The notes below the pieces were generated by a model. That model searched no databases, had not been told where the DNA came from, and saw only the letters and a program-made list of their open reading frames with translations. Positions 1 through 38,168 of a stretch of 38,168 bases of DNA are shown here, piece by piece. Numbering within the stretch: the first letter of the stretch is position 1; every line of letters starts with the position of its first letter. The position numbers and the translations under genes were made by a program. This DNA is from Oscillibacter sp. Lineage in GTDB: Bacteria > Bacillota > Clostridia > Oscillospirales > Oscillospiraceae. Location: NCBI RefSeq assembly GCF_028693505.1, contig NZ_JAQUVF010000022.1, forward strand, positions 1-38,168, written 5' to 3'.

Positions 1-102
1 GACGGTCTCGCCCACGGCGGCGACTTTGGCGACGAACTGCTTGAAAGCGCCCAGGAGGCCCGGGACGGCTGCCCCGTCAGCGCCATCAGTCTGGACGACT
101 AA
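1..102 (+). CDS. Ferredoxin, 3' end only (5' part outside window)
   Basis: The first 33 codons of the window are open and end at TAA 100-102. The tail reads as an acidic helix followed by DGCPVSAISLDD. A lone Cys-Pro followed by V/E-S/A-A-I close to the C-terminus is the last cluster ligand of small single-[4Fe-4S] ferredoxins, which carry electrons between redox enzymes in the cytoplasm. The first three cysteines would lie upstream, so the family call rests on the tail alone. An intrinsic terminator follows six bases after the stop, so this is the last gene of its transcript. It converges on the MATE gene. Confidence 0.7.
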   Translation, partial: DGLAHGGDFGDELLESAQEARDGCPVSAISLDD

Positions 103-107
103 ATAAA

Positions 108-145
108 AAACCAGGCTCCGCCAAAAGCGGAGCCTGGTTTTATTT
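108..145. terminator. Bidirectional intrinsic terminator between ferredoxin and MATE genes
   Basis: A 13-bp perfect stem, AAACCAGGCTCCG (108-120) with CGGAGCCTGGTTT (128-140), encloses a 7-nt loop. T-rich sequence lies on the plus-strand side and an A-run (103-110) on the other, so it can end transcription of both convergent genes. Confidence 0.9.
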
Positions 146-159
146 TGCGCAGGCAAGCC

Positions 160-1575
160 TCACGCCTGTTCGTTGGCGGCCCTCATCCGGGCGTCGGCGC
201 TGCGCACCGTACGCCGCAGGAAAATGGCGCTGAGCGTCACCGAGGCGACCTCCGCAATGGGAAAGGACCACCAGACCAGCTCCAGCTTTCCTGTCTGCGC
301 CAGCAGCCAGGCTACCGGCAGCAGCACCAGCATCTGGCGGCACACGGAGACGATCATGCTGTAAAACGGGTTTCCGATGGCCTGACACACGGAGCCTGCA
401 ATGATGCAAAAGCCCGCCAGCAAAAAGGAAATGCTGATGATCCGCAGGGCGGGAATTCCGATGGCCGTCATCTCCTCCGAGGCGTCGAACAGGGCCAGGA
501 GACTTGCCGGCACGGTCTGAAACAGCAGGAAGCCCGCCGCCATGATGGCAACGGCTGTCAGGATGGTCAGCTTTACCGTTTTCCACACCCGCTCCGCCTT
601 CGCCGCGCCGTAGTTATAGGAGATGATGGGCACCATGCCGTTGTTCAGTCCGAAAATCGGCATGAAGATGAAGCTCTGGAGCTTGAAATACGCGCCGAAC
701 ACCGCAGTGGCGGTGGGCGTGAACACAAAGAGGATCTTGTTCATGCCGAAGGTCATGACGGAGCCGATGGACTGCATGACGATGGAGGGAAAGCCCACCC
801 GGTAAATTTCCCCCGCCACCCGCTTGTCCCAGCGGATCAGGCGCGCCCGGAGGCGAATATCCGGATTGCATTTCAAATTCAGGATGACCGCCGCAGCAGC
901 CGCCGCGATCTGGCCTAAAACCGTCGCCACAGCGGCGCCCGCCACCTCCATTCTGGGCGCTCCCAACAATCCGAAGATCAAAATGGGGTCCATGATAATG
1001 TTGATGACCGCGCCGATGAGCTGCGTGCACATGGCCAGCATGGTCCGCCCGGTGGACTGGAGCAGCCGCTCAAAGCAGAACTGTCCGAAAAGGCCCACGG
1101 ACAAGCCGAGGCAGATCTCCGTATAGGCGGTTCCCATCTCCACGATCTCCGGCACCGCCTTCGCCTGCGCCAGAAAGAACGGCCGGGAGAGGAAGATGCC
1201 GATGAGCGCGAACGCCACCGCGCTGCAAAGGGACAAAAAGATGCCCGTACCGGCGGCCCGGTCCGCCATCTCCTGCCGCCTTTCGCCCAAAGAGCGGGAA
1301 AGCAGGGCATTGATGCCCACCGCGGTCCCCGCGCCCACCGCGGTCCCCGCGCCCACCGCGATCATCAGACTCTGAAGGGGAAATGCCAGGCTCACTGCAT
1401 TGAAGGCGTTTTCGCTGAGGCGGGAGACAAACACGCTGTCCACCACGTTGTAAAGCGCCTGCACCAGCATGGAGATCATCATCGGCAGCGCCATGCCCGC
1501 CAGCAGCTTGCCCACCGGCAAAACGCCCATCTTATTTTCCTGCGGGACCCCGCCCGCGGTATTTTGTGCTTTCAT
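160..1575 (-). CDS. MATE family efflux transporter
   Basis: This is a 471-residue, strongly hydrophobic protein with the length and repeated two-half pattern of multidrug and toxin extrusion (MATE) transporters. These twelve-helix membrane proteins export cationic drugs or metabolites using Na+ or H+ gradients. The N-terminal segment (residues 22-52) has the family pattern of P-M-I-S-M-L-V-Q-A-L-Y-N-V-V-D-S, and the half around residue 90 shows NALLSR-LGE. I chose the ATG at 1575 because AAAGGA lies about seven bases upstream; a frame-extending ATG at 1602 has no such site. The gene follows prfB on the same strand after a terminator. Residues 74-85 contain an exact six-residue duplication (VGAGTA twice) in a predicted helix, encoded by an 18-bp tandem repeat. 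Substrate cannot be inferred. Confidence 0.9.
   Translation of the reverse strand: MKAQNTAGGVPQENKMGVLPVGKLLAGMALPMMISMLVQALYNVVDSVFVSRLSENAFNAVSLAFPLQSLMIAVGAGTAVGAGTAVGINALLSRSLGERRQEMADRAAGTGIFLSLCSAVAFALIGIFLSRPFFLAQAKAVPEIVEMGTAYTEICLGLSVGLFGQFCFERLLQSTGRTMLAMCTQLIGAVINIIMDPILIFGLLGAPRMEVAGAAVATVLGQIAAAAAAVILNLKCNPDIRLRARLIRWDKRVAGEIYRVGFPSIVMQSIGSVMTFGMNKILFVFTPTATAVFGAYFKLQSFIFMPIFGLNNGMVPIISYNYGAAKAERVWKTVKLTILTAVAIMAAGFLLFQTVPASLLALFDASEEMTAIGIPALRIISISFLLAGFCIIAGSVCQAIGNPFYSMIVSVCRQMLVLLPVAWLLAQTGKLELVWWSFPIAEVASVTLSAIFLRRTVRSADARMRAANEQA
1321..1356. repeat. 18-bp perfect tandem duplication inside the MATE gene
   Basis: CGCGGTCCCCGCGCCCAC occurs at 1321-1338 and again at 1339-1356 without a mismatch. 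It keeps the reading frame and duplicates VGAGTA in the MATE transporter. It looks like a recent slippage event. Confidence 0.85.
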
Positions 1576-1604
1576 TAAGCTTTCCTTTCTCTTGTAAACC
1601 ATTC

Positions 1605-1641
1605 TTGCAAAAAAGAGACGCGGCTAAAAAAGCCGCATCTC
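1605..1641 (-). terminator. Intrinsic terminator of prfB
   Basis: Read on the minus strand, GAGATGCGGCT pairs with AGCCGCGTCTC across a short T loop (1614-1641), with one G-T wobble, and is followed by six T residues. It lies about 30 nt after the prfB stop and separates prfB from the MATE gene. Confidence 0.85.
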
Positions 1642-1673
1642 AGTGTGTCCGTCAGGCCGTGGGCCTTTCCGTC

Positions 1674-2798
1674 TTACTTTTTCAGCTCTCCGGTGGCTAA
1701 TTGGGTCAGATATGCATTCAAAAACCCATCCAGATCGCCGTCCATTACATTGTCGATATTGCCGGTTTCATAGCTGGTGCGGGTGTCCTTCACCATCTGA
1801 TAGGGCATAAACACGTAAGAGCGGATCTGACTGCCCCATTCAATTTTCATCTGGACGCCCTTGATATCGGAAATTTTCTCCGCGTGCTGCTGCGCCTTGA
1901 GCTCCAGCAGCTTGGCCCGCAGCATCTTCATGCAGTTGTCCTTGTTCTGGAACTGGCTGCGCTCCTGCTGGGACGCCACCACAACGCCGGTGGGCTTGTG
2001 GATCAGCCGGACGGCGGAGGACGTCTTGTTGACGTGCTGACCGCCGGCGCCGGAGGCGCGGTAGACCTGCATCTCGATATCCTCGTCCCGAATCTCGATG
2101 GAGGAATCGTCCTCCAGCTCGGGCATGACCTCCACCGCGGCGAAGGACGTCTGCCGACGGGCGTTGGCGTCAAAGGGAGAGACGCGGACCAGCCGGTGGA
2201 CCCCGTTTTCACTTTTCAAAAGGCCGTAGGCGTTTTCCCCTTCAATGGAGATGGCGGCGGACTTGATGCCCGCCTCGTCGCCGTCCTCAAAGTCCAGAAT
2301 CTGATAGGTGAAGCCGTGCCGCTCCGCCCAGCGGGTGTACATCCGGTAGAGCATCTGGGTCCAGTCCTGGGCCTCTGTGCCGCCGGCGCCGGCATGAAAC
2401 TGCAAAATCGCGTTGGAGTTATCGTACTCCCCCGAAAGAAGCGTTGTCATGCGGGTCTCCTCCGTCTTTTCCTCCAGCGCGGCGTACTCCGCCTTCAGCT
2501 CCGCAAGGAGGTCGGCGTCGTCCGCTTCCTGCCCCATCTCGCACAGGGCGGTCAAATCCTCCCACGCGGAAACCAGCTTGGTCTGCCGGGCGACCTTGTT
2601 TTGCAGCTGCTTAAGGCGCATCTGCACCTTCTGCGACCGCTCCACATCATTCCAAAACCCATCCTGCGCGGTTTCCTCTTCCAGTCGGGCAGCCTCCTGC
2701 CGGGCGCTTTCCACGTCCAGCGCCGCCGCCAGCTTTTGAAGCTCAGGACCCAAGTCCCGCAGCTTCTGCTTGTAAACGTCATATTCGATCAAGGCCAT
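1674..2798 (-). CDS. prfB: Peptide chain release factor 2 (RF2)
   Basis: This 374-residue protein is a class I release factor that recognises UGA and UAA in the ribosomal A site and triggers peptidyl-tRNA hydrolysis. The RF2 tripeptide SPF is at residues 207-209 and the catalytic GGQ loop (GAGGQHVNKTSSAVR) at 251-265, preceded by an N-terminal coiled-coil domain. The ATG start at 2798 has GGAG eight bases upstream. Most prfB genes contain an in-frame UGA near codon 25 (CTT TGA C) with a +1 frameshift that autoregulates RF2. Here residues Leu27-Asp28 are encoded by plain CTG GAC (2715-2720) and the whole gene is one frame, so that control is absent. It has its own strong promoter. Confidence 0.97.
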   Translation of the reverse strand: MALIEYDVYKQKLRDLGPELQKLAAALDVESARQEAARLEEETAQDGFWNDVERSQKVQMRLKQLQNKVARQTKLVSAWEDLTALCEMGQEADDADLLAELKAEYAALEEKTEETRMTTLLSGEYDNSNAILQFHAGAGGTEAQDWTQMLYRMYTRWAERHGFTYQILDFEDGDEAGIKSAAISIEGENAYGLLKSENGVHRLVRVSPFDANARRQTSFAAVEVMPELEDDSSIEIRDEDIEMQVYRASGAGGQHVNKTSSAVRLIHKPTGVVVASQQERSQFQNKDNCMKMLRAKLLELKAQQHAEKISDIKGVQMKIEWGSQIRSYVFMPYQMVKDTRTSYETGNIDNVMDGDLDGFLNAYLTQLATGELKK

Positions 2799-2836
2799 GG
2801 CAATTTCTCCATCCTTCGAATTTCTTTAGCCATAGT

Positions 2837-2865
2837 ATTATATAGGAGGGATGCTTATTTGTAAA
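2837..2865 (-). promoter_or_regulatory. prfB promoter (sigma-A type)
   Basis: On the minus strand TTTACA (2860-2865) and TATAAT (2837-2842) are separated by exactly 17 bases. The -10 lies about 38 bases upstream of the prfB start codon. Confidence 0.8.
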
Positions 2866-2986
2866 GTAAAACCTGATTTTCAGCGAGAACGGGCGGTTGT
2901 TCATAATTTGTTCATGATTCTTCTATTCATTTCAGCTATGGTACAAGTAGATGCATTATCGGTAAGGAATGATATGGAGGTCGCAT

Positions 2987-5900
2987 ATGAAAGGATTTTT
3001 GACAAAGAAGCTCCCGGCCTTTGCGCTGGCCGTGATGATGGTCGTAAGCCTGATGCCTGCCGCCATGGCGACGGACTGCGGCCACAACAACTGGAGCAGC
3101 TGGCAAAAGCTGAACGACACACAGCATCAGCGCAAATGTCTCACCAGCGGCTGCCCCGGCACGCAGGAGGCCAACCACAACTGGTCCGCCGCCTACGAAA
3201 CAGACGCATCCACCCACTGGAAAAAGTGCGCCGACTGCGGCGCGCAAACCACCCACGAATCCCACGTCTACAACGGCGCCATGAAATATGATGCCTCCAA
3301 CCACTGGGATCAATGCACGGTGTGCGGGTATCGGGAAAATCTGGGCGGCCACGTGGATTTGAATAACGACGGCAAGTGCGATACCTGCGGATATTCCACG
3401 GGGACCGCCAACATCACCGTCACCTTTATGAACGGCGCCAAGACCTATCAGACCCAGAGCGTGAAAAAGGACGCCTCTCCCTCCAACCCGGGCACCCCCA
3501 CCAAGTCCTCCTCCGGCAGCACGGAGTATACCTTTAAGGGCTGGAGCAAGAAGGACCCGGGCACTTCCGCTTTGTACGACGGGCAGTCCTATCTCTCCTC
3601 TTCCGAGGTTTCCAAAACCGCGCTTTCCTCCAACACGACGTATTATGCCCTTTACACCAAGGGCACCGGCGATCTCACCTGGAAGGTAAAGCCCGGCAAC
3701 GAGATCAAATTTGACCGCTCCGATTTCAAGGACCTTTATGAAGATCAATACGACGACACCTTCCTCTACGTCAACTTTGAGGCCGACAGTTCTCTTAAGA
3801 CCTCCAACGGCGTGCTGTATTCCAACCGCGCCGCCACGGGCGAAAAAACCTTCAGCAAGAGCGATCTGGAGGATTATGACTTCTATTACAGCAAGAGCAA
3901 GTACGGCGACTATTCTCTGGACAGCCTGAGCTTTGTGGCCGGCAGCGACGCCAAGGGCAAAACCGTCTCTCTGGACTTCACGCTTTACGGCGAAGAGGAC
4001 GAGCTGGAAGGCACACTGGAAATTGAGATTTCCTCCTCCACCTCCTCTTCCAGCAGCGGAGACATCACCTACAAGGTGGATGTCAAGGACGACGTTTCCT
4101 TTGACCGCTCTGACTTCAAGGAGCTTTTTGACGACGAGTACGACGATGATGACACCTTCCGCTATCTCACCTTCTCCCCCGGCAGCTCCTATAAATCCTC
4201 CAACGGCTACCTCTATTATGACTACGACGGCAAGGAAGAGGAAAAGTTTACCAAAGCGGAGCTGGAGGACAACGATTTCTATTACAGCTCCAGCAAGTAC
4301 GGCGATTATCCCATTGAGGATCTGAGCTTCGTTTCCGCCAGCGGCTCCGACGGGGAGACCGTGACGCTGGACTTTACGCTCTACGGCGACGACGAGGAGC
4401 TGGAGGGCACGCTGAAGATCCTGATCGGCGACGCGGACGACGACGATGAGGACGAGGGCGACATCACCTACACCCTAAGCAGCGACAAAGAAGCGGACTT
4501 TGACCGCACCGACTTCAGCAAGATCTACAAAGAGGACGCCGACGGTTCCGTCCGCTATGTCAAGTTCTATCCGGACAGCGCCTACAAGTCCGCCGACGGC
4601 TATCTGTACTATGATTACGACGGCAAAAACGAGGAAAAATTTACCAAGAGCGATCTGGAAGAATACGAATTCTATTACAGCTCCAGCGATTACGGCGATT
4701 ACGCCCTCAGCGACCTGACCTTCGTGGCCAGCAGCGGCTTTGACGAGGCGCTGTCCATTGATTTCCGGGTCTACGGCGACAACGACAAGTACGTCAAGGG
4801 TACGCTGGTCATTCAGCCCGCCAAGAGCGCGATCGTCAGCGGCACCGGCTACGGCAACATCCGCTATTATGTCACCACCGGGACTGCGGTGCAGATCAAT
4901 GCCAACGACATCTCCCGCTTCTTTAAGAAGCAGTATCCCGGCAGCACCCTCCAGTCTGTGGAGCTCATCGGCGTTCCCTCCTCCGGCGCGCTGTATTATA
5001 ATTATTACGCCAGTGACCGCAAGCAGCTCACCGCCGGAAACTGCGACGACCAGTCCTTCTATCTGAGCCCCACCTCCAGCCAGTACGACCTGAATCAGCT
5101 CACCTACATTCCTTCCGGTTCCAATTACTGCGGTTCCATTCCCTTTACCGCCACCGGTTCCAACAGCAAGTCCGTACAGGGCTCCATTCTCATCAGCGTC
5201 ACCCGGAGCGCGGTTTCCGAGGTCTACGGCGTCACTCCCAAAAACACCGCCGTCTCCCTGCCCGCCTCCGCGATTTACAACGCCGTTTATAACGCCACCG
5301 GCACCGGCCTTGCCTCCATCCAGCTGCTGGAGCTGCCCACATCCAATGTGGGCGCGGTGAATGTCAGCGGCACCTATGTCTCTCTCGGCGCGGATATCGC
5401 CACCCGGTACACCTACGGCAGCGGCACGCAGCAGATGAGCCAACTGAAATTTGTCCCCGCCAGCGGCTACACCGGCTCTGCGGAGATTCCCTACGTGGCC
5501 TATGACACCGCCGGAAACGCCATTGCCTCCGGCAAATTCTGTCTTGGCATTGTGAACAGCGTCAAGCGCTTTTCCGATGTCAGCTCCTCCACGTGGTGTT
5601 ATAAGTATGTAACGGAGCTGTCGGATGCCGGCGTCATCGGCGGTTATTCCAATGGCTCCTTCCGGCCCGACAACACCGTCACTTACGGCGCGGCCCTGAA
5701 GCTCATCATGCTGGCCGCCGGGTATTCCGAGCAGGCCCCCACCGGCAGCCATACCTTCAGCGGGTATCTCTCCAAGGCGCAGGCGGACGGGCTGGTGTCC
5801 GGCAGCGTGAATCTGGACAGCTCCATCACCCGCCTGCAGGTTTCCCAGCTGGCGGCAAAGGCGATGAAGCTCAACGTTACCAATCTTTCCTCGAACCGGC

Positions 5901-6061
5901 CCTTTACCGACACTGCCGACGTATACGTGCAGGCGCTCAACGCCGCCGGCATCGTGGAAGGATACTTCTCCAATGGCACTAGCACCTTCAAACCCGGCAA
6001 CACCCTCACCCGCGGTCAGATTGCCGCCATTGTCTGGCGGATGCAAAATTACAACGGATAA
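2987..6061 (+). CDS. Large secreted S-layer-homology (SLH) protein with tandem acidic repeats
   Basis: This 1024-residue protein is predicted to be secreted and held at the cell wall. The ATG at 2987 has GGAGG seven to eight bases upstream and starts a signal peptide (MKGFLTKKLPAF... with AMA at the cleavage region). Residues ~30-140 hold a row of H-W-C-x-x-C units. Residues ~145-228 resemble an InlB/Listeria-Bacteroides-type repeat (F-K-G-W-S, Y-Y-A-L-Y). From residue 229 come three clear ~130-residue repeats rich in Asp, Tyr and Ser (FDRSDF, YYSSSKYGDY, TLYGDDEELEGTL) starting at 229, 359 and 492. Two more divergent copies start at about 624 and 745. From ~860 to the end are three SLH domains (KRFSDV, GYSNGSFRPDNTVT, GNTLTRGQIAAIVWRM), which in known families bind pyruvylated wall polysaccharide. 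The repeat domain's function is unknown to me. Confidence 0.88.
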   Translation: MKGFLTKKLPAFALAVMMVVSLMPAAMATDCGHNNWSSWQKLNDTQHQRKCLTSGCPGTQEANHNWSAAYETDASTHWKKCADCGAQTTHESHVYNGAMKYDASNHWDQCTVCGYRENLGGHVDLNNDGKCDTCGYSTGTANITVTFMNGAKTYQTQSVKKDASPSNPGTPTKSSSGSTEYTFKGWSKKDPGTSALYDGQSYLSSSEVSKTALSSNTTYYALYTKGTGDLTWKVKPGNEIKFDRSDFKDLYEDQYDDTFLYVNFEADSSLKTSNGVLYSNRAATGEKTFSKSDLEDYDFYYSKSKYGDYSLDSLSFVAGSDAKGKTVSLDFTLYGEEDELEGTLEIEISSSTSSSSSGDITYKVDVKDDVSFDRSDFKELFDDEYDDDDTFRYLTFSPGSSYKSSNGYLYYDYDGKEEEKFTKAELEDNDFYYSSSKYGDYPIEDLSFVSASGSDGETVTLDFTLYGDDEELEGTLKILIGDADDDDEDEGDITYTLSSDKEADFDRTDFSKIYKEDADGSVRYVKFYPDSAYKSADGYLYYDYDGKNEEKFTKSDLEEYEFYYSSSDYGDYALSDLTFVASSGFDEALSIDFRVYGDNDKYVKGTLVIQPAKSAIVSGTGYGNIRYYVTTGTAVQINANDISRFFKKQYPGSTLQSVELIGVPSSGALYYNYYASDRKQLTAGNCDDQSFYLSPTSSQYDLNQLTYIPSGSNYCGSIPFTATGSNSKSVQGSILISVTRSAVSEVYGVTPKNTAVSLPASAIYNAVYNATGTGLASIQLLELPTSNVGAVNVSGTYVSLGADIATRYTYGSGTQQMSQLKFVPASGYTGSAEIPYVAYDTAGNAIASGKFCLGIVNSVKRFSDVSSSTWCYKYVTELSDAGVIGGYSNGSFRPDNTVTYGAALKLIMLAAGYSEQAPTGSHTFSGYLSKAQADGLVSGSVNLDSSITRLQVSQLAAKAMKLNVTNLSSNRPFTDTADVYVQALNAAGIVEGYFSNGTSTFKPGNTLTRGQIAAIVWRMQNYNG
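3671..5217 (+). repeat. Protein-coding tandem repeat region of the SLH gene
   Basis: Units begin at 3671, 4061 and 4460 with spacings of 390 and 399 nt. A divergent unit begins at 4856 (396 nt later) and a still more divergent one at about 5218. Each starts with a D-L/I-T-Y/W beta-strand-like segment, contains F-D-R-S/T-D-F and ends with a T-L-x-I strand. The first three share long stretches of sequence, which indicates intragenic duplication. Confidence 0.8.
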
Positions 6062-6102
6062 GCGCTTTTGAGATTGAAGCATCGAAATTGAAGCGTTCAG
6101 CA

Positions 6103-6134
6103 AGAGAGGTCCTGCCCACGGGCAGGACCTCTCT
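6103..6134. terminator. Left terminator palindrome flanking repeat copy 1
   Basis: AGAGAGGTCCTGCCC (6103-6117) and GGGCAGGACCTCTCT (6120-6134) form a perfect 15-bp stem with a two-base centre, followed by TTTCGC. It lies about 40 nt after the SLH stop. Nearly the same sequence recurs at 6336-6367. Confidence 0.8.
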
Positions 6135-6335
6135 TTCGCGCACCCCAACAGTCTCACGGCGTTTGCCGCCGGGGCGGCAAAAAAGTGAAATCCATTTTCG
6201 GCCGCGGCCTGTACGTGGTCGAAAACACTATGCGCGAAGCGAGCGTCGAATTGTCCGCTTTCAGCGGATATCTGAGGCGCAGAGCGCAGCGAAACCCCCT
6301 GTCTAAAAAGCCCGGTGGGCTTTTTAGAAAAGCCA

Positions 6336-6367
6336 AGAGAGGTCCTGCCCGCGGGCAGGACCTCTCT
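6336..6367. terminator. Right terminator palindrome flanking repeat copy 1
   Basis: AGAGAGGTCCTGCCC (6336-6350), centre GC, then GGGCAGGACCTCTCT (6353-6367) and TTTCGC. It differs from 6103-6134 by one base in the centre. It ends five bases from the stop codon of the minus-strand gene at 6373, so it is probably that gene's native terminator. Confidence 0.8.
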
Positions 6368-6372
6368 TTCGC

Positions 6373-7518
6373 TCAGTTGACGCGGTATTTTTCCAGCACC
6401 CTGCGGTCCACCTCCACGCCGATCCCTGGCGCGTCGGGGACGCTGACGCAGCCGTCCCGAAATTCGATTTTCCCGTCGATCAGGTCCAGCCGGAAGGGAT
6501 GACTGGACTGATCGTATTCCACCATCGGCTCCACCGGCTTGCAGCAAAGCGGGGTGGGCACCAGCGACGCGATGAATTGCAGCGACGCGGCAAGCCCCAC
6601 GCCGGAGCCCCACACATGGGGGATCAGCGCCGTGTTGTAGCTTTGCGTCAGCACGCCGAGCTTTCGGCACTCGGTAAAGCCGCCGGAGGAGCAGAGGTCC
6701 GGCTGGTAGATATCCAGCGCGCCCCGCTCCAGCCAGCGCCGGAAATTTTGCTTGCCGAACAGGCACTCCCCCGCCGCCAGCTTGGTCCCCGTCAGGTTCC
6801 GCAGCGCCACATAGCCCTCCAAATCCTCCGGCGGGAGCAGCTCCTCTAAAAATTCCAGACGGGCGTCCTCCAGCTCATACAGGATCTGCCGGGCGTTTCC
6901 CAGATTATAGGCGCAGTTGAAGTCGGCCATCAGCATGGTATCATAGCCCAATGCCTCCCGCACCGCCCGGATGTAGTGCACATCGTCCTCCACGCCAAAG
7001 CCCACCTTCAGCTTCATGCCGCGAAAGCCCTTTTCCTTGTAGGAGAGCGCTTCCTCCACTGCCGTCTCCGGATACTTTGCGCCCTGCACCCGGTAAAAGC
7101 CCGTGGCGTAGGCCGGGATTTTGTCCCGGTACTTGCCGCCCAGCAGACGGCAGACCGGCTGGCCCAGGGTTTTCCCGATGGCGTCCCAGATGGCGATATC
7201 AATGCCGCTTTGGGCATTGATGCAGATTCCCTGCTGGCCGATGGGGCGAACGCTGTTGTAAAGCGTTTCCCAAATCACATCCACGTCCAGAAGCTCCTGC
7301 CCGATCACATGGGGCTTGTAGCACTGCTCAATGAAGGACGCCGCCATAAACGGCTGCTGGCGGCCATGGCACAGACATTCGCCGAAGCCGCACACCCCGT
7401 CCATCGTCTCCACCTCCACGATGACCGAGTCCCGCTGATGCACCCACCCTTGCGAAAACTGGAACGGCTGGGCCAGCGGCGCACTGATGATGTGGACCCT
7501 CAAATCCTTGATCTTCAT
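6373..7518 (-). CDS. Mandelate racemase/muconate lactonizing enzyme family protein (sugar-acid dehydratase or cycloisomerase-like)
   Basis: This 381-residue protein belongs to the enolase superfamily, whose members abstract a proton next to a carboxylate using Mg2+ and two opposed bases. The mandelate-racemase-type active site can be read: Lys169-x-Lys171 (GMKLKVG), metal ligands Asp199 (ADFN), Glu225 or 226 (FLEELLPPED) and Glu251 (AAGECLFG), and His301 in PHVWGSGVG. That combination is typical of acid-sugar dehydratases and galactarolactone cycloisomerase-like enzymes; the substrate cannot be read from sequence. The start at 7518 (MKIKDL) is preferred because AAGGG lies nine bases upstream, while an ATG nine bases earlier is too close to it. 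It follows gntR by 29 nt, so the pair is likely an operon controlled by that regulator. Confidence 0.88.
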   Translation of the reverse strand: MKIKDLRVHIISAPLAQPFQFSQGWVHQRDSVIVEVETMDGVCGFGECLCHGRQQPFMAASFIEQCYKPHVIGQELLDVDVIWETLYNSVRPIGQQGICINAQSGIDIAIWDAIGKTLGQPVCRLLGGKYRDKIPAYATGFYRVQGAKYPETAVEEALSYKEKGFRGMKLKVGFGVEDDVHYIRAVREALGYDTMLMADFNCAYNLGNARQILYELEDARLEFLEELLPPEDLEGYVALRNLTGTKLAAGECLFGKQNFRRWLERGALDIYQPDLCSSGGFTECRKLGVLTQSYNTALIPHVWGSGVGLAASLQFIASLVPTPLCCKPVEPMVEYDQSSHPFRLDLIDGKIEFRDGCVSVPDAPGIGVEVDRRVLEKYRVN

Positions 7519-7547
7519 ATCGCTCATCCCTTCTGCCTGATAAAATT

Positions 7548-8252
7548 TTATCTGGTCGGAGAGGCCGGGATCTGTCCGCTCTCCGTCAGAATTCTGCGGG
7601 TGGAGGCCAGATGGGCGCACATGGCATACCTCGCCAGCTCCGCGTCCCGGGCTTTCACGGCCTCCAGAATGTTGCGGTGAAAATGATGCTCCCGCTCGCA
7701 GCAGGACGCGGCGCGGGTCAGCAGAATCTGTTTGTACAAAAGGCCCGTATAGCCGTTGACCATGGCGGTGATGATGGGATTTTTGGCCGAGCGGATCAAT
7801 CCCAGATGGAACGCAAAGTCGCTTTTATAATAGTCGTCCGTGCAGGACTCCCTGCCCTCCATATCCGCCACCAGACGCTCCAGCGCCTCCAGCTCCTCCT
7901 CCGTGACACGCTCCACCGCCAGCGCGCAGGCAAACACCTCCAACGCGCTGCGCACCTCCAGCAAATCTGCGTAGGTCCCGTCCTCCCGCTCAATGAGGTC
8001 CGTGAGGGACTGGGTAAACACCATCTTGCTCCCGTCCACCACCTGAACGCCCTTGCCGTGAATCCGTTTGACATAGCCCCGGGTCTCCAGGGAACGGACC
8101 GCCTCCCGCACGGTGCTGCGGCTGACGCCAAAGCGCTCTGACAAAGCCCCCTCGTTCAAAATAAACCCGGCGGCATCGTATTCCTTGCTTAAAATCATCT
8201 CGCGGATCTGCTCCTGTACCCGATCAATCAACATCATGTGCGCATGCCCCAT
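7548..8252 (-). CDS. GntR family transcriptional regulator, FadR/FCD subfamily
   Basis: This is a 234-residue DNA-binding regulator. Residues ~10-75 form the GntR winged helix-turn-helix, including LSERFGVSRSTVREAVRSLETRGYV and the wing KRIHGKGVQV. Residues ~85-215 form an all-helical FCD ligand-binding domain, with the D...H...H pattern in DFAFHLGLIR and EREHHFHRNILEAV that often binds a metal and an organic acid. It is the first gene of a two-gene unit with a sugar-acid enzyme, so its ligand is probably that pathway's substrate or product. A 17-bp inverted repeat 24 bases upstream of the start is a candidate operator. Start choice is uncertain: the ATG at 8252 has AAGGAA almost touching it, and ATG at 8237 or 8234 is possible. 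Confidence 0.9.
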   Translation of the reverse strand: MGHAHMMLIDRVQEQIREMILSKEYDAAGFILNEGALSERFGVSRSTVREAVRSLETRGYVKRIHGKGVQVVDGSKMVFTQSLTDLIEREDGTYADLLEVRSALEVFACALAVERVTEEELEALERLVADMEGRESCTDDYYKSDFAFHLGLIRSAKNPIITAMVNGYTGLLYKQILLTRAASCCEREHHFHRNILEAVKARDAELARYAMCAHLASTRRILTESGQIPASPTR

Positions 8253-8275
8253 TTCCTTGCCAATTTTATGGTTAT

Positions 8276-8292
8276 ATGATATCAGATATCAT
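8276..8292. promoter_or_regulatory. Candidate GntR operator upstream of gntR
   Basis: ATGATATC and GATATCAT form a perfect inverted repeat around a single central base. It lies 24 bases upstream of the gntR start, where autorepressor sites of FadR-type regulators are commonly found. Binding is inferred. Confidence 0.5.
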
Positions 8293-8403
8293 TGCGAAAT
8301 TGCAAGAGGCAACGCAACATTTTCTTTTCGCATGGGATGTCCCGCAGACCGCCCGTTTGCAAAAAGCGGCGGGCAAAACATCGCGCGTGCCGGAGTCCGG
8401 CAA

Positions 8404-8442
8404 GGGAAAAGGACAGCGCTCCGTGGGCGCTGTCCTTTTCCC
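8404..8442 (-). terminator. Terminator hairpin downstream of the DUF2935 gene
   Basis: GGGAAAAGGACAGCGC (8404-8419) and GCGCTGTCCTTTTCCC (8427-8442) make a perfect 16-bp stem with a 7-nt loop. The T-run is inside the stem. A weaker imperfect hairpin precedes it at about 8461-8494. Confidence 0.7.
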
Positions 8443-8493
8443 TCGACACCGGTACAAACCGTCTGCAAAAACAGCCGTGTTTTTCGGCGGACG

Positions 8494-9387
8494 CTAGTCG
8501 CCGAGCAGCCTGAGGTAGTGATTGGCCTCCCGCAGTACATGATCGGCCAGCAGCGGTAAGATCACAGAGCGGATTTCACACGTTTCAATGCCTTTGACCC
8601 CGGCCATCTTAAAATCGCGGAATTTTTTGGTTTCGGTCAATGCGCTTTCGGTGAGGGTGCGGTCCTGCGCAAGGCGGCTCTGCTTGAGCAGGTTGGCGTA
8701 ATCCGCGGCAAAGGAATCCGCGGTATGGATGAGCTCGTTTTCCGACGGGTCCAGCAGCCCCCGAATAAACAGTGCATGTTCCATCATGATTTGATTCCAG
8801 AACTGCTCCAGCTCCCCCATTTCCTGCGGATCCAGATCTCCATCCGTCTCCAGACGGTACACATACTCCCGATACAGCTTCGCCTCGCGGATAATGTGTT
8901 CCAGAAGCAGCGGATAATTCATCGTGAACATCTGGCAGTTCAAAACGTGGGAAAGTATTTGCTCCTTGAGAGAGATCAAGGCGCCCAGAAGGCGAAGCGC
9001 GGTGCGGTTGAGCGTTTGCACCTGCCGCACCAGCTGGGGGCTGTGAGATGCCTGCATGCCGGGCCGCAGATTTTTCTCCTGCATGGTAATGTCCCGGTTG
9101 ATGTCAATGCCTGTAAAGCGTTCCGTCTGCTGCTCGGCAACAAGGGTGAAGGGGGTAAAAAACTCGCCGGAGCGCAGCGCCTTTTGCCCCACGACCCCAT
9201 CGCTTATGGCGACGGCGCGTGAGAGCAGCGCTTCAAACTCCTGCTTCAATTCTTCTGCCGCCTTCGTAAAGGCAGGCGTTGCGGGGGTGGACGCCGCCAT
9301 GAGAAACAGGGCGTGTTCTTTCATGATGCGGGCAAAAAACAGATGCAGCTCCAGAGAATAGACGGCATACCATTCACTTGGATACAT
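8494..9387 (-). CDS. DUF2935 family protein (hemerythrin-like fold, two repeats)
   Basis: This 297-residue helical protein has two related halves. The first opens with SLELHLFFARIMKEHALFL (residues 11-29). The second contains FWNQIMMEHALFIRGLLDP. These E...H...E-H patterns match DUF2935 proteins of Bacilli and Clostridia, known structurally as metal-binding four-helix, hemerythrin/ferritin-like bundles of unsettled function. There is no signal peptide, so it is probably cytoplasmic. I chose ATG 9387 because GGAG lies ten bases upstream; an in-frame TTG two codons earlier is an alternative. It is monocistronic, with a strong terminator hairpin after it. Confidence 0.8.
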   Translation of the reverse strand: MYPSEWYAVYSLELHLFFARIMKEHALFLMAASTPATPAFTKAAEELKQEFEALLSRAVAISDGVVGQKALRSGEFFTPFTLVAEQQTERFTGIDINRDITMQEKNLRPGMQASHSPQLVRQVQTLNRTALRLLGALISLKEQILSHVLNCQMFTMNYPLLLEHIIREAKLYREYVYRLETDGDLDPQEMGELEQFWNQIMMEHALFIRGLLDPSENELIHTADSFAADYANLLKQSRLAQDRTLTESALTETKKFRDFKMAGVKGIETCEIRSVILPLLADHVLREANHYLRLLGD

Positions 9388-9511
9388 ATACAATTTTCTC
9401 CATTTCCATAAACTGAACTATATCGCACCATCCTATGCGTCCGCGAAAAGCAATGTGCCGCCCGGGCAAACAGCGCTCTCGTTGCGAAGTATCGTCTCCG
9501 GTATGGAAAAA

Positions 9512-9541
9512 AGAAAAGACATCCTGTTGGATGTCTTTTCT
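9512..9541 (-). terminator. Terminator of tRNA-Gly
   Basis: AGAAAAGACATCC pairs perfectly with GGATGTCTTTTCT around a 4-nt loop, and T residues follow on the minus strand. It starts four bases after the tRNA 3' end. Confidence 0.85.
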
Positions 9542-9545
9542 TTCG

Positions 9546-9619
9546 TGGAGCGGCTGATGGGAGTCGAACCCACCTATGCAGCTTGGGAAGCTGCCGTTCT
9601 ACCGATGAACTACAGCCGC
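9546..9619 (-). tRNA. tRNA-Gly (anticodon CCC)
   Basis: The 74-nt cloverleaf on the minus strand has acceptor arm GCGGCTG/CAGCCGC, D-arm region GTTCATCGGTAGAAC, anticodon stem GCAGC/GCTGC with loop TTCCCAA (anticodon CCC, reading GGG), a GGTTCGACTCC T-arm and an encoded CCA end. It has its own promoter and terminator. Confidence 0.95.
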
Positions 9620-9630
9620 GTCTGTTGGCT

Positions 9631-9659
9631 ATTATAACAGAGCGCATTTCAAATTGCAA
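9631..9659 (-). promoter_or_regulatory. tRNA-Gly promoter
   Basis: Minus strand TTGCAA (9654-9659) and TATAAT (9631-9636) with a 17-base spacer, ending 11 bases before the tRNA 5' end. Confidence 0.8.
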
Positions 9660-9734
9660 GACGAAAAATCTCATGTCGGCATGACGAGCCTCCATGGGGC
9701 ATACAGTATAGCAATGCTGCAAAGGGGGATCACC

Positions 9735-10856
9735 ATGAAAAAACTGATTGCGCTGCTGTGCGCCGTGCTGATGCTGGGGACGGGTGCCCGGGCCGTGGAG
9801 GTGGCGGCCCCTTCGGCCCTGCTGATGGAAAAAGACACCGGAACCATTCTTTTCGCCAAGGACGAGCACGCCAAACTGGAACCCGCCAGCGTCACCAAGG
9901 TCATGACCATTCTGCTGACCATGGAGGCCATCGACTCTGGACAACTGCGCTATGACACCATGGTCACCGCCTCCGCCCACGCCTGCTCCATGGGCGGCAG
10001 TCAGATCTGGCTGAAGGAAAACGAGCAGCTCAGCGTGAGCGACATGCTCAAGGCCGTGTGCGTGGTATCCGCCAATGACTGCGCGGTGGCGCTGGCGGAG
10101 CAGATCGCCGGGAGCGAGGACGCCTTCGTGGAGAAGATGAATGCGCGGGCCAAGGAGCTTGGCATGAACGACACCACCTTTTTGAATGCCACCGGCCTTC
10201 CCGCGGCGGGCCATGTCTCCTCTGCCCATGACATCGCCCTCATGAGCCGGGAGCTGACGTTGCACCACCCGGACGTTCGCCAGTATACCACCATCTGGAT
10301 GGACACCCTGCGCGGCGGTACCTCCCAATTGGTCAACACCAACAAGCTCATTCGTTTCTACGAAGGCGCCACGGGCCTGAAAACCGGGTCCACCGACAAC
10401 GCCCTCTACTGCTTCTCCGGCACGGCGGAGCGGGACGGCATGGAGCTGATCGCCGTCATCATGAAGGACATCACCTCCGCCCAGCGGTTTGAGGACGCCA
10501 AAGTCCTCCTCACCTATGGCTTTTCCAACTATGCCCTGAAAAAAATCACGCCGGAATCGCCCCTTGCCCCCGTCCCTGTGACGCTGGGCACGCAGTCCAC
10601 CGTCCAACCGGTGCTGGGGGAGGGCAGCGCGCTGCTGCTGGAAAAGGCCAAGGCCGGGAATCTCCAGCAATCCGTCTCTCTGGTGGAATCCGTGAGCGCG
10701 CCGGTGGCCGTCGGGGACCGGCTGGGCACGCTGACCGTCACTGCCGGAGACGAAGTGGTCTCGGAGGTCCCGCTGCTATGCGGAGAAGCAGTCCCCCGAA
10801 TCACCTACGGGCAGATGCTGCTGCGGCTGCTTCAGGGCGCATTTTTGTCAGATTAA
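9735..10856 (+). CDS. D-alanyl-D-alanine carboxypeptidase (DacF/PBP5 type)
   Basis: This 373-residue penicillin-binding protein trims the terminal D-Ala from peptidoglycan stem peptides outside the membrane. It has a signal peptide ([20 protein letters not shown]) and the three active-site motifs of the S11 family: SVTK with nucleophile Ser52 and Lys55, SAN at 112-114, and KTG at 216-218. A C-terminal beta-rich PBP5_C-like domain follows (~270-355), then a short hydrophobic tail. The start is set by the ATG at 9735 with AAAGGGGG seven to twelve bases upstream. In endospore formers DacF-like enzymes act in vegetative wall or cortex maturation; which role applies here is not visible. Confidence 0.93.
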
Positions 10857-10902
10857 CCCAAAGCACGTCCTGCTTTTCTGTACCCATCCTCCCCGTTTTC
10901 CC

Positions 10903-10931
10903 TTGCTGTTGCGCCGCAAAACTGCTATACT
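10903..10931 (+). promoter_or_regulatory. pgi promoter
   Basis: TTGCTG (10903-10908) and TATACT (10926-10931) with a 17-base spacer. It implies a GC-rich leader of about 95 nt before the pgi start, in which I recognise no riboswitch. Confidence 0.7.
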
Positions 10932-11034
10932 TTTAGCAGAATCTCTCAGCATCTGGCGCGGCGTGTGCCGACGGAGCCCTCTCGCAGCCGCCGGGGCAGC
11001 GCACCGCCCACTGAAAGGAAAGGACGATGATACG

Positions 11035-12369
11035 ATGTTGGACGTCAAATTGTTCGAAATGAAGGCTTTTTTGCCGATGCCTTACGAGGAGGCTCTCTCT
11101 CCCCGATTGAAGCTGGCTCATGAAAAGCTACAAAAGGGTTCGGGCGCCGGTGGGGAGTTTACCGGCTGGGTCCATCTGCCCCGGGAGTATGACAAGGAAG
11201 AGTTTGCCCGCATAGAGGCCGCCGCGTCCCGGATTCAGTCCCATTCCAAAGCGCTGGTGGTCATCGGGATCGGCGGGTCCTATCTGGGCGCCCGCGGCGT
11301 GATCGACTGCCTGTGCTCGCCCAATTACAACTTAAAGAAGAAGCAGACGCCCAATGTCTATTTCGTGGGCAACGGCCTCTCGTCAGACGCCTTGCAGGAG
11401 GTTTTGGATCTGGTTGCGGCGGAGGATTTCTCCGTCAACGTCATCTCCAAGTCCGGCACCACCACGGAGCCTGCGGTGGCCTTCCGCTTTTTCCGTGCAG
11501 CTCTGGAGCGCAAATACGGAAAAGAAGGCGCTCGCGCGCGCATTTACGCCACCACCGACAAGTCCCGGGGGGCGCTGAAATCTCTGGCGGACGCCGAGGG
11601 CTGGGAGACGTTTGTGGTGCCGGACGACGTGGGCGGGCGGTACTCCGTGCTGACCGCCGTGGGCCTTTTGCCCATCGCCGTGGCCGGTGTGGATATCCGC
11701 GCACTGATGGATGGCGCCGCCCAGATGATGGCGCTTTGCGCGGAAGCCTCCTACGAGTGTCCCGCGTGGCGCTACGCCGCCATCCGGTATGAGCTTTACC
11801 GCGCCGGCCGCTCCGTGGAGCTGTTGGCCTGCTATGACCCCGCCTTCCGCTTCATGAGCGAGTGGTGGAAGCAGCTCTACGGCGAGAGCGAGGGAAAAGA
11901 AGGCAAGGGCCTCTTCCCTGCCAGCGTGGATTTCACCGCGGACCTGCACTCCATGGGTCAGTACATTCAAGAAGGCAAGCGGCTGATGTTTGAGACCGTG
12001 GTGCGCCTTGGCCCCTCCGATTGCCGGCTGTGCGTCCCCATGGACACATCCGACGGCGACGGGCTGAACTTCCTTGCCGGGGAATCTCTGGACTTTATCC
12101 GGGATCGGGCCATGGAAGGCACGCTGCTGGCCCACACGGAGGGCGGCGTTCCCAACATCATTGTGGAAGCGGGCGGCAAAACCGCCGAAGCGCTGGGACA
12201 GCTGATCTACTTCTTCGAGTATGCCTGCGGCCTGTCCGGCTACCTGCTGGATGTAAACCCGTTCAACCAGCCCGGCGTGGAGGCCTATAAGAAAAATATG
12301 TTCGCGCTTTTGGGCAAGCCCGGCTATGAGGATCAAAAGGCCGTGCTGGAAGCAAAGCTGCACAAATAA
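11035..12369 (+). CDS. pgi: Glucose-6-phosphate isomerase
   Basis: This 444-residue cytoplasmic enzyme interconverts glucose-6-phosphate and fructose-6-phosphate. Recognisable family segments are [17 protein letters not shown] (residues ~80-96), the phosphate-binding [10 protein letters not shown] (~139-148), [19 protein letters not shown] (~201-219), a conserved Glu/His region [12 protein letters not shown] (~303-314) and the C-terminal [21 protein letters not shown] (~411-431). Length fits the short bacterial form. The start at 11035 ([10 protein letters not shown]) has AAAGGAAAGGA about eleven bases upstream. It stands alone between a promoter and a strong terminator, so it is probably monocistronic. 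Confidence 0.96.
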
Positions 12370-12370
12370 G

Positions 12371-12400
12371 AAGCAGGCGGCGCTTTTGCGCCGCTTGCTT
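12371..12400 (+). terminator. pgi terminator
   Basis: AAGCAGGCGGCGC pairs with GCGCCGCTTGCTT (13 bp, one wobble) around TTTT, starting two bases after the pgi stop. Confidence 0.8.
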
Positions 12401-12455
12401 TGCTGCTTTCCCGCTTGTCAATGTTACATTATGAACAAAGTTTGAAGTTCCTTTT

Positions 12456-12484
12456 TTGCATTGTATTTTTTTACATTGTATGCT
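12456..12484 (+). promoter_or_regulatory. Promoter of the small P-loop gene
   Basis: TTGCAT (12456-12461), a 17-base spacer and TATGCT (12479-12484). The sequence ATTGTA occurs three times between 12460 and 12490, overlapping the promoter, and could be a regulator site. Confidence 0.65.
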
Positions 12485-12548
12485 ATTGTAAACATACAGC
12501 ATCCCTCTTTTTTCCACGGCGACTTTGAAATAACAGGAGTGATTTACT

Positions 12549-12959
12549 ATGGTCAGACTTATTATGGGCGTGAAAGGCTCCGGCAAGACCAAACAGCTCA
12601 TCGAACTGATCAACAATGCGGCGAAGGACGAGCCCGGCAACGTGGTTTGCATTGAGGCCAACCGCAACATGACCTATGATATTCATTATCATATCCGTCT
12701 GATTGACGCGCAGGAATATAAGCTGGACAGCTATGACCTGTTCCGCGGCTTTATCAGCGGTCTGTATGCCGGCAACTACGACATTTCCCACGTGTTTATC
12801 GATAATCTCTGCAAAACCGTCAGTCAGGAAATTGGCAAGGACACAGAGACATTTTTGAACTGGCTGGACATGTTCGGCGAAAAGAACAACATCAAGTTCA
12901 CCGTCACCATCAGTGCGGACACCGCCCTCGCCACCGACGGTATGCAAAAGTTCCTGTAA
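12549..12959 (+). CDS. Small P-loop NTP-binding protein of unknown function
   Basis: This 136-residue protein has a clear Walker A motif GVKGSGKT at residues 7-14 and a probable Walker B, HVFIDNL, near residue 82. The central region is rich in Tyr and Ile (YDIHYHIRLIDAQEYK). No signal peptide or membrane segment is seen, so it should be a cytoplasmic nucleotide-binding protein. It is shorter than most P-loop ATPases and I cannot name the family. Start ATG 12549 has AGGAG about nine bases upstream. It is a single-gene unit with its own promoter and a shared terminator, so its neighbours give no clue to its role. Confidence 0.75.
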   Translation: MVRLIMGVKGSGKTKQLIELINNAAKDEPGNVVCIEANRNMTYDIHYHIRLIDAQEYKLDSYDLFRGFISGLYAGNYDISHVFIDNLCKTVSQEIGKDTETFLNWLDMFGEKNNIKFTVTISADTALATDGMQKFL

Positions 12960-13011
12960 GCTTTTACTTGGGAATTTTTAAGACCTCCCAACGCTTATTG
13001 AAAGACAAAGA

Positions 13012-13045
13012 CCCCCATCCATCGGATGGGGGCCTTTCTTTTTTT
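13012..13045. terminator. Bidirectional terminator between P-loop gene and SLH/GH18-like gene
   Basis: CCCCCATCC (13012-13020) and GGATGGGGG (13024-13032) form a stem with a 3-nt loop. A long T-run follows on the plus strand and short T-rich sequence on the minus strand. Confidence 0.85.
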
Positions 13046-13059
13046 ATGGCGTTTTGAAA

Positions 13060-14577
13060 TTACTTCAGCGCCGCCGGGGCAAGCGCGGGCCGCAGGCCCT
13101 CAAGCTGGGAAAAGCACACCTGATCGACGCCGAAAAATGCCGCCAAACGTGTCCGCTGCGCCGCCGCTTCCCCGTTCATATACCAGATCACGGTGTTTTT
13201 TCCCTCTGCCGTTCCGGCGGAATAGGCGCAGGCATAGCGGCTGGAATAATAATCCTCCAGTCCTTTTTCCGCCGCCAGGCTCTGCGCCGCCGCGCCGGAG
13301 AGCGTGGCGGTGTTTTTGCCGCCCGTCCAGACGGAGGCGGTGGTAGTCAGCAGCAGGGAGAGCTTCTCCGGCTCCACTTCATCCCGCAGCTCTCCCAGCG
13401 CGAAGTAGACCTCCTCCAGCGGCTCCATCGGCGCGGCGGGAAATCCGCTCTCCGTTTTTTCCACGTAGCAAGCCGCCCGCAGGACCAAGCGGTCCGCCGA
13501 CGCAGCAAGGGCCGCGTAGTCATACCCCTCCTCGCTCTTGCCCCGCCACACGGGGGCCTCCGCCGCCACATACAAAAGGCCGTCTCCCAGCTCCGTGCGC
13601 AGCGCGGAGACCAGAGCGGTCAAATCCTCTCTGTGGGCGTAAGTGACCTGCTCCAGATCCAGAAAAAGCCCGTCGTAGCCCTGCCCGCGCACCGTTTCGG
13701 AGAGCATTTTTGCCGTTTCGGCACTGTCGCAGCGCAGCGGGCTTTCCGTTCCGCCCACATACAGCAGCTGCTTGGCTCCACCGCTCTTTGCCGCCGCCCG
13801 GACAGCCGCCGTCTCTTCCGCCGGGGCCGTCCAGCTCAGCTGGGCCCTGCCCTGGTAGATGAGACGCCCCGCCGCCACCGCCACCGCCGCAAATCCGTCA
13901 AGCGTCGGCAGCTCCGCTGCCGAGGCGGCAATGCCCACATAGCCCGGCGCCGGGCTATGGAGCTTATCATACAGGCGCACCAGCATCACCGCCGCCTGCT
14001 CCCGGGTGGCGGTTCCCGCCGGGGTAAAGGCGGTGGCGGAGGTTCCACTCACCAGTCCCAGCTCGTAGGCCATGGCGATATAACCGCTGTTGGAGGTCAC
14101 GTCCCGGAAGGGCATGGGCAGGTCCTGCACCAGTCCCGCCAAATTTCCGTACCCCAGTGCGCGAATCAGCATCACCGCCACTTCTTCCCGGGTGATGGGG
14201 TCCGCCGGGCGAAAGGCGCTGCTTTGCAGCGTCAGGGCGCCGTGGGCGTAAGCGCTCTCCACCGCGTCGGTATACCACGCGTTTGCGGGAACGTCATCAT
14301 ACACGCTTTCCCCCGTCTCTTCCGCCTCCCAGCCGAAGAAGCGGCACAGCGCCACCGCGAAGGCCGCCCGGGTCATCCGGTGTCCCAGCCCGAAGCGCGT
14401 AGGCGTCTCTCCCCGGAGAAAGCCAAGCTCGGCGCTGCGGCGGATGGACTCCGCCGCCCAGTGGGTCTGGGGGACGTCGCTAAAAGCGACGGCGGAAGCG
14501 GGAAGCGCCATGACGGAAGACAGCAGTGTGCATAAAAGCAAACAACTCAGTGCCTGTTTGAGTCGCCTTTTCATCAT
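13060..14577 (-). CDS. SLH-domain protein with a C-terminal GH18-like (spore-hydrolase-like) domain
   Basis: This 505-residue secreted protein starts at ATG 14577, with AAAAGGAGG about seven bases upstream, and has a signal peptide (MMKRRLKQALSCLL...LPASAVA). Residues ~30-215 contain three SLH domains (AFSDVPQTHWAAESI, YDDVPANAWYTDAVE, FRDVTSNSGYIAMAY) expected to anchor it to wall polysaccharide. Residues ~225-505 look like a glycoside hydrolase family 18 barrel: GYDGLFLDLEQV near residue 300 resembles the catalytic DG-x-x-x-D-x-E motif, with the acid Glu retained but the first Asp replaced by Phe. It may hydrolyse or merely bind amino-sugar polymers. It diverges from recJ with its own promoter. 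Confidence 0.82.
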   Translation of the reverse strand: MMKRRLKQALSCLLLCTLLSSVMALPASAVAFSDVPQTHWAAESIRRSAELGFLRGETPTRFGLGHRMTRAAFAVALCRFFGWEAEETGESVYDDVPANAWYTDAVESAYAHGALTLQSSAFRPADPITREEVAVMLIRALGYGNLAGLVQDLPMPFRDVTSNSGYIAMAYELGLVSGTSATAFTPAGTATREQAAVMLVRLYDKLHSPAPGYVGIAASAAELPTLDGFAAVAVAAGRLIYQGRAQLSWTAPAEETAAVRAAAKSGGAKQLLYVGGTESPLRCDSAETAKMLSETVRGQGYDGLFLDLEQVTYAHREDLTALVSALRTELGDGLLYVAAEAPVWRGKSEEGYDYAALAASADRLVLRAACYVEKTESGFPAAPMEPLEEVYFALGELRDEVEPEKLSLLLTTTASVWTGGKNTATLSGAAAQSLAAEKGLEDYYSSRYACAYSAGTAEGKNTVIWYMNGEAAAQRTRLAAFFGVDQVCFSQLEGLRPALAPAALK

Positions 14578-14620
14578 AATCTTGCCTCCTTTTGGCAATT
14601 CTTTTTCTTGTGCAGGAGGT

Positions 14621-14649
14621 ATTGTAGCAAATTTGGGGCATTTCGTCAA
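14621..14649 (-). promoter_or_regulatory. Promoter of the SLH/GH18-like gene
   Basis: Minus strand TTGACG (14644-14649) and TACAAT (14621-14626) with a 17-base spacer, 44 bases upstream of the start. Confidence 0.78.
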
Positions 14650-14711
14650 ACGCAGCGTGCCGAAAGCCGCCGGAATTCCGGAAAAGCGTCAGTTTTCCAG
14701 CACTTTTTTTC

Positions 14712-14740
14712 TTTACCTATTTGTGCTTTTCTGCTATACT
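14712..14740 (+). promoter_or_regulatory. recJ operon promoter
   Basis: TTTACC (14712-14717), a 17-base spacer and TATACT (14735-14740), 56 bases upstream of the recJ start. It probably drives recJ, rel and the genes behind them. Confidence 0.65.
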
Positions 14741-14796
14741 AGGATAGTTATGATGAAATGATATGCATGTCATTTTATTGGGAAGGAGAGGCGTTC

Positions 14797-16893
14797 ATGA
14801 AATTTCTGAAATGGAATATCGGCGCTCCGGCGGAGCAGGACGTGGCGCTCCTTCAAGGCGCGGGATATTCCTATCTTCTCTCCACGGTGCTGGCCGCAAG
14901 AGGCATTACCACCGTGGAAGGCGCGGCGGAGTTTTTGGACCGCGAGCGCAAGCTGACGATCTCCCCCATGCGGATGCGGGATATGGACAAGGCGGTCTCC
15001 CGCATTCAGCGGGCCATTGCCGACGGGGAAACCATCGCGGTTTTCGGCGACTACGACGTGGACGGCATCACCTCCACCGTGCTGGTGCGGGACTATCTCA
15101 AGCGCTGCGGGGCCAAGTGCCTGCGCTATATTCCACGTCGCATTGAGGACGGCTACGGCCTGAGTACCGACGCCATCCGCGCCCTCCACGACCAGGGCGC
15201 CACGCTGATGATCACGGTGGACTGCGGCATCACCGGCAACGAAGAGGTGGCCTTTGCCAACTCGCTGGGCATGGATGTGGTGGTCACGGACCACCACGAG
15301 TGCAAGGACCACTTGCCCGCCGCCGTGGCGGTGGTGGACCCCCACCGGGAGGATTGCCCCTACCCCTTCAAGCACCTGGCGGGCTGTGGCGTGGCTTTAA
15401 AGCTGGTGCTGGCGCTGGGCGGAGAAAACCGGGAGGACGCCCTGTTCGCCCGGTACTGCACGCTGGCGGCCATCGGCACCATTGCCGACGTCATGCGGAT
15501 GGAGGGCGAAAACCGCACCATCGTCTCCTGTGGACTGGAGGCCCTTCCCCACACGGATTTCGTGGGCGTCCACGCGCTTTTGAAGGAGGCGGGGCTTCTT
15601 GGAAAGCCCATCACCTCCATTCAAATCGGATTTGTGCTCTCCCCCCGGATCAACGCCGCCGGCCGGATGGGCGCGGCAGACCTTGCCGCGGACCTGCTGG
15701 AAACGGATGATCCCGCCCGGGCGGAGGAGCTGGCGCGTAGACTGTGCGATCTCAACCGGGAGCGCCAAAACGTGGAGCAGGCCATCTGCGCCGACGCAAC
15801 GGAGAAGATCGACCACCTCCGCAGCGAGGAGCGCAGCGCGCTGGTCCTCTCCAGCGAGCAGTGGCATCAGGGCGTGGTGGGCATTGTGGCCTCCCGCCTT
15901 TCGGAAAAATATTCCTGCCCCAGCTTCATGATCCATTTGAAAGACGGCGTGGGCAAGGGCTCCTGCCGCTCCTACGGCGGATTCAACCTTTTTGCCGCGC
16001 TGGAGTCCTGCAAAAATCTGCTCAGCGGCTTTGGCGGGCACGAGCTGGCGGCGGGCTTCACCATCCCGGCGGAGAATATCGACGCCTTCCGCATCCGGAT
16101 GAACCGCTATGTGCGGGACACCTGCGGCGGGGAGCTGCCCATCTCTTCTCTGGAGGTGGACGCCCCCATCGCCTGCCCCGCAAGCCTCAGCTTGTCGGAG
16201 GTGGAGCAGCTCAGCCAGCTTGAGCCTTACGGCGCGGGCAATCCCCGGCCTGTGTTCGCCCTGCTGGGCGCCATGGTGGACGCCGTTCAGCCCGTTGGGC
16301 AGGGCCGCCACTTAAAGCTGCACCTGAGCAAGGGCTCCTGCCGCTTTGACGCCATCTTTTTCTCCGTGACGGAGGACGAGTGCGCCATTGCGGCGGGCAG
16401 CCGGGTGGATGTGGCCTTTTACTTGCAAGTCAACACCTTTCGCGGAAGCACCACCATTCAGCTGCAATTGATCGACATCCGTCCCTCCCTCACCCCCAGT
16501 CGGCACCAGGCGGAGGATCTGGCGCTGCTGGAGCGGCTGCTCTCGGGGGACGCCCTGACCGCACAGGAGGCCAGCCGCCTGCAAACCACCCGGGACCAGC
16601 TGGTCCCCTATTGGCGGGTGCTGGAGCGGTATCTCCACGCCGGCAAGCTGGAGGCGGACCGTCTGCCCTTTTTGCGGCAATTCGCCCGGGAGGCTGCGGC
16701 GGAAGGCGGCGGCAGCGAAAACTTTCTCCGCTCCGCGCTGGCACTGGAAATTTTTCAAGAACGGGGCCTTTTGGCTTTGTCGCGGCAGGGCGAGCGATTG
16801 AACCTGCATTTAAATTCCACGCAGGGAAAGGTGGACCTCACCGCCTGTCCCTATCTGGTCCGGCTCCGGGACGGAGCCGCCCATCGGAATTGA
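14797..16893 (+). CDS. recJ: Single-stranded-DNA-specific exonuclease RecJ
   Basis: This 698-residue DHH-superfamily 5'-3' exonuclease acts on single-stranded DNA in recombination and mismatch/base-excision repair. DHH motifs I-III are GDYDVDG (residues 84-90), VDCGIT (141-146) and TDHHE (164-168); motif IV is AAIGTIADVM (~226). The DHHA1 part carries GVVGIVASRLSEKY and GKGSCRSYGG and FGGHELAAGF. An OB-fold region (~455-570) and a C-terminal extension of about 130 residues follow. The ATG at 14797 has GGAGAGG about six bases upstream. The rel start lies ten bases after the stop, so the two genes are co-transcribed. Confidence 0.95.
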   Translation: MKFLKWNIGAPAEQDVALLQGAGYSYLLSTVLAARGITTVEGAAEFLDRERKLTISPMRMRDMDKAVSRIQRAIADGETIAVFGDYDVDGITSTVLVRDYLKRCGAKCLRYIPRRIEDGYGLSTDAIRALHDQGATLMITVDCGITGNEEVAFANSLGMDVVVTDHHECKDHLPAAVAVVDPHREDCPYPFKHLAGCGVALKLVLALGGENREDALFARYCTLAAIGTIADVMRMEGENRTIVSCGLEALPHTDFVGVHALLKEAGLLGKPITSIQIGFVLSPRINAAGRMGAADLAADLLETDDPARAEELARRLCDLNRERQNVEQAICADATEKIDHLRSEERSALVLSSEQWHQGVVGIVASRLSEKYSCPSFMIHLKDGVGKGSCRSYGGFNLFAALESCKNLLSGFGGHELAAGFTIPAENIDAFRIRMNRYVRDTCGGELPISSLEVDAPIACPASLSLSEVEQLSQLEPYGAGNPRPVFALLGAMVDAVQPVGQGRHLKLHLSKGSCRFDAIFFSVTEDECAIAAGSRVDVAFYLQVNTFRGSTTIQLQLIDIRPSLTPSRHQAEDLALLERLLSGDALTAQEASRLQTTRDQLVPYWRVLERYLHAGKLEADRLPFLRQFAREAAAEGGGSENFLRSALALEIFQERGLLALSRQGERLNLHLNSTQGKVDLTACPYLVRLRDGAAHRN

Positions 16894-16903
16894 GGTGTCC
16901 CTT

Positions 16904-19117
16904 ATGACTGTTCACGAGCAGTATGAACTGCTGGAAAAAACCATTCGCGGCTACAACCCTTCCGCGGATTTTGCCCAGATCCGCGCCGCCTTCGCCTTTG
17001 CGGAGAAGGCCCACGACGGGCAGACGCGGAAAAGCGGCGAGCCCTATATCATCCACCCTCTGGCCGTTGCGCAGATCGTTGCGGAGGAGCTGAAGCTGGA
17101 CAGCGAGTCCATCGAGGCGGCGCTGCTCCACGACGTCATCGAGGATACGCCCGCCTCCCACGCGGATATCTCCAAGCTCTTTTCTCCCACCATCGCCTCT
17201 TTGGTGGAGGGCGTCAGCAAGCTGACCCGCATCCAGTACGCCACCAAGGAAGACGAGCAGATGGAAAATCTGCGCAAAATGCTCATTGCCATGAGCAAGG
17301 ATATCCGGGTCATCCTCATCAAGGTCGCGGACCGGCTGCACAACATGCGGACCATGGAATACCAGTCCCCCGCCAAGCAGAAGCAAAAGTCTCTGGAAAC
17401 CATGGAAATTTACGCCCCCATCTCCCACCGGCTGGGTATGCAGCGCATCAAGTGGGAGCTGGAGGACCTGTCGCTGAAGTATCTGGACCCCATCGGCTAT
17501 CAGGAGATCGTCTCCAACCTGGACTCCAAACGTCAGGAATACGATTTCTTCATGCGCCGCACCCAGGAGCAGATCGACGAGCGGCTGGACCAGCTGGACA
17601 TCCCCCACATTGTCTACGGGCGCATCAAGCACCCTTACAGCATTTACCGCAAGATGTTTAACCAGAACAAATCTCTGGATGAGATCTTCGATTTGTTTGC
17701 CTTCCGGGTCATCGTGGATACCGTGGGCGACTGTTACAACGTGCTGGGCGTGATCCACGATATTTTCAAGCCCATTCTTGGCCGCTTCAAGGACTATATC
17801 GGAACGCCCAAGCCCAACGGCTATCAGTCCCTGCACACCACCGTGATGGGCGGCGACGGCATTCCCTTCGAGGTGCAGATCCGCACCCGGGAAATGCACG
17901 AGATCGCCGAATACGGCGTGGCGGCCCACTGGAAGTATAAGCAGGGCGGGCAGGGCTCCGGCAGCGAGGGGCGCTACGAGTGGGTCCGCCGCCTGCTGGA
18001 AAATCAGGAGGGCGCGGACGCGGAGGACTTCATCCACTCTCTGAAAGTGGATATGTTCTCCGACGAAGTTTTTGTGTTTACGCCAAACGGCGACGTACAA
18101 AACCTGCCCGCAGGCGCCACGCCCATCGACTTTGCCTATGCCATCCACTCCGCCGTGGGCAACCGGATGGTGGGCGCCAAGGTCAACGGACGCATCGTCC
18201 CCTTCGAGCACGTGCTCAAAAACGGCGACATCGTGGAGATCATGACCTCCAAAAACGCCAAGGGCCCGGGCCGGGACTGGATGAAGATCGCCCGCAGCAG
18301 CGAAGCCCGCAGCAAAATTCGCCAGTGGTTCAAAAAGGAAAAGCGGGACGAGAACATTGTCAACGGGCGCTCCGCCTTTGAAGCGGAGCTGAAGCACTGC
18401 GGCATTCCCATGAAGGACGTCACCGCCCCCGAAAATCTGCCCGGCCTTTTGAAAAAAATCTCCTACGGGACGCTGGACGAACTGTACGCCGCCATCGGCT
18501 ACGGCGGATTTACCGCCCAGAAGGCCGTCAGCCGGATGCAAAGCGAGTTGCAGCGCATTGCAAAGCAGCATCAGGTGGAAAAGCAGGTGCTGGAGGCCGT
18601 CGAGGCAAAAATAGAGGAAGCGCCCAAGGCGCCCCCCGCGCCCAAAGCGGTGAAAAGCGAACAGGGCATTATCGTCGAGGGGCTGGACAACTGCCTCGTC
18701 AAATTTTCAAAGTGCTGCACCCCGGTGCCCGGGGACGAGATCGTGGGCTTCATCACCCGTGGTTACGGCGTTTCCGTCCACCGGGCGGACTGCCCCAACG
18801 CTTCTCTCGAGCGGCGCACCGCCCCCGATCAGGCGGACCGCTGGATCAAGGTCTCCTGGGGGAGCGATACCAACGAGAGCTATCCCACCACGCTGGAAGT
18901 GGTCTGCAAGGACCGGCAGGGACTGCTGCTGGATATTTCCGCCGCCCTTTCCACCACCAACACCTTCGTTCTGGGAATCAATTCCCGCAGCACGGAGGAT
19001 GATTTCGCCATTTTCCGTCTGGAGGTGCGCATGCGGGACAGTCAGCAGCTTTCCACGCTGATGAATCGGCTGCACCAGATTTCGGGCGTATTGAAGGTCG
19101 TCCGCCCTGCGGGCTGA
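16904..19117 (+). CDS. rel: Bifunctional (p)ppGpp synthetase/hydrolase (Rel/RelA-SpoT)
   Basis: This 737-residue enzyme makes and degrades the stringent-response alarmone ppGpp. The N-terminal HD hydrolase keeps its key residues (His51 in IIHPLAVA, His-Asp 76-77 in LLHDVIEDT). The synthetase half contains HPYSIYRKM (~240), FRVIVDTVGDCYNVLGVIH and GYQSLHTTVMG (~306). A TGS domain begins near 387 (VFVFTPNGDVQNLPAGAT), a conserved-cysteine domain near 602 (KCCTPVPGDEIVGF, RADCPN) and a C-terminal ACT domain near 662. I chose ATG 16904 because GAGG lies eight bases upstream; a GTG three codons earlier would overlap that site. It is coupled to recJ upstream and dtd downstream. Confidence 0.96.
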   Translation: MTVHEQYELLEKTIRGYNPSADFAQIRAAFAFAEKAHDGQTRKSGEPYIIHPLAVAQIVAEELKLDSESIEAALLHDVIEDTPASHADISKLFSPTIASLVEGVSKLTRIQYATKEDEQMENLRKMLIAMSKDIRVILIKVADRLHNMRTMEYQSPAKQKQKSLETMEIYAPISHRLGMQRIKWELEDLSLKYLDPIGYQEIVSNLDSKRQEYDFFMRRTQEQIDERLDQLDIPHIVYGRIKHPYSIYRKMFNQNKSLDEIFDLFAFRVIVDTVGDCYNVLGVIHDIFKPILGRFKDYIGTPKPNGYQSLHTTVMGGDGIPFEVQIRTREMHEIAEYGVAAHWKYKQGGQGSGSEGRYEWVRRLLENQEGADAEDFIHSLKVDMFSDEVFVFTPNGDVQNLPAGATPIDFAYAIHSAVGNRMVGAKVNGRIVPFEHVLKNGDIVEIMTSKNAKGPGRDWMKIARSSEARSKIRQWFKKEKRDENIVNGRSAFEAELKHCGIPMKDVTAPENLPGLLKKISYGTLDELYAAIGYGGFTAQKAVSRMQSELQRIAKQHQVEKQVLEAVEAKIEEAPKAPPAPKAVKSEQGIIVEGLDNCLVKFSKCCTPVPGDEIVGFITRGYGVSVHRADCPNASLERRTAPDQADRWIKVSWGSDTNESYPTTLEVVCKDRQGLLLDISAALSTTNTFVLGINSRSTEDDFAIFRLEVRMRDSQQLSTLMNRLHQISGVLKVVRPAG

Positions 19118-19167
19118 CGGGCTGTGCCCGCGTTTTTGAACAAGGTTTACGAAGGGAGTTCTTTGCT

Positions 19168-19611
19168 ATGCGCGCTGTGGTTACCCGCGTCGCCGGCGCC
19201 CGTGTCACCATTGATGGCCGCGTGAACGGCCAAATCGACCGGGGCTTTCTGGTTTTGCTGGGAATCGGACCGGACGACACGCCCGAAACCGCCCGGCATC
19301 TGGCGGATAAAATCTGCAACCTCCGGGTCTTTGAGGACGAAAACGGGAAAATGAACCGGAGTCTCGAACAGGTGGAAGGCAGCTTGCTGGTGGTCTCCCA
19401 ATTCACTTTATATGCCGATACCTCCTCCCGCCGCCCCGGCTTTACGGGCGCTGCCAAGCCGGATGTGGCCATCCCCCTTTACGAGGAATTCCTCTCCCAC
19501 TGCCGGGAGCGGGGCTTTCCGGTGGAGCACGGGGAATTCGGCGCCGACATGCAGGTGGATTCCCGAAACGACGGCCCGGTGACCATCCTCTTTGACACCC
19601 AGCGCCCCTGA
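19168..19611 (+). CDS. dtd: D-aminoacyl-tRNA deacylase
   Basis: This 147-residue protein has the standard DTD length. It removes D-amino acids mis-charged onto tRNA, protecting translation fidelity. Both chiral-proofreading motifs are present: SQFTLYAD at residues ~78-85 and NDGPVTI near the C-terminus with the Gly-cis-Pro pair. The start ATG 19168 follows GGGAG by nine bases. Its position directly after rel is common in Firmicutes. It lies 50 nt after rel and 39 nt before the MBL gene, so it belongs to the same operon. Confidence 0.96.
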   Translation: MRAVVTRVAGARVTIDGRVNGQIDRGFLVLLGIGPDDTPETARHLADKICNLRVFEDENGKMNRSLEQVEGSLLVVSQFTLYADTSSRRPGFTGAAKPDVAIPLYEEFLSHCRERGFPVEHGEFGADMQVDSRNDGPVTILFDTQRP

Positions 19612-19650
19612 AGCCAACCATCTTTGAACGCTGCTTTTACGGAGGAGTCC

Positions 19651-20277
19651 ATGGAAATTAAAACCTTACAGGTCGGTCCCATCGGGACCAACTGCTACCT
19701 TCTTTGCGATACGGCATCGGCCCGCTGCGCCATTATCGACCCCGGCGGAGACGCAGAGGCCGTGGCGGCGGCGGTCAAGGCCAGCGGCGCATCGCCCTGC
19801 GCCATTCTGCTCACTCACGGGCACTACGACCACACCGGCGCCGTGGCGGAGCTTTCCGCCCAGTGGCCGGAGGCGCCCGTTTATCTCAGCCGACGGGATC
19901 AAAGCGGGGACAATGCCCCGCCCCAGCTGTTTCCTCACATCCCCGGCGCAAAGGATTACGGGGAGGGCGCGTGCATCGCCGTGGGCACGCTGACGGTGAC
20001 GGTGCTGGCAACCCCCGGCCACTCCGAGGGCAGCGTCACCCTCCGCTGCGGCGACGCGCTTTTTTGCGGAGACACGCTCTTTGCCGCCTCCTGCGGCCGG
20101 ACGGACTTTCCCGGCGGCAGCATGGTAAAAATGCTGGACTCCCTGTACCGTCTGGGTTCGCTGGAGGGAGACTTCCGCGTCTATCCCGGCCATATGGAGC
20201 CTTCCACGCTGGAGCGGGAACGGCGGACAAACCCCTACCTGCTCCAAGCCATGGCGCAACACGGGGAATCGGTATGA
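19651..20277 (+). CDS. MBL-fold metallo-hydrolase (glyoxalase II-like)
   Basis: This 208-residue protein has the metallo-beta-lactamase fold signature THGHYDHTG (residues 55-63, HxHxDH). Further metal-ligand histidines are in TPGHSEGS and YPGHMEPST, and the bridging Asp is in FCGDTLF. It resembles the short GloB-like hydrolases that cleave thioesters such as S-D-lactoylglutathione, although Clostridia often lack glutathione and the true substrate is unknown. Start ATG 19651 has GGAGGAG four bases upstream. Its stop overlaps the hemZ start in an ATGA, indicating translational coupling. Confidence 0.9.
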   Translation: MEIKTLQVGPIGTNCYLLCDTASARCAIIDPGGDAEAVAAAVKASGASPCAILLTHGHYDHTGAVAELSAQWPEAPVYLSRRDQSGDNAPPQLFPHIPGAKDYGEGACIAVGTLTVTVLATPGHSEGSVTLRCGDALFCGDTLFAASCGRTDFPGGSMVKMLDSLYRLGSLEGDFRVYPGHMEPSTLERERRTNPYLLQAMAQHGESV

Positions 20278-21746
20278 AACTGCAATTAAATGGTCACGAT
20301 GAGCGGTATGTGGTGGAGCAGAGCCTGCTGGCGCTGTTTCCCGGTGAACTGCCCGTTTACGAGCCCATCACGCCCGGGGACGACGCCTGGGCCGTTGTTT
20401 CTTTACAGGAAAGTGAAAACGCCTGCCACATCACGGTGGAGATGGCCTTTCACGGCAAAACCGCCGTTTCCCGCGAAACCTGCCCCCTTTCGGGGTCGGA
20501 CTTTGACCGGGAGGGCCAGCGGCGGCACGCCATGGGCCGCTGCTTTTTCCTCGCGACCCGGGAAGTCACCAGCTTTTCGCCGCCTTGGGGAATGCTCACC
20601 GGCGTCCGCCCGGACAAGCCCGTGACGCGGGCCTTGGCGGAGGGGAAAACGGCGGAGCAGGCCCGGGCGATGCTGGAACGGGATTATTTTGTCGCGCCGG
20701 AGCGGGCGGCCCTTGCGCTGGAAACCGGCGCTGCGGCCCTGACCGCCGCGAAGGGGCTTGGCCCCCGGGACATCGCAGTGTATGTGGGAATTCCCTTCTG
20801 CCCCACCCGCTGCGCCTACTGCTCCTTCGTGAGTCAGTCCGTGGAGCGCAGCTTTTCTCAGGTCCCCCCCTATGTGGACTCCCTGATCCGCGAGATCCGT
20901 TCCGGCGGGGAGATGGTCCGGCGGCAGGGGCTGCGCGTGCGCGCCTTCTACATGGGCGGCGGCACCCCCACCACCCTCACGGCGGAGCAAATGGACCGGG
21001 TGCTGACGGCGTTTGAGGGAGCCTTTGACCGCTCTTTCTGCGACGAGATCACGGTGGAGGCCGGTCGACCGGACACCATCACGGCGGAAAAGCTGGCGGT
21101 GCTCAAGGCCCACGGCGTCACCCGGGTCTCCGTCAATCCCCAGACCATGGAGGACCATGTCCTGCGGGCCATCGGCCGCCGCCACACCGCAGGGGACATT
21201 GAAAAGGCGATGGGTCTGGTGGCAGGGTACGGCTTCCCCCATGTGAACATGGACCTCATCGCGGGGCTTCCGGAGGATTCTCCCGCCGGATTTCGCCGCT
21301 CGCTGGACCGCTGCCTCGCCTTTGGGACGGACAACATCACCATCCACACGCTGGCCCTGAAAAAGGGCAGCCGCATCCTGCTGGAGGGGCTGTCCGTTCC
21401 CGGACCGGAGGAAGTTGGGGAAATGCTGGCCTACGCCGAGCCGCTGCTCCGCGGGGGGCAGTACCTGCCCTACTATTTGTACCGGCAAAAATACATGTCG
21501 GGCAGCTTTGAAAACATCGGCTGGTGCCGCAACGGCGCGGAATGCTGGTATAACATCTATATCATGTCGGAGCTTTGCTCCATTTTGTCCTTCGGCGCGG
21601 GCGGTTCCACCAAAATGGTGGAGATGGGAACCAACCACATCGAGCGGGTATTCAACCTGAAATATCCCAAGGAATACACGGAGCGGCCGGAAAAGGGACT
21701 TGCCAACCAAGCCGCCTTCGCCGCCTTCTACGACGCCCTGCACTGA
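20274..21746 (+). CDS. hemZ: Coproporphyrinogen dehydrogenase HemZ (radical SAM, HemN-like)
   Basis: This 490-residue radical SAM protein has the cluster motif CPTRCAYCSF at residues 176-185 (CxxxCxxC). It is preceded by a ~160-residue N-terminal domain seen in Firmicute HemZ. MGGGTPTTL and NMDLIAGLPEDS are family segments, and the C-terminal part has LPYYLYRQKYMSGSFENIGW. HemZ-type proteins are assigned to oxygen-independent oxidation of coproporphyrinogen III, though several HemN-like proteins have other roles. The gene overlaps the MBL gene by four bases and is followed 32 nt later by the nucleoside kinase gene. Confidence 0.92.
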   Translation: MKLQLNGHDERYVVEQSLLALFPGELPVYEPITPGDDAWAVVSLQESENACHITVEMAFHGKTAVSRETCPLSGSDFDREGQRRHAMGRCFFLATREVTSFSPPWGMLTGVRPDKPVTRALAEGKTAEQARAMLERDYFVAPERAALALETGAAALTAAKGLGPRDIAVYVGIPFCPTRCAYCSFVSQSVERSFSQVPPYVDSLIREIRSGGEMVRRQGLRVRAFYMGGGTPTTLTAEQMDRVLTAFEGAFDRSFCDEITVEAGRPDTITAEKLAVLKAHGVTRVSVNPQTMEDHVLRAIGRRHTAGDIEKAMGLVAGYGFPHVNMDLIAGLPEDSPAGFRRSLDRCLAFGTDNITIHTLALKKGSRILLEGLSVPGPEEVGEMLAYAEPLLRGGQYLPYYLYRQKYMSGSFENIGWCRNGAECWYNIYIMSELCSILSFGAGGSTKMVEMGTNHIERVFNLKYPKEYTERPEKGLANQAAFAAFYDALH

Positions 21747-21778
21747 TAAAATTTTTCCTTTGAAGGGAGTTTTCTGCC

Positions 21779-22714
21779 ATGTCCTATTCTTTGAGTGAGA
21801 TCAACGCGGCGATTGCCCGGGACGGCGCGGCCTTTGCCGCCGCCTGCGACGCGGATTTTGCGCAGAAGGTGCAAAGCGCTGCGGCGCAGATTGCCGATCA
21901 CCGTGGGGAATCCCGGATCATCCTGCTCTCCGGCCCCTCCGGCTCCGGCAAAACCACCACCGCTCTGAAAATCGAAGAGCGGCTGGAGCGCATGGGCATT
22001 GTGACCCACACGGTCTCCATGGACAACTACTTCAACACCATCGACCCGGAGACCGCCCCCCGCAACCGGGAGGGCGCCATTGACTATGAGTCCCCCTTCT
22101 GTCTTGACGTGGACCTTTTGAACCGCCACTTTTCCATGCTGGACCGGGGCGAGACCATCCACGTCCCCAAGTATGAGTTCTCCCGCCAGATGCGCTCCGA
22201 CATTTTGGCCCAGCCCATGCACCTCGGTCCCGACGATCTGGCGATCTTCGAGGGAATCCATGCCCTCAACGACATCATCGTGGGGAAGAACCCCCGGGCG
22301 TTCAAGCTGTACATCGCCGCCCGCAGCGACCTTTTGACGGACGACGGGCAGGTCCTCTTCCCCCACGCATGGCTGCGCCTGTGCCGCCGCATCGTGCGGG
22401 ATTTCCAGTTCCGGGGCAGCGACGCCGAGTTTACCCTGAAGATGTGGGCCAATGTCTGCCGGGGTGAAAAACTGTATATCTCCCCCTATAAGGAAAACGC
22501 CCACCTCATGTTTGACTCCTCTCTGGCCTTTGAATATGCCGTCCTCAAGCCCATGGTGGTTCCCCTGCTTCAGGCGGTGCCCGTGGGGAAGTACGACGTG
22601 GTGGGCGATATGCTCAAGGCTTTCCAGCAGATTGAGGCCATGGACGCAAAATACGTGGCGCCGGAGTCTCTTGCAAGAGAGTTCATCGGCGGAAGCACCT
22701 ACGACAACCATTAA
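21779..22714 (+). CDS. Nucleoside (uridine-like) kinase
   Basis: This 311-residue P-loop kinase has GPSGSGKTT at 52-60 and uridine-kinase landmarks: SMDNYF after the second strand, the Asp/Pro-rich segment IDYESPFCLDVDLL, YEFSRQMRSD and IFEGIHALN, and a lid with RLCRRIVRDFQFRG. It should phosphorylate a nucleoside, probably uridine or cytidine, using NTP. Many clostridial homologues carry an N-terminal TGS/threonyl-tRNA-synthetase-like region; here only about 45 extra residues precede the kinase, so it is the short form. The start ATG follows GAAGGGAG by nine bases. It sits upstream of a purine nucleoside phosphorylase, fitting a nucleoside salvage group. Confidence 0.88.
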   Translation: MSYSLSEINAAIARDGAAFAAACDADFAQKVQSAAAQIADHRGESRIILLSGPSGSGKTTTALKIEERLERMGIVTHTVSMDNYFNTIDPETAPRNREGAIDYESPFCLDVDLLNRHFSMLDRGETIHVPKYEFSRQMRSDILAQPMHLGPDDLAIFEGIHALNDIIVGKNPRAFKLYIAARSDLLTDDGQVLFPHAWLRLCRRIVRDFQFRGSDAEFTLKMWANVCRGEKLYISPYKENAHLMFDSSLAFEYAVLKPMVVPLLQAVPVGKYDVVGDMLKAFQQIEAMDAKYVAPESLAREFIGGSTYDNH

Positions 22715-22766
22715 CCCCGAAGGAGCCGGGATTTCTCCGCTCCTTCCCCGCTATCAGGAGGTATTT

Positions 22767-23159
22767 ATGAACGAAAAACTCTATGATCTTCTGGAAAAGG
22801 TACAAAGCACCGCCATCCAGGTAAGCGACACCGCGGTGGACGCCGCCTACGGCGTGCGGAAAAAGGCCGGGGAGCTGCTTAGCGTGGCAAAGCTGAATAT
22901 TCGGGTGGCGGACCGCAAAGCGGCGGTGAACACCGCCTTCCGGGAATTGGGTGAAATGCTGTACGCAACGCACACCGGCACCCCCACCGATTCCGAGGAC
23001 CTCCTTGCCAAGCTGGAGGAGGTGGACGCCCTGAAAGCGGAGATCGCCGCGCTGCAAACCCAGATCGGCAAGGAGGCCGCCGCCCACCTCTGCCCCACCT
23101 GCGGCGCCGTTATTCGGGAGGACGATCAGTTTTGCCGGGAATGCGGAGGGCCGCTATGA
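22767..23159 (+). CDS. Zinc-ribbon protein with a coiled-coil N-terminus
   Basis: This 130-residue protein is of unknown function. Residues ~1-100 are helical and charged, with a coiled-coil-like run (LLAKLEEVDALKAEIAALQ). The C-terminus has a zinc ribbon of two C-x-x-C knuckles, CPTC and CREC (residues ~112-127). There is no signal peptide or membrane helix. Start ATG 22767 has AGGAGG five bases upstream. Its stop overlaps the purine nucleoside phosphorylase start in an ATGA, so the two are translationally coupled. A structural or adaptor role is a guess. Confidence 0.8.
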   Translation: MNEKLYDLLEKVQSTAIQVSDTAVDAAYGVRKKAGELLSVAKLNIRVADRKAAVNTAFRELGEMLYATHTGTPTDSEDLLAKLEEVDALKAEIAALQTQIGKEAAAHLCPTCGAVIREDDQFCRECGGPL

Positions 23160-23986
23160 CGGAGCAGGCCCCCTACCGCCAGTATCAGGAAAGCGCCGAA
23201 GCGCTGCGTGAAACGCTTTGCGGCTTTACGCCCAAGGTCCTGCTGATTTTGGGCTCGGGTCTTGGCGCTTTGGCGGATGAGGTAGAAAACCCCATCGCGG
23301 TGCCCTATGCCCAGATCCCCCACATGAAGTGCTCCACCGCCCCGGACCACAAGGGCCGCTTTGTTTTCGGCACGCTTTCGGGGCAGCGGGTGGCGGTGAT
23401 GCAGGGCCGCCTCCACGCCTATGAGGGCTGGTCCTTCGCGGAGGTCAGCTACCCCGTGCGCCTTGCCCGGCTGCTGGGATCGGACACACTCTTTGTCACC
23501 AACGCCGCCGGCGCGGTGAACACCGCCTTTTCCGCAGGCGATTTGATGCTGCTCACGGACCACATCAAGCTCTTTGGCGAAAGCCCCCTGTGCGGACCCA
23601 ATCTGGAGGAATTCGGCCCCCGCTTTCCGGATATGAGCCATATCTATACGCCCGCCCTGCAAAAGACCGCCAAAGAGGCGGCGGCGGAGCTGGGCATCCC
23701 GCTGCGCCAGGGCGTTTACATGTACTTCCCCGGCCCGCAGTACGAAACGCCTGCGGAGGTGCGCCTTGCCCGGACGCTGGGCGCCGACGCCGTGGGCATG
23801 TCCACCGTGCCGGAGGCCATTGTGGCCGCCCACTGCGGCATGGAGGTTCTGGGCCTCACCCTGTGCACCAACATGGCCGCGGGCGTTTTGGACCAGCCCC
23901 TCTCCGGGCAGGAGGTCATCGCCGCGGGAGAGGCGGCGGGGCCGAAATTTACCGCGCTGGTAAAAGCCTGCCTGCGGCGGGTATAA
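23156..23986 (+). CDS. punA: Purine-nucleoside phosphorylase (trimeric, class I)
   Basis: This 276-residue enzyme splits purine nucleosides with phosphate into base and (deoxy)ribose-1-phosphate. Family segments are LILGSGLGALADEV (residues ~38-51), GRLHAYEGWSF, FVTNAAGAVN (~115), the base-binding FPGPQYETPAEVR (~185) and GMSTVPEAIVAAHCGMEVLG, and TNMAAGVLD (~240). Length and motifs match the trimeric PunA/PupG class, specific for guanosine and inosine. The ATG overlaps the preceding stop, with GGAGG just upstream. It belongs with the nucleoside kinase in salvage and ends the long run that begins at recJ. Confidence 0.95.
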   Translation: MTEQAPYRQYQESAEALRETLCGFTPKVLLILGSGLGALADEVENPIAVPYAQIPHMKCSTAPDHKGRFVFGTLSGQRVAVMQGRLHAYEGWSFAEVSYPVRLARLLGSDTLFVTNAAGAVNTAFSAGDLMLLTDHIKLFGESPLCGPNLEEFGPRFPDMSHIYTPALQKTAKEAAAELGIPLRQGVYMYFPGPQYETPAEVRLARTLGADAVGMSTVPEAIVAAHCGMEVLGLTLCTNMAAGVLDQPLSGQEVIAAGEAAGPKFTALVKACLRRV

Positions 23987-24056
23987 TGCACGCCCTTACG
24001 CAATAGTTTAGTACGATCTCCTTTTAACCTTTCAATAAATTTGAGGTAATCGCTTC

Positions 24057-25664
24057 ATGTCGAAACAAAAAAAGCAGTCCTTTTTAGGCGGCGCCGCCAT
24101 TTTGGCGGCAGCTGTCGCCATTGTCAAGATCATCGGCGCCGTATACAAAATTCCCTTTGGCAACATCGTCGGCAGCAAGGGCCAAACCTATTTCAACGTG
24201 GCCTACAACATCTACAACGTGCTTTTGACCGTCTCCACCGCAGGCCTTCCGCTGGCAATCTCCAAGCTCACCAGTCAGGCCCATGCTCAGGGACGGGAAA
24301 ACGAAAAACGCAAGATTTTCCGCACCGCTATCTGGCTCTTTTTCGTTCTGGGTCTGGTGGGCGCGCTGCTGATGTACTTCGGCGCGGCCCAGCTGGCCGA
24401 CTTCATGAACGAACCCATGGGCTACTGGCCCATCCGCACGCTGGCCCCCGCCGTGTTCTGCGTGTGTTTGCTGGCCTGCATGCGGGGCTACACCCAAGGG
24501 CAGGGCAACATGACGCCCACCGCCGTCTCCCAGATTTTAGAGGCGCTGTGCAAGCTGGTGCTGGGCCTCACACTGGCATGGTACTTTGTAAAGGCCGGTC
24601 TGGGACTGGACATTGCCGCCGCAGGCGCCATTCTGGGCGTCACCGTAGGCACCATTATGTCCATGCTGTTCCTCATCTTCTACCTGCTGCGCCATCAGGA
24701 CCGCAGCCACTGTCTGGACGTCCCCTCCAGCAGCGCCACGCTGATGAAGCAGGTGCTCACCATCGGCATTCCCATTACCCTCAGCAACTCCGCCATGAGC
24801 ATTATCACTCTGGTGGACACGAAAATCGTTCTGGGGCGGCTGCGGGACATCCCCGCTCTGGCGGACTCCGCCGCCACGCTGTTCGGTCAATACCAATTCG
24901 GCATGAACCTCATCAACCTGCCCCCCTCCTTCGTCTATCCCGTTACCATGAGCCTCATCCCCTTCGCCGCGGCGGCCATCACCCGGCAGGACCACGCGGG
25001 TGCCGGGCGCATCGTGGCCTCCGCCTTCCGCCTCATCGCCCTGCTGGCCATTCCGGCAGGCGTGGGACTGAGCGTGCTGGGCGGTCCCATTCTGCTGATG
25101 CTGTATCCCTCCCAGCAGGTGGACGCGGCGGCGGCAGGCCCCCACATGCGCTGGCTGGGCATCGCCTGTATCTTCATCTGCGTCATGACCCTGACCAACG
25201 CCATTTTGCAGACCTATGGTAAGGAGCAGCTTCCCATTTTCACGGTCATTGCGGGCGGCGCCACCAAAATTATCATGAATTACATTCTGGTGGGGAATCC
25301 GGACATCAACATCCACGGCGCCCCCATTTCCACCCTGTGCTGCTATCTGGTCATCTGTGGGCTGAATCTGTTCTTTGTGTGGAAATACTCCCCGGAAAAG
25401 CCCCGCTACCTCCAGCTTTTTGCAAAGCCCATTCTCGCCTCCGCCCTGATGGGCGGCAGCGCCTGGGCGGTGTACGGCTTTGTGAACCGGGCGCTGCACG
25501 GCCACTCCGCCTATGGCGCCAACGCGCTGGCCACCATGGTCGGCATCGGCGTGGGCGTGGTGGTGTACGGGATTTTGGTCATTGTGCTGCAAATTTTGCG
25601 GGCAGAGGACGTTCGTTCTGTCCCTCACGGGGAGAAATTGATCCATCTTCTGCATTTAAAATGA
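24057..25664 (+). CDS. Polysaccharide biosynthesis/lipid II flippase family protein (SpoVB/YabM-like)
   Basis: This 535-residue integral membrane protein has about fourteen hydrophobic segments and belongs to the MVF/PST branch of the MOP flippase superfamily, related to SpoVB, YabM and MurJ. The N-terminus (FLGGAAILAAAVAIVKIIGAVYKIPFGNIVG) is typical of that group. Its members move lipid-linked wall or cortex precursors across the membrane. In Bacillus subtilis the homologous yabM is directly upstream of mazG (yabN), as here. The ATG follows GAGG by about ten bases. Whether it serves vegetative wall or spore cortex synthesis cannot be told from sequence. Confidence 0.9.
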   Translation: MSKQKKQSFLGGAAILAAAVAIVKIIGAVYKIPFGNIVGSKGQTYFNVAYNIYNVLLTVSTAGLPLAISKLTSQAHAQGRENEKRKIFRTAIWLFFVLGLVGALLMYFGAAQLADFMNEPMGYWPIRTLAPAVFCVCLLACMRGYTQGQGNMTPTAVSQILEALCKLVLGLTLAWYFVKAGLGLDIAAAGAILGVTVGTIMSMLFLIFYLLRHQDRSHCLDVPSSSATLMKQVLTIGIPITLSNSAMSIITLVDTKIVLGRLRDIPALADSAATLFGQYQFGMNLINLPPSFVYPVTMSLIPFAAAAITRQDHAGAGRIVASAFRLIALLAIPAGVGLSVLGGPILLMLYPSQQVDAAAAGPHMRWLGIACIFICVMTLTNAILQTYGKEQLPIFTVIAGGATKIIMNYILVGNPDINIHGAPISTLCCYLVICGLNLFFVWKYSPEKPRYLQLFAKPILASALMGGSAWAVYGFVNRALHGHSAYGANALATMVGIGVGVVVYGILVIVLQILRAEDVRSVPHGEKLIHLLHLK

Positions 25665-25722
25665 AAAATCTTTGTATTTCAAGGGTCGAACGAACAAATT
25701 TTCTTGCAAAGGCGGACAATAT

Positions 25723-26526
25723 ATGGTAGATTTTCAATGTAAGTGCCGTTACGACTGGGCGGACTTGCTGGAGGTCATGGCGCTGCTGCGCGCCCCCGGC
25801 GGCTGCCCTTGGGACGCGGAGCAGACACACGATTCCATTCGGCGGAATTTTCTGGAAGAAACATACGAAGTGCTGGATGCGCTGGACCGGGACGACGAGG
25901 CCGCCATGTGCGAGGAGCTGGGCGACGTTTTGATGCAGGTTGCCTTCCACGCGCAGATCGAGCGTGAGCGGGGCCGCTTCACCATGGCGGACGTGGTGGA
26001 CGGCGTGACAAAAAAGCTGGTATACCGCCACCCCCACGTGTTTAGCACGGTGGAGGCGGACACCAGCGAGCAGGTTCTGGCAAACTGGGAGGTCCTCAAG
26101 CGCACGGAGAAGGGCCAGCGTTCCACCGCCGACGCGGTGGAGGCCGTGCCCCACACACTGCCCGCTTTGTGGCGGGCGGAAAAAATTCAGAGCAAAACCG
26201 CCAAGGCCGGATTTGACTGGAATACTCCCGCCGGGGCTCTGGGCAAGCTGGAAGAAGAGGTCCGGGAGCTGCGCGAGGCCATGGAGTCCGGGGCGGACGC
26301 CGCCGCGCCCCACGGCATCCGGGAGGAGATCGGCGACGTGCTGTTTATATCGGCTAAAATCGCCCAGATGTCCGGACTGGACCCGGAGGATGCCCTGCAC
26401 CGCTCCTGCGACAAATTTGACCGGCGCTTCCGCTTTGTGGAGCAAAACGCGGACAAGCCTTTGTCCGCCTGCAGCCAGGAGGCCCTGTGCTCCCTTTGGA
26501 ACGCCGCCAAACAAGAAGAGTCTTAA
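25723..26526 (+). CDS. mazG: Nucleoside triphosphate pyrophosphohydrolase MazG (YabN-type)
   Basis: This 267-residue, two-domain enzyme hydrolyses NTPs to NMP and pyrophosphate, cleaning the nucleotide pool. The first domain carries GGCPWDAEQTHDSIRRNF-LEETYEV and EELGDVLMQVAFH, giving the E-x-x-E and E-x-x-D metal sites; the second repeats LEEEVRELREA and EEIGDVLFIS. Bacillus YabN has an extra N-terminal methylase-like domain that is absent here, so this is the plain MazG form. ATG 25723 has AAGG about twelve bases upstream. It sits in the conserved yab order between the flippase and rqcP, with hup inserted after it. Confidence 0.94.
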   Translation: MVDFQCKCRYDWADLLEVMALLRAPGGCPWDAEQTHDSIRRNFLEETYEVLDALDRDDEAAMCEELGDVLMQVAFHAQIERERGRFTMADVVDGVTKKLVYRHPHVFSTVEADTSEQVLANWEVLKRTEKGQRSTADAVEAVPHTLPALWRAEKIQSKTAKAGFDWNTPAGALGKLEEEVRELREAMESGADAAAPHGIREEIGDVLFISAKIAQMSGLDPEDALHRSCDKFDRRFRFVEQNADKPLSACSQEALCSLWNAAKQEES

Positions 26527-26591
26527 CACGCGATTCGCGTTAAGAATAATAAGAGATCCACAAACACAAATGATATAGGAGGATGTTACTC

Positions 26592-26867
26592 ATGAACAAA
26601 GCTGAACTCATCAACGCCGTCGCCACCACCGCCGAAGTGTCCAAGAAGGATGCCGAGGCCGTCATCTCCGCCACTCTGGACGCCATCACCGGTGCCCTGA
26701 AGGAAGGCGACAAGGTCCAGCTGGTGGGCTTTGGCTCCTTTGAGGTCAAGAAGCGCGCCGCGCGTATCGGCCGCAACCCCAAGACCAAAGAATCCATTGA
26801 GATCCCCGCTTCCGTGGTCCCCGTATTCAAGGCCGGCAAGGCTCTCAAGGACAGCGTCAGCAAGTAA
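26592..26867 (+). CDS. hup: HU family DNA-binding protein
   Basis: This 91-residue, basic HU/HBsu protein has the standard dimeric architecture: MNKAELINAVA N-terminal helices, GFGSFEVKKRAAR leading into the DNA-binding arm, and the conserved arm tip RNPKT (GRNPKTKESIEIPAS). It bends and compacts DNA. The start at 26592 has AGGAGG about ten bases upstream; an ATG nine bases earlier overlaps that site. A strong terminator follows. Its location between mazG and rqcP interrupts the yabN-yabO order of Bacillus. Confidence 0.97.
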   Translation: MNKAELINAVATTAEVSKKDAEAVISATLDAITGALKEGDKVQLVGFGSFEVKKRAARIGRNPKTKESIEIPASVVPVFKAGKALKDSVSK

Positions 26868-26890
26868 AGAGGGGCATAGCTTTCCTCTTG

Positions 26891-26936
26891 ACCCCTGCCT
26901 CAGGCAGCTTTCGGGCCGCCGGGGCGGGGGTTTTTT
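26891..26936 (+). terminator. hup terminator
   Basis: ACCCCTGCC (26891-26899) pairs with GGCGGGGGT (26923-26931), with inner hairpin sequence CTGCCTCAGGCAG, followed by TTTTTT. The next gene starts 19 bases later, so some readthrough is likely. Confidence 0.75.
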
Positions 26937-26954
26937 AATTTTGGAGGTTTATCG

Positions 26955-27200
26955 ATGCGATTGGACAAATATTTAAAGGTCTCCCGCCTCATCAAACGCC
27001 GGACCGTGGCCAACGAGGCTTGCGACAACGGGCTTGTCACGGTGAACGGAAAAGTTGCGCGGGCCTCCTGCGAGATCAAGGTGGGCGACCAGATCTCCCT
27101 GCGCTTCGGGGCCCGCATGGTGACTGTTGAAGTGGTTTCCGTGCAGGAAACGGCGCGGCAGGCCGACGCCGTCACACACTACCGGGAAATCGCCCAATAA
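26955..27200 (+). CDS. rqcP: S4-domain ribosome quality-control protein RqcP (YabO)
   Basis: This 81-residue RNA-binding protein consists almost only of an S4 domain: MRLDKYLKVSRLIKRRTVANEACD, then GLVTVNGKVARAS and VGDQISLRFG. In Bacillus subtilis RqcP binds 50S subunits carrying stalled peptidyl-tRNA and helps RqcH add alanine tails. Length, the opening motif and the place between mazG and yabP all match YabO/RqcP rather than the longer Hsp15. ATG 26955 follows GGAGG by seven bases. It is the first gene of a tight set with yabP, yabQ and divIC. Confidence 0.92.
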   Translation: MRLDKYLKVSRLIKRRTVANEACDNGLVTVNGKVARASCEIKVGDQISLRFGARMVTVEVVSVQETARQADAVTHYREIAQ

Positions 27201-27265
27201 GAGAACGGTCCACTTCTATCTCCCGCCCTTTTTGCATATTCTCTGGACAAGGGAGGGACGATGCA

Positions 27266-27547
27266 ATGAATGATTTTAGCACCATGCCGCAAGACACCCA
27301 CCGTCTGGAACTGGTTGGCCGCGAGCAGCTGAACATCTCCGGCGTGGAGGATGTGGAGCGCTTTGATGAAACCGGGATCGTGATGTCCACCGCCGCGGGG
27401 ACGCTGGTCATCACCGGAGAGGACCTGCACATCGGGAAATTGTCTCTGGACGGCGGGGAACTTCACGTGGACGGTCGGATCGACTCCATTTCCTACGAAG
27501 ATCAGCCTTCCGGCCGCGGCGGCTTTTTTAGCCGGCTGTTCCGGTAA
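27266..27547 (+). CDS. yabP: Sporulation protein YabP
   Basis: This 93-residue protein matches YabP: HRLELVGREQLNISGVEDVERFDE followed by TAAGTLVITGEDLHIGKLSLDGGELHVDGRID. The family is made in the mother cell during sporulation and, with YabQ, is linked to cortex assembly; YabP and YqfC-type proteins share this fold. There is no membrane segment. The ATG at 27266 has GGGAGGG about nine bases upstream. YabQ starts eight bases after its stop. Its presence supports an endospore-forming lineage. Confidence 0.9.
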   Translation: MNDFSTMPQDTHRLELVGREQLNISGVEDVERFDETGIVMSTAAGTLVITGEDLHIGKLSLDGGELHVDGRIDSISYEDQPSGRGGFFSRLFR

Positions 27548-27555
27548 GCGTCACC

Positions 27556-28206
27556 ATGGAAAACCAGGTCTCTCACCAGCTTCTGGTGTTTGCGCAGTCC
27601 ATTTTACTGGGCCTGAGCGCCGGATTGCTGTACGATCTGCTGCGCCCTTTTCGCCGCCGGCTTCCCCGCCTGACGGGCCTTCTGGATACGGTCTACTGCC
27701 TTGCTGTTGGAATTGGCGCCTTCTTGTTTCTCCTGCGCCGATCCAATGGGGAAATGCGAGGGTTTGTGCTGTTGGGTCTGCTGGGCGGCGCGGTCCTTTT
27801 CTTCTGTGCCTTTTCCGCGCTCTTGCAGCCGGTATGGATTTTTTGGACCGACACGCTGGCCTACCTGGTGCACATTCTGTCCCTTCCGGTGATAGGCGTT
27901 AAAAATTTTTGCAAAAAATTAATGCTGCGCGGAAAAAATCTCTTTTATTTTGCGTGCAAATGCTATACAATAAAGAAACATGGATGCGGACACGCATTTC
28001 GAGGAGGCGGCAGACGTGAAAAAACAAACAGGCAGCGCAAAGGCGCACCGGCGCGTCAAGACAGGTCTGCCCGCGCGCATACTGATCCTGCTGCTGCTGG
28101 TCGGCATCGGCTATCAGCTGTACGCTCTCCGCTCTCAGGTGGAAAGCGCCCAGGCAGACAGGGCGGCGCTGGCCGCGCAGGTAGAGACCAGGCAGCAGGA
28201 AAATGA
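27556..28206 (+). CDS. yabQ: Spore cortex biosynthesis protein YabQ, with an abnormal C-terminal extension
   Basis: Residues ~1-135 have the YabQ pattern: QLLVFAQSILLGLSAGLLYDLLRPFRRR, then three more hydrophobic segments and a basic tail ending near FACKCYTIKK. YabQ is a polytopic membrane protein needed for spore cortex formation. The frame has no stop where the family normally ends; it continues for about 75 residues of Arg/Gly-rich sequence to 28206, overlapping divIC by 191 nt in another frame. This suggests loss of the original stop (a one-base shift near 27971 would give TAA) or a sequence error. No clear ribosome binding site is seen; coupling to yabP eight bases upstream is likely. 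Confidence 0.8.
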   Translation: MENQVSHQLLVFAQSILLGLSAGLLYDLLRPFRRRLPRLTGLLDTVYCLAVGIGAFLFLLRRSNGEMRGFVLLGLLGGAVLFFCAFSALLQPVWIFWTDTLAYLVHILSLPVIGVKNFCKKLMLRGKNLFYFACKCYTIKKHGCGHAFRGGGRREKTNRQRKGAPARQDRSARAHTDPAAAGRHRLSAVRSPLSGGKRPGRQGGAGRAGRDQAAGK

Positions 28207-28324
28207 CGCGCTCTCCGCCGACATTGCACAGGGCAACACGTCGGAAAAGATGGAGGAAATTGCCCGGGATGAACTTGGTTTGGTCACACCGGGTGAATAT
28301 GTGTTTTATGACGTCAGCAATTGA
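28016..28324 (+). CDS. divIC: Septum formation initiator DivIC/FtsB family protein
   Basis: This is a 102-residue bitopic division protein. A basic cytoplasmic N-terminus (~22 residues) is followed by one transmembrane helix (ILILLLLVGIGYQLYAL), an extracytoplasmic coiled coil (residues ~43-80) and a short C-terminal domain with ARDELGLVTPGEYVFY, typical of DivIC/FtsB. It acts in the FtsQ-FtsL-DivIC complex at the septum. I chose GTG 28016 because GAGGAGG lies eight bases upstream; an upstream in-frame ATG at 27980 has no such site. The first 191 nt overlap the yabQ frame. A branched terminator begins on its stop codon. Confidence 0.85.
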   Translation: MKKQTGSAKAHRRVKTGLPARILILLLLVGIGYQLYALRSQVESAQADRAALAAQVETRQQENDALSADIAQGNTSEKMEEIARDELGLVTPGEYVFYDVSN

Positions 28325-28392
28325 TCGGTGTCGGGCGACGAGGGGGGCAGCCGCGCTCCCCCCGCTTGTGCCAGCGCCGATCTTTTCTTTTT
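28323..28392 (+). terminator. Long G/C-rich terminator after divIC
   Basis: Outer stem GATCGGTGT (28323-28331) with GCGCCGATC (28374-28382), an inner G6/C6 stem (28342-28347 with 28358-28363), then TTTTCTTTTT. It starts within the divIC stop codon. Confidence 0.75.
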
Positions 28393-28441
28393 AGAGAAAT
28401 CCACTCGCTGAAAATCATCGGAAGGAGAAACAACGTACTAT

Positions 28442-28915
28442 ATGGAGCCGCAGGTTGGGAGTATTTTAGAAGGCAAGGTGACCACCATCACCAAGTTTGG
28501 CGCATTTGTCGCTCTGGAGGGCGGGAAATCCGGCTTGGTGCATATTTCGGAAATTGCCAATACCTTTGTCAACGACGTACATGATTTTTTGCAGGAGGGC
28601 CAGACGGTCAAGGTTCTGGTGCTCTCCGCGGAAAACGGAAAGATCAATCTTTCCGTAAAAAAAGCCCTGCCGCCCCAGGAACGTCCCGCTTTCCGCGGTC
28701 CCCGTCCTGTCGGCAGCGCAGCAGCTCCCCGGCCCGTTTCGCCCCGTCCGGCGCAGCCGCGGCCTTTTAACCGCGCGCCGCAGCCCATGGCGCCCATCGG
28801 CGATCAGACCTTTGAGGACAAGCTCAAGCAGTTCCTCTCCTCCTCCGAGGGAAAAATTTCGGACCTGAACCGCAACATCGACGGAAAACGAAGCGGCGGG
28901 CGCAGGAAAAAATAA
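28442..28915 (+). CDS. yabR: S1-domain RNA-binding protein (YabR/general stress protein 13-like)
   Basis: This 157-residue protein has an N-terminal S1 OB-fold (residues 1-75: VGSILEGKVTTITKFGAFVALEGGKSGLVHISEIA, then GQTVKVLVLSAENGKINLSVKKA). A long Pro/Arg-rich linker (~80-120) follows, then a short C-terminal segment, TFEDKLKQFLSSSEGKISDLNRN, also seen in YabR-like proteins. It probably binds RNA or the ribosome. It occupies the same place after divIC as Bacillus yabR. AAGGAG lies about fourteen bases before the ATG, which is long but no better start exists. A strong terminator follows. Confidence 0.9.
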   Translation: MEPQVGSILEGKVTTITKFGAFVALEGGKSGLVHISEIANTFVNDVHDFLQEGQTVKVLVLSAENGKINLSVKKALPPQERPAFRGPRPVGSAAAPRPVSPRPAQPRPFNRAPQPMAPIGDQTFEDKLKQFLSSSEGKISDLNRNIDGKRSGGRRKK

Positions 28916-28923
28916 TCAGATCA

Positions 28924-28953
28924 AAGGCCGCCCTGTTGGGCGGCCTTTTTTTT
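28924..28953 (+). terminator. yabR terminator
   Basis: AAGGCCGCCC (28924-28933), loop TGTT, GGGCGGCCTT (28938-28947), and a run of T residues to 28953. Confidence 0.92.
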
Positions 28954-29146
28954 GCGGCATAAAAAGGAGCCGCCCGGCGACGTGCGCCGTGCGGCCCAAG
29001 CGGGTGGGATTTTGGAAAGCTTCCTTAATGATCATAGCACTAACTTCCATGTTTTGTAAATAGGAGCTTTTGTCGAATCCACACTTTCCGCAAAAATCCC
29101 TCGCGCCTGCTTTTGTGAATTTTTTGTACAATTTATCAATTTTTTC

Positions 29147-29175
29147 TTTTCATATGTTTCCATATGTGTTATACT
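29147..29175 (+). promoter_or_regulatory. hpf promoter with paired CATATG sites
   Basis: TATACT (29170-29175) lies 17 bases after a weak -35 TTTTCA (29147-29152). Two CATATG palindromes, at 29151-29156 and 29161-29166, are exactly one helical turn (10 bp) apart inside the promoter, so a repressor site is possible. Confidence 0.5.
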
Positions 29176-29224
29176 ACACAAAAGAGAGGAAGCGCCTCTC
29201 TTCCACACGAAAGGAGCGATCTCG

Positions 29225-29770
29225 ATGAAGTACACCTATGCTTGCAAGAAGATTTCCCTGAACGATTCCATTAAGGAGTACGCCGAGAAAAAGATCTCCA
29301 AATTGGAGCGCTATTTTCAGGAGGGGGCATCCACCGCATTCATCACGTTTTCCGTGGAGAAGGAGCACCTTTGTTCGGTGGAGCTCACGATTCGAAGCGG
29401 CGGTACGCTGTTTCGTGCGCAGACAGAGGCGCCGGATGGCGACATGCGCGGTGCGATTGACGCCGCGGTAGGCTATATCGAGCGCCAGATTCTCAAGAAC
29501 AAGACCCGCTTGTCCAAGCGGCTGCGGACAGACGGCTTCCCTGTGCCGGTGGATGAATTTACGGTGACGGAAGAAAAGGAATTTGACATCGTGCGCACCA
29601 AGCACTTTGCGGTCAAGCCCATGAGTCCGGAAGAGGCCATTTTGCAGATGAATCTGCTGGACCACAGCTTTTTCGTCTTTCGCAACAGCGATGACGACAG
29701 TCTTTCCATCGTCTACCAGCGCAAGGCCGGCGGTTACGGTCTGATCGTCACGGACGACGCGGAAGCATAA
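29225..29770 (+). CDS. hpf: Ribosome hibernation-promoting factor, long form
   Basis: This 181-residue protein has the two-domain length of long HPF, which dimerises 70S ribosomes into 100S particles in stationary phase. The N-terminal domain (1-105) shows MKYTYACKKISLNDSIKEYAEKKISKLERYF and basic residues around HLCSVELTIRSGG. The C-terminal dimerisation domain (~120-178) contains IVRTKHFAVKPMSPEEAILQMNLLDHSFFVFRN. ATG 29225 has AAAGGAG eight bases upstream. It is monocistronic, between a promoter with paired CATATG sites and a terminator. Confidence 0.96.
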   Translation: MKYTYACKKISLNDSIKEYAEKKISKLERYFQEGASTAFITFSVEKEHLCSVELTIRSGGTLFRAQTEAPDGDMRGAIDAAVGYIERQILKNKTRLSKRLRTDGFPVPVDEFTVTEEKEFDIVRTKHFAVKPMSPEEAILQMNLLDHSFFVFRNSDDDSLSIVYQRKAGGYGLIVTDDAEA

Positions 29771-29775
29771 TTTTC

Positions 29776-29805
29776 AGGGAGGCCGCATTGCGGTCTCCCT
29801 TTTTT
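29776..29805 (+). terminator. hpf terminator
   Basis: AGGGAGGCCGC (29776-29786), loop ATT, GCGGTCTCCCT (29790-29800), then a T-run to 29805; one wobble pair. Confidence 0.9.
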
Positions 29806-29815
29806 GGGCTTTTCC

Positions 29816-29844
29816 TTGTATTTTTACGTAAATTTTGTTATACT
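29816..29844 (+). promoter_or_regulatory. Promoter of the NYN/PIN-like gene
   Basis: TTGTAT (29816-29821), 17-base spacer, TATACT (29839-29844), 68 bases before the start codon. Confidence 0.72.
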
Positions 29845-29911
29845 AATACAATATCACGAAATTTATCAGATTCGTCTTGTACTAAACTAAACAAAGGAAC
29901 GTATTTTTTTC

Positions 29912-30517
29912 ATGAAGATGATTTTCTTAGTGGACGGCGACAACAATATTGGAACCGGCCTCAAGGGCATTGAGCTGCTTTCCGATCAGGATTCCGTTTT
30001 GGTATTCTATCAGAAAACCGGCCTGGCCCTGTCCAAAATTCAAAAGCTCTGTGCCGGTACCAGTGCGGACGTCCAGTATGTGGAAAGCATTCGGGGCGGA
30101 AAAAACTCCATTGATTTCCAGATTATTACGGAGCTTGGCGTGCTGGTTGGAAAGCGGGAGGCGGACTACGCCTACGTCATCAGTCAGGACAAGGGCTATT
30201 CCGCCTCCATCGACGCGCTGCGCGCCCGGTATGCGGACGCCTTTCAGGAGGTGGCGCTGCGCGCCTCCATCGAGGACTGCCTCCACCTCTCTTTCGTTCG
30301 GCAATCCGCCAACCGCCGGGAGCTGTGCAACGCGCTGGTCAAGGAATACGGCGCGGCGCAGGGTGAAGCGCTTTACAACCACATGAAGGCTATTTTCCAA
30401 TCTCCGGAAGTGGTGGAAGTAACGGTGGAAGCGGAAAAGAGCGCCGTCAAACCAACGCGCTCCCGCCGAAACGCCCGCCGCAAAAAGGCCCCGACCGCGG
30501 TAAAGCTCTCCGAATAA
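29912..30517 (+). CDS. NYN/PIN-like domain protein (putative RNase)
   Basis: This 201-residue protein appears to have a PIN/NYN-type nuclease fold. It opens with MKMIFLVDGDNN (acidic Asp8 and Asp10), followed by GKNSIDFQIITELGVLV with a second conserved Asp and YAYVISQDKGYSA with a third, the order expected for the metal-binding acidic residues. Residues ~120-165 form a helical C-terminal segment, and the tail is strongly basic (TRSRRNARRKKAP), consistent with nucleic-acid binding. It could be a small RNase; target unknown. GGAA lies twelve bases upstream of the ATG, a weak ribosome site. The stop is four bases before the left palindrome of repeat copy 2. Confidence 0.7.
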   Translation: MKMIFLVDGDNNIGTGLKGIELLSDQDSVLVFYQKTGLALSKIQKLCAGTSADVQYVESIRGGKNSIDFQIITELGVLVGKREADYAYVISQDKGYSASIDALRARYADAFQEVALRASIEDCLHLSFVRQSANRRELCNALVKEYGAAQGEALYNHMKAIFQSPEVVEVTVEAEKSAVKPTRSRRNARRKKAPTAVKLSE

Positions 30518-30521
30518 CGCA

Positions 30522-30547
30522 AAGGACACACCGTAAGGTGTGTCCTT
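30522..30547. terminator. Left terminator palindrome flanking repeat copy 2
   Basis: AAGGACACACC, loop GTAA, GGTGTGTCCTT: an 11-bp perfect stem four bases after the NYN/PIN gene. It is the exact reverse complement of the palindrome at 30748-30773. Confidence 0.78.
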
Positions 30548-30747
30548 CAGCTTGTCGAAAAAGTCTCACAGAGTTTGCCAACGGGGCGGCAAAAAATTTG
30601 AAATCCGTTTTCGACCGCGGCCTGTACGTGGACGAAAACACTTTGCGCAAAGCGAGCGTCGAATCGTCCGCCGAAAGCGGACATATGAGGCGCAGAGCGG
30701 CGCGAATCCTTTTGTCGAAAAAGCCAACAGGCTTTTTCGACAGTCTC

Positions 30748-30773
30748 AAGGACACACCTTACGGTGTGTCCTT
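30748..30773. terminator. Right terminator palindrome containing the YibE/F stop codon
   Basis: AAGGACACACC, loop TTAC, GGTGTGTCCTT, then TTTTCTTTT on the plus strand. The loop holds the minus-strand stop codon at 30759-30761, and the stem encodes the last residues of the YibE/F protein. Confidence 0.8.
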
Positions 30774-31904
30774 TTTCTTTTGCGTCAGCAAAAAGCCGCT
30801 GGTGATGGCCGTAAGGGGCGCCACCGTTACAAGGCCAAAAGAGCCGACAATGGTATGGACGATCTCTGCCGCCACATACTTATAGTTGAGGATGAAGGAT
30901 ACCGGCGTCCCCTGGGCCATGAACACCATCAAAAGCGCGATGTAACTGCCGGAATAGGCCAGCAGCAGCGTTGTGGTGGTGGAGCCGCAGGCCGCCCGCC
31001 CCACAGCAAAGCCGGAGGCAATCGCCTCCCGGGGACCGATGTCCGGTCGTTTCCGCACCACCTCGTACACCGCGGAGCAGATATCCACCGCCAAATCCAT
31101 CACCGCGCCGGAGGAGCCCAGGAAAATGGACGCCATGAAAATGCGGGTGAGGTCCAGCGTCTGGTAGCCCGCGTAGAGCAGCCTCTCGCTGGACTCCATT
31201 ACCGCGCCGTGGATGCGGAAGAGGTCGGTGAAGGCCACCCCCAGCGCCGCCGTCACGGCAATGCCCAGCGCCGCGCCCGAAGCGGCCGCCAGTAGCCGGC
31301 GGTCATAGCCGTAGATCAGGCTTAGGATCAGCACCGTCAGCACCAAAACCAGCACCAGCGCCACCCACACCGGGTTCCACCCCCGCAGCAGGCACGGCAC
31401 CAGCACCTTCCACATCAGCAGCACCGTCACCACAAACGACAAGATCGCCCGCACGCCGGTGGCTCCGGCAAACGCCACCAGCAGCAGCAAAAAGAGTCCC
31501 GCCAGCAGCGCCTCCTTGTCCAGCCGGTAGTGATCGGTCATGGAGACTGTGGAGATGGTCTCGCCGCTGTGGCTTACCACCACGAAAGCGATATCCCCCG
31601 GGGCAAAGAGCTTATCCTGCGCCAGCGAGCCGTTCAGGCGGTTGACGGCAGTCACGGTCTGCCCCTCGAACTGCCCGCCCAGCAATCGGACGGTGCAGCG
31701 CTGCTCGCCGGTGCGGATCAGCCCCGTGTCCACCAGGTCGCTCTCGTCGGTATCCAGCACCTGCGCGCGGACCCGGTCCGCGTTTTGGTAAACCAGCGCG
31801 CCTTCATAGCCGGTGGGCAGCGCGATCAAAATTGCCAGTAAAATCAGGGATACCACCACCGGTCCCCACGTGCCGCCAAGGCGGTCGGATCGTGTTTTTT
31901 TCAT
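30759..31904 (-). CDS. YibE/F family membrane protein
   Basis: This 381-residue protein has an N-terminal transmembrane helix (residues ~12-30), an extracytoplasmic segment of about 110 residues and then about seven further hydrophobic helices, the YibE/F pattern. LLVAFAGATGVRAILSFV, FLGSSGAVMDLAVDICSA and AVGRAACGSTTTTLLLAYSGSYI are characteristic. The function of YibE/F proteins is not established; a transport role is often assumed. ATG 31904 has GGAGG four to five bases upstream. It follows the phosphatase gene on the same strand. Its last codons and stop lie inside the right palindrome of repeat copy 2. Confidence 0.88.
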   Translation of the reverse strand: MKKTRSDRLGGTWGPVVVSLILLAILIALPTGYEGALVYQNADRVRAQVLDTDESDLVDTGLIRTGEQRCTVRLLGGQFEGQTVTAVNRLNGSLAQDKLFAPGDIAFVVVSHSGETISTVSMTDHYRLDKEALLAGLFLLLLVAFAGATGVRAILSFVVTVLLMWKVLVPCLLRGWNPVWVALVLVLVLTVLILSLIYGYDRRLLAAASGAALGIAVTAALGVAFTDLFRIHGAVMESSERLLYAGYQTLDLTRIFMASIFLGSSGAVMDLAVDICSAVYEVVRKRPDIGPREAIASGFAVGRAACGSTTTTLLLAYSGSYIALLMVFMAQGTPVSFILNYKYVAAEIVHTIVGSFGLVTVAPLTAITSGFLLTQKKKDTP

Positions 31905-31922
31905 GCTTCCTCCGAAATACGC

Positions 31923-31951
31923 GGGAGGAAGGGCCAGAAGCCCTTCCTCCC
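31923..31951 (-). terminator. Hairpin after the alkaline phosphatase gene
   Basis: GGGAGGAAGGGC (31923-31934) and GCCCTTCCTCCC (31940-31951) form a perfect 12-bp stem, without a clear T-run. It may be a weak terminator or a processing/stability hairpin between the phosphatase and yibE/F. Confidence 0.6.
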
Positions 31952-31965
31952 AGAATCAGGGTCCT

Positions 31966-33537
31966 TTACTTGACGGACAGCAGCGACGCCATCTTGGCGT
32001 AGATCTGGGTGTTGTCGTAATAGCCGCCGAAGGCGTCCTGCCCCACGCCGTCGGCAAACACCGCCACGGGCAAACCGGTGTGGGAATAGCTGGAGAAATC
32101 CACGCCGGACTTGTTGTTGAGGATGTGGGTAACGGTGACAGAGAAGGGGTTGTAGGTCCCGTAGAGCGCGTACTGCGCCTGGGTGTACTTGCCGGAGTCG
32201 AACTCCGTCATTGCCAGCGCGTAGGCCTCCTTCAGCCGCTGCGTCTCATAGGCCGTCAGCACCAGCTTATCCGTGGCAGCACCGGAGGTCTTGAGTCCAA
32301 ACAGCGTTTCCACGTCCTTCATAGCCGTGGCAAAGGGGGTCTTGTTCTCCTTGTATTTGGCGACATACTGCTCGTCAAACTGGGCATAAGAAATTTTCTG
32401 GCTGGTGAGATTGGTCAGGTAGGTATCGTAATCGGTGCCGGCATAGCCGATGGTCAGACCGCCGGTTTCATGGTCGCCGGTGACCAGAATCAAGGTCTCG
32501 GCCGGGTGCTGCTTGGCAAAGTCCATAGCCACCTGCACGGCGTCGGCCAGCGCCACCGTATCCGCCACCGTGGACCCGGCATCGTTTGCGTGGCAGGCCC
32601 AGTCGATCTTGCCGCCCTCGCACATCATGAAAAAGCCCTTGTTGTTATTGAGCACCTCAATGCCCTTTTCCACGTAGTCCGCCAGCGCCCAGTCGCTCTC
32701 GCTCCGGTCCAGCTCGTAGTCCATGGCGTCGGAGTCCGCCAGATGCTCGTCGATGAGAATGACCTTTCCGTCCTTGGCGGTGGCTTTTTCGGCGTCGGCC
32801 TGGGTATAGCTGACCTGATAACCGGCTTCCTCGGCCAGCTTGTACAGGTCCTTCTGGTCTTTATTCGCGCCGGTGGGCTTTTTCAGCGCGCCGCCCGCGA
32901 AATACTCAAAGCCGGAGCTTACCATCTCCTGCCCGATCTCATAGTAGTCGTTGCGGCTGGCCTGATGGGCGTAGAAGGCCGCAGGGGTGGCGTGGTTGAG
33001 GTTGACAGAGGAGATCACGCCGACCTTCCAGCCCTTTTGCTTGTGCAGCTTCTCCGCAATGGTCTCGTAGCTCTTGGTGCCCGTCTCATCCACATTGATC
33101 ATGCCGGAATACGTCTTGTACCCGGTGGCAATGGAGGTGGCGGTGGAGGCGGAGTCCGGCGCAAAGCTACAGGAATCGTAAGTAATGGCGGAGCCTGCCA
33201 CATCGAAGTTCATGAAATTCAAATTCTTGGGGCCGTTCAGCACAGCGCCGCCCCGGGCCGAGCGGTCAATGCTGGGCTCGGCCTGCATGTAGTCGGCGTC
33301 CGACGCCGCGCCCAGATAGTCAGCGGCAGCTTGAAACTGGGGATAGCTCATGCCGTCTCCGATAAACAGGAACACATATTTGGGCGCTTTGGCGGCTGAC
33401 TGCACCGTAGCGGCGCTGATCGTGGCGGAGGTCTCCACCGTTTGGACGGCAGGCTCCGCCGGAGCGGACGCGCAGGCCGTCAGTCCCAGCAGCATCGCTC
33501 CGGACAGCACGCCTGCAAGCAGTTGTTTCCTCATCAT
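31966..33537 (-). CDS. phoA: Alkaline phosphatase, secreted lipoprotein
   Basis: This 523-residue alkaline phosphatase is probably anchored outside the membrane by a lipid at Cys22 (lipobox LTAC). Zn/Mg site residues are visible: IGDGM (Asp61), the nucleophile Ser129 in APDSASTAT, NHATPAAFYAH, EGGKIDWACHAND, GDHETGGLTIG and the late metal His in YSHTGLPVAVF. It releases phosphate from monoesters. The start at 33537 has GAGG about six bases upstream, and a second ATG follows directly. It is upstream of yibE/F on the same strand. A TATACT lies upstream (about 33575) but no convincing -35 or Pho box is visible. Confidence 0.93.
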   Translation of the reverse strand: MMRKQLLAGVLSGAMLLGLTACASAPAEPAVQTVETSATISAATVQSAAKAPKYVFLFIGDGMSYPQFQAAADYLGAASDADYMQAEPSIDRSARGGAVLNGPKNLNFMNFDVAGSAITYDSCSFAPDSASTATSIATGYKTYSGMINVDETGTKSYETIAEKLHKQKGWKVGVISSVNLNHATPAAFYAHQASRNDYYEIGQEMVSSGFEYFAGGALKKPTGANKDQKDLYKLAEEAGYQVSYTQADAEKATAKDGKVILIDEHLADSDAMDYELDRSESDWALADYVEKGIEVLNNNKGFFMMCEGGKIDWACHANDAGSTVADTVALADAVQVAMDFAKQHPAETLILVTGDHETGGLTIGYAGTDYDTYLTNLTSQKISYAQFDEQYVAKYKENKTPFATAMKDVETLFGLKTSGAATDKLVLTAYETQRLKEAYALAMTEFDSGKYTQAQYALYGTYNPFSVTVTHILNNKSGVDFSSYSHTGLPVAVFADGVGQDAFGGYYDNTQIYAKMASLLSVK

Positions 33538-33654
33538 TGTTTCCTCTTCTCTCCAAATAATTTTTTCGTGGGTCTTGCTTTAGTATAGCCTGTGTTCCGG
33601 AAGAGAAAAAACCATGGTTTGGAAAAGCCTTTGTAAAATCTGGACACAAAAAAA

Positions 33655-33677
33655 CAGCGGACCTTAAAAGTCCGCTG
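33655..33677 (-). terminator. gapdh terminator
   Basis: CAGCGGAC (33655-33662) with GTCCGCTG (33670-33677). On the minus strand a run of seven T residues follows. Confidence 0.9.
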
Positions 33678-33689
33678 CTTTTGAACGCT

Positions 33690-34715
33690 TTAGTTGTCCC
33701 GGATGTCCACGGCGTGCATGTGGGCGATGAGATCCAGGAGCTTATTGGTATAACCCCACTCGTTGTCGTACCACGCGATGAGCTTCACAAAGTCATTGTC
33801 CAGCATGATGCCCGCCGTCTCATCAAAAATACAGGTCTCGGTAAAGCCCGTGAGATCGGAGGAAACCACCTGATCGCTGGTGCAGGTGATGATGCCCTTC
33901 ATGCTGTTTTTCGCGGCATTCTGCATGGCCACGCATACGTCGTGATAGCTGGCGGGGTGGATGAGACGGGCGGTCAGGTCCACCACGGAGACATCGTTGG
34001 TGGGCACCCGGAAGCTCATGCCGGTCATGCGTCCCTGCATCTCCGGAATGACCAGTCCCACCGCCTTGGCGGCGCCGGTGGTGGAGGGGATGATATTTCC
34101 CAGAATGCTGCGGCCGGTGCGCCAGTCGCGGCCCGCCCGGGAGTCCACCGCCTTCTGTTTGGCGGTGGCGGAGTGGATGGTGGACATCAGCGCCTGCTGG
34201 ATGCCAAAGGTATCGTTGATGACCTTGGTCATGGGCGCCAGGCAGTTGGTGGTGCAGGAGGCGTTGGAAACCACGTCCATATCCGTTGTATAGGATTTGT
34301 GATTGACGCCCATGACGAAGGTGGGCGTCTCGTCCTTGGCTGGGGCGGAGATGATTACCTTTTTGGCCCCGTTTTTCAGATGGACCGCGGCCTTTTCCAT
34401 GGAATTGTACACGCCGGTGGATTCAATGATGTACTGGGCCTCGCAGTCATCCCAGGGGATCAGGGCTGCATCGTTTTCGCTGTAAACCCGAATTTTCTTT
34501 CCGTTGATGATCAGGTGCCGCTCGTCGTGTTCCACGATGGCATGGAAGGTGCGAAACACGGAGTCGTATTTTACCTGATAGACCATATAGTCGAGATCCG
34601 CATTCCGCAGATTGATTCCGCAGATTTGATAGCTGCTGCTGCCCCGCTCCACCATGCTGCGCAGAGCCACTCTTCCGATACGGCCAAACCCGTTAATACC
34701 CACTTTAATAGCCAT
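33690..34715 (-). CDS. gap: Glyceraldehyde-3-phosphate dehydrogenase, type I
   Basis: This 341-residue glycolytic enzyme has the NAD-binding opening MAIKVGINGFGRIGR and the catalytic Cys near residue 153 in SNASCTTNCLAP. A His follows in STIHSATAKQ, then NIIPSTTGAAKAVG and RVPTNDVSVVDL, and the C-terminal WYDNEWGYTNKLLDL. It oxidises glyceraldehyde-3-phosphate with phosphate to 1,3-bisphosphoglycerate. The S-loop region (DSRAGRDWRTGRSILG) is more divergent than in standard GapA, suggesting a specialised paralogue. I chose ATG 34715 (AAGG ten bases upstream) over an ATG at 34733. It has its own strong promoter and, upstream of that, two direct repeats that may bind a regulator. Confidence 0.95.
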   Translation of the reverse strand: MAIKVGINGFGRIGRVALRSMVERGSSSYQICGINLRNADLDYMVYQVKYDSVFRTFHAIVEHDERHLIINGKKIRVYSENDAALIPWDDCEAQYIIESTGVYNSMEKAAVHLKNGAKKVIISAPAKDETPTFVMGVNHKSYTTDMDVVSNASCTTNCLAPMTKVINDTFGIQQALMSTIHSATAKQKAVDSRAGRDWRTGRSILGNIIPSTTGAAKAVGLVIPEMQGRMTGMSFRVPTNDVSVVDLTARLIHPASYHDVCVAMQNAAKNSMKGIITCTSDQVVSSDLTGFTETCIFDETAGIMLDNDFVKLIAWYDNEWGYTNKLLDLIAHMHAVDIRDN

Positions 34716-34770
34716 ACTCCTGTTACCTTCCATTTCCTGATTTTGCTGAAAGTTTCAGCCACTTTTTCTT

Positions 34771-34799
34771 ATTGTAGCACCAATTGCGAAAAATGTAAA
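34771..34799 (-). promoter_or_regulatory. gap promoter
   Basis: Minus strand TTTACA (34794-34799) and TACAAT (34771-34776) with a 17-base spacer. Confidence 0.8.
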
Positions 34800-34803
34800 T
34801 GTG

Positions 34804-34822
34804 CATTGCGCAACATTGCGCA
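34804..34822. promoter_or_regulatory. Paired 9-bp direct repeats upstream of the gap -35
   Basis: CATTGCGCA occurs at 34804-34812 and 34814-34822, a 10-bp period, beginning four bases beyond the -35. Two half-sites on the same DNA face suggest an activator or regulator site for gap. No regulator is identified. Confidence 0.5.
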
Positions 34823-34893
34823 TGCATTTTCAATTTGTTTTTATAAACTTCTCCCTCTATTCTAATTGCTTTCGACATAATTCGACAAATTTC

Positions 34894-34922
34894 TTGTTTT
34901 TACCGCTGGTTTTTGCTATGCT
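34894..34922 (+). promoter_or_regulatory. Promoter of the orphan kinase-like gene
   Basis: TTGTTT (34894-34899), 17-base spacer, TATGCT (34917-34922). Two TTCGACA direct repeats lie just upstream at 34871-34877 and 34881-34887, also with a 10-bp period. Confidence 0.6.
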
Positions 34923-35013
34923 ATGCACATGCAGGCAGGGTTTTCCATGGTTTTGAAAGCCCCTCGCCGTAAATGATAGTCAAGACGCTTCCTGCGCCTG
35001 AAAGGAGCTTTTC

Positions 35014-35823
35014 ATGGAGCCAGATCAAACCAACCTGGCATCCTTGTTTTCCGGTATTTCCGCGCAATTGCGAGGTGCGCTGAGCAACCTGCATTTAGCA
35101 GCCGCGCAGTTGATTCCCGCTGAAGCCCGGGAAAAAGATTCCGCCTTGGATGCCCGCGCCGCTCTGTTGGATCAAAGCTATTATCGACTTTTACGGCTCG
35201 TCAACAGCCTCTCCGCAGCTGCCTCTCTCTCCGGTGGCCGTCCCCTGACCCTTCAGGATTGGGATATTGCGGAGTTGGTGAGCGAGCAGTGCGAACGCGC
35301 CGCCTCTTTGGCAGCGCTGTGCGGACTGGAGCTGCGCTTTCTCTGTCCGATGGAACATCACATCTGTGCCGTAGACTCCGAAAAACTGGAACAGCTGCTC
35401 TATCACCTGCTCTCAAACGCCTTTAAATTTACGTCCTCCGGCGGTACCGTTACGGTGGAGCTGCGGCGCGCGCAGGAAAACATCCTCCTCTCCGTTGCCG
35501 ATACGGGCTGTGGTATTTCGGAGGACCGTCTCTCCACCCTCTTTGACGGGTGCGCCCATGACGAACCTATGGACGCGGCCCCCCACGGACTGGGACTGGG
35601 GCTGTACCTCTGCTTGCAGATCGCCAAGGGGCACGACGGGCGTTTGATGGCGGAATCCCACCTTGGCAAGGGCAGCCGCTTTACCTTTTCTTTTCCGGAT
35701 CGGCAAATCGGCACCAGTGTCTCGGACATTCGCATGGACTATTCCGGCGGATTCAACCGAACGCTGCTGTTCCTTGCAGACGCCATGCCCGCAAACGCAT
35801 TTCTCCTGCGAAATGAAAGCTGA
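35014..35823 (+). CDS. Soluble histidine-kinase-like ATPase lacking the phospho-acceptor histidine
   Basis: This 269-residue cytoplasmic protein has a complete HATPase domain at about 100-230: N box LLSNAFKFT (~132-140), G1 box DTGCGIS (~162-168), G2 box GLGLGLYLC (~191). The first 80 residues resemble a HisKA helix pair, but where kinases have S-H-E-L-R-T-P-L this protein has S-A-Q-L-R-G-A-L, so the usual phosphorylated His is replaced by Ala. No membrane or sensor domain is present and no response regulator is adjacent. It may be a degenerate kinase, a phosphatase or an ATP-dependent scaffold. ATG 35014 follows AAAGGAG by about six bases. About 40 residues of unassigned sequence follow the HATPase fold. 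Confidence 0.82.
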   Translation: MEPDQTNLASLFSGISAQLRGALSNLHLAAAQLIPAEAREKDSALDARAALLDQSYYRLLRLVNSLSAAASLSGGRPLTLQDWDIAELVSEQCERAASLAALCGLELRFLCPMEHHICAVDSEKLEQLLYHLLSNAFKFTSSGGTVTVELRRAQENILLSVADTGCGISEDRLSTLFDGCAHDEPMDAAPHGLGLGLYLCLQIAKGHDGRLMAESHLGKGSRFTFSFPDRQIGTSVSDIRMDYSGGFNRTLLFLADAMPANAFLLRNES

Positions 35824-35829
35824 ACGTGT

Positions 35830-35862
35830 GCCCGCGAGAATTCCTCGCGGGCAAATTTTTAT
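35830..35862 (+). terminator. Terminator after the kinase-like gene
   Basis: GCCCGCGAG (35830-35838) and CTCGCGGGC (35844-35852), then AAATTTTTAT. Confidence 0.8.
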
Positions 35863-35922
35863 TTCCTTTTCGCCGCAAATGTCGTACAATGGTAACACTT
35901 GCTTGTGAAAGGAGGCGCGTCT

Positions 35923-36987
35923 ATGACTGCTAAACGCATCTATGTCGCCATGAGCGGCGGTGTGGACAGCGCCGGGGCTGCACTTTTACTGCGCCAGGCG
36001 GGATACGATATCTCCGGAGTCACTTTGCGGCTTCACCCCTTCAAGGATCGCCCCGGCCTGTGCGGATCGGCGGAGGACATTGAAACCGCCCGCTCTGTGG
36101 CGGCAGCAATTGGTATTCCGCATGCCGTGCTAGACCTTGGCACGCTGTTTCAGGCAGAGGTGATGGACCGCTTTGTCTCCGAATATGTCTGCGGCCACAC
36201 GCCCAACCCCTGCATTGACTGCAACCGTTGCATCAAATTCGGCGCGCTGCTGGACTGGGCGCTCTTAAACGGCGCGGACGCCATTGCCACGGGGCATTAT
36301 GCCAGAGTGTCCTTTGACTCCCGCTCCGGCCGCTGGCTGCTGCTGCGGGGCAAGGACCGGCGCAAGGATCAAAGCTATGTGCTCTACCAGCTGACCCAAC
36401 ATCAGCTCTCTCATCTGCTGCTGCCGGTGGGCGCCTATGAAAAGCCCGCCCTGCGGGCCTTGGCAGCGGAGGCGGGCCTGTCCAACGCCAACAAAGCCGA
36501 CAGCCAGGACATCTGTTTCGTTCCTGATGGAGACTACGTGGCGTTTCTCCGGCGCAGCGGCGTCAAGCCGGTTCCCGGTGATTTCGTGGATCTTGCGGGG
36601 CACGTTTTGGGCCGCCACCAGGGGATGGAGTGTTACACCACCGGTCAGCGCAAGGGGCTTGGCATCAGCGCCGACGCCCCGCTGTACGTCGTGCGGAAGG
36701 ACCCCGCTTCCGGTGCGGTGGTTCTGGGTCCGAACAGCGCGCTCTATACACGGGAATTGACGGCAGAGCGGGTCAATCTCATCTCCATTCCCGCATTGAC
36801 CGCGCCGCTATACGTCACCGCCAAAACCAGATACAGCCAGCAGGAAGCCCCCGCTACGGTAGAGCCGCTGCCGGACGGACGCATTAAGGTTGTGTTCGAC
36901 GAGCCGCAGCGGGCGATCACCGCCGGGCAGGCCGTGGTCCTTTATGACGGGGAAGCCGTGGTGGGCGGCGGAACGATTTGCGGCTAA
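35923..36987 (+). CDS. mnmA: tRNA-specific 2-thiouridylase MnmA
   Basis: This 354-residue enzyme makes 2-thiouridine at the wobble base of tRNA-Lys, -Glu and -Gln. It has the PP-loop SGGVDS at 11-16, the first catalytic Cys in NPCIDCNRCIKFG (~94-106), GHYARV, the conserved KDQSYVLYQL, and the second catalytic Cys in ADSQDICFVPDGDY (~195). A C-terminal beta-barrel runs through GQRKGLGI to GQAVVLYDGE. The start ATG 35923 has GGAGG about seven bases upstream. It stands alone between terminators, with a TACAAT about 35 bases upstream as a likely -10. Confidence 0.96.
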   Translation: MTAKRIYVAMSGGVDSAGAALLLRQAGYDISGVTLRLHPFKDRPGLCGSAEDIETARSVAAAIGIPHAVLDLGTLFQAEVMDRFVSEYVCGHTPNPCIDCNRCIKFGALLDWALLNGADAIATGHYARVSFDSRSGRWLLLRGKDRRKDQSYVLYQLTQHQLSHLLLPVGAYEKPALRALAAEAGLSNANKADSQDICFVPDGDYVAFLRRSGVKPVPGDFVDLAGHVLGRHQGMECYTTGQRKGLGISADAPLYVVRKDPASGAVVLGPNSALYTRELTAERVNLISIPALTAPLYVTAKTRYSQQEAPATVEPLPDGRIKVVFDEPQRAITAGQAVVLYDGEAVVGGGTICG

Positions 36988-36996
36988 AACGCAAAA

Positions 36997-37018
36997 GGGC
37001 GCCGCTTTCGCGGCGTCC
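36997..37018. terminator. Bidirectional hairpin between mnmA and the small minus-strand gene
   Basis: GGGCGCCGC (36997-37005), loop TTTC, GCGGCGTCC (37010-37018). On the minus strand it is followed by TTTTGCGTTTT, so it fits as a terminator for the small gene that ends at 37027 as well as for mnmA. Confidence 0.7.
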
Positions 37019-37026
37019 TGTCCGTC

Positions 37027-37104
37027 TTATCGATCACTGATGGACCAGTAATCCTCAAAAATCAAATCATCGACATCAGCGGCAATGTTTTCACAGGGTC
37101 TCAC
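37027..37104 (-). CDS. Putative small protein gene, 25 residues, acidic
   Basis: On the minus strand a GTG start at 37104 is preceded by a perfect AAGGAGG (37114-37120) nine bases away. The frame runs 25 codons to TAA. The peptide begins MRPCENIAADVDD and ends LIFEDYWSISDR: it is acidic, has one Cys near the N-terminus and an aromatic FEDYW patch, and has no signal or membrane segment. An in-frame ATG at 37125 would give 32 residues but lies upstream of the ribosome site. A hairpin with a T-run follows the stop by eight bases. An inverted repeat TTGCA-N8-TGCAA is at 37164-37181 and TATACT at 37139-37144. I do not recognise the family. Confidence 0.5.
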   Translation of the reverse strand: MRPCENIAADVDDLIFEDYWSISDR

Positions 37105-37226
37105 GGTTCGTATCCTCCTTCGCATTTGGTTCCCTCCCAGTATATGCGGTGGGCCAGGAAAATTTGCACGAAATCATGCAACTATTAACTAAGTAAAAGG
37201 AATTTTCATTTTTTCGCAATCTTGTC

Positions 37227-37256
37227 TTGACATTTACCCCCCAACTGTGGTATTCT
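37227..37256 (+). promoter_or_regulatory. Promoter of the tRNA-Leu/tRNA-fMet unit
   Basis: Consensus TTGACA (37227-37232), 18-base spacer, TATTCT (37251-37256), 17 bases before the tRNA-Leu 5' end. Confidence 0.82.
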
Positions 37257-37273
37257 AATCATTGCCGACAGCT

Positions 37274-37360
37274 GCCGGTGTGGTGGAATAGGTAGACACA
37301 GGAGATTTAAAATCTCCCGGTAGCAATACTGTACCGGTTCGAGTCCGGTCACCGGCACCA
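37274..37360 (+). tRNA. tRNA-Leu (anticodon TAA)
   Basis: An 87-nt class II tRNA: acceptor GCCGGTG with CACCGGC, anticodon stem GGAGA/TCTCC with loop TTTAAAA (anticodon TAA, reading UUA), an extra variable arm, GGTTCGAGTCC T-arm and encoded CCA. Confidence 0.96.
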
Positions 37361-37373
37361 CAAAATAAAATAT

Positions 37374-37449
<76 letters not shown>

Positions 37450-37458
37450 GAAGAAAAC

Positions 37459-37493
37459 CCCTGTAACTATTGCAGTTGCAGGGATTTCTTTTT
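37459..37493 (+). terminator. Terminator of the tRNA pair
   Basis: CCCTGTAACT (37459-37468) pairs with AGTTGCAGGG (37474-37483), one wobble, followed by ATTTCTTTTT. Confidence 0.82.
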
Positions 37494-37526
37494 GCCCATT
37501 TTCGGTTTTACCCTTCAATTTACCCT

Positions 37527-38042
37527 TTACAGATTGAATTTAGTTTTTGCGAAGTCGTCCATTCTGCTGGCGCTGTCCTGCTTCATTTCGTTGGTGAAGT
37601 GTCCATAGACATTAAGTGTAAAGGCTGCTGTAGCGTGTCCAAGGTTTCCTTGAACGGATTTTAGGTCGTCACCCGCCCTAATACTGTTTACCGCATAGGT
37701 ATGCCTGAGATCGTGGAAACGAACGTCAGGACATCCTATTGCTGTCACAATGCGCTTAAACCGATTGAACACGGTATTGACATACAGGTGGCCACCTGTG
37801 TCTGTGGTGAATACCAGACCAGAGTTTTCCCATGCTGGACCACATTTTAGGCGCTGCTCTGTCTGCTGGACCTTGTACGCTTTTAACATACTCATAACGA
37901 ACGGAGCCGGATTGATAGTCCGGCTTTTTCCATTTTTCGGCGGCGTGTAGTAATACTCACCGCCTTTTTCATGCCTTTTTCTAAGCTGCTTGTCTACTAA
38001 GATGCTGCCCTTCTCAAAGTCCACGCAATCCCACTTTAAGCC
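37527..38042 (-). pseudogene. Truncated tyrosine recombinase (phage/ICE-type integrase), C-terminal catalytic part
   Basis: The frame matches the C-terminal half of a Tn916/phage-type integrase, from GLKWDCVDFEKG to the stop at 37527. Catalytic boxes visible are a Lys in TPPKNGKSRTI, HDLRHTYA (His and Arg of box II), LGHATAAF (His) and the nucleophile Tyr in LNVYGHF. The Arg of box I and the whole N-terminal DNA-binding part are missing: upstream of 38042 the frame enters 24-bp tandem repeats and meets TGA at 38100-38102. An internal GTG at 38024 would give 165 residues. The gene points at the initiator tRNA, with its stop 78 bases from the CCA end, as for elements integrated at tRNA 3' ends. 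It looks less GC-rich than its neighbours, a sign of transfer. Confidence 0.75.
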
Positions 38043-38087
38043 TGTTCGGGCCCAGTAGAAACAGCCGCTAAGGGCCCAGCAGAAACA
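38040..38087. repeat. 24-bp tandem repeats replacing the integrase 5' part
   Basis: Two 24-bp units (38040-38063 and 38064-38087) share GCC, GGGCCCAG and AGAAACA blocks in the same order and differ at six or seven bases. A third, much more degenerate unit of the same length follows (38088-38111). The remaining 57 bases to the window end contain nothing I recognise. Confidence 0.65.
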
Positions 38088-38168
38088 GCCAATCTCAGCT
38101 CAAAAGAAAAAGCCATTACCAAAACCTTTCAGACTCCTTATACTGGATAGTGACCAAACAACCCAGTA

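Follow-up and report, generated by a model that had tools for sequence, protein, structure and literature searches.

A repeat of about 200 bp that occurs twice in the analysed window (the whole 38,168-nt stretch of Oscillibacter sp. DNA) is very probably, at roughly 0.88, a non-autonomous, MITE-type element of the hairpin-targeting IS1182 group, with the hairpin itself as target-site duplication. No transposase gene lies between the duplications, and the element probably borrows an IS1182-type transposase. Both window copies are listed with their hairpins and neighbouring genes in Table 1.

Table 1. Positions of the two element copies in the window, their duplicated hairpins, structured cores and flanking genes.
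Feature	Position	Strand	Remarks
Flanking gene, SLH-domain protein	2969..6061	+	Pfam PF00395; convergent with 6373..7620
Left hairpin copy (target-site duplication), first element	6101..6139		38 of 39 bases identical to 6334..6372
First element copy	6140..6333	+	Outer ends diverged from the family
Structured core, first copy	6156..6293	+	One long-range stem plus stem-loops; 141.7 bits with covariance model R1, match 1-139 (copy itself included in the model's alignment)
Subterminal hairpin of first element	6302..6328	+	Inverted repeat I4
Right hairpin copy, first element	6334..6372		Duplicated-hairpin comparison with 6101..6139
Flanking gene, enolase superfamily (mandelate racemase type)	6373..7620	-	Pfam PF13378 and PF02746
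Flanking gene, PIN7-domain protein	29912..30517	+	Pfam PF18475
Left hairpin copy, second element	30522..30547		24 of 26 bases identical to 30748..30773
Second element copy	30548..30747	+	Ends IS1182-type: left CAGCTTGTCGAAAAAG, right (reverse complement) GAGACTGTCGAAAAAG
Structured core, second copy	30568..30706	+	R1 match 1-139, 136.6 bits (copy also in the model's alignment)
Right hairpin copy, second element	30748..30773		T-run follows
Flanking gene, YibE/F-like protein	30759..31904	-	Pfam PF07907; query for empty sites

A first-pass annotation of this DNA had reported that the palindrome at 6103–6134 recurs at 6336–6367 within about 39 shared bp, and 6101–6139 and 6334–6372 are indeed identical at 38 of 39 bases. 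The palindrome arms in these intervals measure 16 and 17 bp; repeat detection alternatively returned 42 nt at 95%. Its estimate that the core between the palindromes is about 84% like a second site was equally accurate (84% match to 30559–30725). The label "terminator" holds in part: a T-run follows the right hairpin of the second copy, but the first copy is no more terminator-like than shuffled sequence, with one site called around it, on the minus strand only and none on the plus strand, against a shuffled mean of 1.0. The right-hand palindrome had also been taken for the native one. This found no support, and neither palindrome is preferable as native because both copies of a target-site duplication stem from one original.

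Against a profile of IS1182-type ends, the two ends of the second copy, which directly adjoin the duplication (offset 0), scored 24.9 bits and 20.7 bits; those of the first copy scored −21.4 (left) and −1.1 (right). Recognizable IS1182-type ends are gone from the first copy at 6134–6160 and 6317–6335, yet a single base distinguishes its paired hairpins. Gene conversion between them is a possible event that would explain this combination. The hairpin pair of the second copy, missed in the first-pass annotation, is unrelated in sequence to that of the first. The YibE/F ORF (30759–31904) has its stop codon in the loop of the right hairpin at 30748–30773.

The host assembly (G000; 2.06 Mb, 49 contigs, 97.65% complete) contains 20 matches to the element at E up to 0.001, comprising 14 with both flanks, two halves at contig ends (L010 and L012) and four fragments (L017–L020). 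Full-length copies are 71–86% identical to the first window copy, indicating that the family is not young. A hairpin pair surrounds 12 of the 14 both-flank copies, and the hairpin sequence differs from site to site. In an ungapped comparison of left and right flanks, these 12 copies scored above all 182 mismatched flank pairings (control maximum 14; L009 narrowly, at 15), so the pairing is not due to chance. Identity within pairs ranges from 87 to 100% (27/31 to 33/33). The two exceptions, by reading, are L007, with half a hairpin left on the right, and L013, whose only hairpin is on the right. Both contig-end halves carry, by reading, an identical hairpin on their outer sides; L010 lies at the end of contig C1 and L012 at the start of C17, both contigs being apparently broken inside a single element copy. 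In the truncated fragment L018 the first stem of the element runs straight into a T-run, leaving a remnant that resembles a terminator.

The duplications follow the hairpins closely, with both edges no more than 2 nt from the stem base in eight of the 12 duplicated cases. Base composition around them is asymmetric: the A fraction is 0.52 before the left hairpin versus 0.29 before the right, and the T fraction 0.58 after the right hairpin versus 0.35 after the left.

Element-type copies were also found in other species of the genus, where six of nine are paired (L023, L185, L190, L186, L191 and L193) and three are not (L022, L025 and L026). The L186 pair has a changed loop, and its score of 14 is no better than the best mismatched control. 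In genome G223, L185 and L190 stand in tandem in the order hairpin-element-hairpin-element-hairpin, with the same hairpin three times. No hairpin duplication was detected at 15 repeats related to the element only through all or part of the core (eight from the genus and seven from G030, which is of the same order but another family), where best scores were 8–15; the scan left out L027, L035, L036, L039 and short matches in G222, G024 and G141. The highest of these scores, 15 at L040, is a match some 400 bases off, and L194 scored 9. A second type of dispersed repeat in the same genus (L028, L029, L032, L033, L034, L040, L041 and L044) has about 50 core bases in common with the element (ATTTTCGCCGCGGCGTGTACGTGGCGAAAATAC); it has other flanking hairpins, and no target duplication was seen at it.

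Orthologous sites lacking the element were sought next to the second window copy and at other host loci. The gene at 30759–31904 was matched in five of 60 other genomes of the genus searched. In G215 and G223 a convergent PIN7 gene lies alongside (75% and 67% identity), with one clear hairpin between the genes and no element (L180 and L183); rows L181, L182 and L184, in which the neighbouring PIN7 gene is missing, were not counted. Right-flank DNA of seven further loci was searched in four genomes, the left flank being placed by blastn and the hairpin by reading. Single-hairpin empty sites were obtained for four of these loci: L198 for locus L011, L207 for L005, L203 for L009, and L210 and L211 for L006. 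Deviating sites were L208 (locus L011), with two unlike hairpins, and L209 (L006), with a weak hairpin only. Also uncounted were L199–L202 (locus L014), in which the genes are several hundred bases further apart, L204, L206, L212 and L213, without left-flank synteny, and L205, L214, L215 and L216. Hairpins at the empty sites are orthologous in position and different in sequence from those of the host. For the copy at 6103–6367 no empty site was found, the right-hand gene having no match (E 1e-80) in the 60 other genomes of the genus.

The first-pass annotation had offered, as one explanation, a mobile element that targets or copies terminator hairpins where genes converge, and had proposed looking for paired palindromes around all copies and for single palindromes at empty sites. 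Both tests support it: run genome-wide, the one found pairs around 12 of 14 testable copies, and the other one clear hairpin, by reading, at seven orthologous empty sites of five loci. Two independent terminators might be expected wherever genes converge, and a rough rule based on the longest ORFs does place 11 of the 14 copies between convergent reading frames. However, the two hairpins of a pair are 87–100% identical and unlike the hairpins of other sites, mismatched pairings never exceeded 14, and the seven empty sites each hold one clear hairpin. Chance, or twin terminators of separate origin, was rejected on the mismatched-flank control and the empty sites, and we give it virtually no probability.

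The same arrangement is found around autonomous IS1182 elements, a family overlooked when the first-pass annotation judged the layout unusual for an IS. The NCBIfam IS1182 model (NF033551) had a match in 20 of 60 genomes; the host, one of the 60, had none. Locus L071, at a contig end in a genome of this genus, has a hairpin followed immediately by CAGCCTGTCGAAAAG at the IS end, and the transposase of this locus, used as a family-wide query, had matches in eight of 150 genomes. At L083 the IS has a 31-bp hairpin on both sides and ends CAGTTTGTCAAAAA. The IS at L089 likewise lies between duplicated hairpins, and these are two of the seven loci scanned in this set; the others have one hairpin-abutting end or are on short contigs. 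The transposases of L081, L083, L085 and L089 score above the NCBIfam IS1182 cut-off and contain DUF772 and DDE domains. Exact duplications of at least 18 bases were absent from the relatives' IS1182 loci L051–L080, among which the ends of L052, L053 and L054, as read, are of another type.

A wider survey covered one genome per species in 84,980 species. Of 260 confirmed loci 80 were kept, and 16 were then dropped because a flank was too short, leaving 64. These loci are partly non-independent, as eight are from one complete Chakrabartyella piscis genome and seven from AP018533.1; L098 and L111 are apparently the same insertions as L083 and L089. A duplication score of at least 15 was reached in 43 of the 64, whereas none of 200 random pairings scored above 12. 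Nearly all of these duplications (42 of 43) contain a stem of at least six pairs, and in 38 both edges lie no more than 2 nt from the stem base. Their length ranges from 17 to 64 bp, with a median of 29 bp; direct repeats of IS1182 reportedly reach about 60 bp in the ISfinder family table. All eight C. piscis loci are duplicated, each with a different sequence and one with a stem of only five. No duplication was detected at 21 of the 64 loci, including four of the seven from AP018533.1, the other three being duplicated. The A/T bias recurs in 42 IS loci, at 0.53 versus 0.32 for A and 0.52 versus 0.33 for T (outer versus inner sides).

In plasmid records, duplicated hairpins of 22–24 bp were found at three of four IS1182-type loci read (L097, L096 and L094, with ISEfa7 among them) and not, on reading, at L095. 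As ISEfa7 belongs to Enterococcus faecium, hairpin duplication extends beyond one bacterial family. On plasmid pTVN of Thermocaproicibacter melissae (L093), a type III-A CRISPR cas10 gene has as its neighbour an IS1182 transposase that shares 72% identity with the L071 query.

The ends in the survey mostly read CAGnnTGTCRAAAAA. The end profile was compiled from 65 ends of 33 loci and is biased towards clean ends, since 10 of the 43 loci were excluded by eye for a shifted automatic boundary or an atypical end. Of 12 element copies, 11 have at least one end that scores above the 99% background of this profile, with offsets between −1 and 4 relative to the duplication; the exception is the first window copy, and L011 passes only narrowly. 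No IS1182 transposase was found in the incomplete host assembly with NF033551 (E up to 0.001) or PF13751 (E up to 0.01).

This negative result would suit a different helper that duplicates palindromes, such as a Cas1-type integrase. Cas1-type integrases nick both ends of a palindromic repeat, and CRISPR spacer acquisition leaves a copy of the palindrome on either side of the insert, an outcome that resembles the present one. Spacers, however, are not repeated elements with conserved ends, and IS1182 elements of the same taxonomic family have similar ends and the same duplication. We therefore consider a helper of this kind highly improbable.

The interior of the element contains a covarying core. 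An alignment of 23 copies gave a consensus fold of 36 pairs, with 96.3% of cells paired. Changes on both sides were observed at 17 of the 36 pairs, compared with 7.8 (sd 1.9) in shuffles and 3–6 in slid versions, the fold being derived from the same alignment as the counts; the covariation score was 0.263 versus 0.121. G-U outnumbers A-C by 74 to 19 cells, 44 of the 74 being in two fixed pairs. No Rfam family matched the core at the gathering threshold, the only two matches being sub-threshold (E 0.016 and 0.25). Judged from its sequence, the core is a candidate uncharacterized structured RNA carried by such insertions.

Under strict filters, and with 13 candidates scored per genome, the covariance model R1 matched two genomes, the host and G125, among 245 from the class; G030 has related core copies, yet was not among the R1 matches listed. 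In G125, which also holds the IS of locus L089, 13 core copies were read (L218–L242, even numbers). Their left arm is longer, and in four of the 13 the left end resembles IS1182 by pattern. Paired hairpins flank none of them, and about seven have, by reading, a lone terminator-like hairpin immediately to their right. The core was absent from the IS1182 loci examined (nhmmer, E up to 0.001), which speaks against an interior derived by internal deletion of an IS. Together with the G125 copies, this absence suggests that the core may be cargo acquired by these ends or a more ancient repeat of independent history.

On another reading, the repeat does not move by a transposase and is first of all an RNA element: a structured 3' UTR that picks up or copies nearby terminators by recombination or template switching. 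The covarying interior (17 of 36 pairs against a shuffle mean of 7.8), the excess of G-U over A-C (with the two fixed pairs contributing 44) and the cores found without paired hairpins in other genomes are in its favour. It nevertheless appears very improbable to us, as autonomous IS1182 elements in which no core was detected show the same hairpin duplication and the element has their kind of ends. Boundaries that coincide with IS ends are also unexpected from template switching.

DDE transposases join the 3' ends of an element to both target strands, and the stagger between the joints becomes the duplication. For the MITE-type element favoured here, an IS1182-group transposase, supplied in trans or since lost, would choose its target by hairpin-forming sequence rather than by particular letters and link the element to the two strands at the base of the stem-loop. 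After gap repair a complete hairpin would flank the element on either side, and the hairpin would thus set the length of the duplication (17–64 bp). The A-run stays with the left hairpin and the T-run with the right, which suggests that each flanking gene would still have a terminator, located beyond the element, and that insertion would be mild; the element itself would be transcribed as 3' UTR. A bolder proposition, of which we are on balance sceptical, is that a group of DDE transposases recognizes its target solely by the secondary structure of the DNA, with a 17 to 64 bp duplication dictated by the hairpin. An RNA-structured element would exploit this, each insertion splitting a two-way terminator into two one-way ones and the RNA being transcribed from both neighbours without loss of termination. 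The 43 natural autonomous insertions in which the duplication coincides with the hairpin make structure-directed targeting by DDE transposases directly testable, and twin terminators in gut Clostridia may be explained in the same way.

Several known systems resemble the element in part. Group IIC introns insert after terminators and thus share the terminator hairpin as target; to our knowledge, target duplication is not expected of them. A group II intron was rejected here, as the window had no Rfam match to one at gathering thresholds and the element is only about 200 bp long. ISEfa7 and the unnamed plasmid loci are closer, with duplicated 22–24 bp hairpins that abut ends of the type CAnnnTGTAGACAA, but they are autonomous and have another end sequence. 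Bacterial MITEs and the BOX, RUP and SPRITE repeats are likewise small, intergenic, non-coding, structured as transcripts and usually linked to an IS (PMC10969869); in the parts of that article available to us, neither duplicated terminators nor IS1182 are mentioned.

Hairpin targeting by IS1182 elements is published and MITEs are common. Among the titles and abstracts of the open-licence papers searched, none concerned hairpin duplication by IS1182 or the present element. We did not find in that literature the systematic duplication of a whole hairpin, a duplication that coincides with the hairpin over a fourfold range of length, or a MITE that does so with a conserved, RNA-like interior, and these features appear to be new.

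The closest relatives are IS1272 and TnSha1. In the sections seen of the two studies (PMC5678879, PMC4923244), both belong to the IS1182 family and target inverted repeats or terminator hairpins without sequence consensus, and four near-gene insertions of IS1272 lie immediately downstream of genes. An IS-neighbourhood survey, as far as its accessible text goes, also lists IS1182 among the families over-represented between convergent genes (PMC9208149). Five target hairpins of TnSha1 and IS1272 are terminators confirmed by RNA-seq, and the portion of Furi et al. available describes deletion of the hairpin without duplication (PMC4923244). According to the part of Wan et al. consulted, IS1272 replaces its hairpin, and hairpin duplication is drawn only as a possible pathway b (PMC5678879). 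Removal or replacement of the target hairpin in these systems, as far as the excerpts describe it, differs from the duplication of the whole hairpin seen here. Replacement of the stem-loop in the manner of IS1272 was rejected for the present elements, given hairpins on both sides of 12 of 14 element copies and 43 of 64 IS loci. The present elements act as pathway b predicts, and provide natural evidence for a hairpin-duplicating route so far only drawn as a possibility for IS1182-type transposition.
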